A stretch of DNA of 64,000 nt from Truepera sp. (lineage in GTDB: Bacteria > Deinococcota > Deinococci > Deinococcales > Trueperaceae), in the NCBI GenBank assembly GCA_032027045.1, contig JAVSMU010000001.1, positions 996,646 to 1,060,645 on the forward strand, read 5' to 3'. The position numbers and the translations under genes are program-made. The notes beneath the pieces were generated by a model that did not search any database, had not been told where the DNA came from, and worked only from the letters and a program-made list of their open reading frames with translations. Of the stretch, positions 1 through 64,000 are shown piece by piece; the first letter of the stretch is position 1, and each line of letters begins with the position of its first letter.

Positions 1-1
1 C

Positions 2-310
2 TTGGCACCCATCGCCAACCTGCGGGTGCCGAACGGCGGCGACGGCTTCAGCGTCGACGCTGCCGGTTACGGCCTGAAGTTCGGCAACTTCGACCAGACC
101 CACGGACCGGGCTACCGCGCCGTCTACGACCTCGCCGGCGGCGGCGGCTGGTTCATCCACGGCACGGGCCAGTCGGGCAACCTCCTCTCGAGGCGCTACC
201 GCGACTTCATGGACAGGTGGCAGCAGGGCGACATGATCCCCATGCGGATGACGCGTGGTGAAGCCGAGAAGGGCGCCGTCGGCACGCTGCGCTTGCAACC
301 GGGGCAGTGA
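2..310 (+). CDS. Penicillin-acylase-type protein, C-terminal fragment
   Basis: The gene enters from the left edge; only about the last 102 codons are visible. The segment HGTGQSGNLLSRRYRDF followed by DRWQQGDMIPM resembles the C-terminal end of the beta chain of penicillin acylase-family Ntn hydrolases, which usually read SGN-P-x-S-x-x-Y-x-D near this point. These enzymes are typically exported and self-cleaving, but the catalytic N-terminal Ser of the beta chain lies outside the window. The stop codon overlaps the next start in a GTGA arrangement, so it may be translationally coupled to nurA. Confidence 0.7.
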   Translation: MAPIANLRVPNGGDGFSVDAAGYGLKFGNFDQTHGPGYRAVYDLAGGGGWFIHGTGQSGNLLSRRYRDFMDRWQQGDMIPMRMTRGEAEKGAVGTLRLQPGQ

Positions 311-1393
311 CCGGGCCCGGCGAGGCGACGAGCGGTCCACGCCGGCGGCTGAGGCTGGAGCCGTGGGGCGTGGGGCACGCCGGATCTCTCCAGGACGGCG
401 GCGACCCAGGAGTCGACGATCCCGGACCCGACGACGGCGCGACGCTCACCGACGCGGCGGTGTCGGTCGAGCTTCCCCTTGGCGACTGGCGCGGGCTCCG
501 GCCCGCCGCACCCACGCGCATCGGCCGCGCCCTGTTCCTGGACGGCGTCAGGCGCGTGGAGGCGCGGGGCATGCTCGAAGGCGACCGCCAGGTGTTCGCC
601 GCCCTCGGTGGCTGCGCCGTCGGCGCGGTCGAGTGCCGGCTCGCAGGCGAGGCGCCCGCGCGCTTCGTGGGCGAGCCCATCATCGAGCGCTGGTGCGTGA
701 TCGCCACCGACGAGCTGGTCGAACCGGACCTCGAGATCCCCAGCGGTGCCGGCGCCGCGCCGCTGCGCTACCGGGCCGTAGCGGCCGCCGGCACCGACTA
801 CCAGGCCCCGGTGGAGCACCTGCAGCGGCTCATGCGCGAGGCCGAGGGCCGGCTCGCGTCGAACCTCCGCATCCGCATGGCCGAGGTGGACGGCGCGGAT
901 CCAAGGGGCGGCACCTCCATCCTGATCTGCGACGGCCCCCGCCCCTTCGTCGGCGCCGACGCGCGCGTCGTGGGTTACCTGAAGACCGTGCAGCGCCAGC
1001 GCCTGCCGGGGGCCGCCTTCGAGGTGGTAAAGCGGCTGGAGGAGGGCGAGCGTTCGCCCATCTACCTGGTGGGGCAGGGCGGCAACGCGCGCTTCGAGTG
1101 GTACGTGCGCTTGCGCGACCCGCGCCCGTGGCTTCACTCGCTGGCCGGCAGCGTGCGCCTCCAGGCCCACGCCGGCGAGCGGCCCGCTGAGCTGTTGGCC
1201 GCCGCGCAGGGCGTGGCCGACTGGAGCGCGGAGCACCTACCCCGCTTCGGCACGCGCGCGCACCAGGACCCCCGCGCGCCGCAACAACTGCTGCCCGTGC
1301 ACGCGTTGGAGGAGACGCTGCGCCGCCGGCTTGGCAGTGCGCCCCTGCTGCGCCGCCGCATCGAGGTGGCGCTGGCCGAGGGGGTGGCGGCTC

Positions 1394-1401
<8 letters not shown>
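307..1401 (+). CDS. nurA: NurA-domain 5'-3' nuclease
   Basis: This 364-residue protein looks like a NurA-type nuclease, the partner of the HerA translocase in resecting DNA ends. A conserved acidic start motif FLDG lies at residues 77-80 and a second acidic motif, ICDGP, has its Asp at residue 209, followed by a VGYLKT strand, as expected for the NurA fold. The first 55 residues are low-complexity and probably not part of the fold. Its stop overlaps the herA start by 8 bases, which supports a coupled NurA-HerA pair. The GTG start at 307 overlaps the upstream stop; an internal start is possible. Family assignment is from motifs and context. Confidence 0.75.
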
Positions 1402-3346
<1,945 letters not shown>

Positions 3347-3350
3347 GCCA

Positions 3351-3434
3351 GCGCCCGCGGCCCGCGTCACTAGTTGCCGCGCCCGCGGCCCGCGTCACTA
3401 GTTGCCGCGCCCGCGGCCCGCGTCACTAGTTGCC
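3351..3434. repeat. 28-bp tandem repeat, three perfect copies
   Basis: Three identical 28-base units fill the herA-sbcD intergenic space, starting at 3351, 3379 and 3407. Each contains CGCGTCACTAGTTGCC. The array ends just before the sbcD promoter-like box. No coding or known binding role is visible. Confidence 0.97.
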
Positions 3435-3446
3435 GCGGCCCCCGCT

Positions 3447-3452
3447 TACACT
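3447..3452 (+). promoter_or_regulatory. -10 box (TACACT) for leaderless sbcD
   Basis: TACACT lies 7 bases before the sbcD ATG, so transcription should begin at or next to the start codon. No good -35 box is visible. Confidence 0.55.
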
Positions 3453-3459
3453 TACCGGC

Positions 3460-4620
3460 ATGAAGCTGCTCCATACGGCCGACTGGCATGCCGGGCGGAA
3501 CCTTCACGGCGTCGACCGCACGGCCGAGGTGCGCGCTGCCCTGTCCGAGGTCGCCGAGCTGGCCAAGGTCGAGGCGGTGGACCTCGTGGTCGTCGCCGGA
3601 GACGTCTACGACAACCGCAACCCCAGCGCGGCGGCCGAGGAGGCCGTCTACGACTTCTTCCTCGAGGTCTCGGGCGCCGGCATCCCCAGCGTGGTCATCG
3701 CCGGCAACCACGACTCACCGCAGCGGCTGGACGCCGTGGGGAGCGTGCTGCGGCTCGCCAACGTGCACGTGGTGGGAGCCTACCGGCCCGCCGGCGCCGG
3801 CGGCGCGTTCGAGCTGGACCTCGGTGGCGAGCGCGTGAGGGTGGCGGCGTTACCGTTCCTATCCGAGCGCCGCATGATCGCTGCCGCCAACCTGATCGAG
3901 TGGGGCCCGGGCGAACAGCACGACCAGTACCGCCAGGTCATGCGCAAGCTGGTCGACAACTTGACGGGAGACATGGACGGCAGCTCCGTCAACCTGCTGC
4001 TCATGCACACGACGTTCGAGGGCGCCACGCTCGCCAACTCCGAGTACGTGTTCCACAGCACGAACGCGTACACGGTCCCGGCGTCGATAGTGCCCGAAGC
4101 CGTCTCCTACGCCGCCCTCGGCCACATCCACAAGCCGCAGGCGGTGCAGGGCCTGGCCGAGAACAAGGCGCGCTACCCCGGGAGCCTCCTGCAGCTCGAC
4201 TTCGGCGAGGCCGGCGACGCCCGCAGCGTGGTGCTCGCGGAGTTGGCGGCCGGCCGCCCGACGGAGTACCGCCTGCACCAGCTGGCGGCCGGCAAGCCGC
4301 TCAAGCGCGTCGTCGCCTCGGAGGAAGAGCTCGAACGGCGCGTCCTAGAGCTGGCGAGTTTCGACGGCTGGCTCAAGCTCGTCGTGCGTTTGCAGCGGCC
4401 ACGCCCGGGGCTCAAGGAGCGGCTGCAGCAGGACCTTCCCAACCTGCTGCTGGTCGAGCAGCAGCTGCCCGGCGAGGAGGAGGACGACGAGGCGTTCGAC
4501 TTGGAGGCCCTCTCATTGGTGGACTCCTTCCGCGAGTACCTCCGAACCGAACGCGGCGACCAGGGGCAAGACGAGCTCGTGAAGCTGTTCGAGAAGCTGC
4601 ACGACGAGGTCACGCCTTGA
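3460..4620 (+). CDS. sbcD: SbcD exonuclease subunit (Mre11-type)
   Basis: SbcD is the Mn-dependent nuclease subunit of the SbcCD complex, which opens hairpins and trims blocked DNA ends. The calcineurin-like phosphoesterase motifs appear in order near the N-terminus: HTADWHAGR, GDVYDN, GNHDS, MHTTFEG and GHIH. At 386 residues it has the usual family length. The ATG at 3460 is chosen because the conserved MKLLHTADWH begins there and a TACACT box lies 7 bases upstream. Its stop overlaps the sbcC start by 4 bases, so the two subunits are probably made in a coupled ratio. Confidence 0.95.
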   Translation: MKLLHTADWHAGRNLHGVDRTAEVRAALSEVAELAKVEAVDLVVVAGDVYDNRNPSAAAEEAVYDFFLEVSGAGIPSVVIAGNHDSPQRLDAVGSVLRLANVHVVGAYRPAGAGGAFELDLGGERVRVAALPFLSERRMIAAANLIEWGPGEQHDQYRQVMRKLVDNLTGDMDGSSVNLLLMHTTFEGATLANSEYVFHSTNAYTVPASIVPEAVSYAALGHIHKPQAVQGLAENKARYPGSLLQLDFGEAGDARSVVLAELAAGRPTEYRLHQLAAGKPLKRVVASEEELERRVLELASFDGWLKLVVRLQRPRPGLKERLQQDLPNLLLVEQQLPGEEEDDEAFDLEALSLVDSFREYLRTERGDQGQDELVKLFEKLHDEVTP

Positions 4621-7505
4621 CGCCCGTCAAGCTCGAACTCGAGGGCTTCACCTGCTACCGGCAGCGGGCCGTCATCGATTGGAGCGCCTCCGAAGTGGAG
4701 CTGTTCGCCGTCACCGGGCCCACCGGCGCCGGCAAGTCCACGCTCCTCGACGCCATCACGTACGCCCTGTACGGCCAGACGCCAAGGCTCGGCGGCCGCG
4801 GCCTGGAATCGTTGTTGAGCCCTGGAGCCACCGCGATGTTCGTGCAGCTCACCTTCCGCGCCGCTCGCGGCCTGTTCCGGGTGACGCGGGCCGCGCAGCG
4901 CAAGCCTTCCGGGGTGGCGACGGAAGTACGGGTAGAGAAAGCCGACGTGAACGCGGTCGCCACCGGTGGGTGGCAGCAGTTGCCAGAGAGCGAGCGGGTG
5001 CGCGAGGCGAACAGGCTCATCGAGGAGATCGTCGGCCTCGACTACTCGGGATTCACCCGCGCCGTCCTCCTCCCCCAGGGAGCCTTCGACGAGTTCCTGC
5101 GTGGCGATGCCGGTGAGCGGCGCCGCCTGCTCGTCGCGCTGCTCGGGCTCGACAGGGTGGAGCGCGTGCGTGAGCTGGCGAGCAGGCTCGGCCGCGAGGC
5201 CGAGGCGGTGGCCGGTGCCCTCAATACGCGGCTCGAGGAGGACTACAAGGAGGTGAGCGCGGCGGCGGTCCGGTCGCTCCAGGACCGAAAGCTCGAGCTC
5301 GAGGCGGCGGCCAAGGAGTCGGGCGCCGCCCTGCTGGAGCGGGAACGGTCGCTGGCCGTGGCCAGGGAGCGCGCCAGGTTGGAGCGTGCGCTCGACGCCC
5401 TGAGCCTCCGCCTCGAGAGGCTGACTGCAGCGGCGCCGACCGTGGCGGCGCTGGACGCCGAGCTGGAGGCGGCGCGCCGCGCGCACATGTTGACGCCCGC
5501 CATCAACGCGCAGGCCAAGGCCGAAGAGCGCGCCCTGGTGGCCGCGGCGGAACTCGAACGCGCGGCGGCCGACGCAACCGCGCGCGCCGCGGAGGCCGAG
5601 GCGGCGAACCGCGAGGTCGAAGCGGCGCGGGCCCTGCTGGAGCAGCGGGCGCCGCTCATTGAGCGCGAGTTGGCCGCGTTGCAGGAAGTGGCGCCCGCCC
5701 TCGCCCGGTTGCGCACGTTGGGCGGCGGGCTGGAGCTCGCCCCCGGCGCGGCGCGTGCCGGCTGGCTCGACGAGGACGCGTGGAACGCCCTACAGGTAGC
5801 CGAGGGGCAACTGCCGGCGCTGGTCCGCGTGGTGGCCGCCATGGAGGCGGCGGAGCGGCGCCTGGCAGCGGCCAAGAAGGCCGAGGCGGCCGCCCTCACG
5901 CGCGTGGCGGCACTCACCAGCGACCTCGAGCGGCGGACCCGGGAGGGCACGCAACTGCAGGCCGAGGCGGCACGGCTCACCGCGGCTCACCATGCGGCGC
6001 TGCGCGAAGACGCCGCGGCCACTGTCAGGGCGCACGTCCACGTTGGCGATCCCTGCCCAGTTTGCGGCAACGTCGTGACCGCGTTGGCGGAGGCAGGAGA
6101 GCTTTCGGAGGTGGCTGCCGCCGAGGAGGCCGCCAAGGCGGCGGAAGCCCGGCTGAACGAGGCCAGGACCGCCTACAGCCAGGCGAGAGCCGACCTCGAG
6201 GGCGCCAAGGCGAGGCACGAGGCCGCGGGTACAGCCGTTTCCGAGGCGATCGCCGCCGCCGAGGCCGCCGCCGAGGCGCGAGCGGAGGCGGTCGAGCGGT
6301 TACAGGGTGCGCTGGGTTCCGCGGGTTCCGCCGGCGAGCTCGATGTGAAACGCGTCGAGGAGGCACTGAGGGGTGCGCGCCTGGAAGCGCTGGCCGCTCA
6401 CGCGCGGGCGATCCTCGACTTCCTGGGGGCGGCCGGAGTGGTCGTCGCCGACCCGGCGGCGTTCGAGCCTGAAGAGTATGCCGAGGTGCTGAAGAGCGGC
6501 CTGGCGGGAACCAGGGCGGCGCTGGAGGCGGCCGCGTCCAGACTCGCCCAGGCCGAACGCCTGGCGGCGCGTGCCGCCGCCGACCGCGACAACGCGGCGA
6601 GCCGCGCCACTCAGGCGCGCAGCGACGCCCAGGCCGCGGCCGCCGCCGTGGCAACGGCCGCGGCCGCCGGGGGCTTCGCCGACCTCGCCGAGGCGCGCGC
6701 CGCGGTGCGTGGCGAGCAGCGGATGGAGGAGCTTGCCGTCCGCGTGGGCGAGCACAGGCAGGAACTCAACACCGCCCAGCGCTCGGAGGTGGAGCTCCGG
6801 GCCGAGTTGGCGAAGCAACCCCTGCTGCCCGACCCGGAACGACTCGGCCCGATCGGCCTGGCGGAAAGGCTGGGGCAGGAGTTGGAGGAGGCACGCGAGC
6901 GGCGCACGGAGCTGGCGGCAGAACTGGCCACCGTGGAGGACCGGTTGGCAACGGCCGCGGAACGCCTGGAGCGCAAGAGGCAACTGAGCAGCGACCTGGC
7001 CGCGCAGCGCGGCCAGGCGGAGATCCACAAGCAGCTCGCCCTCGACCTGCGAAGCGACCGCTTCCAGGAGTACTTGATGACGCGGGTGCAGCAGCGGCTG
7101 GCGCGGCGCGCCTCGGCCATCATCCGCAGCGTCACGGACGGGCGCTTCGACCTTCACCTGCTCGACGGCGATTACCTCGTCGCCGACGCCTGGGCGGGCG
7201 GCGAGCTGCGCAGCGCCAGGACCCTGTCGGGGGGCGAGAGCTTCGTCGCGAGCCTCGGCCTGGCGCTGGCGCTATCCGACACGCTCGCCGGCAACGCCGC
7301 GCTCGGCGCGCTGTTCCTCGACGAGGGCTTCGGCACCTTGGACCGGGCCACCTTGGAGAGCGTGACCACGGTCCTCGAGTCGTTGACCAGCGAGGGGCGC
7401 ATGGTGGGCGTCATCACGCACGTCCCCGAACTCAGCGAACGCCTGCCCGCGAGGCTGGTGGTGACGAAGGGCCAGGGCGGCTCGACCGTGGCCTGGGACG
7501 CCTGA
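4617..7505 (+). CDS. sbcC: SbcC ATPase subunit (Rad50-type SMC-like)
   Basis: This 962-residue protein is the ATPase and tether of SbcCD. Walker A (GPTGAGKS) has its lysine at residue 40, and the two halves of the ATPase flank a long Ala/Glu-rich coiled coil. A zinc-hook CPVCG lies at residues 480-484. The ABC signature LSGGES is near residue 870 and Walker B (LFLDEGFG) near residue 900. The start is taken as TTG at 4617, giving MTPVKLELEGF and a TTGA overlap with the sbcD stop. The frame stays open upstream, but that sequence is antisense-like and overlaps sbcD. Confidence 0.95.
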   Translation: MTPVKLELEGFTCYRQRAVIDWSASEVELFAVTGPTGAGKSTLLDAITYALYGQTPRLGGRGLESLLSPGATAMFVQLTFRAARGLFRVTRAAQRKPSGVATEVRVEKADVNAVATGGWQQLPESERVREANRLIEEIVGLDYSGFTRAVLLPQGAFDEFLRGDAGERRRLLVALLGLDRVERVRELASRLGREAEAVAGALNTRLEEDYKEVSAAAVRSLQDRKLELEAAAKESGAALLERERSLAVARERARLERALDALSLRLERLTAAAPTVAALDAELEAARRAHMLTPAINAQAKAEERALVAAAELERAAADATARAAEAEAANREVEAARALLEQRAPLIERELAALQEVAPALARLRTLGGGLELAPGAARAGWLDEDAWNALQVAEGQLPALVRVVAAMEAAERRLAAAKKAEAAALTRVAALTSDLERRTREGTQLQAEAARLTAAHHAALREDAAATVRAHVHVGDPCPVCGNVVTALAEAGELSEVAAAEEAAKAAEARLNEARTAYSQARADLEGAKARHEAAGTAVSEAIAAAEAAAEARAEAVERLQGALGSAGSAGELDVKRVEEALRGARLEALAAHARAILDFLGAAGVVVADPAAFEPEEYAEVLKSGLAGTRAALEAAASRLAQAERLAARAAADRDNAASRATQARSDAQAAAAAVATAAAAGGFADLAEARAAVRGEQRMEELAVRVGEHRQELNTAQRSEVELRAELAKQPLLPDPERLGPIGLAERLGQELEEARERRTELAAELATVEDRLATAAERLERKRQLSSDLAAQRGQAEIHKQLALDLRSDRFQEYLMTRVQQRLARRASAIIRSVTDGRFDLHLLDGDYLVADAWAGGELRSARTLSGGESFVASLGLALALSDTLAGNAALGALFLDEGFGTLDRATLESVTTVLESLTSEGRMVGVITHVPELSERLPARLVVTKGQGGSTVAWDA

Positions 7506-7565
7506 GTCACCTGGCGGGCAGCTCGGGGGGCTGCTCACGGGGCTGCGGGAAGCGCCATCGCGGGC

Positions 7566-8024
7566 TCAGTTCTTGGCGCCGCCTCTGTCCTCGAGGTCTC
7601 GTATCTCCTCGATGAAGCGGTCCACCGACTCGAAGTCGCCGTAGACGCTCAGGAATCGGATGTAAGAGACGCTGTCCGCGTCTTGCAAGAACTGCAGGAC
7701 GCGCCCGCCGATCTCCTCGCTGGCGATCTCGGGTGTGCCCGTCTCGTCCTCGAACGAGTAAGCGAACTCGCGCAACTGCTTCTCGCTCACCGGCCGCTTG
7801 TTGCAGGCTATGCGCAGCTTATCCAAGAGCTTGTCGGGGTTGAACGCCTCCAGCCGGCCGGAGCGCTTGCGCACCATGAGCGCCTCGAACTGGGCGCGCT
7901 CGTAGGTGGTGAAGCGGCGCGAGCAGGCCACGCACTCCCGCCGCCGCCTGATGGCCGCGCCCTCGTCGGACGGCCGCGAGTTGATGACGCGCGTGTCCTC
8001 GGCGGAACAGTACGGGCACCTCAT
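7566..8024 (-). CDS. nrdR: Transcriptional repressor NrdR
   Basis: NrdR represses ribonucleotide reductase genes in response to ATP/dATP. The 152-residue protein starts with the zinc ribbon MRCPYCSAEDTRV and a second Cys pair in ECVACSRRFTTYER, followed by the ATP-cone domain (VRKRSGRLEAFNPDKL). A TACCCT box lies 8 bases before the ATG. It is convergent with sbcC and no nrd genes are in the window. Confidence 0.96.
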   Translation of the reverse strand: MRCPYCSAEDTRVINSRPSDEGAAIRRRRECVACSRRFTTYERAQFEALMVRKRSGRLEAFNPDKLLDKLRIACNKRPVSEKQLREFAYSFEDETGTPEIASEEIGGRVLQFLQDADSVSYIRFLSVYGDFESVDRFIEEIRDLEDRGGAKN

Positions 8025-8030
8025 GGCGGA

Positions 8031-9275
8031 TCAGGGTAGCCGGCGCCGGCTACCGGGCCAGCGCTGGTCTCCCGCGTCGCCCTCGCGCGCGGGGTCGTCG
8101 CCTTCGAGGCCGAGGCCGTCGAGTCGCCTGAGGTCGCCGTAAAGGTCGTTCGCGGTCTCCTGGTCCGAGGCGTACGAGCCGCCGCCCTCCTCGGCCACCA
8201 GGTGCCTGAGGGCGGGACCCTCGGGCAGGCCCATCTCGGAGGCCCAGTAATCCGAGTCGTCATCCGCTTCGTCCTCGAGGCTGTCGTCGGGCCCGTCGTC
8301 GGGCCCGCCGGCGTAGGGGCCGAGGCCGGTTTCCGGCTCGTGGCCCGGGCCGAACCCGAGCCCTGAATCCGAACCTTCGCCGGGCCCGAAACCGGGATAG
8401 CCGTGCGCCTGGCGACCATTGCCGGAACGTCCTTGTTCGTCTGCGTAGTCGTCCGCCTCGAACTCGCGGACCGGGCGGCCCGGCCGCCTGAGCCCCGGCG
8501 CGCCCAGGAGGGTGTTGGTGTCCTCGAGCTCGTCGTCAGCGGCGCCCCAACCGCCGAAGGGGTCGTCGTCCGACTGCCGTGCCGATTCGTCGAGTGCGGC
8601 CAGCACCTCGGGAAGGAGGTTCTCGGCCACCCGGGGCGGTTGCGGCAGCTCCACGTCGACGACCTGCCCGCTCACACCCGTCGCCTCCGGTGAGCCCAGG
8701 AAGCGCACGGTCCGGACCAGCGCCTGGTCGTGGCGGGGGTCGGACGGGGACCGCGAGGGTATGACGAGGTTCACGCGCGGGTACGCGAAACGGTGGCTGA
8801 AGCCGACCACCATCTGCTTCAGCGCGCCCTGCACGGTGTGCATCTGCACGGAGTCCAGCGCCGGCGGCGCCACCACCACCACCCAACCGCCGCTCAACAG
8901 GCGTGCCGCGGCCTTCATCGCCAGGTAGGTGGAGCGTACGTTCTCGGCCAGCAACTCGAAGAACTCCGCCTCCGCGAGGTCTTCGAACGGCGTGGTGCTC
9001 ACGTGCGAGGCGAGGTGGACCACGCCGCCCAGGGCCCCGAAGATCTCCATCACCTTGTGATACGACGCGAGGACGTCCATCTGCGTCGTCATGTCTGCTT
9101 GGATGGGAATCGCTTGGCCGCCGAGCTCCTCGACCTCGGCGGCGGTCTTGGCGGCCAGGTCCACGTCGCGGTCCGCGCAGACGACGTGGTACTTGGCCCG
9201 CCCGTACGCCAACGCGACGGCGCGGCCGTAACCCATGCCGACGTTGGTGACGAGGACGACCTTCGCGCTTTCCAT
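8031..9275 (-). CDS. Degenerate SDR-fold protein with acidic tail
   Basis: The first 240 or so residues of this 414-residue protein form a short-chain dehydrogenase/reductase Rossmann fold. The nucleotide-binding turn is TNVGMGYG in place of TGxxxGxG. The catalytic Ser-Tyr-Lys set appears lost: the usual YxxxK region reads HTVQGALK and the preceding Ser strand reads VVVVAPPALD. The remaining 170 residues are Gly/Asp/Glu/Pro-rich and likely disordered. The ATG at 9275 has a TATCCT box 6 bases upstream and a possible -35 TTGAGG with a 17-base spacer. It may be a binding or scaffold protein; its function is unknown. It is divergent from the bactofilin gene and its end nearly touches the nrdR start. 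Confidence 0.7.
   Translation of the reverse strand: MESAKVVLVTNVGMGYGRAVALAYGRAKYHVVCADRDVDLAAKTAAEVEELGGQAIPIQADMTTQMDVLASYHKVMEIFGALGGVVHLASHVSTTPFEDLAEAEFFELLAENVRSTYLAMKAAARLLSGGWVVVVAPPALDSVQMHTVQGALKQMVVGFSHRFAYPRVNLVIPSRSPSDPRHDQALVRTVRFLGSPEATGVSGQVVDVELPQPPRVAENLLPEVLAALDESARQSDDDPFGGWGAADDELEDTNTLLGAPGLRRPGRPVREFEADDYADEQGRSGNGRQAHGYPGFGPGEGSDSGLGFGPGHEPETGLGPYAGGPDDGPDDSLEDEADDDSDYWASEMGLPEGPALRHLVAEEGGGSYASDQETANDLYGDLRRLDGLGLEGDDPAREGDAGDQRWPGSRRRLP
8033..8038 (-). promoter_or_regulatory. -10 box (TACCCT) before nrdR
   Basis: On the minus strand TACCCT sits 8 bases before the nrdR ATG, compatible with a leaderless or nearly leaderless mRNA. Confidence 0.45.
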
Positions 9276-9281
9276 TGCCGT

Positions 9282-9310
9282 AGGATACGACGCACCAAGG
9301 GTACCCTCAA
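9282..9310 (-). promoter_or_regulatory. Promoter of the SDR-like gene
   Basis: The minus strand has TTGAGG (9305-9310), a 17-base spacer, TATCCT (9282-9287), 6 bases and then the ATG. Confidence 0.5.
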
Positions 9311-9353
9311 CCGATGCGCAAGACACGGCGAAGTTGGCCGACAAGGAGGCCAG

Positions 9354-9896
9354 ATGTTCAGACGACGCAACCCCGAAACCGAACCGGCGCCGGCCCGAGA
9401 ACCCTTCACCTACATCCACCAAGACACCGTCCTGACCGGCGAGCTGGTCGCGAAGGGCCGCGTGCGCGTGCACGGGAAGGTGCGGGGAAACGTCCGCGTG
9501 ACCGGCGTGCTGGAAGTGGCGGAGTCCGGGACGGTGGAGGCCGAGAGGCTGGAAGCGGACGAGGTGAAGATCATCGGCCTTGTGAGGGCCGGGCAACTCG
9601 TCGTCAGCGGTAAGGTCGAGATCTGGAAGGGCGGTGAGCTCGTGGGGGACGTGAAGGCCGCAGCTCTCGACATCGAAGATGGCGCGCGCTTCACGGGCCG
9701 GAGCGAGATGACGGGCGACGCTGGAGCAGGCGCGGCCCCGGAGTCCGGCGGGCGGCGGCGGGAGGCGACAACCGCACCACCACGCGCCGACGAGCCCCCG
9801 GCGGGCCCGGTCGACGAGCCCCCGGCGGGCCCGGTCGACGAGCCGGAGGCCCCCGCCCGGACGGCGCAACCGGTCGGCGAGCTGGAGTCGAGCTAG
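9354..9896 (+). CDS. Bactofilin-family cytoskeletal protein
   Basis: Residues of about 20-115 form a right-handed beta-helix of short repeats (for example GRVRVHGKVRGNVRVTG), as in bactofilins that polymerise without nucleotides and scaffold envelope or cell-shape proteins. The 180-residue protein ends in a Pro/Glu-rich tail containing an 8-residue DEPPAGPV repeat encoded by 24-base units near 9789-9850. The ATG at 9354 is preceded by AAGGAGG at 9343-9349. A TACCCT box at 9302-9307 would give a leader of about 40 bases whose first codon is an out-of-frame ATG at 9314. Confidence 0.85.
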   Translation: MFRRRNPETEPAPAREPFTYIHQDTVLTGELVAKGRVRVHGKVRGNVRVTGVLEVAESGTVEAERLEADEVKIIGLVRAGQLVVSGKVEIWKGGELVGDVKAAALDIEDGARFTGRSEMTGDAGAGAAPESGGRRREATTAPPRADEPPAGPVDEPPAGPVDEPEAPARTAQPVGELESS

Positions 9897-9962
9897 CGCC
9901 GTTGCTGCCGGAATCCGCGCCACTCCGAGGGGCGCTTGGGCCGAACGCCCCTGCAGGGCTGC

Positions 9963-9968
9963 TATCAT
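9963..9968 (+). promoter_or_regulatory. -10 box (TATCAT) upstream of accD leader ORF
   Basis: TATCAT is followed after 5 bases by GTG at 9974, which opens a 21-codon ORF running into accD. Confidence 0.45.
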
Positions 9969-9973
9969 GCGGC

Positions 9974-10039
9974 GTGCACGACCGTTTCCTCACGTCGACT
10001 GAGGCTCCACCGGGGTCGAGGAGTGACGATGGCGCTTGA
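9974..10039 (+). CDS. Putative 21-residue leaderless upstream ORF of accD
   Basis: A GTG at 9974, 5 bases after TATCAT, opens a 21-codon ORF that ends at 10039, 11 bases past the accD start. If the mRNA starts at the GTG, ribosomes would translate through the accD ribosome-binding site and stop just inside accD. The sequence gives no clear amino-acid bias. This is inferred from spacing alone. Confidence 0.35.
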
Positions 10040-10916
10040 GCGTTGGTTCCGCCGGAACCGCCCCACCAAGAAAGAGGACGACAACAGCCCGGCGGGCCTC
10101 TGGCTCAAGTGTGAGAGCTGCAACGCCCAGATCTACCGCAAGGACCTCGTTGCCAACACCTACATCTGCCCCGAGTGCGGCCACCATTACCGCATGCCGG
10201 TGGAGGCGCGCATCGCGCTCCTGGCCGACGACGACTCCTTCGTGCCTTGGTCCGGGGACATCGAACCGCTGGACCCGCTCGAGTTCGTCGACGCGAAGCC
10301 GTACACGGAACGCCTCGAGGCTGCCCGCGAGAAGCAGGGCCGGCCCGACGCCATCGTGACGGGCGCCGCGCTCCTGAGCGGCCAGCCCGTGGCGCTCGTA
10401 GTCATGGACTTCTTCTTCATGGCCGGCTCCATGGGGTCGGTCGTAGGCGAGGAGATAGCCCGCGCCGCCGAGCGCGCTACCGACGAGGGGCGGGCGTTCG
10501 TCGCGATCACGGCGTCGGGTGGCGCCCGTATGCAAGAAGGGGCGCTCTCCCTCATGCAGATGGCCAAGACCACCGTGGCGCTCGAGGGGTTGGCGCGTAA
10601 GCACCTGCCTTACGTGAGCGTCCTGACCGACCCCACGACGGGCGGTGTCACGGCCTCGTTCGCGACCCTGGGCGACATCATCTTCGCGGAGCCCGGCGCA
10701 CTCATCTCGTTCGCAGGACCGCGAGTCATACAGCAGACGATCCGCCAAGACCTGCCGGAGGGCTTCCAGCGCGCGGAGTTCCTCCTCCAGAAGGGCATGG
10801 TCGACGATGTCGTCGACCGCCGGGCGCTCAAGGGGCGCATCGCCGAGGTGCTGATGCTGCTGCGTGGGAGCCTTCCCGAGCCCGAGAAGGGGGTGGCCAG
10901 TGTCGCTGCCGTTTGA
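10029..10916 (+). CDS. accD: Acetyl-CoA carboxylase carboxyltransferase beta subunit
   Basis: AccD with AccA transfers the carboxyl group from biotin to acetyl-CoA, the committed step of fatty acid synthesis. The 295-residue protein has the N-terminal zinc ribbon (CESC then CPEC, 15 residues apart) and the crotonase-fold core with GGARMQEG and [21 protein letters not shown] region precedes the ATG at 10029. It overlaps accA by 17 bases, which suits equal expression of the two subunits. Confidence 0.96.
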
Positions 10917-11853
10917 GAGGCCGATCGACGAACTAGAGGCGAAGATCCGCGACATGCGGGCCTACGCCGGCCAGCAGGAGATCGACCTGGGCAGCGAGAT
11001 CGAGGCGCTGCAGGGCCGCCTCGACGGCCTCAAGCGCGAGACCTACGACAACCTCACGCGCTGGCAGCGGGTCCAGGTGGCTCGTGCCCCCGGCCGGCCG
11101 ACGGGTCTCGATTACCTGCAGCACGCCTTCGAGGGCTTCGTGGAGCTTCACGGCGACCGCAACCTGGGCGACGACCCCGCCATCGTCACGGGGCTTGCGC
11201 GCCTGGGCGGGTCCAGCGTGGTCGTCATCGCCCAGCAGAAGGGCCGCGACACGAAGGAGAACATCCACCGGAACTTCGGCATGAGCCACCCGAGCGGTTA
11301 CCGCAAGGCCATGCGCATGTTCGACCTGGCCGACAAGTTCCGGCTGCCCGTCATCTCGCTGATCGACACGCCGGGCGCGTACCCCGGGCTGGCCGCCGAG
11401 GAGCAGGGACAGGCGTGGGTCATCGCCGAGAGCATCCAGCGCATGGCGCGCCTGAAAGTGCCGGCCGTTAGCGTGGTGATAGGGGAAGGTGGCTCCGGTG
11501 GCGCCCTTGCCATCGGGGTGGCCAACAGGGTGTTGATTCTCGAGAACGCCATCTACTCGGTCATCAGCCCCGAGTCCTGCGCGGCGATCCTCTGGCGTGA
11601 CGCGGGCGAGGCCGAGAAGGCCGCCGAGGCGTTACGCATCACGGCCCGGGACCTGATGGCTCTGGGCGTCGTCGACCGCGTCATCGCCGAGCCGCTCGGC
11701 GCCGCTCACAACAACCGCGACGCGGCCATGGAACTCGTGAAGCAGGCCCTGATCGAGGAACTGGCTCTGCTGGCGCCACTGACGCCCGAGCAACTGCTCG
11801 ACTCGCGCTACCGCCGCTTCAGGTCATTGGGGAGTTTCCAGGCGGTCGCCTGA
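10900..11853 (+). CDS. accA: Acetyl-CoA carboxylase carboxyltransferase alpha subunit
   Basis: The 317-residue protein matches AccA in length and order: an N-terminal helical region ([12 protein letters not shown]), then [23 protein letters not shown] and the core DTPGAYPG and [11 protein letters not shown]. The GTG at 10900 lies inside the end of accD with a purine-rich GAGAAGGGGG stretch upstream. AccA and AccD form the carboxyltransferase; accB and accC are not in the window. Confidence 0.96.
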
Positions 11854-11898
11854 AGCCTCGAAGAGAACCGTCGAAAAGATCCCTCGGATGTGATCCGT

Positions 11899-11932
11899 CT
11901 AAGTCTAAGAAGACCCTAAGTCTAAGAAGACC
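11899..11932. repeat. 17-bp tandem repeat, two copies
   Basis: Two perfect copies of CTAAGTCTAAGAAGACC lie between the convergent accA and rpe genes. They are markedly AT-richer than their surroundings. Confidence 0.95.
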
Positions 11933-11977
11933 CTCGGCGCCGCCTCACGGCCTAGGGCGATTCAGGCCGTAGGCGCT

Positions 11978-12649
11978 TCAGGCCTGGGGCTCCACGGCCG
12001 CACGCAGCGCGGCCACGTTCTCCGCCACCGTGCCGTGACCACCGAACACGGCGCTGCCGGCCACCAGCACGTCGGCGCCGGCCGCGGCCACCAGGGGCGC
12101 AGTCTTGACGTTCACGCCGCCGTCCACCTCGATGAGGCAGTTGGGGTTCATGCGGTCTCGCATGCGCCTGACGGCCTCGACCCGTGGGGTCGACGCTGGG
12201 ATGAAGGACTGCCCGCCGAAGCCCGGGTTCACGCTCATGACCAGGGCCACGTCCAGGTACGGAAGCGCGCCTTCCAGCACGTCGAGCGGGGTGAGTGGGT
12301 TGAGCGCCAGCCCGACCTTGGCCCCCGCCTCACGCACCTGCCCCAGCAGCCGGTGCAGGTGGTGGGTGGCCTCGGCGTGGACGGTCAGGATGCTCGCGCC
12401 CGCCTCCACGAAGTCGGTCACGTAGCGTTCGGGCTCCGAGATCATCAGGTGCACGTCCAGCGGCAGTTCGCTGTTGCGCTTGACCGCCGCCACGACGGCC
12501 GGACCGATGGTGATGTTCGGCACGAAGTGCCCGTCCATGACGTCGACGTGCACGAGGTCCGCGCCTGCAGCGGCGACCGCTGCCACGGCCTCGCCCAGGC
12601 GCGAGAAGTCGGCGGAGAGGATGGATGGGGCGAGCTGAACCTTTGCCAC
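11978..12649 (-). CDS. rpe: Ribulose-phosphate 3-epimerase
   Basis: Rpe interconverts ribulose-5-phosphate and xylulose-5-phosphate in the pentose phosphate pathway. The 223-residue TIM barrel shows APSILSADF, HVDVMDGHFVPN, DVHLMI, MSVNPGFGGQ and EVDGGV in order, including the metal-binding His and Asp residues. The GTG start at 12649 is supported by a TATACT box exactly 6 bases upstream, and the conserved AKVQLAPSIL begins there. Confidence 0.96.
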   Translation of the reverse strand: MAKVQLAPSILSADFSRLGEAVAAVAAAGADLVHVDVMDGHFVPNITIGPAVVAAVKRNSELPLDVHLMISEPERYVTDFVEAGASILTVHAEATHHLHRLLGQVREAGAKVGLALNPLTPLDVLEGALPYLDVALVMSVNPGFGGQSFIPASTPRVEAVRRMRDRMNPNCLIEVDGGVNVKTAPLVAAAGADVLVAGSAVFGGHGTVAENVAALRAAVEPQA

Positions 12650-12655
12650 CTCGCG

Positions 12656-12661
12656 AGTATA
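12656..12661 (-). promoter_or_regulatory. -10 box (TATACT) for leaderless rpe
   Basis: TATACT lies 6 bases before the rpe GTG on the minus strand, with no clear -35. Confidence 0.55.
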
Positions 12662-12720
12662 GCCTTGCCCACCACCGCGCTTCGGGCACCTGTGAGCGAC
12701 GCCTTCCGGGCGGCCACGGT

Positions 12721-12726
12721 TAGCAT
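12721..12726 (+). promoter_or_regulatory. -10 box (TAGCAT) before the rhodanese gene
   Basis: TAGCAT at 12721 should give a leader of about 14 bases carrying GAAGGAGG, so this transcript is short-leadered rather than leaderless. Confidence 0.45.
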
Positions 12727-12746
12727 GCGGGCGAAGGAGGAAGTGC

Positions 12747-13622
12747 ATGGGTAACGAGCCGCTTCCCTACGCCCACCCAGAGGCCCTTGTGAGTACCGAT
12801 TGGGTGGACGCGCATCCCCAAGACAGCGCCCTACGCATCTTCGAGGTCGACGAGGACGTCTTGCTGTACGACCGGGGGCACGTTCCCGGCGCCCTGAAGC
12901 TCGACTGGTTGACGGAACTTCAGCGGGCAGACGTGCGCGACTTCATCGGGCCCGAAGGCTTCGCCTCGCTGATGGAGGCCAAGGGCGTCAGCAACGACAC
13001 CACCGTCGTCCTTTATGGCGACAAGTCCAACTGGTGGGCGGCCTACGCCTTCTGGTTCTTCAAGTACAACGGCCACGCCGACGTGCGCCTCATGGACGGC
13101 GGCAGACAGAAGTGGGTCGCCGAGGGGCGCAAGCTCGAGACCACCGTGCCGAGCGTGCCGCGTGGCAACTACGCCGTGCCGTATAGGGACGCGTCGATCA
13201 GGGCCTTCGCGCCGGACGTCATGAAACACCTACTCGAGGTCACCCACGGCACCGGTTCGCTGGTGGACGTCCGCAGCGAGCCCGAGTACACGGGGGAGAA
13301 GCTGCACATGGCCGACTACCCGCAAGAGGGCGCGCTTCGCGGTGGTCACATCCCCGGGGCCGCCAACGTGCCGTGGGCGCTCGCGGCCAACCCGGACGGC
13401 ACCTTCAAGAGCGCCGAGGAGCTCGAGAGCCTGTATGCCGGGGCTGGGGTATTGCGCCACCACGACGTGGTGGCCTACTGCCGGATAGCGGAGCGCTCCA
13501 GCCATACCTGGTTCGTGCTCAAGTACCTGCTCGGATACCCCCGCGTGCGCAACTACGACGGTTCCTGGACGGAGTGGGGGAACATGGTGGGCGTGCCGAT
13601 CAAGCAGGGCCGGGAACCCTGA
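12747..13622 (+). CDS. Thiosulfate/3-mercaptopyruvate sulfurtransferase (rhodanese)
   Basis: Two rhodanese domains make up this 291-residue protein. The C-terminal domain carries the active-site loop [13 protein letters not shown] with the persulfide-forming Cys. It resembles actinobacterial CysA-type thiosulfate sulfurtransferases, which move sulfane sulfur to thiophilic acceptors. The ATG at 12747 follows a strong GAAGGAGG site. The gene is convergent with the downstream aminotransferase gene. Confidence 0.92.
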
Positions 13623-13654
13623 GGACCGAATCAAGCAGAGCGCCGGATAAGGCA

Positions 13655-13686
13655 GAGCGCGCGAACCTGTGACGGTTCGCGCGCTC
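13655..13686. terminator. Perfect 13-bp hairpin between convergent genes
   Basis: GAGCGCGCGAACC at 13655-13667 pairs fully with 13674-13686 around a 6-base loop. There is no T-tract, but the position between two converging genes suggests a bidirectional terminator. Confidence 0.7.
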
Positions 13687-13714
13687 CGAACGACTCACTC
13701 GTTTGCCGCAAGAC

Positions 13715-15031
13715 TCAGGCGACGACGGCCTTGTCCTGAAGGACCTTCGCGAGGGCGTCCTCGACGATCTCGAGGCCGGCGAGGAGTTCGTCCTCGGTCA
13801 TGGTGAGGGGTGGCAGCAGGCGGATGACGTTGCCGTAGGTGCCCGTCGAGAGGAGGATGAGCCCCTGGTTCCGCGCCTCTACGAGAAGCGCATCCACCGT
13901 CTTGGGGTCGGGAGTGATGCCGTCCTCACCCACGAACTCGATGCCGAGCATGATGCCGAGTCCGCGCACCTCGCCGATGGCGGCGTAGCGCTCCTTCAGG
14001 GCGTCGAGGCGCGCTCGGGCGACCTCGCCGAGGCGCGCCGCCTTCTCCGGGATGTTCTCTTGCGCCATGACGTCCAAGGTCGCCAGGGCCGCGGCGCAAC
14101 TGGTGGGGTTGCCCCCGAAGGTGGTGCCGAGCATTCCCGGGTTCAGCGAGTCCATGATGTGCGCCTTGCCGACGACCGCGGCGATCGGGAAGCCGGAGCC
14201 CAGGCCCTTGGCGGAGGCGATGAGGTCGGGCTCGAGCCCGTAGTGATCCACCGCCCACGTCTTGCCGGTACGGCCGATGCCCGTCTGCACCTCGTCGTCG
14301 ATCCAGAGCGCGCCGATCTCGTCGGCGTACTTGCGAAGCCCTGCCAGGAAGTTGCGCGGGGCAGGGATGAAGCCGCCCTCGCCCGCCTCGGGTTCGATCA
14401 GGAACGCGGCCACCTCGCTCTCGCCGATGGTGTACTTGACCTGGTTCTTGAGCGCCTTGAGGGCAGCCTCGCCGGTCTCCTCCGGGGTCTTGGCGCCCCA
14501 GGGGTTGCGGAAGTGATACGGGTACTCGGCGCGGTAGACCTCGGCGGCGCGCATCACGAAGCCCGTCTTGTACGGGTTGGCCTTGTTCGTGAGCGACATG
14601 GCCATGTAGGTGCGGCCGTGGAACGCGTGCGTGAACGCGACGATGCCGGCCCGCTTGGTGTAGGCGCGGGCGATCTTGACGGTGTTCTCGACCGCTTCGG
14701 CGCCTGAGTTCACCAGGAAGGTCTTCTTCGGGGTGGGGCCCGGAGCGATGGCGTTGAGCCGCTCGGCCAGCTCGATGTAGGAGGGGTGCATGCCCACGGC
14801 GAAGCAGAGGTGCTGGAACTCGTCGACCGAGCGCTTGACGGCCGCCAGCACCTTGGGGTGCGAGTGGCCGAGGTTCATGACCGCGATGCCGGCCGAGAAG
14901 TCCAGGTACTTCTTGCCGTCGGCGTCCCAGACGTAGCTGCCCTCGCCACGAACCGGGTAGATGGGGTGCACGCTCTGAGCGGCGCGCGTGACGGCGGCCT
15001 GGCGGCGTGCTTGTAGTTCCTTGTGGCTCAT
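13715..15031 (-). CDS. gabT: Class-III aminotransferase, GabT-like
   Basis: This 438-residue PLP enzyme resembles 4-aminobutyrate aminotransferases. It has the N-terminal DFSAGIAVMNLGHSHP, the PLP phosphate site NSGAEAVENTVK, the AFHGRT motif, the acidic WIDDEVQTG and the Schiff-base lysine in SAKGLGSGFP. GABA, ornithine-type or other omega-amino substrates are all possible, so the symbol is a best guess. GGGAGG precedes the ATG. No catabolic partner such as gabD is next to it. Confidence 0.82.
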   Translation of the reverse strand: MSHKELQARRQAAVTRAAQSVHPIYPVRGEGSYVWDADGKKYLDFSAGIAVMNLGHSHPKVLAAVKRSVDEFQHLCFAVGMHPSYIELAERLNAIAPGPTPKKTFLVNSGAEAVENTVKIARAYTKRAGIVAFTHAFHGRTYMAMSLTNKANPYKTGFVMRAAEVYRAEYPYHFRNPWGAKTPEETGEAALKALKNQVKYTIGESEVAAFLIEPEAGEGGFIPAPRNFLAGLRKYADEIGALWIDDEVQTGIGRTGKTWAVDHYGLEPDLIASAKGLGSGFPIAAVVGKAHIMDSLNPGMLGTTFGGNPTSCAAALATLDVMAQENIPEKAARLGEVARARLDALKERYAAIGEVRGLGIMLGIEFVGEDGITPDPKTVDALLVEARNQGLILLSTGTYGNVIRLLPPLTMTEDELLAGLEIVEDALAKVLQDKAVVA

Positions 15032-15198
15032 GTTCCGAACCTCCCTCGATCGCGACTTGTGATGCTTAGGGGATTCGCTTGGTATTCGAAAGCATCCAAA
15101 GTCAGCGGGCCTTGACTGCTTGGATTCGTAATCCCAGTCGCCCTGCGTCCGTTGAATCGTAGCACTAAGGGCCGGCCCGGGCGGCGTTGCGTGAACGC

Positions 15199-15330
15199 GG
15201 AGCGAGGACCTGAGGCGCGCCGCAAGGACGGGGAGCGAGGACCCGCGCCGCGCCGCAAGGACGGGGAGCGAGGACCCGCGCCGCGCCGCAAGGACGGGGA
15301 GCGAGGACCCGAGCCGCGCCGCAAGGACGG
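15199..15330. repeat. 33-bp tandem repeat, four copies
   Basis: Units start at 15199, 15232, 15265 and 15298; the middle copies are near-identical and the outer ones diverge. The 315-base gap 15032-15346 between gabT and rsmJ otherwise holds no clear gene. The array can be read in frame with rsmJ as an 11-residue Arg-rich repeat, but it lies upstream of the preferred rsmJ promoter and start. Confidence 0.95.
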
Positions 15331-15333
15331 GGG

Positions 15334-15339
15334 TAGCAT
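15334..15339 (+). promoter_or_regulatory. -10 box (TAGCAT) for leaderless rsmJ
   Basis: TAGCAT follows directly on the 33-bp repeats and lies 7 bases before GTG 15347. Confidence 0.5.
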
Positions 15340-15346
15340 CTTAGGC

Positions 15347-16147
15347 GTGAAGCCGGGGGTTGACGACATGTCCCCGCCCCACGCGTTCGCGGTGACTGCA
15401 GCGACCGGGGCGACGGAGACGGCGGCGAAGGAGTGGGCAAGGCGCCTGGGCGCCCCGCTAAGCCTTGGAGCGGCCGGCAAGGGCCACGGGGGACTCGTTC
15501 TCGAGGTGGGGCCAGCGGGCCTGGCGCTGCTGGCACCCGGCGGCGCGCGCGTGGTGGCTGCCGTCGCCGAGTTGCTGGCCCCGACCCGGCCCGGCCGGGA
15601 CCTGCTGGCGCGCGCGGCCCTGAGCCGGACGCCCGGCGGCGCACCCAGCGTGGTGGACGCAACGGCGGGCTTGGGCGCCGACGGCTTCCATTTGGCCTCC
15701 CTGGGCCACCCCGTGGTCATGCTCGAACGCGAGCCGCTGCTCGGCGCCCTGCTCGAGGACGCCATCGCGAGGGCCATGGCGGGGCAGTTCGGGCGCGCCG
15801 CGGCAGACTCTGCGAGGCGCGTCACCCTCCACGTGACCGACGCGCGTGATTACCTCGCCGCCGGGGAGCCCGCCGGGATCGTCTACTTGGACCCCATGTT
15901 CCCCGAGGCCTCCAAGGCTGCGCTGCCTAACAAGGGGATGGCCACGTTGCGAGCCCACTTGGAGCACGGAACCGGCGCCGCGGCGGGGGAGGAAGCGGAA
16001 CTCCTCGAGGCCGCCCGCGCGTTCGCGCGTCGCCGCGTGGTGGTGAAGAGGCCTCTCAGGGCGGGCGCGTTGGGAGGGCAGGAGCCCAGCGGCAGCCTGC
16101 GCGGCCGCACCGTGCGCTACGACCTTTACGCCCCCGCGCCCGGGTAG
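15347..16147 (+). CDS. rsmJ: RsmJ-like 16S rRNA (guanine-N2) methyltransferase
   Basis: This 266-residue class-I SAM methyltransferase has the RsmJ-type order: VVDATAGLGADGFHLASLG for SAM binding, MLEREPLLGALLEDAI, then VYLDPMFP as the catalytic motif and a late RRRVVVKRP. RsmJ modifies G1516 of E. coli 16S rRNA; the exact target here is inferred. The GTG at 15347 is preferred because TAGCAT lies 7 bases before it. A longer reading would add 65 residues made mainly of the repeat. Confidence 0.82.
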   Translation: MKPGVDDMSPPHAFAVTAATGATETAAKEWARRLGAPLSLGAAGKGHGGLVLEVGPAGLALLAPGGARVVAAVAELLAPTRPGRDLLARAALSRTPGGAPSVVDATAGLGADGFHLASLGHPVVMLEREPLLGALLEDAIARAMAGQFGRAAADSARRVTLHVTDARDYLAAGEPAGIVYLDPMFPEASKAALPNKGMATLRAHLEHGTGAAAGEEAELLEAARAFARRRVVVKRPLRAGALGGQEPSGSLRGRTVRYDLYAPAPG

Positions 16148-16150
16148 GGT
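16145..16150 (+). promoter_or_regulatory. -10 box (TAGGGT) upstream of the hydroxyacyl-CoA dehydrogenase gene
   Basis: TAGGGT lies 7 bases before an in-frame ATG at 16158. It overlaps the rsmJ stop codon. Confidence 0.45.
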
Positions 16151-16256
16151 GGGAGATATGGGCGCCGCGCCGCCGGCGCCCCGGTCCGTGCCCCGGCGGC
16201 AGGGGCGGGGCTCGTGGTCCGTGCGCGGTGGACGCCCCATGAACGGAGTGAACCCT

Positions 16257-17138
16257 ATGTTGGACGAGACCGAAGCGAGCGGCGAGCGCACGAGGGCGCC
16301 CCGCGTGGCGGTGATCGGCGGCGGGACCATGGGTGCCGGGATAGCCAGCGTGCTCCTGGTCGCCGGTCACCGCGTCAGCCTCTACGACACGCGCGAGGAG
16401 GCCCTGGGCCAGGCCCGGACGAGGGCGAGCAAGCGCGCTCACGAGGCCGTTGCCGCCGGGCGGCTGCTGACGACCACCGACCTCGAGGTTGCTGTCACCG
16501 ACGCAGACTTCGTGATAGAGGCCGTGCCGGAGGTACTCGAACTCAAGCGCGAGATCTTCGGCAGGCTCGACAGGCTGGCTCCCGCCCACGCGGTGCTGGC
16601 GAGCAACACGAGCGAGCTGTCGGTGACGGCTATCGCGGGCGCCACCGGCCGCCCCGACAAGGTCGTGGGCATGCACTGGTTCAACCCGCCGGAACGCATG
16701 GCGTTGGTCGAGGTGGTGAGGGGCGTACACACGTCCGACGCCACGCTCGCCGCCGCTCACGCGCTGGCCGCGGCCTGCGACAAGACGACGGTCACGGTGA
16801 AGGACAGGCAGGGGTTCGTGACCACCCGCGCCCTGGCGGCGTTGCTCCTCGAGGGCGTGAGGATGCTGGAGGAAGGCGTGGCGTCGGCGGAGGACATCGA
16901 CACGGCCGTGAAGCTCGGGCTCAATCACCCCATGGGCCCGCTGGAGCTGTCCGACTACATCGGGCTCGACACCATGCTCCTGATAGCCGATTCCATGCGG
17001 GGGGCGATAGGCGAGCGCTTCCTGGCGCCGCAGACGTTGCGCAAACTGGTCGAGGCGGGACACCTGGGCCGGAAGTCCGGTCGCGGCTTCTACGACTACT
17101 CGGGCAGAGCGGCGTCCAAGGGAGAGCGCCTCCCCTAG
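16257..17138 (+). CDS. 3-hydroxyacyl-CoA dehydrogenase
   Basis: The protein has an NAD-binding Rossmann turn VAVIGGGTMGAGIA, then EAVPEVLELK, the active-site region SNTSELSVT and HWFNPPERMALVEVV, and a C-terminal helical domain with NHPMGPLELSDYIGLD. It is like 3-hydroxybutyryl-CoA or short-chain hydroxyacyl-CoA dehydrogenases of beta-oxidation or butanoate metabolism. I chose ATG 16257 (293 residues) because GGAG lies 8 bases upstream. An in-frame ATG at 16158, 7 bases after TAGGGT, would add 33 Pro/Arg-rich residues and cannot be excluded; 16239 is a third option. Confidence 0.88.
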   Translation: MLDETEASGERTRAPRVAVIGGGTMGAGIASVLLVAGHRVSLYDTREEALGQARTRASKRAHEAVAAGRLLTTTDLEVAVTDADFVIEAVPEVLELKREIFGRLDRLAPAHAVLASNTSELSVTAIAGATGRPDKVVGMHWFNPPERMALVEVVRGVHTSDATLAAAHALAAACDKTTVTVKDRQGFVTTRALAALLLEGVRMLEEGVASAEDIDTAVKLGLNHPMGPLELSDYIGLDTMLLIADSMRGAIGERFLAPQTLRKLVEAGHLGRKSGRGFYDYSGRAASKGERLP

Positions 17139-17148
17139 GGGAGGCGCT
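17125..17148. terminator. Hairpin enclosing the dehydrogenase stop codon
   Basis: AGCGCCTCCCC at 17125-17135 pairs perfectly with 17138-17148. The TAG stop (17136-17138) sits at the tip. It lies between the end of the dehydrogenase gene and the 3' end of the converging tRNA-Gln, so it may terminate both strands. Confidence 0.6.
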
Positions 17149-17149
17149 G

Positions 17150-17223
17150 TGGCTGGCCCACAGAGATTCGAACTCCGACCGACCGGACCAAAACCGGGTG
17201 TCCTGCCATTAGACGATGGGCCA
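17150..17223 (-). tRNA. tRNA-Gln (anticodon TTG)
   Basis: The minus strand folds as a cloverleaf with acceptor arms TGGCCCA/TGGGCCA, discriminator G and an encoded CCA. The anticodon loop TTTTGGT gives TTG. The T-arm loop is TTCGAAT. The outer pair of the anticodon stem is a C-T mismatch, unlike the neighbouring tRNA-Gln. Confidence 0.93.
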
Positions 17224-17297
17224 ACGTCCGTGACTGCGGTGCGCGCTCAGGTCGCTGGCCTGGCCGCCAGCGGGGGTGCTGCTCGGTGTGGTGCGTT

Positions 17298-17371
17298 TGG
17301 CTGGCCCACTAGGATTCGAACCTAGACCGACGGAACCAGAATCCGTTGTCCTGCCGTTAGACGATGGGCCA
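17298..17371 (-). tRNA. tRNA-Gln (anticodon CTG)
   Basis: The acceptor arms are the same as in the first tRNA-Gln and CCA is encoded. The anticodon stem ACGGA/TCCGT is fully paired around the loop TTCTGGT, giving CTG. It lies 75 bases upstream of the TTG gene on the same strand, so they are probably cotranscribed. Confidence 0.95.
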
Positions 17372-17520
17372 CCACGGCTGCCCAAGGCGCAACTGGGAGT
17401 GTATGCAACCCGGAGGGGCACGTCAAGGGAGCAGCGCCCCGCCCCTCCCCCTCGCTAGTCACCATTACGGTATACTTCTCGCGCTTCGGGTGAGGCGTCT
17501 TCAGCCCTTCCCGCGCGTCC

Positions 17521-17611
<91 letters not shown>

Positions 17612-17616
17612 TAGCT

Positions 17617-17642
17617 GGGCCGCCTTCTAGGGCGGCCCTTTT
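17617..17642 (+). terminator. Intrinsic terminator after tRNA-Ser
   Basis: GGGCCGCC and GGCGGCCC form an 8-bp stem with a 6-base loop, followed by TTTT. Confidence 0.85.
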
Positions 17643-17708
17643 CGTGCCAACCGGGCAGGGCCGCTGTGGCCGCTCCACGTGGCCCCCGAGTTGCGAAAGG
17701 ACCTGGCG

Positions 17709-18335
17709 ATGGCCGTCACGATAGTCGATCACCCGCTCGTGTTGCATAAGCTCTCGATCCTTAGGGACAAGGAGACGAGCGTACGCGAGTTCCGCGCCCT
17801 GTGCCAGGAACTCTCGATGCTGATGGCCTACGACGCCATGCGCGATCTCGAGCTCGAGGAGGCCACGGTCGAGACGCCGGTGGCCGTAGCGAGAGTGCAG
17901 CGGCTGGCCGGTAAGAAGCTGGCGCTCATCGGCATCCTCCGCGCCGGTTTGGTGATGGTCGACGGCATCTTGAGCCTCATGCCGACGGCCAGGGTGGGCC
18001 ACATCGGGCTCTACCGGGACCCCGAGTCCCTCAAGCCGGTGCAGTACTACTCGAAGTTGCCGAGCGACGTCGGCGAGCGCGACGTGTTCTTGCTCGACCC
18101 CATGCTCGCGACCGGCGGTAGCGCGGCCGCTGCCATCCAGCTCCTCAAGGAGAAGGGCGCTACGCGCATCCGCCTCCTCTGCATCATCGCGGCTCCCGAG
18201 GGGATAAAGGTGATCCGGACGGCGCATCCGGACGTCGACATCATCATCGCCGCGCAGGACGAGCGGTTGAACGAGCACGGCTACATCGTTCCGGGGCTGG
18301 GCGACGCCGGCGACCGACTCTACGGCACCCGCTGA
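17709..18335 (+). CDS. upp: Uracil phosphoribosyltransferase
   Basis: Upp salvages uracil to UMP using PRPP. The 208-residue protein shows [15 protein letters not shown] at the N-terminus, [12 protein letters not shown], and the PRPP loop [12 protein letters not shown] near residue 135. The ATG at 17709 is preceded by AAAGGA. It follows the tRNA-Ser terminator, so it needs its own promoter, which I could not pin down. Confidence 0.97.
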
Positions 18336-18400
18336 GCCGCGGCTGCGGCCGCCGGCGGGCACCGGTCATCGGTTGCTCATGAGCGCCTTACGGCCGCAAG

Positions 18401-18406
18401 TAGACT
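18401..18406 (+). promoter_or_regulatory. -10 box (TAGACT) for leaderless tagO
   Basis: TAGACT lies 7 bases before the GTG at 18414. Confidence 0.55.
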
Positions 18407-18413
18407 GAGAGAC

Positions 18414-19514
18414 GTGCGCGGCACCCTCCTGGCTTTCATCCCTCTGGCCTCGGCCTCCTTCCTAGTCGCGTTCGGCGCCGTTCTCTGGCTCGTGCCGCGG
18501 GTGCGGGAGTTCGCGCTGCGGATCGGGGCGGTTCAGGCCGGCGGCGGCGCGCACGGGGGCGGAGTCCGGCAGCACGCCGGCCGCCTGCCGAACATCGGCG
18601 GCATCGCCATCCTGGGGGGGTTCCTCCTGGCCGTACTGGCGGGCAGCCTGGTGGCGCCGCAACTCATAAACGACTACCGGGTCGAGCTCCTCGCGACCGC
18701 GCTGGGCGGCGCGCTGATGACGCTCGTCGGTTTCATCGACGACATGTGGGAGGTGCCGCCTCCGCTCCGCCTGGCCACGCAGGTGGTGGCCGCAGGCATC
18801 CTCGTCGTGAACGGCGTGCGCATCGGCTTCGTCACCGACTACTTCGGCTCGGGCTCGTTCCTCTTCATCCCGGAGACCATGTCGGTGCTCGTGACGATCC
18901 TCTGGGTGGTCGGGTTCACCAACGCCTTCAACTTCATCGACGGCCTCGACGGCCTGTCGTCAGGGATCGCCGCCATCTCGAGCATGAGCCTCCTAGCCGT
19001 GGCGCTTCAGTTCGACGACCGCGGCGCCGCCGTGCTCCTGCTGGCCGCCCTTGCGGGTTCGGCGCTCGGCTTCCTGCGTTACAACTTCGGGCCCGCCCTG
19101 ATCATCATGGGCGACTCCGGCGCCTACCTGCTCGGCTACGTCCTGGCGGCCGTGAGCGTGTTGGGAGCCCTGAAGGTGACCGCCGCCATCTCGGTGGTGG
19201 CGCCAATCTTGGTGCTCGCGCTGCCGGTCCTGAACATCACCCAGGTGACTGTCAGGCGCCTCAGGCGCGGGTCCTCGCCGGCGCTGGCGTCCAACGACCA
19301 CATCCACGACATCATCCGTGAGCGCTCGGGCTCCAAGCGCCTCACGGTGATCCTCTTGTGGGCGGCAACGCTCGCCCTTGGCGTTGCCGGCATGTTGCTA
19401 TCGCGGACGCCGCCCGTGCTGACGCTGGTCACGCTCGTGCTGACGGTGGGGGCCATCGCCGCCGTATCGCTACTGCGGCTCGCCGAGATCCGGCACGCCG
19501 GGTCGGCGGCGTGA
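18414..19514 (+). CDS. tagO: Undecaprenyl-phosphate GlcNAc-1-phosphate transferase (TagO/WecA type)
   Basis: This 366-residue membrane protein of about ten hydrophobic segments belongs to the MraY/WecA family, which loads a sugar-1-phosphate onto the lipid carrier to start envelope polysaccharide or teichoic-type polymer synthesis. Key motifs are [36 protein letters not shown] and a cytoplasmic DHIHD, which favour WecA/TagO over MraY. The GTG start follows a TAGACT box by 7 bases. It overlaps wecB by 4 bases and heads the tagO-wecB-folP-folB-folK chain. Confidence 0.92.
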
Positions 19515-20704
19515 GGCCCGCCGCAGCGCCCCCGGAGGGCGCGGCGCTGAGCCCCCACGGGGCGCGCCCCCGGGTGGTGTCGGCCTTCGGGACCCGACCC
19601 GAGGCGAACAAGATGGCGCCGGTGGTAGCCGCGTTGCGGGGCATGCCCGGCCTGGAGGCCCTGACGCTGGTGACGGGGCAGCACAAGGAGCAGCTCGCCG
19701 ACTCGCTGACTGCGTTCGGCATCGCGCCCGACACCGACCTGCGCGTCATGACCCGCCGCCAGAGCCTCACCGACCTCATCGGGCGCATCGTGCCCGCCGC
19801 CGCCGCGGCGTTGGAGCGGCTCCGCGCCGACTACGTCCTCGTGCATGGCGACACCACCACCACCTTCGCGGTGGCGCTGGCGGCCTTCCTGGTCGGGATC
19901 CCCGTAGCGCACGTCGAGGCCGGACTGCGCTCGTTCGACCTGGGCCAGCCCTTCCCGGAGGAGGCGAACCGCCGCCTGACGGACGTCGTGACCGACATGG
20001 ACCTGCCGCCCACCGCACTAGCGAGGCGCAACCTCCTGGCAGAGGGCAAGACGGAGGACCGGATGGTCGTGACGGGCAACACCGCGGTCGACGCCGTGCG
20101 CTTCATGAGCGCGGGCGCCGCTCTGCCGCCTGGCCTTGGCACGGGCCCGTTCGTGACGCTCACCATGCACCGACGCGAGAACCTGCCGGTGATGGCCGCC
20201 CTGGCGGGGGCCCTGGCGGCCGTGGCCCGGGCGCACCCGCGGCTCCGGTTCGTGTACCCCGTTCACCTCAACCCTGCCGTGAGAGAGGCGGTCACTCCCG
20301 CCCTCGGCGGGGTCTCGAACGTGGTTCTCGCCGAGCCGTACGACTACCGGGAGATGATCGCGCTGATGTCCGCCTCCGAGCTCATCGTCACCGACTCGGG
20401 CGGCCTGCAGGAGGAGGGCGCGGCCCTCGGCGTTCCCGTCGCCGTACTGCGCAACGTGACGGAACGCCCGGAAGGGGTGGAAGCAGGGGTGATCAGGCTC
20501 ATCGGCAACGACCCCTCGCGCGTGCGCTCCGGCCTCGAAGAGCTGCTTGGCGACCCGGCTGAACTGGAGCGTATGCGCCAGAGGCCGAACCCGTACGGGG
20601 ACGGTCGCGCCGCGGGGCGCATCGCAACGGCGGTGGCGTGGCGCTTCGGGCTGGCGGAGAGGCCCGCCGACTGGGTCTACGGCGCAGAGGTCGCTGATTC
20701 GTGA
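19511..20704 (+). CDS. wecB: UDP-N-acetylglucosamine 2-epimerase (non-hydrolysing)
   Basis: This enzyme converts UDP-GlcNAc to UDP-ManNAc. The 397-residue protein has [34 protein letters not shown], the substrate segment MHRRENL and [14 protein letters not shown], all typical of WecB/MnaA. The GTG at 19511 makes a GTGA overlap with tagO. Together they suggest synthesis of a ManNAc-containing surface polymer. Confidence 0.95.
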
Positions 20705-21579
20705 CTTGGGAAGCTTTACACCAGCTCCGTTTCGGGCCGGCCCTTGCGGGCGGGCGCGGATCGCTCGACTGGCGCGGGCCGGCGCTCGTCGGGGTCCTGA
20801 ACGTCACCCCCGACAGCTTCAGCGACGCCGGTGAGCATGCGGGCACCGCCGAGGCGGTAGCCGCCGGACTGCGGTTGCAGGCCGAAGGCGCGCTCATCGT
20901 CGACGTCGGCGGCGAGTCCACGCGCCCCGGCGCCAGCGGCGTCGACGAGCGAGAGGAGCTGTGCCGAGTGCTCGGCGTGGTGGAGGCCCTAGCCGGCGAG
21001 GGGGTGGTGGTGAGCGTCGACACGCGCAAACCGCGAGTGGCCGCCGCCGCCCTCAAGGCCGGCGCCGTCATCGTGAACGACGTCGGGGGCCTCACCGACC
21101 CGGACATGACACGAGTCTGCGCCGACGCGGGCGCACCGGCGATAGTAGTCCACATGCGCGGGGAACCCCGCACCATGCAGGCGGCCCCCGAGTACCGGGA
21201 CGTGGTGGGCGAGGTCGAGGCGTTCTTGCTCGAGCGAGCCGGCGCGGCGCTGCAGGCCGGCGTGCCCAGCGTAGTCATCGACCCCGGCATCGGCTTCGGG
21301 AAGAACCTGGGCCACAACCTAGCGCTGCTGAGGGCCACCGACAGGTTGGCGGCCCACGCTCCCCCGCTGATGGTGGGAGCGTCCCGCAAGGCCTTCATCG
21401 GCTCCATCACGGGCGAGGAACTGCCCGCGGCGCGCGTGCCCGGCAGCCTGGGCGCCCACCTCTGGGCCGCGGCCAACGGCGCCGCACTTCTGCGCGTTCA
21501 CGACGTGGCGGCGCACGCGCACGCCCTCGCGGTGTGGAGCGCCATCCTGGCCGCAGGCCCGGGGGAGCGGCGCACATGA
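20701..21579 (+). CDS. folP: Dihydropteroate synthase
   Basis: FolP joins p-aminobenzoate to the pterin pyrophosphate in folate synthesis and is the sulfonamide target. The 292-residue TIM barrel has [38 protein letters not shown] and GASRKAFIG. The GTG start overlaps the wecB stop (GTGA) and its own stop overlaps folB (ATGA). Confidence 0.97.
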
Positions 21580-22028
21580 ACCAAGACGCCGAACGTCCAC
21601 GGGGAGACGACCGCATAGTCCTGAGCGGCATGGAGTTCTTCGGCTACCACGGGGTCCACGAGGAGGAGGGCAAGCTAGGGGCGCGCTTCCTGGTCGACGT
21701 CGAGCTCGTCCTCGGCCTCTCGGGCACCGACTCCATCAGGCACACCGTCGACTACGGACGCGTTTACGCACTCGTCGGGAGCGCCGTGACGGGGCGCCGG
21801 TACAAGCTGATCGAGGCGCTCGCCCATCACATCGCGACCCTGCTGCTCACCGAAGAGGCCCTCGTCGACGCCGTTCGTGTAAGGGTGCACAAGCCGCACG
21901 CGCCGCTGCCCGGCGTGTTCCGCGACGTCTACGTCGAGGTGTTCAGGAGCCGGTCCGAGGCGCGGGAGTCAGGTGGCGGGGGGCAAACGGCGCCGGCCGG
22001 CGGCGGGGAGCCCGCGGCGGATGAGTGA
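21576..22028 (+). CDS. folB: Dihydroneopterin aldolase
   Basis: FolB cleaves dihydroneopterin to 6-hydroxymethyl-dihydropterin. The 150-residue protein has GMEFFGYHGVHEEE, GARFLVDVEL, TVDYGRVYALV and YKLIEALAHHIA. A Gly/Ala-rich tail of about 25 residues overlaps the folK start by 8 bases. Confidence 0.94.
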   Translation: MNQDAERPRGDDRIVLSGMEFFGYHGVHEEEGKLGARFLVDVELVLGLSGTDSIRHTVDYGRVYALVGSAVTGRRYKLIEALAHHIATLLLTEEALVDAVRVRVHKPHAPLPGVFRDVYVEVFRSRSEARESGGGGQTAPAGGGEPAADE

Positions 22029-22524
22029 CACGAGCCCAAAGGCGTTCGTCGCGCTCGGCGCGAACCTCGGCGACCCCGCGGCGCAGCTTCGGGAGGCCGC
22101 GTCCCGGCTTTCGCGCCTGGCGCCGGTACTGGCGCGCTCTCACCTGTACGAGAGCGCCGCCCAGGGTGGCCCGGCAGGCCAACCGCCCTACCTCAACGCC
22201 GTCGTGGCCCTGGCTGCCGGCGACTGGCTGGGGCGCGAGGCCGCACTGCTGTCGGAACTCCTTGCCATCGAGGAGGAGCTCGGCCGCGTGCGGCGTGAGC
22301 GGTGGGGACCGCGCGTCATCGACCTCGACCTGCTGGACGTGGCGGGCGCCTTACGCCATGACGGGGTCAGGCTGCCCCACCCGCGCATAGAGGAGCGCGC
22401 GTTCGTGCTGGCACCGCTGCTCGACGTCGAGCCCACGTGGCGCCACCCGTTGACCGGTCGGCGGGCAACCGACGCCCTCGCCAGCGTGAAAGACGGCGTG
22501 CGGCGCTCGCACGAGGCCTGGTAG
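22021..22524 (+). CDS. folK: HPPK (hydroxymethyl-dihydropterin pyrophosphokinase)
   Basis: FolK activates the pterin for FolP. The 167-residue protein has FVALGANLGDP, then YLNAVV, RWGPRVIDLDLL and PHPRIEERAFVL. The ATG at 22021 lies just inside folB. This completes a folP-folB-folK run; folE is not in the window. Confidence 0.95.
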   Translation: MSDTSPKAFVALGANLGDPAAQLREAASRLSRLAPVLARSHLYESAAQGGPAGQPPYLNAVVALAAGDWLGREAALLSELLAIEEELGRVRRERWGPRVIDLDLLDVAGALRHDGVRLPHPRIEERAFVLAPLLDVEPTWRHPLTGRRATDALASVKDGVRRSHEAW

Positions 22525-22575
22525 GCGCGCTGGTCACGGCACGGCTGTACCTCTCGACCGTACGGCCGGCACGGG

Positions 22576-22581
22576 TACACT
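22576..22581 (+). promoter_or_regulatory. -10 box (TACACT) before the phosphoesterase gene
   Basis: TACACT lies 9 bases before the ATG at 22591, so the transcript should be leaderless or have only a few leader bases. Confidence 0.45.
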
Positions 22582-22590
22582 GGGCGACCG

Positions 22591-23322
22591 ATGCGCCTGT
22601 TCGCTATCGCCGACCCCCACCTCTCACGCGCCCGGCCCAAGCCGATGGACATCTTCGGTCCGGGCTGGGCCGGCCACCCGCAGGCCTTCTTCGAGGGCTG
22701 GCGGGAGACGGTCGGCGAGGAAGACCTCGTCCTGGTGCCCGGAGACATCTCGTGGGCCATGCGCCTCGACGAGGCCATGCTCGACCTGCAGGACCTGGCC
22801 GACCTGCCCGGCAAGAAGATCCTGCTACGCGGCAACCACGATTACTGGTGGCCCTCGATCAGCCGGCTCCGCAGCGCGCTCCCCGCTGGGATGTGGGCAC
22901 TGCAGAACGACGCCATGGAGGTCGGGGGCGTGGTGGTGGCCGGCACCCGCGGCTGGGTCTGCCCCGGCAGCCCCGGCTTCACGCCGCAAGACCAGAAGAT
23001 CTACGACCGCGAGGTCGAGCGCCTGCGCCTGTCGCTGGCTCACGCCGCCAAGCTCGAAGGAAGGTACCGCGTGGTGATGCTGCACTTTCCACCCACCAAC
23101 TCCCGCCTCCAGCCCAACGAACTCACGGGACTGATCGAGGAGGCGGCGCCCGACGCGCTCGTTTTCGGCCACGTACATGGCGAGCAGCCCGAAGGCATCA
23201 TCCGCAACCTGGGCGCCGTCGCGGTGCACTTCGTGGCCGCCGACGCCCTCAAGTTCCGGCCGCGTCTCGTGGCCGACCTGGGCGTCCCAGGCGCCGTAGC
23301 GGCGCCTGGCGCACGAGCGTGA
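22591..23322 (+). CDS. Calcineurin-like metallophosphoesterase
   Basis: A single metallophosphoesterase domain fills the 243 residues, with metal ligands in AIADPHLS, VPGDISWAM, RGNHDYWW, MLHFPP and FGHVHG. It resembles the uncharacterised YkuE-like or serine/threonine phosphatase-like small phosphoesterases. Substrate is unknown. Its stop overlaps the ackA start, so it may act with or be coexpressed with the acetate kinase. Confidence 0.85.
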   Translation: MRLFAIADPHLSRARPKPMDIFGPGWAGHPQAFFEGWRETVGEEDLVLVPGDISWAMRLDEAMLDLQDLADLPGKKILLRGNHDYWWPSISRLRSALPAGMWALQNDAMEVGGVVVAGTRGWVCPGSPGFTPQDQKIYDREVERLRLSLAHAAKLEGRYRVVMLHFPPTNSRLQPNELTGLIEEAAPDALVFGHVHGEQPEGIIRNLGAVAVHFVAADALKFRPRLVADLGVPGAVAAPGARA

Positions 23323-24512
23323 GCAGCCCGTTGCCCGCCGGCGGCCCCGCCCAGCAGATCCTCGTCGTCAACGCCGGTAGCTCGAGCCTGAAGACCAAGT
23401 TGTGGCCCTCAGGGGAGTCGCTGCAGGTGGAGCGGATCGGTGGGCCGAGCACCGTCACGGCGTCGTTCGCGCTGCTGGAGCGGCTCCGCCTGGAGCGCCA
23501 CGACGCGGCCTTCGAGTTCGCGCTGGACATGTATAGGCGCTTCGTTCCGGGGTTCGCACCGCGAGTCGTCGGGCACCGCGTCGTTCACGGTGGCACGCGG
23601 TTCGTGAGGGCGACCATCGTCACGGCGGAGGTGGAGGAGGCGATCGCCGAACTGGCCGCCCTGGCGCCGCTGCACAACCCCGGCAACCTGGCGGCGCTGC
23701 GGGCCGCGCGCCGCGCCATGCCCGACGTGCCCCACGTGGCGGTATTCGACACGGCCTTTCACGCGAGACTGCCGCGTCACGCATACCTCTACGGGCTGCC
23801 GCTCGAGTACGCGTACGCCCGCGGCGTCCGTCGTTACGGTTTCCACGGACCCAGCCACGACTACGTCTCGCGCCGCGCCGCCCTACTCCTCGGCAAGCGC
23901 CGCGCCGAACTCCGTATCGTCACGCTCCACCTGGGCAACGGCGCCAGTGCGGCGGCGGTGGACAGGGGCGTGTCGGTAGACACGACCATGGGCTTCACAC
24001 CCATGGAGGGCCTGCTGATGGGTACCCGCAGCGGAGACATAGACCCCGGCATAGTGCTCTATCTGCTGCGCAACGGGCTGAGCACCGAGCAGGTCGACAC
24101 GCTGCTCAACAGCGAATCGGGGCTCAAGGGCATGTCGGGCATCTCGAACGACCTGCGCGACGTGACGGCCGCGGCTGAGGCGGGCGAAGAGGGGGCCTCC
24201 GCGGCGCTGGAAGTGTTCGCTTATCGTATCCGCAAGACCATCGGCGCGTTCGCGGCCGCCATGGGCGGGCTCGACGCGGTCGTCTTCACCGGCGGGGTCG
24301 GGGAGAACTCGTCGTGGGCGCGCTCGGCCTCGTTGAGCGGACTGGGCTTCTTGGGCATCACCGTCGACGAGGAACGCAACGCCCGTGCCGACTCGCGCAT
24401 CAGCGCCGACGGGTCGGGCGTGTCAGTGCTCGTCGTGAAGACCGACGAGGAACTCATGATCGCGAACGCCGCGCGGGCCGCAGTCAACGGTCACGGCGAC
24501 GAGGAGAACTGA
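23319..24512 (+). CDS. ackA: Acetate kinase
   Basis: AckA interconverts acetate plus ATP and acetyl phosphate. The 397-residue protein has NAGSSSLK, GHRVVHGG, VFDTAFH, RRYGFHGPSHDY, HLGNGASAAAV and FTGGVGENS, the complete signature set. The GTG at 23319 overlaps the upstream stop by 4 bases. No pta gene is adjacent. Butyrate or propionate kinase activity is possible but the motifs fit AckA best. Confidence 0.94.
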   Translation: MSSPLPAGGPAQQILVVNAGSSSLKTKLWPSGESLQVERIGGPSTVTASFALLERLRLERHDAAFEFALDMYRRFVPGFAPRVVGHRVVHGGTRFVRATIVTAEVEEAIAELAALAPLHNPGNLAALRAARRAMPDVPHVAVFDTAFHARLPRHAYLYGLPLEYAYARGVRRYGFHGPSHDYVSRRAALLLGKRRAELRIVTLHLGNGASAAAVDRGVSVDTTMGFTPMEGLLMGTRSGDIDPGIVLYLLRNGLSTEQVDTLLNSESGLKGMSGISNDLRDVTAAAEAGEEGASAALEVFAYRIRKTIGAFAAAMGGLDAVVFTGGVGENSSWARSASLSGLGFLGITVDEERNARADSRISADGSGVSVLVVKTDEELMIANAARAAVNGHGDEEN

Positions 24513-25412
24513 ATGGTGACTTTAGGACTCGACCTTGGCGGAACGAAGATCCTCACGGCGGCCGTCGAGGGGGGCAAGGTGCTCGATTCGGTGAGGGTCG
24601 ACACGCCGCAAACCGGCTTTGAGGACGTCGTTGCCGCCCTCGTCGGTACCGCCAAGGAGTTGCTGGCGCGCGGCCACGAGGTGGCGGGCGCCGGCATCGG
24701 CTCGCCGGGTCCCATGGACCGCTCACGGCGGCGGATACTCTTCGCCCCCAACATCGCCGGCATGCGCGACGCCCCGCTGGTGGACGAACTGGAGCGGAGC
24801 CTGAAGATGACGGTCGTGCTCGAGAACGACGCGAACGCGGCGGGTTACGCGGAGCACCTTTACGGGGCCGCCCGCGAGCTCGATTCGAGCATCTACGTCA
24901 CCATCTCCACCGGCATAGGCGGCGGCATCTTCATAGGCGACCGCGTCGTGAGGGGCGCCAACAGCCTGGCAGGGGAGATCGGCCACATGACCATGCTGGT
25001 CGGGGGTCCCATGGGGGGCGACGGTCACACCGGCAGCCTGGAGGCCATCGCGGCCGGGCGTTCCATGGCGCGTGACGCCACGTACGCCTACGGGGTGGAG
25101 ATGGACACGCGAGAACTCTTCAAGCGCGCTCGCGCCGGGGAGCCCAAGGCCCTCGGCATCATCGAGAACGCGGCGTTCTTCACGGGCATCGGGCTCGCCA
25201 ACCTGGTCAAGATCATCGACCCGGAGGGCTTCGTGCTGGGCGGCGGCATCACGCGCGTGGGCGAGTATTACCTCGGCAAGGTGCGCGCAGCGGCCGAGCA
25301 TTACCTCGAAGGCTATCCCCTTCCGCTGTTCAGGACGGCCAGCCTCGGGGGCGACGCAGGCGTCATCGGCGCCGCGGCGGTGGCGGCCAGGGAACTCGCG
25401 GGGCACGCATGA
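24513..25412 (+). CDS. ROK-family sugar kinase (glucokinase-like) lacking zinc cysteines
   Basis: The protein has the ROK ATP motif LGLDLGGTKI, the acidic sugar-binding VLENDANAAGYAEH, STGIGGGIFIG and GEIGHM. In classical ROK glucokinases the GH is followed by a cysteine cluster (CxCGxxGCxE) that binds structural zinc. Here that stretch reads GGDGHTGSLEA and the whole 299-residue protein has no Cys. Glucose is the likely substrate but not proven. GGAG precedes the ATG; the gene abuts ackA and overlaps the next gene. Confidence 0.85.
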   Translation: MVTLGLDLGGTKILTAAVEGGKVLDSVRVDTPQTGFEDVVAALVGTAKELLARGHEVAGAGIGSPGPMDRSRRRILFAPNIAGMRDAPLVDELERSLKMTVVLENDANAAGYAEHLYGAARELDSSIYVTISTGIGGGIFIGDRVVRGANSLAGEIGHMTMLVGGPMGGDGHTGSLEAIAAGRSMARDATYAYGVEMDTRELFKRARAGEPKALGIIENAAFFTGIGLANLVKIIDPEGFVLGGGITRVGEYYLGKVRAAAEHYLEGYPLPLFRTASLGGDAGVIGAAAVAARELAGHA

Positions 25413-25939
25413 GCGAAACCGTGAGCCTGGTGCTGGCGGCCCTGCTGATCTTCTCGCTTCGCATAGTGGACGTGTCGCTCGGGACGCTGCGCATCGGCTT
25501 CCTCGTCCGTGGCCAGAGGCGCTTGGCGGGCCTCTTCGGCTTCTTCGAGTCGCTCGTGTGGCTGATCGCGGCCGCACAGGTCCTGGCGAACCTGGACTCG
25601 CCCGTCAAGTTCCTCGCCTACGCGGCCGGTTACGCCACGGGCACCATGCTCGGCGTGAGCGTCGAGCGGTGGCTGGCCATCGGGGAATCGATCGTCCGGG
25701 TGGTCACGCCCATCGATACCCCTCCCGTCGAGGACAGCCTGCGCAGCGCAGGCCACTACGTCACACTGCTGAACGCGCGAGGGCGCGACGGCGACGTGAG
25801 CGTCGCGTTCTCGGTCATCCCACGCCGCAAGATCCCTGAGGTGCTCAAGCTGCTGCAAGAGGTGAACCCGTCCGCGTTCGTGACCTTCGAGACGACCACG
25901 CCGGTGCAAGCCGTGCCGGCGCAGCGGATCCGCAAGTAG
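25409..25939 (+). CDS. UPF0316 membrane protein (DUF2179 type)
   Basis: Three hydrophobic segments in the first 90 residues (starting VSLVLAALLIFSLRIVDVS) precede a soluble alpha/beta domain, matching the UPF0316/DUF5698-DUF2179 arrangement. Function is unknown. The 176-residue protein starts in an ATGA overlap with the kinase gene, ending this operon. Confidence 0.8.
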   Translation: MSETVSLVLAALLIFSLRIVDVSLGTLRIGFLVRGQRRLAGLFGFFESLVWLIAAAQVLANLDSPVKFLAYAAGYATGTMLGVSVERWLAIGESIVRVVTPIDTPPVEDSLRSAGHYVTLLNARGRDGDVSVAFSVIPRRKIPEVLKLLQEVNPSAFVTFETTTPVQAVPAQRIRK

Positions 25940-26566
25940 TCAAGCAGGGGCGATCCGCGTCAGTGCGCCGCTCGGCCCCACGAACGCGGTGAGCGAGGCG
26001 CCCAGGGCGCGCGAGGCGCGGACCGTCAGGTCCTCGTCGGGCCGCTCGGGTCCGGGCGTGACGAGCACGGGCCGCGCGTCGAGCCCCAGCCGGCCGTGGA
26101 GGGCCAGCCTGGCCATGACGGCGTCCATGCCCCAGTCGTCCTGGTACACGCGCTTTACCGCGAGTAGCGCCCCCCGGCGCCCCACCACCTCGCGCCCGCG
26201 CCCCGCCCCCGGCCGTCTCACCATGCTTCGGCCGCTCCAGCCGAGGGAGTCGTAGAGGAGATCGACGTTCTCATCGAGGAGGTACGACTGCGCCAGCAGG
26301 CTCACGGCTGCCGGCTCGGCCTCCTCGACGATGTCCTCGTCCGGATCGGAGAGATCGAGCCCAACGTAGAGCGCCCGCAACTGGTGCGGCAGGTTGTTGA
26401 GGCGGTAGAAGCCTTCCTCGAAGCTAGCTGGTAACGCCAGCCCCTCCCAGGCGAAGCCCAACTCCAACAGGCGGGCCAGGGTGGCGAGTTCCCACTCGGA
26501 CTCCACCTCCACCTTCGCCAAGTGGCGCAACGTTCCGACCGGGATCACGCTGTGGGCGTCTCGCAT
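25940..26566 (-). CDS. Hypothetical protein, unknown family
   Basis: I do not recognise this 208-residue protein. It starts MRDAHSVIPVGTLRHLAKVE, has an acidic central helix region (DLSDPDEDIVEEAEPAAVS) and ends in a mixed alpha/beta stretch with DARPVLVTPGPERPDEDL. No signal peptide or membrane segment is visible. The start at 26566 is supported by a TAGCAT box 5 bases upstream; a longer frame exists but runs into the divergent promoter region of the PASTA gene. Confidence 0.6.
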   Translation of the reverse strand: MRDAHSVIPVGTLRHLAKVEVESEWELATLARLLELGFAWEGLALPASFEEGFYRLNNLPHQLRALYVGLDLSDPDEDIVEEAEPAAVSLLAQSYLLDENVDLLYDSLGWSGRSMVRRPGAGRGREVVGRRGALLAVKRVYQDDWGMDAVMARLALHGRLGLDARPVLVTPGPERPDEDLTVRASRALGASLTAFVGPSGALTRIAPA

Positions 26567-26571
26567 GCCTA

Positions 26572-26577
26572 ATGCTA
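26572..26577 (-). promoter_or_regulatory. -10 box (TAGCAT) for the hypothetical gene
   Basis: On the minus strand TAGCAT lies 5 bases before the ATG at 26566. Confidence 0.5.
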
Positions 26578-26687
26578 GCCCCGGAACCAGCCGGGGACGC
26601 GGGTGGCCTGCCCGATGGCCGCGGCGGTGGGCGAAAGGTGCTGTCGGACACGCTATCCAGGGCTCATGAGCCGGTGCGGGGCCGTGA

Positions 26688-26693
26688 TAGAGT
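26688..26693 (+). promoter_or_regulatory. -10 box (TAGAGT) for leaderless PASTA gene
   Basis: TAGAGT lies 6 bases before the GTG at 26700. Confidence 0.55.
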
Positions 26694-26699
26694 TCCTGC

Positions 26700-27986
26700 G
26701 TGAGCACGGCCTCCGCGACCACGAATCCGGCCCCCAGCCGCCGCGCTTGGGGCTGGCTACTGGTTTCCGGGCTCGTGCTGCTGGTCCTCGCCGCCTTCGT
26801 GGTGCTCGACGCATCGCGCTACTTCGCGGTGGGCGAGGAGGTGCTTCCCGATCTGGTCGGCATGCAGTACGAAGCGGCCACCAAGGTCTTGCGCTCGCAC
26901 GGCTTCGAGCCGGTGGCGTTCGTGGAACATGTCGAGGGCGTAGCGGCGGGTACGGTCACCTCCCAGTCGCCCCAGGCCGGGGCCATAGTCAAGCGCCTGC
27001 GGTCCATCCACCTGGGGGTCAACACTCCCCCCGCAGCGGCAGTGCTCCCCGACCTCAGCGGCATGACGGAGAGGACCGCCGTAGCGCGCGCGTCCGAGTT
27101 GAACCTCCCACTGGGCACGACGGAGTATCAGCACAGCGATAGGACCGCCGGCACCGTCATCGGCCAAGCACCGGCCGGAGGGCAGCGCCTAGCCGAGGGC
27201 GGGACCCTGAGCCTCGTGGTCAGCTCGGGGCCGGAGCGTGCCGCGGTGGAACTCCCGGACTTGCTCGGAACCGACCTCGATGCCGCCGTGCAGCAGCTTC
27301 AGCGACTGGGTTTCGGCAGGGTGGAGACGCTGGCCTCGAGCGTGTCGTTCGATCGGCCACGGGCCGTGGTGGCGATGGAGCCCCCCGCGGGCGCAGCGGT
27401 GCCGCCGGGCACGCCGGTGCTGCTTCACTACTCGCTGTCTACCGCCACCGCCATCCAGGTGCCGGACGTGGTGGGCATGCCACAGTGGCGCGCGCAGCTC
27501 GCGCTGACGGCGGCGCAGCTGAGGGTGGGTACCGTCACTTACGTGACCGATCCGGAGCAGCCCGAGGGTGTGATAGCCGCCCAGCCCGACGGCTACACGG
27601 TGCCGGGCACCCCGGTATTCCTTACCGTCAACGGCGCTCCTCCCGCCAACGCGTTTCCCGACCTGTTCCCCACGGGCCCACAGACCGGGCCCGACCTGAG
27701 GACGCCCGTTCGTCCCTCGCCGGCGCCGGGTGGCGCCGACTCGGCGGCGGACGGCAGCCGCCTCGTGCCCTTCACGTTCGACCCCACCAACATGGGTGTC
27801 AAGCGCCTTCTCGATCGGCCCTACCAACTGAAGCTCGTGGTGACCGACGACGAGGGTGAGCGGGTGGTGCTCGACAGGCGCGTGGGTGCGGGGCAGAGCG
27901 TCACCACCTCCGTGCTCGTTCACGGCCAGGAAGCCATGCTCCAAACGTTCATAGACGACGTGTTCTTCCAGGCGTGGCGCCCCTGA
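26700..27986 (+). CDS. Membrane-anchored PASTA-repeat protein without kinase
   Basis: A membrane helix (about residues 17-38) is followed by four PASTA domains at roughly 46-110, 115-180, 183-248 and 254-314, each opening with a V/LPDL-G motif. A Pro-rich linker and a C-terminal beta-rich domain of about 75 residues follow. PASTA domains bind peptidoglycan fragments or beta-lactams and usually belong to Ser/Thr kinases or class-A PBPs; neither domain is present here. The protein faces the periplasm or wall and could be a sensor or scaffold. The GTG start sits 6 bases after TAGAGT. Confidence 0.88.
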   Translation: MSTASATTNPAPSRRAWGWLLVSGLVLLVLAAFVVLDASRYFAVGEEVLPDLVGMQYEAATKVLRSHGFEPVAFVEHVEGVAAGTVTSQSPQAGAIVKRLRSIHLGVNTPPAAAVLPDLSGMTERTAVARASELNLPLGTTEYQHSDRTAGTVIGQAPAGGQRLAEGGTLSLVVSSGPERAAVELPDLLGTDLDAAVQQLQRLGFGRVETLASSVSFDRPRAVVAMEPPAGAAVPPGTPVLLHYSLSTATAIQVPDVVGMPQWRAQLALTAAQLRVGTVTYVTDPEQPEGVIAAQPDGYTVPGTPVFLTVNGAPPANAFPDLFPTGPQTGPDLRTPVRPSPAPGGADSAADGSRLVPFTFDPTNMGVKRLLDRPYQLKLVVTDDEGERVVLDRRVGAGQSVTTSVLVHGQEAMLQTFIDDVFFQAWRP

Positions 27987-28071
27987 GCGCGATGCCGTAC
28001 CCGAACCTGGCGTCCATGGCGGGGGGCCGCGGTGTGGGAATATTCCAGACGCTCGGCAGTTTGGCTCGGGC

Positions 28072-28077
28072 TATACT
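28072..28077 (+). promoter_or_regulatory. -10 box (TATACT) upstream of the E2-like gene
   Basis: TATACT at 28072 is followed 10 bases later by an ATG that opens a 25-codon ORF coupled to the E2-like gene. Confidence 0.5.
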
Positions 28078-28087
28078 CGGTTCCATC

Positions 28088-28165
28088 ATGCGCAGGCCTG
28101 TCGGTACCGTGTCGCGCGTTCAGGCCACCGGAATCAGCTCTTCCGCAGTGGAGGATCACCCGTGA
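28088..28165 (+). CDS. Putative 25-residue upstream ORF of the E2-like gene
   Basis: ATG 28088 opens a 25-codon ORF whose TGA (28163-28165) overlaps the GTG of the next gene in a GTGA arrangement. It contains a Ser-Ser-Ser run near its end. GGAGG for the next gene lies inside it. Whether the peptide has a function or only feeds ribosomes to the next start is unknown. Confidence 0.4.
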   Translation: MRRPVGTVSRVQATGISSSAVEDHP

Positions 28166-29919
28166 GCCAACCCGATATCTCGAACCTCGCCCGACGCCTC
28201 GCCGAACAGAACAACGTCGCCTGGCAGAGCCTGAAGGGTACGGGTCCCGACGGTCGCGTTGTGGAACGCGACGTCCTCGATTACCTCGCCCGAGTGATGG
28301 CGGGGGAGGAGGCGGTAGACCCCACCCCGGAGCCACTGCCGGAGGGCATGGAGGCCTGGACTGAAGTAGGGGCCGACTCCGTGGGCAACTACTCGAGGGC
28401 GGTCACGCCGCAGGAGAGCGTGTCCAGCGGAGCGTCCGGCGGCGAGGTTGCTGCCGAGGCGGCGGCGCAGGTCGCCGAGTTGGGCGACGACGTGTTCCTC
28501 TTCGACGACGATGACGACGACGTCGAGGCGCCCGCCGGGTTCGGTGCGGGTGAGACGGAGGACGGCGGGGACGTGCGAGTAGAGCAGGACGGTTTCCCCT
28601 CCGAACCCATCAGCGTTCACGACGAAGGGCTCGTGACCCCGGACCTGGACGACGACCTGCTGTTGGTGTCGGATGACGACCTGGACGAAGGCGCGCCGGG
28701 CGACGAGCCGTCCATCCCGGCGGGCGAAGTACCGGGCGACTCTCCGTTTGCTACGGCTGGCGCCGAGGCCGACGAGACTGCCGAGCCAAGCGAAGCCCTT
28801 CACGACTACTCGGATGGGGGCGCCCAGGTGGATGCGCCGGAGGAGCCGGCTCCCGCCTGGGGCGGCAGCGAACTGCGGCTCGACTCCGAACCTTACGAGC
28901 CGGTCCCGCTCGACGCCCCCGACCTGTGGGAGGACGGCGAGGTGCAGGACGGGTCCAGCGTTGGTGCCGCCATGTTCGAGCCCGGAGGCTCGGCTGCAGC
29001 CCAGGAGCCGGCGCCCGCAGGCTCGGAGCTGAGCGGTGAGCAGTTGGGGACCGACGTTTCGGTGCCTAGTGCCGAGGTGTCGGAGTTCGAAGCCCACATG
29101 CCGAGCGCCGAGGTGTCCGAGTCCGAGGATCACGTGCCGAGTGCCGAGGTGTTCGAGGCCGAGGATCCGGCGCCGAGCGCTGCGTCGTTCGAGCCCGACG
29201 ACCCGGCCACGGCCCCTGAAACGCTTGAGGCCGGCGAGTTCTCCGCCGCCGGCACCGCGGCCGCCGGCGACGAAGGTCCGTACGGCACCACCGGGGTCGG
29301 CGAGCCTTGGAGCGAACCGCTCGACCAGACAGAAGTCGAGACGTTCGACGAGCTGGGCGTGGGGGAGGCCGATCTCGACGCGCGAGAGCAGGTTGCCCCG
29401 GCACTGCCACTCGTCCACACTCCCAACCTGCTGCGGCGGAACGTCGACCTGAGCGCCCTGGCCGCCGCGCAGCTGGCGGCGGGCCTGGAACTCGGACAGG
29501 ACGGGCCGCTGAGCGTGGCGCCCTTCCTCGTACGTGCGGCGGCCAAGGCGGCGCATGACGTTGGCCTGACCGGCGGTGAGGTCGCCCTGGCGGAGATCCA
29601 GGCGGGCATCATGCTCCGGCGCGTGGACGGAGCCGCGAGCATGGCGTTCGTCGAACTGGTGCGAGAGCTCGAAGGCGCCGGCATGGAAGAGGACGAGGTG
29701 GCGCTGGTCGCCGTCGACCTCAGCATGCTGGACGTCGACGAGGCGTTCCTCGACGTCGGGGCCCCGAGCGTGACGCTAGGGCGGATACTCTACGATTCCG
29801 AGGTTGGCGGCTACCGCAGCACCCTCGCCCTCACGGGCAGCCTGCCGTTGGATCAGGGAGCGCGCCTACTGGCCCGCGTGGCCGAACTACTCACGTCCCC
29901 AGTGAGATTGCTGGTCTGA
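28162..29919 (+). CDS. E2-like protein: E3-binding domain, acidic linker, degenerate acyltransferase core
   Basis: Residues 3-42 form a peripheral-subunit (E3)-binding domain (ISNLARRLAEQNNV, then GTGPDGRVVERDV). A linker of about 370 very acidic residues follows, including a 12-residue PSAEVSE-type repeat encoded at 29065-29208. The last 170 residues resemble the E2 acyltransferase core (LRRNVDLSALAAAQLA; VAPFLVRAAAKAA). The catalytic HRxxDG position reads LPLDQG, so transferase activity is unlikely, and no lipoyl domain is present. It may be a structural relic or an E3-binding adaptor. GGAGG precedes the GTG. Confidence 0.7.
   Translation: MSQPDISNLARRLAEQNNVAWQSLKGTGPDGRVVERDVLDYLARVMAGEEAVDPTPEPLPEGMEAWTEVGADSVGNYSRAVTPQESVSSGASGGEVAAEAAAQVAELGDDVFLFDDDDDDVEAPAGFGAGETEDGGDVRVEQDGFPSEPISVHDEGLVTPDLDDDLLLVSDDDLDEGAPGDEPSIPAGEVPGDSPFATAGAEADETAEPSEALHDYSDGGAQVDAPEEPAPAWGGSELRLDSEPYEPVPLDAPDLWEDGEVQDGSSVGAAMFEPGGSAAAQEPAPAGSELSGEQLGTDVSVPSAEVSEFEAHMPSAEVSESEDHVPSAEVFEAEDPAPSAASFEPDDPATAPETLEAGEFSAAGTAAAGDEGPYGTTGVGEPWSEPLDQTEVETFDELGVGEADLDAREQVAPALPLVHTPNLLRRNVDLSALAAAQLAAGLELGQDGPLSVAPFLVRAAAKAAHDVGLTGGEVALAEIQAGIMLRRVDGAASMAFVELVRELEGAGMEEDEVALVAVDLSMLDVDEAFLDVGAPSVTLGRILYDSEVGGYRSTLALTGSLPLDQGARLLARVAELLTSPVRLLV
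29065..29208 (+). repeat. 36-bp coding repeat, four copies
   Basis: Four in-frame 36-base units (29065, 29101, 29137, 29173) encode diverging copies of a PSAEVSE-type 12-residue acidic repeat in the E2-like protein. Confidence 0.9.
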
Positions 29920-29945
29920 GGCCGTCAGGCTGCTCGTCTGACGGG

Positions 29946-30281
29946 TCAGCCCGCCGCTTCGGCCGACTCCGCGGTGCTGCCGGCCGGCGCGCCGGGGATC
30001 AGTAGCCAGAGCAGGAAGTAGCCGACGAGCGTGAAGCCCAAGGACGGCAATGCCGAGAGCAAGTAGACAAACCTGACCGTGCGCGGATCGGCGTTCACGA
30101 ACTCCGCGATGCCCCCGCATACTCCGCCGATCAAGCGGTGCTCGCGGCTGCGTCTCAACGGCTTGTCGGTCGCCGGGCGCCGGGCGCGGCGCTGGTCGTG
30201 TGTGAGCCCGTCTGGTCTCAACGTTGGCACTCTGTTCGCCTCCGCTTCGGGGTCAGACGCCGGGTTCGGCGACGCACCCAC
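29946..30281 (-). CDS. PspC-domain membrane protein
   Basis: A PspC domain occupies residues 43-97: LRRSREHRLIGGVCGGIAEF, then a membrane helix (FVYLLSALPSLGFTLVGYFL). PspC proteins act in envelope-stress responses. The first 40 residues are polar and disordered. GTG 30281 is supported by TATACT 6 bases upstream. It is divergent from ubiX. Confidence 0.88.
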   Translation of the reverse strand: MGASPNPASDPEAEANRVPTLRPDGLTHDQRRARRPATDKPLRRSREHRLIGGVCGGIAEFVNADPRTVRFVYLLSALPSLGFTLVGYFLLWLLIPGAPAGSTAESAEAAG

Positions 30282-30287
30282 GGCGTG

Positions 30288-30293
30288 AGTATA
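30288..30293 (-). promoter_or_regulatory. -10 box (TATACT) for leaderless PspC gene
   Basis: TATACT lies 6 bases before the GTG at 30281 on the minus strand. Confidence 0.55.
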
Positions 30294-30306
30294 CGCGCGC
30301 TCGGGT

Positions 30307-30312
30307 TAGCCT
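30307..30312 (+). promoter_or_regulatory. -10 box (TAGCCT) for leaderless ubiX
   Basis: TAGCCT lies 7 bases before the GTG at 30320, only 13 bases from the divergent PspC -10 box. Confidence 0.5.
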
Positions 30313-30319
30313 TGTGGGC

Positions 30320-30928
30320 GTGACAAGCGACACGGGGACCCAGCTGCCGGAACCCGGCCGGCCGCGGCGCGTGATCGTCGGCGTCAGCGGCGCCAGCGGC
30401 ATGTTGTACGCGCTCGACATGCTGCGCACGCTGAAACGCCTAGGCGTGCCTACGGCACTGGTGATAAGCGGCGGCGCCAAGCGCGTGCTGCCGACCGAGC
30501 TCGACGGCGGCGCGCAGGCGCTCATCGAGCAGGCGGACCTCGTTCTCAAGGACTCCGACGTGGGCGCGTCGATAGCTTCGGGCAGCCACCCTACGCTTGG
30601 CATGGTGGTGGTGCCGTGCAGTGCCGGGACGCTTGCAAGGGTCGCCCACGGACACGCCGACACGCTGATCACGCGGGCGGCTCACGTGACCCTGAAAGAG
30701 CGGCGTCCGCTCGTCCTGGTGGTGCGAGAGGCGCCTTACTCGCGCCCGATGTTGATCAACATGCTTGCCGCGCACGACGCCGGCGCCGTCATCCTCCCCG
30801 CCGCGCCTGGGTTCTACCATCGCCCCGGTTCCCTGGTCGAGTTAGTTGGAGGGATCACGAGCCGCGCCCTCGACCGGCTCGGCATCGACAACGACCGCGC
30901 GCCGCGCTGGGGGAGCGACGATCCGTGA
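30320..30928 (+). CDS. ubiX: UbiX-like flavin prenyltransferase
   Basis: UbiX makes prenylated FMN, the cofactor of UbiD-type decarboxylases. The 202-residue protein has the FMN-binding GVSGASGMLYALDML, the VVVPCSAGTLARVAHG segment, VREAPYSRPMLINM and ILPAAPGFYHRP. It leads a ubiX-ispD-ispE run, linking it to isoprenoid precursor supply. Its stop overlaps the ispD start (GTGA). Confidence 0.92.
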   Translation: MTSDTGTQLPEPGRPRRVIVGVSGASGMLYALDMLRTLKRLGVPTALVISGGAKRVLPTELDGGAQALIEQADLVLKDSDVGASIASGSHPTLGMVVVPCSAGTLARVAHGHADTLITRAAHVTLKERRPLVLVVREAPYSRPMLINMLAAHDAGAVILPAAPGFYHRPGSLVELVGGITSRALDRLGIDNDRAPRWGSDDP

Positions 30929-31593
30929 CCCGTGTTGCTGCGCTGGTCCCGGCGGCCGGGTCGGGCGTCCGGCTGGGGCGCGGCCCCAAGGCGTTCGTAA
31001 GACTGGGAGACGCGACCCTGCTCGAGCACGCCGTGGCGGCGCTTCGGGGCGCCGTCGACGAAGTGGTGGTGGCCGTGCCCGCCGGGGCGGCCGCGCAGGC
31101 GCGCGAGCTCGTTGGCCGCGACGTGCGGGTGATCGAGGGCGCCGAGTCCAGGCAAGCCACCGTTCGCCTGCTGGTGACGGCCACGCGGGCGGAGACGGTC
31201 TTGGTGCACGACGCCGCCCGGCCGTTCCTGCCCCGCGCCGCCCTGGAGCGGGTCTTGGCGGCCGCCCAAGAGACGGGGGCGGCCACCGCGGCCCTGAGGG
31301 TTCACGACACCATCGTCTACGTCGCCGACGGAACGCCCCTGCCCCGGGAGGGGCTGAGGGTGATCCAGACCCCGCAGGGGTTCGCACGGGAGCTGCTGGT
31401 GCGCGCCCACGAGTCGGCGGCGGCGGCGGGCGTCGAGGCCACCGACGACGCGGCGCTCGTGCGCCGGCTCGGCGTCGGAGTCGAGCTGGTAGAGGGCAGC
31501 CCACTGCTGCACAAGCTGACGACCCCGGACGACCTGAAGCTGGGCCTCGCCCTCCTCGAACTGTGGCGCGCGGAGCGAGCGGTCGGCTCGTGA
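30925..31593 (+). CDS. ispD: 2-C-methyl-D-erythritol 4-phosphate cytidylyltransferase
   Basis: IspD makes CDP-methylerythritol in the MEP isoprenoid pathway. The 222-residue protein has ALVPAAGSGVRLGRGPKAF, VHDAARPF and IQTPQGF. The final codons lie in the first unit of a 17-base tandem repeat that extends into the ispE start. Confidence 0.95.
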   Translation: MTRVAALVPAAGSGVRLGRGPKAFVRLGDATLLEHAVAALRGAVDEVVVAVPAGAAAQARELVGRDVRVIEGAESRQATVRLLVTATRAETVLVHDAARPFLPRAALERVLAAAQETGAATAALRVHDTIVYVADGTPLPREGLRVIQTPQGFARELLVRAHESAAAAGVEATDDAALVRRLGVGVELVEGSPLLHKLTTPDDLKLGLALLELWRAERAVGS

Positions 31594-31628
31594 GCGTGGT
31601 CGTTCGGTGACCGTGGTCGGCTCGTGAG
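31581..31628 (+). repeat. 17-bp tandem repeat spanning the ispD-ispE junction
   Basis: Units GGTCGGCTCGTGAGCGT (31581), a diverged copy (31598) and a partial copy (31615-31628) each contain GTGA. The first GTGA is the ispD stop and the last is the ispE start. Confidence 0.9.
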
Positions 31629-32520
31629 TTCCGGCGGCGGGTTTCCGGGGGCCCTGACGGAAGCGGCCCACGGCAAGGTGAACCTTGGTCTGGCCGTGCT
31701 GGCGCTCAGGGGCGACGGCTTCCACGAGGTCGAGACGGCCATGGTGCGGGTCGGGCTGGCCGACGAGCTCACCGTGCTGGTCGAGGAAGCCGCCGCGGAC
31801 CACGTGGAGCTCGACGTGGAGCTGGCGCTGGAGCTGCCAGCCGTCGCGCTGGCCGAGGGAGAAGAGAACCTGGCTCACGGGGCGGCCGCCCGGTACCTCC
31901 GCGCGCGGCGCGAGGCGGACGGCGCCGCCGCTCCCGTGAGAGTCGCGCTGAAGCTCCTCAAGCGCGTACCGGTGGCCGCCGGGCTCGGTGGGGGCTCCGC
32001 GGATGCCGGCGCCGTGCTCAGGGTCCTCGCTCGACTGCTCCCGGCTGCCGTCGACGTGGCCGGGGTGGCCGCCAAGCTCGGGTCCGACGTGCCCTTCATG
32101 CTGGGGACGGCACGGGCCGCGTTGGCCAAGGGGCGCGGCGAGCGGCTCTTCGAGCTGGACGTCCCACGCCTCCACCTCGTGCTGGTGAACCCCGGATTCG
32201 GCGTCAGCGCCGCCGACGCCTACGCCAACCTGATCGGTTTCACGCCGCGGCTACGGTTCGAACGCTCGCTCGAGCGCCTGGCGGCGGGCGAGGAGCCACG
32301 CTGGCCCAACGGGCTGCAACCGGGCGTGCTGAGAAGCCATCCGGAGTTGCGCGCCGTGCTCGCCCACCTGCGAGACGCCGGCCTCAAGGGCGTCCTCATG
32401 TCGGGGAGCGGACCGACCTGCTTCGGGGTGGCGCAGGGCGCCGAGCACGCGGCGGCCATCGCGGCCGCCCTGCGGTCCGCCGAGCCGGGTTGGTGGGTTG
32501 CCGCGACTGCAACGCTGTAG
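31624..32520 (+). CDS. ispE: 4-diphosphocytidyl-2-C-methyl-D-erythritol kinase
   Basis: IspE is the GHMP kinase that follows IspD in the MEP pathway. The 298-residue protein has HGKVNLGLAVL, GDGFHEVET, the ATP loop PVAAGLGGGSADAGAVLR and GSDVPFML, and MSGSGPTCFG near the end. The GTG at 31624 lies within the last copy of the 17-base repeat. No strong ribosome site is visible, so coupling to ispD is plausible. Confidence 0.95.
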   Translation: MSSGGGFPGALTEAAHGKVNLGLAVLALRGDGFHEVETAMVRVGLADELTVLVEEAAADHVELDVELALELPAVALAEGEENLAHGAAARYLRARREADGAAAPVRVALKLLKRVPVAAGLGGGSADAGAVLRVLARLLPAAVDVAGVAAKLGSDVPFMLGTARAALAKGRGERLFELDVPRLHLVLVNPGFGVSAADAYANLIGFTPRLRFERSLERLAAGEEPRWPNGLQPGVLRSHPELRAVLAHLRDAGLKGVLMSGSGPTCFGVAQGAEHAAAIAAALRSAEPGWWVAATATL

Positions 32521-32598
32521 CGGGTCCACGCTCAGGCCGGTTCACGCTGTGGCGGGTCCTCGCTGAGGCGCGTCCTAGGTGAGGCGCGTCCTCGCTGT
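32519..32598. repeat. 16-bp imperfect tandem repeat, five copies
   Basis: Five diverged 16-base units (starting 32519, 32535, 32551, 32567, 32583) begin on the ispE stop and fill the gap to the converging zincin gene. The best-matched pair differ at three positions. Confidence 0.85.
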
Positions 32599-32605
32599 TG
32601 CGGAG

Positions 32606-32989
32606 TCAGTTGCGTTTCGGGAAGTCCTGCGCCCTGAACTCGTCGTCTTGGATCAGCCAGTCCTCGCCCGCCAACGACTCGACGTGATGCCTGAGCTCGT
32701 GCGTCAGCGTCTCCCAAGCCTCGTCCTCCCAGTCGAAGCCCGGGTCGCTGGCGGCCAGCGCGGCGAAGGAGCCGTAATAGAGCGCGACGTGGCGCCCCAG
32801 GCCCTCACCCGGCCCGAGGAAGTCCTGGACGCCGGGGTCGAGGTACTCGCCCATCCGGTAGACGTCGTCGTAGTCGGGTTCGACGAGGGCCTCCTCGAGC
32901 ACGTGGACGCCGCTCAAGCCGCGGAGGAACTCGGCCGGGATCTCGTCGACCATCTCGGCGATCAGCCCCTGGAACTCCTCGAAGCTCAA
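32606..32989 (-). CDS. Small zincin-like metallopeptidase-family protein
   Basis: The 127-residue protein matches the small DUF1025/zincin-like family: an N-terminal FEEFQGLIAEMVDEIP, a central GRHVALYYGSF and a metal motif HELRHHVESL of the HExxH type, with Leu-Arg between. Function is unknown. The start is TTG 32989, 10 bases after the upstream oxidoreductase gene, so it is probably the last gene of that operon. Confidence 0.78.
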   Translation of the reverse strand: MSFEEFQGLIAEMVDEIPAEFLRGLSGVHVLEEALVEPDYDDVYRMGEYLDPGVQDFLGPGEGLGRHVALYYGSFAALAASDPGFDWEDEAWETLTHELRHHVESLAGEDWLIQDDEFRAQDFPKRN

Positions 32990-32999
32990 GGCCGCACCC

Positions 33000-34025
33000 T
33001 CACCCCGTGAAGTCGGCGAGCGTCACGGGCAGGTTGCGCTCGCTGCTGGCGTAGGACGCGAGGATGATGCGCACCGCTTCGCGGCCGTCCTCGCCGCTGC
33101 ACGCGACCGGGGCCTCGCCGCGAACGGCCGCCACGAACGCGAGCACGTGCCGGGTGTGCGTCGGTGCGCCGCTGAACTCGAACGTGGTGAGGTCGGTGTG
33201 GCTGAAGTCCGTCCCGGGCGAGCCGCGGTAGGCATGCCTCAGGTTCTGAGCGCCGTACCGGTTCGTGCACTCGAGGGCCCCCTCGGTGCCGTACACCCAG
33301 AAGCCCTCCTCCCAGCCGGTCGCCGTCCAGGCGGCCTCCAGCACGCCGAGCGTGCCGCCCTCGTAGAGCATGCTCACGTGCGCGGTGTCCTCTACCTCGA
33401 CGTCGTACTTGAGGGTGGCGACGCGGGCGAAGACCTCGTTGATGGTGCCACCGAAGAAGCGGGCCAGGTCGGCGAGGTGGCAGCCGTTGTCGAGCAGCGT
33501 GCCGCCACCGGCCGAGGCTTTCGTCCTGAACGAAGGGCGCACGCCGAGGCCGCTCCAGTCGTGGGCCTGCCGCAAGCGGACGTGAGTGACCCTGCCGATG
33601 ACACCGGCGGCTATCAACTCCCGCGCCTTGCGCGCCGGGCCGCTCGAGCGTAGTTGATGATCGACCATCAGGACCACGCCCGCGGCGTGGCACGCCTCGA
33701 TCATCTCATCGGCAAGCCGGATGTCGAGCGCCATCGGCTTCTCGACGAGAACGTGCACGCCGGCGGCCGCGGCGGCCAGCGTGGCGGGATGGTGAACGGA
33801 GGTCGGGGCGGCGATGCTGACCAGCTCGAAACCGCCGTCCTCGAACATCTTCTGGAAGTCGGTATAGGTGCGCCCGACGCCCCAGGCGGCGGCCCGGGCC
33901 GCCAGCGCGGCCGGCGCCGTGTCGCACAACGCGACGACGTCAACGCCGGCGGCGAGGTAGCCCTTGTAGTGGCTTGCGGAGATGTCGCCGGTGCCGAGGA
34001 TGGCGGCGCGCAGCGGGCGGTTCAC
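33000..34025 (-). CDS. Gfo/Idh/MocA-family oxidoreductase
   Basis: An N-terminal NAD(P)-binding Rossmann domain (RAAILGTGDISASHYKGY) is followed by VEKPMALDI, the conserved Lys segment of sugar oxidoreductases, and a C-terminal alpha/beta domain with GGTLLDNGCHLADLARFF. The 341-residue protein likely oxidises a sugar or inositol derivative. The GTG start overlaps the thuA stop by 4 bases, so the pair acts together, as in trehalose- or disaccharide-use clusters. Confidence 0.88.
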   Translation of the reverse strand: MNRPLRAAILGTGDISASHYKGYLAAGVDVVALCDTAPAALAARAAAWGVGRTYTDFQKMFEDGGFELVSIAAPTSVHHPATLAAAAAGVHVLVEKPMALDIRLADEMIEACHAAGVVLMVDHQLRSSGPARKARELIAAGVIGRVTHVRLRQAHDWSGLGVRPSFRTKASAGGGTLLDNGCHLADLARFFGGTINEVFARVATLKYDVEVEDTAHVSMLYEGGTLGVLEAAWTATGWEEGFWVYGTEGALECTNRYGAQNLRHAYRGSPGTDFSHTDLTTFEFSGAPTHTRHVLAFVAAVRGEAPVACSGEDGREAVRIILASYASSERNLPVTLADFTG

Positions 34026-34792
34026 TCTTCCCGCTTGGCCGTGGTGGCGCTGAGTACGTTCTCCTTGCCCGGGTTCGGCACTTGCTCTATGGGGCTCGTC
34101 TCCGGGCTACCCGTATCCGGCTTCCTGATCCGGGCGGCGGCGTAGGCTGCCGCGTTGGCGACTATCCGCTGCACGTTCGGGTCGTGGTAGGTGGGGTAGG
34201 TCTCGTGGCCCGGCCGGAAGTAGACGACCGTGCCGTGACCGCGCCGCCAGGTGGCGAGACTGCGGAACACCTCGCCCCCCTGGAACCAGGAGAGCATGAG
34301 GAGCTCGTCAGGGTCGGGGACGTCGAAGCGCTCGCCGTACATCTCCTCGCGGGGCAGCTCGAAGTAGTCGGGGATCCCGGCCAGGATGGGATGCGCGGGC
34401 TGCAGGTTCCAGAGGCGCTCCTTCTCGTCGGCCTCGCGCCACTTGAGCGAGGCGTTGGTGCCCATGAGGCGCTTGAACGGCTTGGAGTAGTGGGCGGAGT
34501 GCAGGACCACGAGGCCCATGCCCCCGAGAACGGCGCGCTGGACGCGGTCGACCACCTCGTCGGCGACCTCTTCGTGCGCCTTGTGGCCCCACCAGAGCAG
34601 GACGTCGGTGGCGTCGATGACTTCTTGCGAGAGGCCGTGCTCCTGCTGGCGCAGCGTGGCGCTTCGTACCTCGGCGCCCGTGAGCCGCGTGACGGCCTCG
34701 GCGAGGGTGGCGTGGATCCCCTCGGGGTAGATGTCGTGCACGACGTCGTTCTCTAGCTCGTGCAAGTACTCGTTGAAGATCGTGACCCGCAT
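34022..34792 (-). CDS. ThuA-domain protein (glutamine amidotransferase-like)
   Basis: The 256-residue protein has the ThuA-type order: VTIFNEYLHE, VLLWWGHKAHEEV, GMGLVVLHSAHYSKPFKRLMG and the late GHGTVVYFRPGHETYPTYHD. ThuA proteins accompany Gfo/Idh oxidoreductases in trehalose or related sugar catabolism. GGGAG precedes the ATG. The last 30 residues are a polar tail. Confidence 0.88.
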   Translation of the reverse strand: MRVTIFNEYLHELENDVVHDIYPEGIHATLAEAVTRLTGAEVRSATLRQQEHGLSQEVIDATDVLLWWGHKAHEEVADEVVDRVQRAVLGGMGLVVLHSAHYSKPFKRLMGTNASLKWREADEKERLWNLQPAHPILAGIPDYFELPREEMYGERFDVPDPDELLMLSWFQGGEVFRSLATWRRGHGTVVYFRPGHETYPTYHDPNVQRIVANAAAYAAARIRKPDTGSPETSPIEQVPNPGKENVLSATTAKREE

Positions 34793-34820
34793 GGAACTCC
34801 CTAGGCCCGGGGCGGTGGGC

Positions 34821-36515
34821 TCAGTCCGTGACGGCCCCTAGTGACGCGCTCGAGACCTGTTTGGCGTACTTGGCCAGCACGCCCCGTTGGTAGCGGGGCG
34901 TCGGTGGGACCCAGGCGGCGCGGCGCCTCGCCAGCTCCGCCTCGTCGACCTCCAGCTGGATGAGGTTGTGCTCCGAGTCGATGGTGATGATGTCGCCCTC
35001 TCGAACCAGCGCGATGGGGCCGCCGACCGCTGCCTCGGGCGCGACGTGGCCGACCACGAAGCCGTAGGTGCCCCCGGAGAAGCGCCCGTCGGTTATGAGG
35101 CCCACCGAATCGGCCAGGCCGCGCCCGATTATGGCGCTGGTGGGGGCGAGCATCTCGCGCATCCCCGGGCCGCCCCTGGGGCCCTCGTAACGGATGACGA
35201 TGACGTCGCCCGCCCTGATCTCGTCGCCGAGGATCGCGCTCAGGCACTCCTCCTCGCTCTCGAAGACCCTGGCCGGACCGCTGATCCTCGTGTGGCTGAG
35301 GCCGGTGGTCTTGGCCACGGCGCCCTCAGGTGCGAGGTTGCCGCGCAGGACGTTCAGGTGACCGTGGGGGTAGAGGGGACGGTCGAACGGGTGCACCACG
35401 TCCTGGCCGGCGGGCGGCGAAGCGCTCACCCCGGCGAGGTTCTCTGCAACGGTCTTGCCGGTGCAAGTAATGCAGTCGCCGTGAAGTAGCCCCGCCTCCA
35501 GCAGCATCTTCATGACGAGCGGGATGCCCCCGACGGCGTGAAGGTCCGTGGCCACGTAGTGGCCCGAAGGCTTCAGGTCGCAGAGCACGGGCGTGGTCGT
35601 GCGGAGCCTCTCGAAGTCGTCGATGGTGAGGGGAACGTCCATGGCATGCGCGATGGCGAGGAGGTGCAAGACCGCGTTGGTGCTGCCGCCCACCGCCATG
35701 ATCACGCGGATGGCGTTCTCGAAGGCCTCGCGCGTCATGATCCGGCGCGGCGTCAGCTCGAGCTCGATGAGCTTCAGCAGCGCGCGCCCACTCTCCGCCG
35801 CGCTTACGCGCTTCTCCTCGTCCACGGCGGCCATGGTGCTCGAGTTGGGCAGGCTCATGCCCATGGCTTCTATGGCAGACGACATGGTGTTCGCCGTGTA
35901 CATGCCGCCGCACGAGCCGGGGCCGGGGCAGGCGGCGCGCTCCACGGCCTGGAAGGTCGGCAGGTCCATGCGGCCGGCGGCGCGCGCGCCAACCGCCTCG
36001 AAGACGCTGACGATCGTCAGGTCCTCACCGTTCAGGTGGCCGGGCTTGATGGTGCCGCCGTAGACGAAGATGCTCGGCACGTCGAGGCGCGCCAGGGCGA
36101 TCAGCGCGCCCGGCATGTTCTTGTCGCAGCCGCCCACCGCCAACATGCCGTCCATGCTCTGGCCGCGGCCGACCGTCTCGATGCTGTCGGCGATCACCTC
36201 GCGGGAGACGAGCGAGCACTTCATGCCCTCCGTGCCCATCGAGATGCCGTCGGAGATGGTGATGGTGCCGAACATCTGCGGCATGCCGCCCGCGGCCTTG
36301 ATCGCGGCCTCGGCCGCGGCCGAGAGCTCACCCAGGCCCGAGTTGCAGGGCGTGATGGTGCTGTGCCCGTTGGCTATCCCGATGATCGGCTTGCCGAAGT
36401 CGGCGTCCTCGAACCCGACCGCCCGCAACATGGCGCGGTTGGGTGAGCGCTGGTCGCCTTCGGTCACCACGGCGCTGCGGCGCCGCTTCTTCACGGGATC
36501 TTTGACTGTTGGCAT
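34821..36515 (-). CDS. ilvD: Dihydroxy-acid dehydratase
   Basis: IlvD dehydrates dihydroxy-acids to the keto acids of valine, isoleucine and (indirectly) leucine. The 564-residue protein has the iron-sulfur ligands in GGCDKNMPG and [18 protein letters not shown], then [14 protein letters not shown] and [21 protein letters not shown] precedes the ATG, and TATACA/TACAAT boxes about 20-25 bases upstream suggest its own promoter in the 52-base gap after leuB, besides read-through from the leu promoter. Confidence 0.97.
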
Positions 36516-36567
36516 GGTTGCTCCTTCGTTGACGCATTGTATAACCGCCCACCGCGCCGTTCCGCGC

Positions 36568-37641
36568 TCAAGCTTGCGCCTTCGCCCCCACCTTCTCGAT
36601 CACGGCGGCCGTGAACGCGGCGGTGGTCCTGGTTCCGCCCAGGTCGACCGTCGGATCGTCGGCCAACGCGAGTTGGACCGCGCGCTCCAGGTCGTCTGCG
36701 GCCGCGCTCTGGCCCAGGCCGTAGCGCAACATCATCGCCGCCGAGAGGATGGCGCCCACCGGGTTCGCCAGGCCCCGGCCCGCTATGTCGGGAGCGCTGC
36801 CGTGCACGGGCTCGTACAGGCCAACTGCGCCGCCCAGGCTCGCGGAGGGCAGCAACCCCAGCGACCCGGGGATGACGGCGGCGAGGTCCGACAGGATGTC
36901 GCCGAAGAGGTTGCCCATCACCAAGACGTCGAACGCCCGGGGGTCGCGCACGATCTGCATGGCCGCGTTGTCGACGTACAGGTGGTCGAGTTCCACGTCG
37001 CTGAACTCGCGCTCGTGAAGGCTCACCACCACGTCGCGCCAGAACTGCGAGACGTCGAGGACGTTCGCCTTGTCGACGTTGGTCACCCGGCCCCGTCGCT
37101 GGCGGGCGGTCTCGAAGGCCACGCGGGCGATGCGCTCGACCTCGTAGCGCTCGTAGACCATGGTGCTCACGCCGCGGTCTTGCTCCACCGACGACGGCTT
37201 GCCGAAGTAGATGCCTCCCGTGAGCTCCCTGATGATCAACAGGTCGGTGCCGCGGGCGCGCTCCGCGCGCAGGGGCGAGAGGCGCTCGAGGCCCTCGAAG
37301 ACGCGCACGGGACGCAGGTTCGCGAACACCTGCAAGTGACGGCGCAGCGCGAGGATCCCGGACTCCACGCGCTTCTCGCGGGGCAGCCGGTTCCAGGGGT
37401 GATCGCCCACGGGCCCACCCGCCGAGCCCATGAGCACCGCGTCCGCTTTCGCGGCGGCGGCGCGAGTGACCTGCGGCAGCGGCTCACCGTGGCTTTCGAT
37501 GGCGCTGCCACCGAACGGAAGGCGCTCGAACTCGAAGCCGAGCCCGTGTTCGGTCGCCAGGGCCTCCAGGCATTCGAGCGCCGCGTCTATCACCTCGGGC
37601 CCGATGAAGTCGCCCGGCAACACCGCGATCTTGAAGCTCAT
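36568..37641 (-). CDS. leuB: 3-isopropylmalate dehydrogenase
   Basis: LeuB oxidises and decarboxylates 3-isopropylmalate in leucine synthesis. The 357-residue protein has [48 protein letters not shown] and [11 protein letters not shown]. The ATG at 37641 overlaps the leuD stop. Confidence 0.97.
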
Positions 37642-38237
37642 ACTGCGTGCCCCAGTCCGCGGGCGAGGTCCTTCACGCCTTGCACGCGCTCCAATAGCTC
37701 GCCGATCGGGTCCCAGTAGCCGGTCAGCAGGGCCTCGCGCGCCGTCTCGCGGATCGTCGCCGCGTACGTCCGGCCCGCCACGCGCACTTCCTGCTTGTCC
37801 ACGTCGATCACGACCTCGGCCTTCGGGTCGGCGGTCACGGTGGCGGCGATCTCCTTGCGGTCCGCTTCGCCCACGACGGCGCAGACGAGGCCGAGGGTGG
37901 TCGCGTTGCCGAAGAAGATCTCCGCGAAGGAGCCGGCGATGATGCCCCGGAACCCAGCGCGCTGGATGGATTGCGGCGCGTGCTCGCGGCTCGAACCGCA
38001 GCCGAAGTTGTCGCCGGTGACGATGATCGCGGCGCCGGCGTGGCGCGGGTCGTCGAGCGGATGGTGCTTGCTGTTACCGGCCTCGTCATAGCGCTCGTCG
38101 ATGAAGAGGGCGTCGCCCAGGCCGTCGAAGGTCACCGCCTTGAGGAAGCGTGCCGGGATGATGCGGTCCGTGTCGATGTCGTTGGCCATCAGGGCAACGG
38201 CGGTTCCGCGCGCCTCGGTCACCGGTGTGAGCGCCAC
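37638..38237 (-). CDS. leuD: 3-isopropylmalate dehydratase small subunit
   Basis: LeuD with LeuC isomerises 2- to 3-isopropylmalate. The 199-residue swivelling domain has NDIDTDRIIPARFL, GDNFGCGSSREHAP and GIIAGSFAEIFFGNA. The GTG start directly follows the leuC stop with no gap. Confidence 0.97.
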   Translation of the reverse strand: MALTPVTEARGTAVALMANDIDTDRIIPARFLKAVTFDGLGDALFIDERYDEAGNSKHHPLDDPRHAGAAIIVTGDNFGCGSSREHAPQSIQRAGFRGIIAGSFAEIFFGNATTLGLVCAVVGEADRKEIAATVTADPKAEVVIDVDKQEVRVAGRTYAATIRETAREALLTGYWDPIGELLERVQGVKDLARGLGHAV

Positions 38238-39665
38238 TCACGCCACCGCCTTCGGCGTGCCGAACACTTCGCGGGCGTCCGAGATCATGCCGGTGACGGC
38301 GGCCGCGGCCACCATGACGGGGCTCATCAGCACGGTGCGGCCGGTCGGCGAGCCCTGACGCCCCTTGAAGTTGCGGTTGCTTGAAGACGCGCAGAGTTCG
38401 TCGCCCTCGAGCTTGTCGGGGTTCATGGCCAGGCACATGCTGCAGCCGGCCTCACGCCACTCGAAGCCGGCGTCCTCGAGCACCTTGTCGACGCCGAGGC
38501 GCTCGCACTCGAGCTTCACGAGGTGTGAGCCGGGCACCGCGATGGCCCTGACGTGCGGTTGCACCTTGTGCCCCGCGATGAGCCTGGCGACCTCCACGAA
38601 GTCGGAAACACGCGCGTTGGTGCAGGAACCGAAGAAAGCCACGTCGACCCTGGTGCCCTTGATGGGCGTGCCACCCTCGAGCTTCATGTGGGCCAGGGCC
38701 TCGGCGACGCCGGCCTTGTCGTGCTCGGGTGCGCCCTCGACGGTGGGGATGAGCTCGTCCACGGCGATGGCCTGGCCGGGGTTGAGGCCCCACGTGACGG
38801 TGGGCGGGACGTCGGCGGCGTCGAAGACGACGACGTCGTCGTAGTGGCAATCGGGTCCCGACGCCAGGCCTTGCCAGCGCTCCACCGCCCTGTCCCAGTC
38901 GGCACCCTTGGGCGCGTACGGGCGCCCCTCCAGGTAGGCGAAGGTCGTCGCGTCGGGGTTCACGTAGCCGCACCGCGCCCCACCCTCGATCGACATGTTG
39001 CAGACGGTCATCCGCTCCTCCATGGTCATGGCGTCGAACGTCGTGCCGCCGTACTCGTAGGCGTACCCGATGCCGCCCTTGACGCCCAAGGTGCGGATGA
39101 TGTGCAAGATGACGTCCTTCGCGTAGACGCCCGGCCTTAGGCGGCCGTTCACCTCGATGCGCCGCAGCTTGGGCTTGCTCATCGCCAACGTCTGGGTGGC
39201 GAGCACGTCCCGCACCTGCGAGGTGCCGATGCCGAACGCTATGGCGCCGAAGGCACCGTGAGTGCTCGTGTGGGAGTCACCGCAGGCGATCGTGGTTCCC
39301 GGTTGCGTGATCCCCTGCTCGGGGCCCACCATGTGCACGATGCCCTGTTTGCCCCCGCCGATGTCGAAGAACGTGACGTCGTGCGCTGCCGTGTTCTTGC
39401 GCAACTCGGCGATCATGGCGGCGGCGAGCGGGTCGGCGAACGGCTCGACGCGCGTGTGGGTCGGGACGATGTGATCGACCGTGGCGAACGTCCGTTCGGG
39501 CATCAGCACGCCCACCCCGAGGTCGGCGAGCATGCCGAAGGCCTGCGGGCTCGTCACCTCGTGGATCAGGTGGGTGTCGATGAACAGCTGGTCCTGCCCG
39601 TTACGCAACTTGCCTACCGTGTGTGATTCCCAGACCTTGTCGAAGAGGCTGCTGGTTTGACTCAT
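38238..39665 (-). CDS. leuC: 3-isopropylmalate dehydratase large subunit
   Basis: The 475-residue aconitase-family protein has [36 protein letters not shown] and the iron-sulfur ligands in [13 protein letters not shown]. It is the first structural gene after a 120-base leader that contains an attenuator. GGAAAGG lies shortly before the ATG. Confidence 0.97.
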
Positions 39666-39703
39666 AAGACCTTTCCGGTACCGACCCGCCTTGAGGGAAC
39701 TGA

Positions 39704-39737
39704 ACGACCCCCGGCCGCAGGTTGAGCCGGGGGTCGT
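39704..39737 (-). terminator. Attenuator hairpin of the leu operon
   Basis: In the minus-strand RNA a perfect 12-bp stem (39726-39737 with 39704-39715) encloses a 10-base loop and is followed by TTCAGTT, a weak U-rich run. It lies 38 bases before leuC. Confidence 0.75.
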
Positions 39738-39779
39738 GAAACGCTCGAGTGGTGGCGCCGCGCGGGGCGCCGGCTCAAC
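39721..39779 (-). promoter_or_regulatory. Antiterminator pairing of the leu leader
   Basis: GTTGAGCCGG in the RNA (39779-39770) is perfectly complementary over 10 bases to CCGGCTCAAC (39730-39721), which covers the loop and part of the 5' arm of the terminator. The two structures are mutually exclusive. A further hairpin GGCGCC/GGCGCC (39754-39771) overlaps the upstream segment. Confidence 0.75.
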
Positions 39780-39785
39780 GTCGGC

Positions 39786-39881
39786 TCACGCCTCCCGCCG
39801 GGGTAGGAGCACCACGGCGCGCCCTTGGATGAACGCCAGGCGGCGCCTCACGCAGCTGGGGTGATCGCCCGAACGCATCAT
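39786..39881 (-). CDS. leuL: leu operon leader peptide (31 residues)
   Basis: ATG-ATG opens a 31-codon ORF exactly 7 bases after a TATACT box, so it should be translated from the 5' end of the mRNA. Near its end it encodes GRAVVLLPRREA, with the codon run GTG GTG CTC CTA (Val-Val-Leu-Leu) and a CTA that should be uncommon in such a GC-rich genome. The stop is followed by the antiterminator and terminator segments. Stalling for lack of charged Leu or Val tRNA would free the antiterminator pairing. Confidence 0.75.
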   Translation of the reverse strand: MMRSGDHPSCVRRRLAFIQGRAVVLLPRREA

Positions 39882-39888
39882 GCGGCGA

Positions 39889-39917
39889 AGTATATGAGCG
39901 TGGGCCGCGTCAGTCAA
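39889..39917 (-). promoter_or_regulatory. leu operon promoter
   Basis: TTGACT (39912-39917), a 17-base spacer and TATACT (39889-39894) form a near-consensus sigma-70-type promoter, followed after 7 bases by the leader ATG. Confidence 0.85.
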
Positions 39918-39946
39918 CAAGCAGGTGGTTGGCGCGAGGAGGGTCG

Positions 39947-41149
39947 TCAGCCGCGACCGCTGCGCCCCACGGGCGGTGTGCCGCCGCGAGAGCCGCCCGT
40001 CGAGGCGGGAGGGACGGCGCGTTGGGCGGTCTGCGGCGCGCTGGCACCCTGCGCCTGGCCGCCCGTCGTGATGAGACGCTCGAACTCCTTCGCGTCCACC
40101 GAGCGCGCGAGGCCGGTCTCGAAGGAGATGACCTTCCGCAGGTGCAGCTCGGCCAGGCAGGCGTCCATCGTCAGCATGCCGATGGCTCCGCCCATCTGGA
40201 TCTGGGCGGGGATCTGGTGAGTCTTGCCCTCGCGGATCAGGTTGCGGATGCCCGGCGTGGCGATGAGGAACTCGTACGCCAACGCGCGGCCGTCGCCGCT
40301 GTTGCGGGGGAGGAGCTGCTGGGTGAGGATGGCTTGGAGGTTGTTCGCGAGCTGCACGCGCACCTGCGACTGTTGGGCCTCGGGGAAGACGTCGATGATG
40401 CGGTCGATGGCTTCGGCCGCGGTGTTGGTGTGCAGGGTCCCTAGCACCAGGTGGCCCGTCTCGGCCGCGGTCACCGCGGCGCCGATGGTCTCGTAGTCCC
40501 GCATCTCGCCGACGAGGATCACGTCTGGCGCCTGACGCAACACGCTCCTGAGGGCCGCTCCGAAGTTGGCCGTGTCCTCACCCACCTCGCGCTGGTTGAC
40601 GATTGACGTCTTGTGGCGGTGGAAGAACTCGATGGGGTCCTCGATCGTCACGATGTGCTTGGAGTACTCGTCGTTGATGAGGTTGAGCATGGTCGCCAGG
40701 GTCGTCGACTTGCCGGAGCCGGTCGGTCCGGTCACGAGCACGAGCCCGCGTGGGAGCCGCGCGATGGCGCCCACCTCGTCGGGCAGGCCGAGGTCGGCGA
40801 AGGTGAGGACCTCGTCCGCGATGGTGCGCATGACGCCGCCGACCGACCCCCGCTGCATGAACACGTTCACGCGGAAGCGGCCGTGCCCGGAGAGGCTGAA
40901 GGAGAAGTCGAGGTCCTTGCGTTCCTCGAAGTTCCTCTGCTTCTTCTCGTCCATCAGCGCGTACATGAGGCGCCGGGTCATGGTCGTCGTGAGCACCTCG
41001 TACTCGGTGGGGCGCCACTCGCCGTCGAGCCGCAGCATGGGCGGGAGTCCCACGGTCAGGAGCAGGTCGGAGGCGCGCCTCTCGATGGCGAGCTTCAGCA
41101 GGTCGACGATGTCGGCCTGGATCTGGGTCGAGCGAATCTGGTCTGCCAT
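39947..41149 (-). CDS. pilT: Twitching motility ATPase PilT
   Basis: PilT powers type IV pilus retraction, twitching and DNA uptake. The 400-residue protein has Walker A GPTGSGKST, the Asp box ITIEDPIEF, Walker B VILVGEMRD and the His box TGHLVLGTLHTN, followed by the C-terminal AIRNL-like motif (PGIRNLIREG). A Gln/Pro/Gly-rich tail of about 40 residues follows. AGAGG lies upstream of the ATG. It follows pilB on the same strand. Confidence 0.95.
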   Translation of the reverse strand: MADQIRSTQIQADIVDLLKLAIERRASDLLLTVGLPPMLRLDGEWRPTEYEVLTTTMTRRLMYALMDEKKQRNFEERKDLDFSFSLSGHGRFRVNVFMQRGSVGGVMRTIADEVLTFADLGLPDEVGAIARLPRGLVLVTGPTGSGKSTTLATMLNLINDEYSKHIVTIEDPIEFFHRHKTSIVNQREVGEDTANFGAALRSVLRQAPDVILVGEMRDYETIGAAVTAAETGHLVLGTLHTNTAAEAIDRIIDVFPEAQQSQVRVQLANNLQAILTQQLLPRNSGDGRALAYEFLIATPGIRNLIREGKTHQIPAQIQMGGAIGMLTMDACLAELHLRKVISFETGLARSVDAKEFERLITTGGQAQGASAPQTAQRAVPPASTGGSRGGTPPVGRSGRG

Positions 41150-41228
41150 TCTCTATCGTCCTCTCAGCCGATCGCTCGGCCCCAGGCGACGGCCGCGCAT
41201 AGGGCCCGGTCCGCCACGTTGCAAAGCG

Positions 41229-43892
41229 TCACTCGGCGGTACGTGCGAGCACCTCTTCGAGCGTCGTGATCCCCTCGAACGCCTTGTTGATGCCGTCGTC
41301 GCGGAGCGTCTTCATGCCGCGCTTGATGGCCAGGTCGCGCAGTTCCTGCGCCGAGGCCTCGCGCACGATCGCCTTCTCGAGCTCGTCGTCCACGACGAGC
41401 AGCTCGTGGATGGCGTAACGCCCGTTGTAGCCGCTGCCGCCGCACTTGTCGCAGCCGACGCCGCGGTAGAGGCTCTTGCCTGCCATCTCGCGTTCGCTCA
41501 GCCCCAGGCGCCTGAGGACGTCGGGGTCCGCGGAGGACGCCACCTTGCAGTCGCGGCACACGCGCCTCACGAGGCGCTGGGCCAGCACCCCGATGAGCGA
41601 CGCCGACACGTTGAAAGGCTCTATGCCCATCTCCTGCAGCCGGGTGATGGCGCCGGCGGAGTCGTTGGTGTGCAGCGTGGCGATGAGGAGGTGGCCGGTG
41701 AGGGCGGCCTCCATCGAGATCTTGGCGGTCTCGTGGTCGCGGATCTCACCGACCATGATGATGTCGGGGTCCTGGCGCAGGAAGGAGCGCAGGGCACGCG
41801 CGAAGTCGAGGCCCGCCTTGGTGTTCACCTGCGTCTGGTTGATGCCCGGGATCTCGTACTCCACCGGGTCCTCGATGGTGGTCACGTTCACGTCGGGCGT
41901 CGCCAGGCGCTTCAAGACGGAGAACGTCGTGTACGACTTGCCCGAGCCGGTCGGCCCGGTGATGAGGAACATGCCGTAGGGCTTCTGGATCACGTCCGTG
42001 AAGCGCTGGTAGTTGTAGTCGGCGAAGCCCAGCTGCTCGATCTCCGGGATGTCGGCGGCCTTGCGCAAGATACGCATCACCGACTTCTCGCCGTAGACGG
42101 TGGGCAGGGTCGAGAGGCGCAGGTCGACCTCGAGGTTGCGGTCTTTGAACCGAACGCGACCGTCTTGCGGCAGGCGCCGCTCGGCGATGTTGAGGCCGCC
42201 CATGATCTTGATGCGCGAGGCGAGCGCGGGCGCCGTCACCTTGGGCATCGTCATGTACTCGCGCAGCGAGCCGTCCTTGCGCACGCGCACGATCACCTTG
42301 TCGGGCCTGGGCTCGATGTGGATGTCGGAGATGTCGTTCAGGACGGCTTCGCGGATGATGTTGTTGACGACCTTGACCAGCGCGTTGTCGTCGATCGCGC
42401 TGGTGTCCTCGTCCTCCTGCACGCTGCCGGCGCCGACCTCCTCGACGACGGCCTTCGCGAGCTCGTCCATGTCGGTGCCCTCCCGGTAGAACCGGTTGAG
42501 CATGCGCGTGAGCGACTCCTCGGTGGCCACGGCGGGGCGGATCTCGCGACCCGTTATCAAGTGGATGTCGTCGAGGGCGAAGACGTGGCGGGGGTCCTTC
42601 ATGGCCACCACCAGCACTTCGCCTTCCAGGCGAACCGGCATGGCGGTGTAGCGCCGCGCCGTCGGCTCCGGCACGAGGCTGACGGCGTAGGCGTCGATGA
42701 GGGCGTTCTCCTCGATGAACTCGAAGCCGAGCTGCATGGCCAGACTCCGCGCCAGCATGTCGGGGCTGATCTTGCCGGACTGCACCAGGGTGTCCTCGAG
42801 GCGCCCGCCGCCGGAGCGCTGCTTGTTGAGCGCCTCGTCGACGTCGGTCTGGGTCACATAACCCAGGTCCACCAGGATCTCGCCCAGCGGCTTGATGCGG
42901 CCGAGCTTGGCTTGCTCCTCGAGCGCGCGGCGCAGTTGCTCGCGCTTGAGGCGCCGGTTCTGCAGCAGCGTCTCACCCAGGCGACCCTGGTCCTGGGCGT
43001 ACATCTCGTCGATCCGCGACTGCACTGCGGGTCCAGAAGCCGCCACGAACGACACCTCGCCCGAGACGATCGACTCGACGTCCGCCATGCGGCGTGGGTC
43101 GGCGATGGCCACGACGAGGTTCTCGCCGTCGAGGCGGTAAGGGACCGCCGAGAACTGCACGGCGTCGAGCCTCAGGAGCTTGGCGGCGAGCCGATCGCTG
43201 ATGGGCTCGTCGGACAGCTCCGCGACGAACGGGATCTGGTACTGGTCGGCGAGCAGGCGCGTGAGCTGTTCCTCGGTCAGGAGGTCCTTCGCGACCAGGA
43301 TGCGCCCGAGCAGGCCGCCGGTGCGCTGTTGCTCGTCGATGGCCTCCGTGAGTTGTGCCGGGGTCAGCAGTCCCGCCCCTACGGCCAGGTTGCCAAGGCG
43401 TTGGGCGGGATCCACCTCGAGGTCCACCGGCGGCTCGAGGCCGAGTTCGGGGTAGTAGGTGGAGAGCGCCCACTGCATCTCCTTCTTGAGGGCCAGGTAA
43501 GGCTCCACCAGGCAACCCGACGCGTCCTCGACCTCCTCGATGGCTAAGGCGTCCAGCGGGTCCACGAACGCTACGCGCAGGCGGTCCTGATCGATGGCGA
43601 ACGGCACGGCGCGGAGCTCCGCCGCCAGGTCGGCCGGCACCTTCGCTAGGGCGTCGGACATGATGTCGACGCGCGGCAGGGTGACCAGCGGGATCCCGAT
43701 CGATTCCTCAACGGCGCGAGCGATGCGCTGCTCGGAAAGCACACCCAGGTCCACCAGGATGTCGGCGAGCCGGCCACCCACCTCACCGTGGCGGCTGATC
43801 GCTTGCTGCAGGGCGTCGTCGGTGACGTAACCGCGCTCGAGCAACACGGCTCCGAGCCTCTTGTCACCGATCGATAGCACGGCCACGCTCAT
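41229..43892 (-). CDS. pilB: Type IV pilus assembly ATPase PilB/PilF with three N-terminal MshEN-type modules
   Basis: This 887-residue ATPase drives pilin assembly and, by analogy to Thermus PilF, natural transformation. Three repeated N-terminal modules, each with a GxLLxxxLV-like helix pair (first LGAVLLERGYVTDDALQQAI, second GRILVAKDLLTEEQL, third LEDTLVQSGKISPDML), are of the kind that bind cyclic di-GMP. The C-terminal core has ITGPTGSGKS, TIEDPVEYE, MVGEIRDHETA and a zinc tetracysteine (CRDC, CDKC). ATG 43892 makes an ATGA overlap with yqeG; an ATG 18 bases earlier is possible. Confidence 0.94.
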   Translation of the reverse strand: MSVAVLSIGDKRLGAVLLERGYVTDDALQQAISRHGEVGGRLADILVDLGVLSEQRIARAVEESIGIPLVTLPRVDIMSDALAKVPADLAAELRAVPFAIDQDRLRVAFVDPLDALAIEEVEDASGCLVEPYLALKKEMQWALSTYYPELGLEPPVDLEVDPAQRLGNLAVGAGLLTPAQLTEAIDEQQRTGGLLGRILVAKDLLTEEQLTRLLADQYQIPFVAELSDEPISDRLAAKLLRLDAVQFSAVPYRLDGENLVVAIADPRRMADVESIVSGEVSFVAASGPAVQSRIDEMYAQDQGRLGETLLQNRRLKREQLRRALEEQAKLGRIKPLGEILVDLGYVTQTDVDEALNKQRSGGGRLEDTLVQSGKISPDMLARSLAMQLGFEFIEENALIDAYAVSLVPEPTARRYTAMPVRLEGEVLVVAMKDPRHVFALDDIHLITGREIRPAVATEESLTRMLNRFYREGTDMDELAKAVVEEVGAGSVQEDEDTSAIDDNALVKVVNNIIREAVLNDISDIHIEPRPDKVIVRVRKDGSLREYMTMPKVTAPALASRIKIMGGLNIAERRLPQDGRVRFKDRNLEVDLRLSTLPTVYGEKSVMRILRKAADIPEIEQLGFADYNYQRFTDVIQKPYGMFLITGPTGSGKSYTTFSVLKRLATPDVNVTTIEDPVEYEIPGINQTQVNTKAGLDFARALRSFLRQDPDIIMVGEIRDHETAKISMEAALTGHLLIATLHTNDSAGAITRLQEMGIEPFNVSASLIGVLAQRLVRRVCRDCKVASSADPDVLRRLGLSEREMAGKSLYRGVGCDKCGGSGYNGRYAIHELLVVDDELEKAIVREASAQELRDLAIKRGMKTLRDDGINKAFEGITTLEEVLARTAE

Positions 43893-44365
43893 CTCTCCTT
43901 CAACACCCATCTTTCCAGTCGTCGCGCTAGGCGCGTATGAGGAAGCTTACCCGGCGACAGCGGCTCGACCAGTACGGCGAGGAGACCCGCGCTCTTGGCG
44001 CCCAGGACGTCGGTGAACAGTTGGTCTCCCAGCATGGCGACGTGCCCGGGCGGCAGGTCGAGGAGCCTCAGGGCGCGCCTGAAGGCGTAACGGAACGGCT
44101 TCCCCGCCAACGCCAGCGCCGGGACTCCGGCCCGCTCCGCGACCGCCCCCACCCTTGCTCTCTCACCGTTGGACAAGATGGCCACTCTCACTCCCGCGCC
44201 GACCAGACTTTCGAGCCACTCGTAAACGCTGTCCTCGACGCCTTGGGCCGCGGCGGGAAGGAGCGTGTCGTCGAGGTCGACCAGCAGTCCTCGAATGCCT
44301 CGAGAGGCCAGCCACGCCGGGGTCACCTCGTGAACCGAGGTTACTCGGGCGTCGGGTTGCAACAC
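43889..44365 (-). CDS. YqeG-family HAD phosphatase
   Basis: The 158-residue protein has HAD motif I GLLVDLDDTLLP, motif II AILSNG, the lysine in AGKPFRYAF and motif IV MLGDQLFTDVLGA, fitting the YqeG class IIIA phosphatases. GTG 44365 follows a TACGCT box by 6 bases. It overlaps pilB by 4 bases, an arrangement without obvious functional logic. Confidence 0.88.
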   Translation of the reverse strand: MLQPDARVTSVHEVTPAWLASRGIRGLLVDLDDTLLPAAAQGVEDSVYEWLESLVGAGVRVAILSNGERARVGAVAERAGVPALALAGKPFRYAFRRALRLLDLPPGHVAMLGDQLFTDVLGAKSAGLLAVLVEPLSPGKLPHTRLARRLERWVLKER

Positions 44366-44371
44366 GCGGGG

Positions 44372-44377
44372 AGCGTA
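44372..44377 (-). promoter_or_regulatory. -10 box (TACGCT) for leaderless yqeG-pilB
   Basis: TACGCT lies 6 bases before the GTG at 44365 on the minus strand. Confidence 0.5.
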
Positions 44378-44423
44378 GCATGCGCCACGGGGGCGGGGAG
44401 AGTAAGAACTCACGCGCGCGGCG

Positions 44424-45329
44424 TCACGACGTGGCGTGCGTCAGCGACTGGCGCAGCACGTCGGTGAAGGTCTCCGGGTCGTCGAGCCACGGGTAATGCC
44501 CGGCGTCAAGCGCGCTGAAGAGCGCGTCCGGGAGGTCCTCCAGCGCGGCCTCTACTTGTTCCGGGTAGGAGGTCGCGTCCAACCTGCCGGCGAGTATCAC
44601 GACCTTGGTGCCCGCCCGGGCCAGCTCCTTCAGGCTCGACAGCACCTCGAGGCCCCACACCGCGTCGCTGTCGTCCTCTTCCTGGGGGCCGAGGAGCGCT
44701 TCCGCGTCCACGTGCTCCAGCCTTAGGCGCGACGAGGGCGTGGGGAACTGCAGCGAATCGAAGAGGGCCTTCGGGTTCTGCAGGGAGAAGGCGGCGTCTG
44801 CGGTGGCTGCCGCGTCGGCAGCACCGCTAGGCTCGGCCGTGTCCGGCACCCGGGCGCCCGCGCCGGCCTCCAAGCCGGAGGCGGCCTCGGCGGCGGCCAG
44901 CAGGCGCCGGGCAAGTAGCGGCAGCGACAGCCACGGGTTCACCAGCACCAGGCCGCTGACTCGCTCGGGGTTAGCGAGCGCCGCTTGTACCGCGATCATC
45001 GCCCCGAAGCCGTGCGCCAGGAGGGCGGCGCGGTCCAGCTCGAAGGCGTCCATGATCGTCACGACGTCGGCTGCCAGGGTGGCGAGGTCATCACTCGTGC
45101 CGGCCTGGGCGTAAGACCTTCCGCCGCCCCGCTCGTCGGCGTAGACGACGAGCCACTCCTCCAAGTCGTCGCCCATGAGCTCGCGGAACGAGTGGCTGTT
45201 GTAGCCGGGCCCACCGTGAAGGTAGTAGACGGCCGGCGCGGCGTCGGGGCCGACCCGCTCCGCGTACAACTCGGCGCCGGTCGTCAACACGTAACGCGAG
45301 TCGTCGATGAACCGTGGGGATCCGCTCAT
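44424..45329 (-). CDS. Alpha/beta-hydrolase-fold protein with Gly at the nucleophile
   Basis: The fold follows proline iminopeptidase-like hydrolases: the oxyanion segment YYLHGGPGYNSHSF, DERGGGRS, an acid in LAGRLDATSYPEQ and the catalytic His in DAGHYPWLDDPE. The nucleophile elbow, normally GxSxG, reads LLAHGFGAMIA, with Gly where Ser should be (codon GGC). It may be inactive as a serine hydrolase or serve another role. The 301-residue protein starts 6 bases after a TAGACT box that overlaps the tatD stop codon. Confidence 0.8.
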   Translation of the reverse strand: MSGSPRFIDDSRYVLTTGAELYAERVGPDAAPAVYYLHGGPGYNSHSFRELMGDDLEEWLVVYADERGGGRSYAQAGTSDDLATLAADVVTIMDAFELDRAALLAHGFGAMIAVQAALANPERVSGLVLVNPWLSLPLLARRLLAAAEAASGLEAGAGARVPDTAEPSGAADAAATADAAFSLQNPKALFDSLQFPTPSSRLRLEHVDAEALLGPQEEDDSDAVWGLEVLSSLKELARAGTKVVILAGRLDATSYPEQVEAALEDLPDALFSALDAGHYPWLDDPETFTDVLRQSLTHATS

Positions 45330-45335
45330 GCGTCC

Positions 45336-45341
45336 AGTCTA
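45336..45341 (-). promoter_or_regulatory. -10 box (TAGACT) overlapping the tatD stop
   Basis: TAGACT lies 6 bases before the ATG at 45329; its first three bases are the tatD stop codon. Confidence 0.55.
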
Positions 45342-46115
45342 GGCCGCGGCGCGGGCGGCGGCGAAACCGAAGAAGCGCTCCGCGTTGGCGTCCAGAACGG
45401 CCTCCAGCTCGTCCGGCGCGGCCTCGACCGCCTGTGCGAGAACGGCGGCCGTGTAACGGACGTACGCGGGGGTGTTCTTCTTGCCGCGGTGTGGCACGGG
45501 AGCGAGGTATGGGCTGTCGGTCTCCACCAGCAGGCGGTCGAGGGGCACCCGCCGCGCGATGTTACGCAGGTCGCCTGCGCTCTTGTAGGTGAGGTTGCCG
45601 GCGAACGACACCATCCAGCCCAGCTCGAGGCCCACGGCCAGCAGGAGCTCGTGGCCGCCGAAACAGTGGAGGACGCCCTTCTCGTATCCTCCGGCGCGCA
45701 GGGCGGCGACGGCCGCCAGCGCCGCGTCCTCGCGCCCCTGCTTGTCGCGTACGTGCAACACGAGTGGCTTGCCAAGGCTCCGGGCCAGCTCGAGTTGCCA
45801 ATCGAACGCGGCCCGTTGGGACTCGAGGGTCTCGTCGTCCCAGTACTGGTCGAAGCCCGTCTCGCCTATGGCCACCACCAGGGGGTGGCGCGCGAGAGCG
45901 GCGATGCCCTCTCGCACGGCCGGGTCCGCCGCCAGACCGGCATCGTTCGGGTGCACGCCCACCGCCGCGAAGACGTTGGGGTGGGAACGGGCAGCGAGCA
46001 GCGCGCGCTCGCTGCTCGGCAAGTCCGTCCCGACCGTCACCAGGGCGGCAAGCGTCGGGTCCACGGCGGCGTCGGGGTCCGGGCAGCGGTCCAAGTGGCA
46101 ATGGCTGTCGGTCAC
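45339..46115 (-). CDS. tatD: TatD-family metal-dependent DNase
   Basis: TatD proteins are 3'-5' exonucleases of the amidohydrolase fold involved in DNA damage repair. The 258-residue protein has TDSHCHLDRC, VGVHPND, AIGETGFDQYWDD, PLVLHVRD, LHCFGG and VETDSPYLAP, carrying the expected metal ligands. GTG 46115 follows a TAAGGT box by 6 bases. Confidence 0.92.
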   Translation of the reverse strand: MTDSHCHLDRCPDPDAAVDPTLAALVTVGTDLPSSERALLAARSHPNVFAAVGVHPNDAGLAADPAVREGIAALARHPLVVAIGETGFDQYWDDETLESQRAAFDWQLELARSLGKPLVLHVRDKQGREDAALAAVAALRAGGYEKGVLHCFGGHELLLAVGLELGWMVSFAGNLTYKSAGDLRNIARRVPLDRLLVETDSPYLAPVPHRGKKNTPAYVRYTAAVLAQAVEAAPDELEAVLDANAERFFGFAAARAAA

Positions 46116-46121
46116 GTGCGC

Positions 46122-46127
46122 ACCTTA
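46122..46127 (-). promoter_or_regulatory. -10 box (TAAGGT) for leaderless tatD
   Basis: TAAGGT lies 6 bases before the GTG at 46115 on the minus strand. Confidence 0.5.
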
Positions 46128-46257
46128 CCGCCGGGTGCTTGAGCGGCGTGTCTCGGTGGCTTCCGTGAGGCGCTCTCATGTAGGGAAACCACGTCGGAGG
46201 CGCGATTCACCGGCCCCGAGCGGGCCGCGCCGGGGTCGCCCAGGCCGTTTGTGAGTA

Positions 46258-46386
46258 TTGCGTAAGAGGCTTGTGCAAGTTCTGTAATAACGCGCTTGCT
46301 ACCTTCTCGTTACTCAACGAGGGCGAACGCCCTCACCGGCCCCAGCGGTCGAAACGACAAGGGCTAAAGAGAGAGGCCAGGCGAGC
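46258..46386 (+). promoter_or_regulatory. AT-rich promoter region and structured leader of the 57-residue gene
   Basis: This stretch is less GC-rich than its surroundings and contains the near-palindrome CTTGTGCAAG (46270-46279), TAATAA and TACCTT boxes. Two hairpins follow: CTCGTT/AACGAG (46306-46321) and GAGGGCG/CGCCCTC (46319-46334). They share 46319-46321, so only one can fully form. The exact promoter hexamers are uncertain. Confidence 0.5.
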
Positions 46387-46560
46387 ATGATGCTACAAGA
46401 GCGACCCGAGACCCCGGACGTGCGGTACCTGAGCAACGAAGAGTTGGGCGAGATCATCTCGAAGTGCGAAGGAGCCATCGGCGACGGCAGCGCGGAGATC
46501 GGCGACTACGAGGCGTTCGTCGTCTGCCAGAAGGAGCTCGCCCGCCGTACTTGGGCCTGA
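46387..46560 (+). CDS. Small acidic protein of unknown function (57 residues)
   Basis: ATG-ATG opens a 57-codon ORF beginning MMLQERPETPDVRYL, with the acidic helical stretch LSNEELGEIISKCEGAI and a second part DYEAFVVCQKELARR. It has two Cys residues and no membrane segment. I do not recognise the family. A GAGAGAGG run precedes the start, and its own structured leader and AT-rich promoter region argue that it is a real, regulated gene. Confidence 0.65.
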   Translation: MMLQERPETPDVRYLSNEELGEIISKCEGAIGDGSAEIGDYEAFVVCQKELARRTWA

Positions 46561-46621
46561 CGAGTGAGCCTAGCGGGCGGTAGGCAGGGTTACCTCACAT
46601 CCAACACGGTGTAAGCGCGCG

Positions 46622-46627
46622 TAGCAT
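46622..46627 (+). promoter_or_regulatory. -10 box (TAGCAT) for leaderless rlpA
   Basis: TAGCAT lies 5 bases before the ATG at 46633. Confidence 0.5.
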
Positions 46628-46632
46628 TAGGG

Positions 46633-47346
46633 ATGCTCACGCGCGCTTCTTCACGTGACGCGGGCCTTCACCGCGGCGCGGCCGCTGCCTTACGTGCGGC
46701 GGCTCTGTTGCTAGTGGCCTCGCCGCTGTTCGCCGGCTGTGCGCCGGCGGTGGCACGCGCCGACGCCAGCGCGACCAGGGCCGTTGTCGGCAAGCCGCCC
46801 TCGCCGCCCACCGCAGGGGCCCCGCGGGCGCAGAGCGGCATGGCGTCCTGGTATGGCCCGGGTTTCGCCGGTCGGCGCACGGCCAACGGCGAGGTCTTCG
46901 ACCCGAGCCAACTCACCGCCGCTCACCGGGAACTGCCCTTCAACACGCTCGTGCGGGTCGTCAACGAGACGAACGGCGAGAGCGTCGTCGTGCGCATCAA
47001 CGACCGGGGGCCGTTCAAGGGGGGCCGCATCATCGACCTTTCCCGCGCGGCGGCCGAGGCAGTCGGCATGATCGGCAGTGGAGTCGCCCGTGTGCGCCTC
47101 GAGGTGCTGACGCTGCCGCCCGGGACGGTGCGAGTGGGCACGCTGCGCACGCTCAGCGACTTCGACATCGTCTCCCGCCAACACGCGGTGGGCACGCTGC
47201 TGGCGCTCACCCCCGTCCAGGGTGGAGAGCCGATCGTCGTGCGGGTGGTCTCTCAGGACCTGCCCATCGAGAGCCCCGCCGACGTCCTCGTGGGCCTCGA
47301 GCTGTACGCCAGCGTCGGATCGGAAGCCAAGGTCAGCGGGGACTGA
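46633..47346 (+). CDS. rlpA: RlpA-like lipoprotein (septal-ring lytic transglycosylase family)
   Basis: A signal peptide ends in the lipobox LFAGC (Cys near residue 36), so the mature protein is a lipoprotein. The double-psi beta-barrel domain follows: GMASWYGPGFAGRRTANGE, then ELPFNTLVRV and VVRINDRGPF, with the catalytic Asp of RlpA-type enzymes. The C-terminal 80 residues form a second beta domain but not an obvious SPOR domain. The 237-residue protein probably cleaves peptidoglycan at division sites. Confidence 0.88.
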   Translation: MLTRASSRDAGLHRGAAAALRAAALLLVASPLFAGCAPAVARADASATRAVVGKPPSPPTAGAPRAQSGMASWYGPGFAGRRTANGEVFDPSQLTAAHRELPFNTLVRVVNETNGESVVVRINDRGPFKGGRIIDLSRAAAEAVGMIGSGVARVRLEVLTLPPGTVRVGTLRTLSDFDIVSRQHAVGTLLALTPVQGGEPIVVRVVSQDLPIESPADVLVGLELYASVGSEAKVSGD

Positions 47347-47404
47347 AGCCGGCGGGCTCCTCGAACAGCGGGCATCGGCCGTCGCGGTCGCATGCCGGAC
47401 CGAG

Positions 47405-47505
47405 CCTCACGTCAGGCTGATCCTCACGTCAGGCGGATTCTCAAGTCGGGCTGAACCTCACGCCAGGCTGAGTCTCACGTCAGGGTGAATCTCACGCCCG
47501 GCTAA
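47405..47505. repeat. 17-bp imperfect tandem repeat, about six copies
   Basis: Diverged copies of a CCTCACGTCAGGCTGAT-like unit start near 47405, 47422, 47440, 47456, 47473 and 47490. They fill the gap between rlpA and the converging trpA and run into the trpA stop. Confidence 0.9.
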
Positions 47506-48284
47506 TCACGTCGGCACCCCGCCGCCAGCTCCGCGGCCAGTGCTCCCAGGTCACCGCCGTCCGACAACGTCCGGACCAGCGCCGAACCCACGATCACGCC
47601 GTCCGCCACCCCGGCGACGCGCCGCGCGCTCTCCGCGTTCGCGACGCCGAAGCCGACGGCCACGGGCAGGTCGGTGACGGCCTTCGTGGCCGCGACCAGG
47701 TTCGCCACTTCGGTGGGCACGCTCTCCCTGGCGCCCGTGACGCCGGTGACCGAGACCGCGTACACGAAGCCGCGGCAGGCGGCGGTGACCAGGCGCAGCC
47801 TGGCGGTGGTGGAGGTGGGCGCTACCAAGAAGACGGTGTCCAGGTCGGCTTCGCGGGCGGCCGCGATGAGTTCCTCCCCCTCGTCGGGCGGCAGGTCGGG
47901 CAAGATGAGTCCGTCGGCGCCCGCGGCCTTTGCCGCGCGCACGAACCCGGCCTCGCCGCCCGGGAAGCAGTAGACAGGGTTGTAGTAGGTCATCACCAGG
48001 AGGGGCTTGTCGGTCGTGGCCCTGAGCGTCTTCACGAGCGCGAGGGTGCGCGCGCCGCTTGCGCCGCCCGCCAGCGCGGCCTCGCTGGCGCGTTGGATGA
48101 CCGGCCCGTCGCCCAGCGGGTCGGAGAACGGTAGCCCGACCTCCAGGACGTCGGCGTGGCGCAACACGTCCGTGGCGGCCCGCAGGAACCGTGCGTCGTC
48201 GGGGTACGACGCGGTCAGGAAGGCGATGAACGCCGCGCGGCCTTCCGATTCCGCGCGGGCGAAGGCAGCGGCCAGTCGGCTCAC
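47502..48284 (-). CDS. trpA: Tryptophan synthase alpha chain
   Basis: TrpA cleaves indole-glycerol phosphate and channels indole to TrpB. The 260-residue TIM barrel has [46 protein letters not shown] and [11 protein letters not shown], including the catalytic Glu and Asp. The GTG start overlaps the trpB stop by 4 bases. Confidence 0.96.
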
Positions 48285-49543
48285 GAGTGACCCGCCCCCT
48301 CGCGCAACCTCTGCACTTCCGCGACGTCCTTGTCGCCGCGGCCCGAGAGGCTCACGACGATCACTTGCTCGGGGCGCATGGTGGGCGCTAACCGCAAGAC
48401 GTGAGCCACCGCGTGAGCGCTCTCGAGCGCAGGCACTATGCCCTCCGTGTGGGCGAGCACCTCGAAGGCGGCGAGGGCCTCGTCATCGGTGACGGCCACG
48501 TACTCGGCGAGGCCGTGCTGGTGGTAGTAGCTGTGCTCGGGCCCCACGCCCGGGTAATCGAGGCCCGCCGAAACGCTATGCGGCGGCGACACCTGCCCGT
48601 CCGCGTCCGAGAGCAGGTACATGAGCGAGCCGTGCAGGACGCCCGTCTTGCCACCCGAGACCGACGCGGCGTGAAGCCCGCTGCCGAGACCGTGGCCGCC
48701 GGCTTCTACCCCCACGAGGCGCGGCCGCACGTTCGCGGCCAAGTAGGCGAACGGCGCGAAGATGCCCACGGCGTTGCTGCCGCCACCCACGCACGCCACT
48801 ATCGCGTCCGGTATGGCGCGGCCCTCGGCTTGCTCCAGCTGCCGGGCGACTTCGCGCCCTATCACGGCCTGGAAGTCGCGCACCAGCATGGGGTAGGGGT
48901 GCGGTCCAACCACCGACCCCAGGATGTAGAACGTGTCCCTGACGTTGGTGACCCAGTCACGGATGGCTTCGTTGGTGGCGTCCTTGAGCGTCTTGGTGCC
49001 GCTGGAGACGGGGATCACCTCGGCGCCCAGCAGTTCCATGCGGTAGACGTTCAGCGCCTGGCGCCGGACGTCCTCCTCGCCCATGTAGACGCGGCACTCG
49101 AGGCCGTAGAGCGCGGCGGCCGTCGCGGTCGCAACGCCGTGCTGACCCGCGCCCGTCTCGGCTATCACGCGCTGCTTGCCCATGCGCTTGGCCAGCAGCG
49201 CCTGGCCCAGGGTGTTGTTGATCTTGTGCGCCCCCGTGTGGTTCAGGTCCTCGCGCTTGAGGTAGATGCGCGCCCCGCCCAGCGCCGCGGTGAGGTTGCG
49301 CGCCAGGTAGAGGAGGCTCGGCCGGCCGGCGTAGTCGCGGAGCACGGCGCCGTACTCGCCGAGGAACTCGGGGTCCTCGCGCGCCGCGAGGTAAGCGGTC
49401 TGCAACTCGTCGAGGGCGGGGATGAGGGTCTCCGGGACGTAGCGGCCACCGAACATGCCGAAGCGGCCACGGGCGTCCGGCAGCGGGAAGGGTTCCTTGA
49501 CGCCGGCTTCCGCGGGCGACGGGTTCGGCTGGGTTATGTGCAT
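48281..49543 (-). CDS. trpB: Tryptophan synthase beta chain
   Basis: TrpB condenses indole and serine using PLP. The 420-residue protein has [15 protein letters not shown], the PLP lysine in [26 protein letters not shown] and [20 protein letters not shown] precedes the ATG at 49543. The upstream 380 bases carry two repeat arrays and, before them, a leader peptide with tandem Trp codons. No other trp gene is in the window. Confidence 0.97.
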
Positions 49544-49685
49544 GTGTCCTCCGGTTCGTGCACCCCGGTCGTCATGGACGCCGGCGGCCGGTCGGTTACG
49601 GGCGGCCACGGACGAGGGCGCGCTCGGTGAAAGTGAGGGAGGTGTCGGTCGGGTGGGTGCACCGGCACGGGGCCGGCGGTTCACC

Positions 49686-49790
49686 CGGGTACGGCTGGAT
49701 CAGGCTTCGGGTACGGCAGGAGCAGACTCCGGGTACGCCTGGAGCGGGCTCCGGGTGCGGCGGGAGCAAGCTCCGGGTACGGCTGATCGA
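49686..49790. repeat. 22-bp tandem repeat, about 4.6 copies
   Basis: Units beginning CGGGTACGGC or close variants start at 49686, 49708, 49730, 49752 and 49774 in the leader region between trpL and trpB. The gap 49544-49922 holds this array and the next one but no convincing gene. Confidence 0.92.
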
Positions 49791-49800
49791 GGCGCGCGGC

Positions 49801-49920
49801 GATCGCGAAGGATTCGATCGGGAACTGCTGGGTCGGGAACCGTTCGAGCGGGAAGCTTTGGATCGGCAACTATCCGATCGGGAGCAGCGCAACCGGGTTC
49901 CGCGCGATCGGGTCGGGCTC
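49801..49920. repeat. 15-bp imperfect tandem repeat, eight copies
   Basis: Eight 15-base units, best preserved as GATCGGGAACTGCTG, follow directly on the 22-bp array and stop 3 bases before the trpL stop codon. Confidence 0.9.
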
Positions 49921-49922
49921 GG

Positions 49923-50003
49923 TCAGCCTGGGCCGTGCCGCCACCACCGTTGGTGGCGTCGCTTGAACGCGCGTGGAGTGCGAACGCGGGGTCTCGGGCG
50001 CAT
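49923..50003 (-). CDS. trpL: trp operon leader peptide (26 residues, Trp-Trp)
   Basis: ATG 50003, 6 bases after TAGACT, opens a 26-codon Arg-rich ORF ending RRHQRWWRHGPG. Codons 20 and 21 are TGG TGG and form the 3' arm of a perfect 8-bp hairpin (49939-49958). It lies upstream of trpBA in the same direction. Position, tandem Trp codons and hairpin are the hallmarks of a tryptophan attenuator peptide. I could not find a classical U-tract terminator downstream. Confidence 0.72.
   Translation of the reverse strand: MRPRPRVRTPRAFKRRHQRWWRHGPG
49939..49958 (-). promoter_or_regulatory. Hairpin containing the tandem Trp codons
   Basis: In the RNA CGCCACCA (49958-49951) pairs perfectly with TGGTGGCG (49946-49939) around a 4-base loop. 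The Trp codons occupy 49941-49946, so a stalled ribosome would prevent this hairpin. Confidence 0.75.
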
Positions 50004-50009
50004 CGTCGA

Positions 50010-50038
50010 AGTCTACGCGAGCGGGCCGTGGGTGACAA
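50010..50038 (-). promoter_or_regulatory. trp operon promoter
   Basis: TTGTCA (50033-50038), a 17-base spacer and TAGACT (50010-50015) lead into the trpL ATG after 6 bases. Confidence 0.75.
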
Positions 50039-50062
50039 GTGTTCAGGGGGCCGGCGGGGCGT

Positions 50063-51058
50063 TCAGCCGGCCGTCAGCCACCCGAGGTCCGCGGGCGTCA
50101 GCCGCGCGGGGTCACAGGAGTGGCGCGCGGGGTCGAAGGCCGCGAGAAGCTCGGCCGGCGAGAGCTCGGTTCTCGCCTCCGTCACTCCCAGAAGGTGGCC
50201 CAAGAGCCCCAACACGCGCTCCGGCCGAACGCCCGCGGTGCGTAGCTCGGTGAGGGCGAGCGCCCCGCTCCGCTTTGCCAGCCGCTCTCCCGCCACGTCT
50301 TGCAGCAGTCCAACGTGCGCGAAGCCGGGGGGCTCCAGCGCCAGCGCCTCATATAACGCCAGTTGGGCGGCCGTGCTGGTGAGCAGGTCGGCCCCCCTGA
50401 CGACCTCGGTCACCTCCATGGCGGCGTCGTCGACGACCACCGCCAGTTGATACGCCCACAGGCCATCCGCGCGCCGCACGACGAAGTGGCCGAAGTCGCG
50501 CGCCAGGCGCACGCGGGTCTCACCCAGGCAGGCATCCGCGAACGAGACCTCCTCGTCCGTCACCGCGAAGCGCCAGCTTGGCGTGGCGCCGGCCGCCAAC
50601 TTGATGGAGGCGATGGCCGCGCTGCGCCTTCGATCGGCGTCGCTGTAGACGCGCGTATGCGCCGGGCCGTGGGGTGCGCCCGAGGCCTCCGCCAGGTCCT
50701 TTCGTGACAGGTAGCACTCGAACACGCGGTCGTCGGCCCTCAGACGTTCCAGCGCCGCCGCGTAAAGGGCGCTGCGCTCACTCTGGCGGTAGGGCCCGTG
50801 GGGGCCACCGACGTCAGGCCCCTCCTCCCAGTCCAGGCCGAGCCAGCGCAACTCACTCAGGTTGCCCGACACCGCCTCCGGCTTCGTGCGTGGGCCGTCC
50901 AGGTCCTCCACCCGGATGACGAAGTCGCCCCCGAACGAGCGCGCCCGCAACCACGCCACTAGCGCGGTGCGGGCGTTGCCCAGGTGAAGGAAGCCCGTGG
51001 GGGAGGGCGCGAAACGGCCGCGGTAGTGGCCGCCGCGCGTTGGCCCGGGCTGCGCCAT
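50063..51058 (-). CDS. gluQ: Glutamyl-Q tRNA(Asp) synthetase
   Basis: GluQ-RS attaches glutamate to queuosine in tRNA-Asp. The 331-residue protein is a truncated GluRS with only the catalytic part: GRFAPSPTGFLHLGNARTAL (HxGH-like), RVEDLDGPR, and WAYQLAVVVDDAAM in place of the GluRS KMSKS end. The zinc cluster usual in GluQ-RS is reduced to a single Cys in FECYLSRKD. ATG 51058 lies 8 bases after the sucD stop, suggesting cotranscription with sucCD. Confidence 0.9.
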   Translation of the reverse strand: MAQPGPTRGGHYRGRFAPSPTGFLHLGNARTALVAWLRARSFGGDFVIRVEDLDGPRTKPEAVSGNLSELRWLGLDWEEGPDVGGPHGPYRQSERSALYAAALERLRADDRVFECYLSRKDLAEASGAPHGPAHTRVYSDADRRRSAAIASIKLAAGATPSWRFAVTDEEVSFADACLGETRVRLARDFGHFVVRRADGLWAYQLAVVVDDAAMEVTEVVRGADLLTSTAAQLALYEALALEPPGFAHVGLLQDVAGERLAKRSGALALTELRTAGVRPERVLGLLGHLLGVTEARTELSPAELLAAFDPARHSCDPARLTPADLGWLTAG

Positions 51059-51066
51059 GGCGCTTC

Positions 51067-52001
51067 TCAGGCCAGGCCGGCCCGGCGCATCGCCTCCAGC
51101 ATGGCGCTGCCCATGTCGGACGGGGTGGCCGCCACCACGACGCCTGCCGCTTCCAGGGCCGCGATCTTCTCGGCCGCGGTGCCCTGGCCTCCCGAGATTA
51201 TGGCGCCCGCGTGCCCCATACGCTTGCCGGCGGGCGCGGTGGTGCCCGCGATGAACGAGGCGACGGGCTTCGTCATGTTGGCGCTGATCCAGGCCGCGGC
51301 CTGCTCCTCGGCGCTGCCGCCGATCTCGCCGATCATGATCACGCCCTCCGTGGCGGGATCGGCGTTGAACAACTCCAACACGTCTATGAAGTTGGTGCCG
51401 TTGACCGGGTCGCCGCCTATGCCGACGGCCGTGGTCTGCCCGAGCCCGTTGTCGGTGAGCTGCTTGACGGCCTCGTACGTGAGGGTGCCGGAGCGGCTGA
51501 TCACCCCGATGCGACCGTGCTGGTGTATGTAGCCGGGCATTATCCCGATCTTGCACTGGTGCGGCGTGATGACGCCCGGGCAGTTCGGACCCACCAGGCG
51601 CACGTCCTTGCCCACCAGGTAGCGCTTGACCTTCACCATGTCGCCGATCGGGATGCCCTCGGTGATGGTGATGATCAGCTTCAGCCCGGCCTCCGCAGCC
51701 TCCATGATGGCGTCGGCCGCGAACGGCGGTGGTACGAAGACCACCGTGGCGTTGGCGCCGGTGGCTTCGAGGGCGTCCCTGACGGTGTTGAAGCTCGGCA
51801 CGTCGACCCGGTAGCGGTCGGCGCGGCCCGGCACGCCGGAGTGGTCGGTCTCGCCCTCGAAGCGCACGAGCTGACCGCCCTTTCCGGGCCGCACGGCGCC
51901 CACCACGTTGGTGCCGTAGGCGATCGCCTTGTCGGTGTGGAACGTGCCGGCCTCGCCGAGGCCCTGCACTATCAGGCGGGTGTCGCTGTCGACCAAGACG
52001 C

Positions 52002-52005
<4 letters not shown>
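51067..52005 (-). CDS. sucD: Succinate-CoA ligase alpha subunit
   Basis: SucD binds CoA and carries the phospho-His. The 312-residue protein has the CoA-binding [37 protein letters not shown] and the active-site [12 protein letters not shown]. The GTG start overlaps the sucC stop by 4 bases. Confidence 0.96.
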
Positions 52006-53234
<1,229 letters not shown>

Positions 53235-53395
53235 GGGAACCTCCAGGGAACTCAGCGCCGCGACAGGCTACCGTGAGGCGCCGCGGTGGCGCTAAAGAAC
53301 AGTCTTTCCCAAGGTACACCCCGTCGGCCCGCAAGGCACCCACGCCTGGCGCCGCGATGTGGCAGATGCCCTCTCGCGTCACGGTGACGGCCGGA

Positions 53396-53401
53396 TACAG
53401 T
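53396..53401 (+). promoter_or_regulatory. -10 box (TACAGT) for leaderless moaB
   Basis: TACAGT lies 6 bases before the ATG at 53408. Confidence 0.5.
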
Positions 53402-53407
53402 CGGGTC

Positions 53408-53899
53408 ATGGTGCGCACAGCCATCCTCACCGTTTCGGACTCCGGCGCCGGGGACGAGAGCGAGGACCGCGCCGCTCAGGCCATCCGCCAGGTCTTGAAG
53501 GGCGGCCCGTTCGTGGAGGTCGACTACCAGTCGGTGCAAGACCAGCAGGCGCCCATACGCGCCAAGTTGCGCGTGTGGTGCGACCAGGGCAACGTCGACC
53601 TGATCCTCACCACCGGCGGGGTGGGGCTGGGAAAGAAGGACCGCACGCCGGAGGCTACGGCCGAGGTCATCGAGCGCGAGGTGCCCGGGCTGCCAGAGGC
53701 CATGCGCGCGGCGCTCGCCAAGGACAGGCCTCTCGCGGTGCTCTCACGCGGACTCGCGGGGGTCAGGCGCTCCACGTTGATAGTGAACCTCCCGCCGATG
53801 CCCGACGCGGCAAGTTCCGCGCTCGCCGCCGTAATCACCGCGCTCGCGTTCGCGGTCGAGGAGTTGCGGGGCGAGAAGGTCGTGCCACCGGCCGGCTGA
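53408..53899 (+). CDS. moaB: MoaB/MogA-family molybdopterin adenylyltransferase
   Basis: These proteins adenylate molybdopterin before molybdenum insertion. The 163-residue protein has TAILTVSDSGAGDESED, ILTTGGVGLGKKDRTPEAT and SRGLAGVRRSTLIVNLPP, which fit the MoaB/Mog fold. No other moa or moe gene is in the window. ATG 53408 follows a TACAGT box by 6 bases. Confidence 0.92.
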   Translation: MVRTAILTVSDSGAGDESEDRAAQAIRQVLKGGPFVEVDYQSVQDQQAPIRAKLRVWCDQGNVDLILTTGGVGLGKKDRTPEATAEVIEREVPGLPEAMRAALAKDRPLAVLSRGLAGVRRSTLIVNLPPMPDAASSALAAVITALAFAVEELRGEKVVPPAG

Positions 53900-53906
53900 C
53901 GCCGCT

Positions 53907-53912
53907 TATAGT
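53907..53912 (+). promoter_or_regulatory. -10 box (TATAGT) for leaderless DUF456 gene
   Basis: TATAGT lies 6 bases before the GTG at 53919. Confidence 0.55.
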
Positions 53913-53918
53913 TCGTGC

Positions 53919-54404
53919 GTGACGATCCTCGCGTTCCTCGTCTTCCTGATCGCGTTCGCCGTGGCCACGGTCGGCGTCGTCGTGCCGGTGCTGCCCGGTG
54001 TCCCGATCGCGGCGGCGGGGGCGCTGGCGGCGGCCGCCATCATGGGTTTCGAGCGTTTCGGCGTGCAGATCCTGATTCAGGTCGCCCTGCTCGCCGTCCT
54101 CTCCCAGCTGATCGACCTGGCCGGCACGTACCTGGGATCCAAGGTCTACGGCGCCGGGCGGGCGGGCACGTGGGGCGGGGTCATCGGCTCGTTCGTGGGG
54201 CTCTTCGTGTTCCCGCCATGGGGTTTCTTGTTGGGAGCCGTAGCGGGCGCGGTCGGCGCCGAACTGTTGGTTGGTCGGGAGTTGCGGCAGGCGGTGCGCT
54301 CCGGCATCGGGGCGTTTGTGGGCACTTTGGGGGGCAGCGTCGCGAAGCTGGTGATAATGGTAGTGATAGGTGTAATCGTGTTCCCACGCTTCTTCGCAGG
54401 GTGA
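53919..54404 (+). CDS. DUF456 membrane protein
   Basis: The 161-residue protein is almost entirely hydrophobic, with about four membrane helices and the loop motifs VVPVLPGVPIAAAG and LGSKVYGAGRAGTWGG typical of DUF456. Function is unknown. GTG 53919 is supported by TATAGT 6 bases upstream. Confidence 0.85.
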   Translation: MTILAFLVFLIAFAVATVGVVVPVLPGVPIAAAGALAAAAIMGFERFGVQILIQVALLAVLSQLIDLAGTYLGSKVYGAGRAGTWGGVIGSFVGLFVFPPWGFLLGAVAGAVGAELLVGRELRQAVRSGIGAFVGTLGGSVAKLVIMVVIGVIVFPRFFAG

Positions 54405-54470
54405 TGGTTCCGGCCGACGTAAAGGGCGGCCATCGGCCCCAGATGAGAGGACGCGCGGCCTAGGAGCTAT

Positions 54471-55526
54471 ATGGACCCGATCCTCGTCCAGTTAGGGCCT
54501 CTTTCCATCAGGTGGTACGGCCTCCTCATCGCGCTTGGCGTTCTCGTCGGCTCGGCGTTGGCCCTGCGGTACGCGGAACGCCGCGGCCTCGACCCCGAGC
54601 GGTTGCTCGATCTCGCGCCGTGGCTGGTCATCGCCGGTGTCGTCGGCGCGCGCGTCGTTTACGTGATCACGAGCCCTGCCGCCTTCTTCGGGCCCAACGG
54701 CAACCTGCTGGACGCCCTCAAGGTGTGGCAGGGGGGCATCAGTATCCACGGTGGCGTGATCGGCATCGTGGTGGCGACGTGGCTGTACTGCCGCGCCCAC
54801 AAGCTCAACATGTGGGCCTACCTCGACGCCATGTCGCCGATCGCCGGCCTCGGCATCATCGGCGGCCGCATCGGCAACTTCATGAACGGCACCGACACGG
54901 GCGGCAGGCTCACCAACTGGCCCATCGGCTTCACCTGGCCGGACCCGGGCACCGAGACGTTCGGCGCCTTCGGGCGCGTCGTGTTCGGCCGCGACCTGTG
55001 GAGCGCCTTTCCCGGCGTCTGTTCCGACGGGTCGTACATCCCCTTCTATCAGTGCACGGGGGAGATAGTGCGCGGCCCGGTACACCTGACGCAGATGTAC
55101 GGCGTGCTCATCGGCGCAATCGTGTTGCTCATCACGCTCTGGGCGCTCAACAGACGGCGGGGCCCGGGCTACGCCTTCTGGCAGATGGTGCTCTGGTACT
55201 CCGTGCTGCGCGCGGTGCTGGAAGAGACCTTCCGCGACAACCCGCTCATAATCAAGGCCGTGCTCGAGGACGGTCTCGACAAGGCCGGCATCGGCCTGTT
55301 CACGGTTACCCAGCTCGCCAGCGTGGTGCTGATCGTCGTGGCCGCGTTCATGATCGGGCGAAGCGCCGCTGCGCCGTTCCCGCCCCCGGTTCTTCGCCAG
55401 GCCGTCGCCCCGGGGCCGGCCGGTGGCGGCCCCCCTACGACCGGCAAGGCCGGCAAGGCGGGCAAGGCGGGCAAGGCGGGCAAGGCGGGCAAGGCCGGCA
55501 AACCCGGGGCGGGTAAGAAGCGGTGA
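54471..55526 (+). CDS. lgt: Prolipoprotein diacylglyceryl transferase
   Basis: Lgt adds diacylglycerol to the lipobox Cys of prolipoproteins in the cytoplasmic membrane. The protein has IRWYGLLIALGVLVG, WQGGISIHGGVIG with the conserved His, the signature GGRIGNFMNGTDTGG and several membrane helices. The 351 residues include a Pro/Gly-rich cytoplasmic tail ending in six GKA repeats. AGGAG precedes the ATG. The stop overlaps the glmU start. Confidence 0.94.
   Translation: MDPILVQLGPLSIRWYGLLIALGVLVGSALALRYAERRGLDPERLLDLAPWLVIAGVVGARVVYVITSPAAFFGPNGNLLDALKVWQGGISIHGGVIGIVVATWLYCRAHKLNMWAYLDAMSPIAGLGIIGGRIGNFMNGTDTGGRLTNWPIGFTWPDPGTETFGAFGRVVFGRDLWSAFPGVCSDGSYIPFYQCTGEIVRGPVHLTQMYGVLIGAIVLLITLWALNRRRGPGYAFWQMVLWYSVLRAVLEETFRDNPLIIKAVLEDGLDKAGIGLFTVTQLASVVLIVVAAFMIGRSAAAPFPPPVLRQAVAPGPAGGGPPTTGKAGKAGKAGKAGKAGKAGKPGAGKKR
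55443..55505 (+). repeat. 9-bp coding repeat in the lgt tail
   Basis: Seven 9-base units (GGCAAGGCG or variants) encode a basic GKA repeat at the C-terminus of Lgt. Confidence 0.95.
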
Positions 55527-56509
55527 GCGCGGGCGAAACGCCTGCCGGGCCGCCGCTGGCGGTCGTGGTGCTGGCGGCCGGCGAGGGCACGCGCATGCGC
55601 TCCAGGACGCACAAGGTGCTACACGAGGTTGCCGGGAAGCCACTGCTCGAGCACATCCTAGCCGCCACCCGGCCCCTCGCCCCCGAGCGCACCGTCGTGG
55701 TGGTGGGCTACGCCGGCGATGCGGTCCGTTCGCGCTTCGCCGGCCGCGGTCTGACGTTCGTGACGCAGGATTTCACCACCGGTTACGGGACGGGACACGC
55801 GCTCAAGGAGAGCAGCAAGGGCCTCGACGGCTTCGCGGGCAACGTGCTGGTCCTGAACGGTGACGGCCCGCTCCTCACGAGCGCCACCTTGGAGGCCCTG
55901 GTCGACACGCTCGGTGACGACGACGGCATGGCGCTCCTCACCTGCGTCGCCACCGACCCCAGTGGCCTGGGGCGCATCGTGCGCGGTGAGGACGGCCGCC
56001 TCGAGGCCATCGTGGAGGAGGGTGACGCCACGCCCGAGCAGCGCGCCATCCGCGAGGTCAACCCGGGCGTTTACCTCTTCGGTGCGGACGTGTTCGGCCG
56101 CGCGGCCCTCCTGCGCGCCGACAACGCGGCCAACGAGTACTACATCACCGACCTGCCGAAGGCCTACCTGGCGGACGGCCGCCGCGTCAGCACACTGCTG
56201 GCCGACGAGCGCGAGCTGCTCGGCGTGAACGACCGCGCCCAGCTCGCCGTGGCCGAGCGCGTCATGCGGCAACGACTGCGGGAGCGCTGGTTGCGCGCCG
56301 GCGTCACCATGCTCGACCCGGACACGACCTACATAGACCAGGACGTGGAGTTGAGCGGCGACGTGGTGCTGGAACAGGGAGTCGTGCTGCGGGGCGCGAC
56401 CCACGTGGGCGAGGGCGCCAGGGTGGGTGCCTACAGCGTGCTGACCGACGCGGTGGTGGCGCCGGGCGAGGTAACCGCACCGCATACGGTACGGGGTCCA
56501 AGCTGCTAA
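55523..56509 (+). CDS. glmU: GlmU-like uridylyltransferase lacking most of the acetyltransferase domain
   Basis: GlmU normally acetylates GlcN-1-P and then makes UDP-GlcNAc. The N-terminal pyrophosphorylase domain is complete: [37 protein letters not shown] and [13 protein letters not shown]. After residue 265 only about four left-handed beta-helix turns remain and the 328-residue protein ends, where full GlmU has about 450-480. The acetyltransferase residues are therefore missing and that step must come from elsewhere. The carA start follows 13 bases later, so no missing part lies downstream. Confidence 0.88.
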
Positions 56510-56522
56510 CCTGCTCGTCGGT

Positions 56523-57671
56523 ATGTCTTTGCTGGAGAAACCCCCCGCGCTCCTCGCCCTCGAAGACGGCACCGTCTACTACGGTTACGCCTTCGGCGCG
56601 CACGGCAAGTCCGTGGGCGAAATCGTCTTCAACACCTCGATGACCGGGTACCAGGAGATCCTCACGGACCCCAGTTATCACGGCCAGATCGTCACGATGA
56701 CGTACCCGCACATCGGCAACTACGGGGTGAGCGTGTACGACATGGAGTCGAACCGGCCCTACGCCCGGGGCTTCATAGTGCGCGAGTTCTCTCGCGTCGC
56801 CTCCAACCACCGGGCCAACCAGGACCTGCAGGCGTTCATGGAGCAGCACGGCATAGTAGGCATCGAGGGCATCGACACCCGCGCCCTCACGCGCCGCCTG
56901 CGCTCTGGCGGGGTGGTCAAGGGCGTCATCTATCATGGCCGCACCGACGATGACCTCGAGGCGCGGCTCGTGGAGGAGGCGCGGGATCACGAGGACATCG
57001 ACGGACGCGACATGACGCCCGAGGTCACGACGCCGCTGCCCTACGCACGCCCCACGTTCCAGGACCACCCGCGCGTGGTGCTCGTCGACTTCGGCATCAA
57101 GCACTCGATCGTCTACAAGCTCGAGCAGTCGGGCGCGGAGGTCATCGTCGTGCCCGCGCAGACCACGCCCGCGCAGATCATGGCCCTGAACCCGTACGGG
57201 CTCGTGCTCTCGAACGGGCCCGGCGACCCCGGCGGGCCGAAGTACGCACATGACGCGGTGTGGCAGCTGCTAGGGCTGCTGCCCACGTACGGCATCTGCT
57301 TGGGGCACCAGCTCCTGGGTCTGGCGGTCGGCGGGCGCACCTACAAGCTGGCCTTCGGCCACCATGGCGCCAACACGCCCGTCAAGAACCTCATCACGGG
57401 CGACGTCGAGATCACGAGCCAGAACCACAACTACGTGGTCGACGTCGCGTCCATCCCCGGTGGCCAGTTCGTCGCCACGCACGTGAACCTGAACGACGGC
57501 ACGCTCGAGGGCATGGCTCACGTGCGCTACCCCGTGTTCAGCGTGCAGTACCACCCCGAGGCGAGCCCGGGCCCACACGACGCCTCGTATCACTTCAAGC
57601 GCTTCATAGAGGAAGTCAACCTGTTCGAGGGCGCCACGGCGGTTCCGGCGGCCTCGGGCTTCGCGATCTGA
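56523..57671 (+). CDS. carA: Carbamoyl-phosphate synthase small subunit
   Basis: CarA is the glutaminase subunit feeding ammonia to CarB for arginine and pyrimidine synthesis. The 382-residue protein has [20 protein letters not shown], the nucleophile in [12 protein letters not shown], and the His-Glu pair in [18 protein letters not shown] box at 56507-56512 lies 10 bases before the ATG. carB is not in the window. Confidence 0.96.
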
Positions 57672-57676
57672 CGACC

Positions 57677-58129
57677 TCAGGCGAACAGCTCGTCGGTGTC
57701 GAGCCAGATGGTCGTGGGCCCGGAGTTGACGAGCTCAACCTCCATCATGGCGCCGAACTCGCCCGTCGCCACCTGCACCCCCGCGCCTCTGAGCGCGGCC
57801 ACGAACTCCAGGTAGACCGCCTCGGCCGCCTCGGGGCGCGCGGCGCCGCTGAAGCCCGGGCGGTTGCCGTCTTTGACCGAGCCGTAGAGCGTGAACTGGC
57901 TGACGACGAGACAGGCGCCACCCACCTGGTCCAGGCTCAGGTTCATCTTGCCGGCGTCATCCTCGAACAGGCGTAGCTTCCGCACCTTCTCGGCGAGGCG
58001 GCCCGCCAGCGGCGCGTCGTCCCCCGGCATGACACCCAGGAGGACGAGGAAGCCAAGCCCCACCTCGCCCACCGTTTCGCCGGCCACCCGCACCGAGGCG
58101 CGGCTGACGCGCTGGACGAGCGCCCTCAA
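57677..58129 (-). CDS. dtd: D-aminoacyl-tRNA deacylase
   Basis: Dtd removes D-amino acids (and glycine) mischarged on tRNAs. The 150-residue protein has MRALVQRVSRASVRV, LRLFEDDAGKMNLSL, the catalytic VVSQFTLYG and the cross-subunit VNSGPTTIWLDT. The start is TTG 58129, overlapping the upstream stop in a TTGA. Confidence 0.95.
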   Translation of the reverse strand: MRALVQRVSRASVRVAGETVGEVGLGFLVLLGVMPGDDAPLAGRLAEKVRKLRLFEDDAGKMNLSLDQVGGACLVVSQFTLYGSVKDGNRPGFSGAARPEAAEAVYLEFVAALRGAGVQVATGEFGAMMEVELVNSGPTTIWLDTDELFA

Positions 58130-58545
58130 GAGGGCTCGTCGCCCGTGAACAGGCCGGCCGCGCCGGCGTCCATCACCGGTAGCTCCGTGGCAGTCTCCTG
58201 CAACCTGCGCCTCACGGCCCGCAGGGCGTCCCAGAGCGCCTCGCGTTCGCCGGCCCGCAAGTTCCCCAGCGTCTTGACCTGTAGCATCTCGAGGAGGTCG
58301 AGGCTGCGGCGCGCCGCCTTGCGGCCCGCCACGCCGTCGCGAGACGCCAGCCGCAGCGGGCTGCTGTCGTCACCCAGCGCGGCCTCTGCAGAAGCCGTCA
58401 GCGCGTGAATGAGCCCCATGAGGCGAACGCTCGCCGCCTCCTCGGCCGCTGCCTCGGCCTCCTGTTGCTCACGCGCCAGGCGCGCCGCGTCGTCGTGCTG
58501 CTCGGGCGCCAGGCGCGCCGCGTCGTCCTGCTCGGACGCGCTCAA
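58126..58545 (-). CDS. DUF1844-like protein
   Basis: After an acidic N-terminus with a duplicated EQxDDAARLA element (encoded by a 30-33-base repeat), the 139-residue protein has a helical region SVRLMGLIHALTASAEAALG and a C-terminal bundle LDLLEMLQVKTLGNL, resembling DUF1844. Function is unknown. TTG 58545 is chosen because it overlaps the udg stop in a TTGA, and its own stop overlaps dtd the same way. Confidence 0.6.
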   Translation of the reverse strand: MSASEQDDAARLAPEQHDDAARLAREQQEAEAAAEEAASVRLMGLIHALTASAEAALGDDSSPLRLASRDGVAGRKAARRSLDLLEMLQVKTLGNLRAGEREALWDALRAVRRRLQETATELPVMDAGAAGLFTGDEPS

Positions 58546-59168
58546 AAGAGCGCTTCCTGCTCGGCCGTGTCGAGATGGAAGGCCTGATCCTTGGGTGGCA
58601 GGGAGTCGAGCGTCAGCTTGAGCTCTTTCATGTCGGTCCACGTTATCCACTTGGGCGCGCCACGCTCGCGGCTGGCGTTACGTAGCAGGTAGGCCGGGTG
58701 GAAGACGGGGAACACTTTGACGCCGTGCCAGTCGTACCACTTGCCGCGCGTCTTGGTGATGCCTTGGGTGGTGCCGAGGAAGTACTGCGTGGGCACGTTG
58801 CCCAGCGGCACGATCACTTGTGGCCGGACGAGCTTGATCTGCTCGAGCAGGACCCACTCGCCGGCCGCCACCTCCTCGGGCCGCGGGTTGCGGTTGCCCG
58901 GTGGGCGGAACTTCACGATGTTCGTGATGTAGACGTCGTCTCGTGCGATGCCGACGGACGCCAGCACCTTGTCCAGCAACTGCCCGGCGCGGCCAACGAA
59001 CGGCCTGCCGCTAAGGTCTTCGTCCTCGCCCGGCGCCTCGCCCACCAACATGGCTTGCGCGTCCGGGTTGCCCTCGCCGAAGACGAGGTTCTCCGACAGT
59101 TCGTTCAGCGCCTCCGGCCGCCTGGCAGCTCGGCGCTCTAGCTCGGCCAGCGTCACGGGCCCCGTCAT
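58542..59168 (-). CDS. Family-4-type uracil-DNA glycosylase without iron-sulfur cysteines
   Basis: The protein follows family-4 UDGs: [20 protein letters not shown], then [20 protein letters not shown] and [11 protein letters not shown]. Family-4 enzymes bind a 4Fe-4S cluster with four Cys. Here the N-terminal CxxC region reads [11 protein letters not shown], the middle Cys position reads AAGEWVL, and the 208-residue protein has no Cys at all. The uracil-recognition motifs remain, so glycosylase activity is plausible without the cluster. ATG 59168 is preferred; GTG 59177 is possible. Confidence 0.85.
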
Positions 59169-59223
59169 ACCACGCACCCAGCGCGGACGGACGAGCGCTA
59201 GAGCGGGAGCGGACGGGCCACGA

Positions 59224-59637
59224 TCAGCCCACTTCCGCGCCGGCTTCGTGCCCGTTCTGGCCGCCTTGTTCAGTCAGGCTCGGGCGCATGCTGCGCGCTT
59301 CTCGCCTGATGCGCGGCTCGAGCCCGATCATGAGGAAGAAGTTCTCGAGGGCGTTCTCGCGGCCCTTGATCTCCGTGTGTTCGGGGAGCTGGGAGCCCGT
59401 GACGAACGGGAGCTCCTTGTAGACGCGCAGGGCCTCTGCCGCCACCTCGTCGGGGCTCTTGATCTCGGCGAGTTCGCTGAGTTCGGCGTACACGTGACGG
59501 CGCGCCTCGGCGTGGATGCGGAAGCCCTCGGGGTCGTCGGTCTCGGGCGCCCTGAGAAGATCCTGCCGGGCGATGCGCCGGTAATGCTTGAGGCCACGGA
59601 TGATCTCCTCCGAGTTGAGAACGACCTTCACATCCAT
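59224..59637 (-). CDS. Hypothetical protein, unknown family
   Basis: I do not recognise this 137-residue protein. It starts [20 protein letters not shown] and is mainly helical and charged, with an acidic middle part ([19 protein letters not shown]) and a Gly/Gln-rich end. No signal or membrane segment is seen. GGAAGGAGA lies just upstream of the ATG. Together with the well-placed site, its codon pattern suggests a real gene. Confidence 0.7.
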
Positions 59638-59707
59638 GCTGTCTCCTTCCGGGTCCACGCGTCCGCGCCGGCCGAGCCGGGAGCGGGAGGGCGATCGGAC
59701 CCTGATT

Positions 59708-59755
59708 TCTCGTGGGGCTTCTCGTGGGATCTCACGGGGCGTCTCTCGTGGGGCG
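59708..59755. repeat. 12-bp tandem repeat, four copies
   Basis: Units TCTCGTGGGGCT and variants start at 59708, 59720, 59732 and 59744 in the 193-base gap between the hypothetical gene and the zinc-ribbon gene. Nothing else is seen there. Confidence 0.88.
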
Positions 59756-59830
59756 CCCGCCGTGAAGCGCCACACCCGGCCGACCACCGTTGCGGAGGGC
59801 AGGGTGGCGCGAGCAGGGGTCCCACGCGGC

Positions 59831-60100
59831 TCAGGCCTTGAGGCCGCGCCGTGGGATCGACGGCAAGTCTGGGTCCGGGTTGGCTGGTCCATGGGCCTGG
59901 CCGCCCGTCGCCCCGAGCGTGCGACCCTCGGCGAGGTCCGATTCGAACCTCGTGAGGGCGTCTAGTTCGGCGGCGTCCGAACGGTAACCGCAGGTTGGGC
60001 ACTCGAGCTCCGAGAAGCCCTCGACGTAGTGGTACGTGATGGTGTTCACGCCGCCACAGCGCGGGCAGCGAACGCCTTCGTGGAAGCCCTCGGCGTCCAC
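59831..60100 (-). CDS. Small zinc-ribbon protein
   Basis: The 89-residue protein has two Cys pairs, RCPRCGGVN and [10 protein letters not shown], spaced like a zinc ribbon, followed by an acidic helix and a Pro-rich tail. Function is unknown; such proteins are often nucleic-acid or translation associated. The GTG start at 60100 shares a base with the stop of a 12-codon upstream ORF, and AAGGAA lies 5 bases upstream. Confidence 0.75.
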
Positions 60101-60138
60101 TAGCGTTCCTTGTGGCGGGGGCTCGGGCGCGCTCTCAT
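60100..60138 (-). CDS. Putative 12-residue leaderless upstream ORF
   Basis: ATG 60138 lies 6 bases after TATGCT (60145-60150) and opens a 12-codon basic ORF. Its TAG overlaps the GTG of the zinc-ribbon gene as TAGTG. The ribosome site of the next gene lies inside it, suggesting translational coupling. Confidence 0.4.
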   Translation of the reverse strand: MRARPSPRHKER

Positions 60139-60144
60139 GGCCCC

Positions 60145-60150
60145 AGCATA
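60145..60150 (-). promoter_or_regulatory. -10 box (TATGCT) upstream of the zinc-ribbon gene
   Basis: TATGCT is followed after 6 bases by the ATG of the 12-codon ORF. Confidence 0.45.
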
Positions 60151-60168
60151 TAGCAGTGACGCCGGCGC

Positions 60169-61830
60169 CTAGGTGTGACGCGCCCGGGCTCGCCCGGGGC
60201 CTTGCTGCCCCTCGATTACCGTGGCGCGGGCGCGCTCGAGGAGCTCCTCTGCGTGGCGTAAGGACGTGTCTGTGAGCGTTCCCGAGAGCAGCCGTGCCAA
60301 CTCGGCGATGCGCGCCTCGGGCGCCAACCGTTGAACGCGCGCGACGGTCCTGCCACCGGCCTGCACCTTCTCGACCTTGAAGTGGGCGTCGGCGAAGGCG
60401 GCCACCTGGGCCAGGTGCGTGACGACCAGTACCTGGCGCTTGGTTGCGAGCCGCGCCAGCAGCGCCCCCACGTGGTTGCCGGTCTCGCCGGCCACGCCGG
60501 CGTCGACCTCGTCGAAAACCACCGCGCTGAGGTCGGAGCCCGTGACCAGGTGCAAGGCGAGCATGATGCGCGAGAGTTCGCCCCCCGAGGCCACGTCGGC
60601 CACCCGCCGCCGGGCTTCGCCCGGGTTGGCGCTGAACTCGAACGCCACCTCGTCGTTGCCGTGCTTGCCGGGTCGGGCGGCGGGCCTCACCACGGCGGCG
60701 AAGGCGGCCTTGGGCAGGCCCAGTTGGTGCAGCAGTGGCAGGACGCCGGCCGCGAGCGCGGCGCCGGCGGTCTCGCGGGCGGCGGTGAGCCTCGTGGCGA
60801 GACCGTCAAGCTCTGCCGTCAGGCGCGAAGACTCGGCCTGCAATCGCTGGATCTCGTCGTCGGCCCCACCCAGGGCCTCAGTCTCGGCCGCGGCCGCGTC
60901 GCGGTAGGCGATGACCGCCGCCAGGTCGTGACCGTACTTGCGCTTCAGGGCCTCCAAGGTGGAGAGCCGGGCCTGCACCGCATCGAGACGCTGTGGGTCG
61001 GCCTGGAAGTCGGACAGGAAGCTCTCCACCTCCGCGCTCACCGCGCTCAGCCCGCTCACGAGTTCTCGAAGGTCGCGCGCCAGATCTGCCAGCGCCGGAG
61101 CGTAGCGGCCGACGCCCTCGAGCTCCCGCAGCGCCGCGGCCGCGAAGGAGACGGCGTTGTCATCCTCGCCACCCAGCGCCGCGAACGCCGCCGAGCCGGC
61201 CAGCATGACGCGCTCCGCGTGTTGCAGGGTGGCCAGCTCCTCACTAAGGCGCTCGTCCTCTCCCAACCGCGGCCCCCCACTGTCGATCTCCCGCAGCTCG
61301 AAGGCCAAGGTGTCGAGCCTGCGCATACGTTCGAGCCGAGCGCCCTCCAGACGCTCCAAGGCGTTGGTGGCGGCCTGCAGTTCCGCGTACGCCGAGCGGT
61401 GCCTCTCCAGAACGGCGGCGTCGGCGGCCGGCAGGAGCCTGTCGAGTTGCTCACGCTGTGATGCGGGCGAGAGCAACTCCCCAGCGGAGTGCTGACCGAA
61501 CACTTGCAGCTGCCCCCCGACGGCCTCGGCAAGTTCAGCGACGCTCACCAGCTCGCCGTTCAGCCTGGCGCCGTGGCGCCCGTTCGCGGCAACGCGACGC
61601 GACGCCGAGGCCAGGGGCGCCGCCTCGAAGGTCGCTTGCACCAGCGCCGCTTCGGCGCCGGTGCGGATCATGGCGGCGTCGGGCCGGCCGCCGCTCAGGA
61701 GCTCGAGGGCGTCGACCACGATGGACTTGCCGGCGCCAGTCTCGCCCGTGAGGACGTTGAGGCCTTCCGCGAGGTCCAGCTCCAACTCGTCCACGATGGC
61801 GAAATCGCGCAGTTCGAGCGTGTGCAGCAC
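60169..61830 (-). CDS. recN: DNA repair protein RecN
   Basis: RecN is an SMC-like ATPase recruited to double-strand breaks. The 553-residue protein has ELRDFAIVDELELDL, Walker A GETGAGKS at residues 29-36, a coiled coil in the middle, and VASGGELSRIMLAL and VVFDEVDAGVAGE near the end. GTG 61830 follows TATACT by 7 bases. RecN is prominent in double-strand-break repair in radiation-resistant relatives. Confidence 0.97.
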   Translation of the reverse strand: MLHTLELRDFAIVDELELDLAEGLNVLTGETGAGKSIVVDALELLSGGRPDAAMIRTGAEAALVQATFEAAPLASASRRVAANGRHGARLNGELVSVAELAEAVGGQLQVFGQHSAGELLSPASQREQLDRLLPAADAAVLERHRSAYAELQAATNALERLEGARLERMRRLDTLAFELREIDSGGPRLGEDERLSEELATLQHAERVMLAGSAAFAALGGEDDNAVSFAAAALRELEGVGRYAPALADLARDLRELVSGLSAVSAEVESFLSDFQADPQRLDAVQARLSTLEALKRKYGHDLAAVIAYRDAAAAETEALGGADDEIQRLQAESSRLTAELDGLATRLTAARETAGAALAAGVLPLLHQLGLPKAAFAAVVRPAARPGKHGNDEVAFEFSANPGEARRRVADVASGGELSRIMLALHLVTGSDLSAVVFDEVDAGVAGETGNHVGALLARLATKRQVLVVTHLAQVAAFADAHFKVEKVQAGGRTVARVQRLAPEARIAELARLLSGTLTDTSLRHAEELLERARATVIEGQQGPGRARARHT

Positions 61831-61837
61831 GCCTACA

Positions 61838-61843
61838 AGTATA
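61838..61843 (-). promoter_or_regulatory. -10 box (TATACT) for leaderless recN
   Basis: TATACT lies 7 bases before the GTG at 61830 on the minus strand. Confidence 0.55.
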
Positions 61844-61944
61844 GGGAACGCGCTGGGCGCCAGGGTGGTGCGCCGGGCCGAAGCCTAGGGGCCCTTGGTG
61901 CAGGGAGCGGCGACGGGGCGACCATCTCGCCCGTTTGGCGTGGG

Positions 61945-61950
61945 TAGACT
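61945..61950 (+). promoter_or_regulatory. -10 box (TAGACT) for the leaderless lyase gene
   Basis: TAGACT lies 6 bases before the ATG at 61957. Confidence 0.55.
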
Positions 61951-61956
61951 CGCCGC

Positions 61957-62817
61957 ATGAGCGCTCCCGATCAGGTCACGTGGGTCGAGTGCCCGAGAGA
62001 CGCGTGGCAGGGCCTCGAGCGGGTGCCGGCGACGGCCGAGAAGGTGGCCCACCTGCGGAACCTCCTGGCCGCGGGGTTCGATCACCTCGACCTCGGTTCC
62101 TTCGTCTCGCCCAAGGCCGTGCCGCAGATGGCCGACACCGAGGCCGTGCTCGAGTCCCTGAGCGCCCGGCCGGGCGTTGACCTGCTATGCATCATCGGTA
62201 ACGAGCGTGGACTCACCCGCGCTGCTGCCGCCAAGGGCGTAACGAGCGTCGGATACCCCCTTTCGATCAGTGACACGTTCCAGCACCGCAACCTCGGTCG
62301 CTCGATCCTGGAGTCGTGGGACGAGCTGAGCGCCCTGTGCGCCCAGGCGGAGCGGCTCGGCCTCGACCTCGTCGTGTACGTGTCGATGGGGTTCGGGAAC
62401 CCCTACGGCGACCCGTGGAGCCCGAAGGCGACCGCGGCCGCGGTGGAGCGGCTGAGGGCCATGGGGGTCGGGCGCATCGCACTGGCCGATACGGTAGGTA
62501 ACGCCGGGCCCGACGAAGTCGAGGCGGTCCTGGCGGAAGTGACCGACCCGGCCGGGCTCGGCCTGCACCTGCATGCCGCCGGCAACGACTGGCGACCGCT
62601 GCTCCAGGTGGCGCTGCGCCACGGCGTCAGGTGGTTCGAGGGTGCGCTGGCGGGGGTGGGAGGCTGCCCCTTCGCCGCCGACGAGCTGGTAGGCAACCTA
62701 CCGACGGAGCGCGTGCTTCCGTGGTTGGAAGGCGAGGGTCTGGCCGTGGCGCCCGACCTCACGGCCCTACCCGACCTGGCGGTGGAGGCCCGGAGGCTGG
62801 CAGGCCTGCGGAACTAG
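61957..62817 (+). CDS. Hydroxymethylglutaryl-CoA lyase-family protein
   Basis: The 286-residue DRE-TIM barrel has VECPRDAWQGLE (usual form EVGPRDGLQ), DLGSFVSPKAVPQMAD, ALADTVGNA, the HxH metal site LHLHAAGND and GVGGCPFAADELVGN with the catalytic Cys. HMG-CoA lyase acts in leucine degradation. The AW substitution after PRD is unusual, so a related lyase is possible. ATG 61957 follows TAGACT by 6 bases. Confidence 0.85.
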   Translation: MSAPDQVTWVECPRDAWQGLERVPATAEKVAHLRNLLAAGFDHLDLGSFVSPKAVPQMADTEAVLESLSARPGVDLLCIIGNERGLTRAAAAKGVTSVGYPLSISDTFQHRNLGRSILESWDELSALCAQAERLGLDLVVYVSMGFGNPYGDPWSPKATAAAVERLRAMGVGRIALADTVGNAGPDEVEAVLAEVTDPAGLGLHLHAAGNDWRPLLQVALRHGVRWFEGALAGVGGCPFAADELVGNLPTERVLPWLEGEGLAVAPDLTALPDLAVEARRLAGLRN

Positions 62818-62821
62818 GGGC

Positions 62822-63823
62822 TCAGTCGGCCGTAACCGCCTCGCGCTCCAGCTCCGCGCGCACGGCCGCGAGCATCTTGGCCTCGGCCGCCGCCATCGGG
62901 CCCGGCAGCGTGGCTCCGGCAGCCGCCACGTGGCCGCCGCCGCCCAGGGCCAAGCAGATCCGCTGCGCGGAGACGCCGGCGCGGGTGCGAACGCTGACCT
63001 TCACGACGTCGCCGCGCTCCTTCAGCAGCACCGCCACCAAAGCGCCCTCCGCGTAGCGGATGACGCCGACGAAGTCGTCGGAATCGTCGTCCGCACCCTC
63101 CCCGCGCATCTCGCTCGTGAGTTTGGCGTACACCAGGCGGCCGCCGTACGCGAACTCGACGGTCGCCATCACCTTGGCCAGGAGGGCGAAGTATGAGCGG
63201 GGGCGCCACTGCAGTCGGTCCGTGAGGTCACCCAGGTCCACACCGGCCTCGAGGAGTTCGCCGGCCACGTTGAGCGTCTCCTTGTTCGTGTTCCCGAAGC
63301 GGAAGTTGCCCGTGTCCATGAGGATGCCCGCCAGGCATGGCGTTGCGATGGCGGGGGTCCAGCGGACGCCCAGGGCGTCGATGAACTCCTTGATCAACAC
63401 GGCCGTGGCGGCCTTGCTCGGCTCCACCACCGCCAGGTCGCCGAAGCGCTCGTTGGTACCGTGATGGTCGATGTTGAAGAGCGCTGCCGCCCCATCCAGG
63501 GGAGCTCCGGCGGCGCGCGAGGGTTCCCCGACGTCGAGCACGAACAGCAGCGAGTCCGGGGGTAAGACCTCGAGTGGGCCGGAGAGCTCGCCGGGTTCGG
63601 CGAGGAACTGGAGGAACGCGGGTGGCGTAAGCGGGACGGTGACATCCTTGCCGAGTGAGCCGAGCGCGCGGGTAAGCGCCAGGGAACTACCGAGAGCGTC
63701 GCCGTCGGGGTCGACGTGAGCGACCACTACGATGGGGCCCTCCCAGGCGCGGGCGCGGTCGGCCATCTCGGCCAGAACCTCGGAGTAGGCGGCGTCGCCG
63801 CGGTTGTCGACGAAAGAGGACAT
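62822..63823 (-). CDS. nrnA: DHH-family phosphoesterase (NrnA-like oligoribonuclease/pAp phosphatase)
   Basis: NrnA-type enzymes degrade nano-RNA and 3',5'-bisphosphates. The 333-residue protein has VVAHVDPDGDALGSSLAL, LDVGEPSR, the DHH motif FNIDHHGTNERFG, MDTGNFRF and a DHHA1 domain ending in GGGGHVAAAGATL. ATG 63823 is supported by TATCAT 7 bases upstream. Confidence 0.93.
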   Translation of the reverse strand: MSSFVDNRGDAAYSEVLAEMADRARAWEGPIVVVAHVDPDGDALGSSLALTRALGSLGKDVTVPLTPPAFLQFLAEPGELSGPLEVLPPDSLLFVLDVGEPSRAAGAPLDGAAALFNIDHHGTNERFGDLAVVEPSKAATAVLIKEFIDALGVRWTPAIATPCLAGILMDTGNFRFGNTNKETLNVAGELLEAGVDLGDLTDRLQWRPRSYFALLAKVMATVEFAYGGRLVYAKLTSEMRGEGADDDSDDFVGVIRYAEGALVAVLLKERGDVVKVSVRTRAGVSAQRICLALGGGGHVAAAGATLPGPMAAAEAKMLAAVRAELEREAVTAD

Positions 63824-63830
63824 GAGAGCC

Positions 63831-63836
63831 ATGATA
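63831..63836 (-). promoter_or_regulatory. -10 box (TATCAT) for leaderless nrnA
   Basis: TATCAT lies 7 bases before the ATG at 63823 on the minus strand. Confidence 0.5.
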
Positions 63837-63870
63837 CTCGGCACCCGCGATCTCCCTTCATAATGTGACC

Positions 63871-64000
63871 ATGGAGCCAATGGACGACCCCGAGAAGCTC
63901 AGGGCCGAAGAGGATGCGCTCAGGGCCGGAGGGCACACGGCCGGGACCGAGGAGGATGCGTTCAAGGCCGGCGAAGGGCCGGCGGTGGCCGGCGAGGAAC
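63871..64000 (+). CDS. Acidic protein, N-terminal fragment (runs off the window)
   Basis: ATG 63871 opens a frame with no stop to the window edge, 43 codons so far. The visible part is acidic and repetitive, with EEDALRAGG and EEDAFKAGE copies, and looks disordered. Such N-termini occur in GrpE and many other proteins; there is too little sequence to assign it. A CATAAT box 6 bases upstream supports the start. Confidence 0.5.
   Translation, partial: MEPMDDPEKLRAEEDALRAGGHTAGTEEDAFKAGEGPAVAGEE

Follow-up and report, generated by a model that had tools for sequence, protein, structure and literature searches.

The trpBA genes of this Truepera sp. genome are preceded by a short leaderless open reading frame (ORF) that, judging from selection at the peptide level, is almost certainly translated as a conserved leader peptide and very likely regulates trpBA in cis. 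The peptide itself, beyond its tryptophan codons, is very probably under selection, and the recurrence of peptide, promoter, and place before trpB is far beyond chance. With moderate confidence, we favor a ribosome-dependent attenuator of trpBA that would act through arrest at a conserved Trp codon, with Rho as the leading candidate for the effector.

The leader locus

The window, the whole 64,000-nt stretch of DNA that we analyzed, carries the following features.

50033 to 50038, minus strand: -35 hexamer TTGTCA (3 to 5 matches to TTGACA in relatives)
50010 to 50015, minus strand: -10 hexamer TAGACT, 17-nt spacer to the -35 hexamer and 6 nt to the ATG
49923 to 50003, minus strand: leaderless leader ORF MRPRPRVRTPRAFKRRHQRWWRHGPG and stop, 26 codons plus TGA (ATG at 50003 to 50001, TGA at 49925 to 49923), conserved at the peptide level
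49944 to 49982, minus strand: peptide core R8 to W20, RTPRAFKRRHQRW, from an alignment of 70 leaders
49941 to 49946, minus strand: TGG TGG, codons 20 and 21; in the family, codon 20 does not vary but codon 21 does
49939 to 49958, minus strand: perfect 8-bp hairpin CGCCACCA-ACGG-TGGTGGCG, with a 3' arm that opens with TGG TGG
49544 to 49922, minus strand: 379-nt spacer, 43% C and 28% G, no run of four or more T, no terminator; candidate Rho-loading region
49812 to 49883, minus strand: tandem array in the spacer, ∼30 nt repeated 2.4 times, genome specific
49685 to 49785, minus strand: tandem array in the spacer, 22 nt repeated 4.6 times, genome specific
49548 to 49552, minus strand: Shine-Dalgarno sequence GGAGG of trpB
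48281 to 49543, minus strand: trpB, tryptophan synthase beta (TIGR00263, 599.9 bits), ATG at 49543
47502 to 48284, minus strand: trpA, tryptophan synthase alpha (TIGR00262, 234.1 bits), after trpB

The stop codon of a GluQRS gene directly precedes the leader promoter on the minus strand. Between 49500 and 50100, this promoter is the single sigma-70-like site (0.0 expected in shuffles), and transcription is predicted to start at or near the leader ATG. The same interval contained no terminator-like site, in agreement with the original prediction that no classical terminator would be obvious. The promoter, 26-codon ORF, TGG TGG pair, and hairpin that it described on the minus strand are all in place, and its central claim of a leaderless trpBA leader peptide was borne out by the sequence and by the presence of the same peptide and promoter before trpB across the order.

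Distribution across the order

The family survey began with the trpB loci of 39 genomes, whose upstream DNA was inspected with no leader presupposed. The core R-T-P-R-[SAT]-[FY]-K-x-[HRK]-H-Q-x-W, or in a stricter form R-T-P-R-[SA]-[FY]-K-x-[HR]-H-Q-R-W, preceded trpB in 30 of 32 examined family genomes (16 of 17 genera). Deviant cores were found in G030 (RTS for RTP and HG for HQ), G029 (HG), and G002 (RTPK). Beyond the family, searches with degenerate codons in 111 genomes of the phylum, together with trpB loci of other families, recovered the leader in two further families of the order, and 70 leaders were tabulated overall. One of these families has Meiothermus-like leaders, MR[PI]RTPRSYKWHHQRWWRG and stop, and Thermus-like leaders, MRVRTPFAFKWRHGRYRP and stop and similar (both labels are inferred genus assignments). 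The other has the leaders MRIRTPRSYKIRHQRFW and MRARPRVRTPRSYKWAFHHG, each followed by a stop. Wherever the neighborhood was complete, the next gene after the leader was trpB in all tabulated cases but one.

In genome G024 (locus L149), a gene for an EamA-type transporter lies between leader and trpB; speculatively, the leader may also govern this transporter, possibly for tryptophan.

We found no trace of the leader in eight genomes that represent two other families of the order, and it was also missing from the trpB upstream regions of one genus and two Thermus-like genomes. Several trpB genes without the leaderless peptide appear to start directly after their own -10 element. TAGAC...GTCTA inverted repeats or CTAG-rich motifs occur upstream of leader-lacking trpB genes (L150, L176, L155, L151 to L153, and L156); these motifs are a candidate operator, and the trpB transcripts concerned are probably leaderless. 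Outside the order, the leader pattern did not occur in 38 mixed genomes or in 400 genomes of the phylum to which one Chloroflexi locus belongs (one genome is shared between the two sets); matches from the contig scan, all from other phyla, served as the control set. Searches of Pfam and NCBIfam with three leader peptides gave no match, and Rfam gave nothing meaningful in the window or five relatives.

The leaders are, by sequence, always leaderless, with starts predicted at the 5' end of the transcript or close to it and no Shine-Dalgarno sequence. TANNNT lies 4 to 10 nt ahead of the start in all 70 tabulated leaders, where it is accompanied by a TTGACA-like -35 element (3 to 5 matches, spacing of 16 to 18 nt), and a Shine-Dalgarno sequence precedes 0/70 leader starts versus 66/70 trpB starts. 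At the narrower distance of 5 to 8 nt, TANNNT occurs in 53 of 70 leaders versus 1.6% of control positions, and these counts are somewhat biased toward the leaderless result, as the start was picked with help of the -10 element where several start codons were possible.

The Thermus-like alignment also contains an invariant TAGGAT close to trpB, with a short GC hairpin between it and the trpB Shine-Dalgarno sequence. This is a probable second trpB promoter; a comparable TAGGAT is present in Thermus-like genomes without the leader.

Selection on the peptide and its Trp codons

Across the core codons, pN/pS was 0.23 in the window's family, 0.09 in the Meiothermus-like group, and 0.15 in the Thermus-like group, versus 0.85 to 1.0 over the 39 nt past the stop and more than 1 in both other frames; the window's family was collected via trpB, and the pN of fixed columns is lowered in the remainder because pattern-collected loci have some core residues set by the search. 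The third family, in which two divergent leader types are mixed, gave 0.46. Synonymous sites in the core are free to vary while the residues stay.

Comparison with relatives, the check suggested by the original prediction, confirmed that a Trp codon upstream of trpBA is kept: W occupies core position 11 in all 29 tabulated family leaders and all 20 Meiothermus-like leaders. Trp-Trp as the conserved unit did not survive this comparison. Invariance in the family is limited to the first W; the next position is W, R, or stop depending on the leader, and the real core is RTPR[SA][FY]Kx[HR]HQRW. Some leaders of the window's family have a single Trp codon. The length before and after the core varies, some leaders stop right at W, and a dozen end with the W at position 11 or with its neighbor. 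Core position 11 is Y in 11/11 Thermus-like leaders and usually F or G in the third family. More than the Trp codons must be involved, because the diverged core of the Thermus-like leaders is kept with mostly zero or one Trp codon (5 of 11 have none) and one related genus carries RTPRSYKWAFHHG. With most of their Trp gone, the Thermus-like leaders may have altered or lost Trp sensing yet kept the peptide.

The hairpin at the Trp codons, perfect over 8 bp in the window as originally described, did not emerge as a separate signal. In an alignment of 28 family sequences, its six pairs within the aligned region were 87% paired, with covariation no greater than in shuffles, and leaders without the second W no longer form the outer pairs. 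For these two reasons, the hairpin probably arises from the HQ-R-WW codons as a side effect of the encoded residues; the lack of covariation beyond shuffles led us to reject it as an independent RNA element.

A second Trp leader before trpE

The trpE gene of the same genome (G000, locus L231) lies outside the window on the minus strand of contig C1 (1829170 to 1830522). It is preceded by TATACT-N7-ATG, which opens a second leaderless Trp leader, MVSLHRWTGALGRWRWRA and stop. The trpE leaders of other family genomes, also leaderless, share [SR]WTG[AV]LGRWR, and several others keep RWR alone. In both trpE and trpB leaders, Trp is flanked by basic residues, and the sequences are otherwise unlike. 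We rejected TrpR operator control, as none of 111 genomes encodes a TrpR repressor over the PF01371 cutoff. The trpB leader is a specific candidate for the control of tryptophan in a group without a TrpR hit.

Spacer and candidate effectors

The region between leader and trpB differs among lineages. Terminator-like sites were present there in 17 of 20 Meiothermus-like genomes (3.05 expected; typically CTCGAGGTGTTGGCCTCGAGTTTTT) and 4 of 10 Thermus-like genomes (1.55 expected), versus 0 of 10 in the third family and 1 of 28 in the window's family (0.45 expected). Spacer folding compared with shuffles gave a mean z of -1.87 for the Meiothermus-like group and -0.33 for the window's family. The Meiothermus-like spacers also have a second, varying hairpin ahead of the terminator, with changes on both sides at 4 of 6 pairs; its 5' arm starts at or just past the stop in the shorter leaders. 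We identified no mutually exclusive antiterminator fold in any group, the two hairpins of the Meiothermus-like group included. A Meiothermus-like antiterminator formed by CTCGAG self-pairing was dropped on inspection, as the motif is not kept in several species, and sequestering of the trpB Shine-Dalgarno sequence by leader codons showed no conserved pattern by inspection.

In the window's family, C exceeded G in the spacers of 29/29 genomes (28/28 when the genome with a gene inside is omitted), with mean contents of 0.405 and 0.248, respectively. The C minus G value of the window's spacer was 0.15 versus a mean of 0.00 (standard deviation, 0.074) for 85 upstream regions of this genome, 4.7% of which reach this value; both results are of composition alone, and the count is from genomes related to each other. 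The genome has one Rho over the cutoff. The original guess that the downstream step might depend on Rho fits such C-rich, G-poor spacers in composition, and we regard Rho as a possible effector in the window's family, at somewhat less than an even chance. The switch downstream of the leader appears to have been swapped, with an intrinsic terminator in one lineage and a C-rich spacer alone in another.

Spacers reach 379 and 363 nt in two genomes and are ∼50 to 60 nt in many family members. The two tandem arrays that the original prediction placed in the interval are present (49685 to 49785 and 49812 to 49883) and lengthen the window's spacer to 379 nt, but they are particular to this genome: four same-genus relatives have spacers of 149 to 181 nt without arrays of this type.

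Proposed mechanism and alternatives

In the mechanism that we favor, transcription would start at or near the leader ATG, and ribosomes would initiate at the 5' end without a Shine-Dalgarno sequence. Scarcity of charged Trp-tRNA would then arrest the ribosome at codon 20, with the basic RTPRxFKxxHQR segment in the exit tunnel. Arrest at this codon when Trp runs short, with Trp-tRNA as the presumed signal, is a prediction that we consider likely. The proposal that the basic segment probably helps or tunes arrest would explain why the core is under selection beyond the Trp codons; we see the chances of a nascent-chain contribution as evenly balanced. When Trp is ample, the ribosome would finish, leave at the stop, and expose an untranslated C-rich, G-poor spacer. 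In the window's family, Rho would most likely end transcription in this exposed spacer, before trpB, and in the Meiothermus-like relatives an intrinsic terminator would probably replace the Rho step. Arrest would block premature termination, so that trpBA is made. Against Rho attenuation, some family spacers, at ∼50 to 60 nt, are short for Rho.

Those short spacers, together with the strong Shine-Dalgarno sequences of many family members, would suit a mechanism without premature termination, in which leader translation controls trpB initiation through reinitiation or spacer folding. The lack of a terminator in the family spacers agrees with this reading, as does their near-random folding energy (mean z, -0.33). 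However, spacers of 379 and 363 nt in two genomes exceed simple reinitiation, and inspection revealed no conserved fold that would sequester the Shine-Dalgarno sequence; we therefore judge such coupling rather improbable. Somewhat less improbable, if still unlikely, is a nascent-chain arrest peptide, whose core would set the arrest in the tunnel and sense a ligand (free Trp or another metabolite) in the way that TnaC senses Trp, with Trp serving as a peptide residue and not as a codon sensor. Selection that spans the whole 13-residue core, Thermus-like leaders that keep the core without Trp, and the dozen leaders that end in W, a typical place for termination arrest, are all consistent with this idea. 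Yet free Trp should repress a biosynthetic operon, which makes the sense of arrest opposite to that of tna, and position 11 is W in 49/49 leaders from the two groups with the best sampling, which is what sensing by codon would require.

The conservation at the peptide level and the small, basic nature of the peptide could also be reconciled with a microprotein that acts in trans, and the precedent, peTrpL of Sinorhizobium meliloti, is itself the product of a leaderless trp leader (PMC7298713). Strict linkage to trpB, the variable length of the core's flanks, and leaders that stop at W make this very unlikely. An operator or hairpin, with one frame open by chance, would account for the 8-bp hairpin of the window, but synonymous sites vary freely where residues do not and hairpin covariation is not above shuffles, and we consider a DNA or RNA element of this kind highly improbable.

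Extending the favored attenuator, we tentatively suggest a new class of arrest peptide on leaderless mRNA in three families. RTPRxFKxxHQRW in the tunnel would strengthen arrest, either at one Trp codon or through a ligand, and switch trpBA via Rho or an intrinsic terminator; a SWTGxLGRWR sister would serve trpE, and the Thermus-like leaders would have changed the sensed residue.

Comparison with known systems

Leader-peptide attenuation of trp genes is classical. The trpL leader of Escherichia coli has a Shine-Dalgarno sequence, relies on its Trp codons, and acts through a terminator/antiterminator pair. Like trpL, the leader described here is a short Trp-containing ORF before trp genes, on which Trp shortage would stall ribosomes. 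Unlike trpL, it is leaderless, has a conserved 13-residue core, and is followed by no terminator in the window's family. The tna operon is dedicated to Trp breakdown and induced by Trp, with Rho as the effector of TnaC. In TnaC, the residues important for arrest are distributed along the peptide (PMC10941005). Residues other than the sensor are likewise conserved across our leader peptide, and TnaC differs in controlling a breakdown pathway that Trp induces.

In the literature covered, which included few subscription journals, we found no account of the peptide family, its spread over the order, or the exchange of effectors, and the conserved trpB leader peptide family is apparently undescribed. 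Its core provides a searchable signature of a small gene missing from the family libraries searched (Pfam and NCBIfam).

Leaderless initiation of a trp leader already has a precedent in S. meliloti (PMC7298713). There, the trpL ATG is the RNA 5' end, as predicted here, and a trans action of peTrpL has been reported; that leader controls trpE(G), has a classical terminator, encodes a 14-amino-acid peptide, and belongs to another phylum (PMC7298713). According to a further report, up to 60% of the genes of Deinococcus deserti may be leaderless (PMC9031893), and leaderless polycysteine short ORFs of mycobacteria are described as amino-acid attenuators (Canestrari 2020, via PMC9031893), a role similar to the one proposed here. 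The mycobacterial ORFs differ in using cysteine codons and in the genes that they precede. To our knowledge, no peptide from them is related to the trpB leader core. In amino-acid leader peptides, importance is commonly ascribed to the regulatory codons alone; conservation of the whole short sequence in this case offers a natural experiment on whether codon-specific stalling is aided by the nascent chain and on how Rho can be gated by a leaderless ORF.
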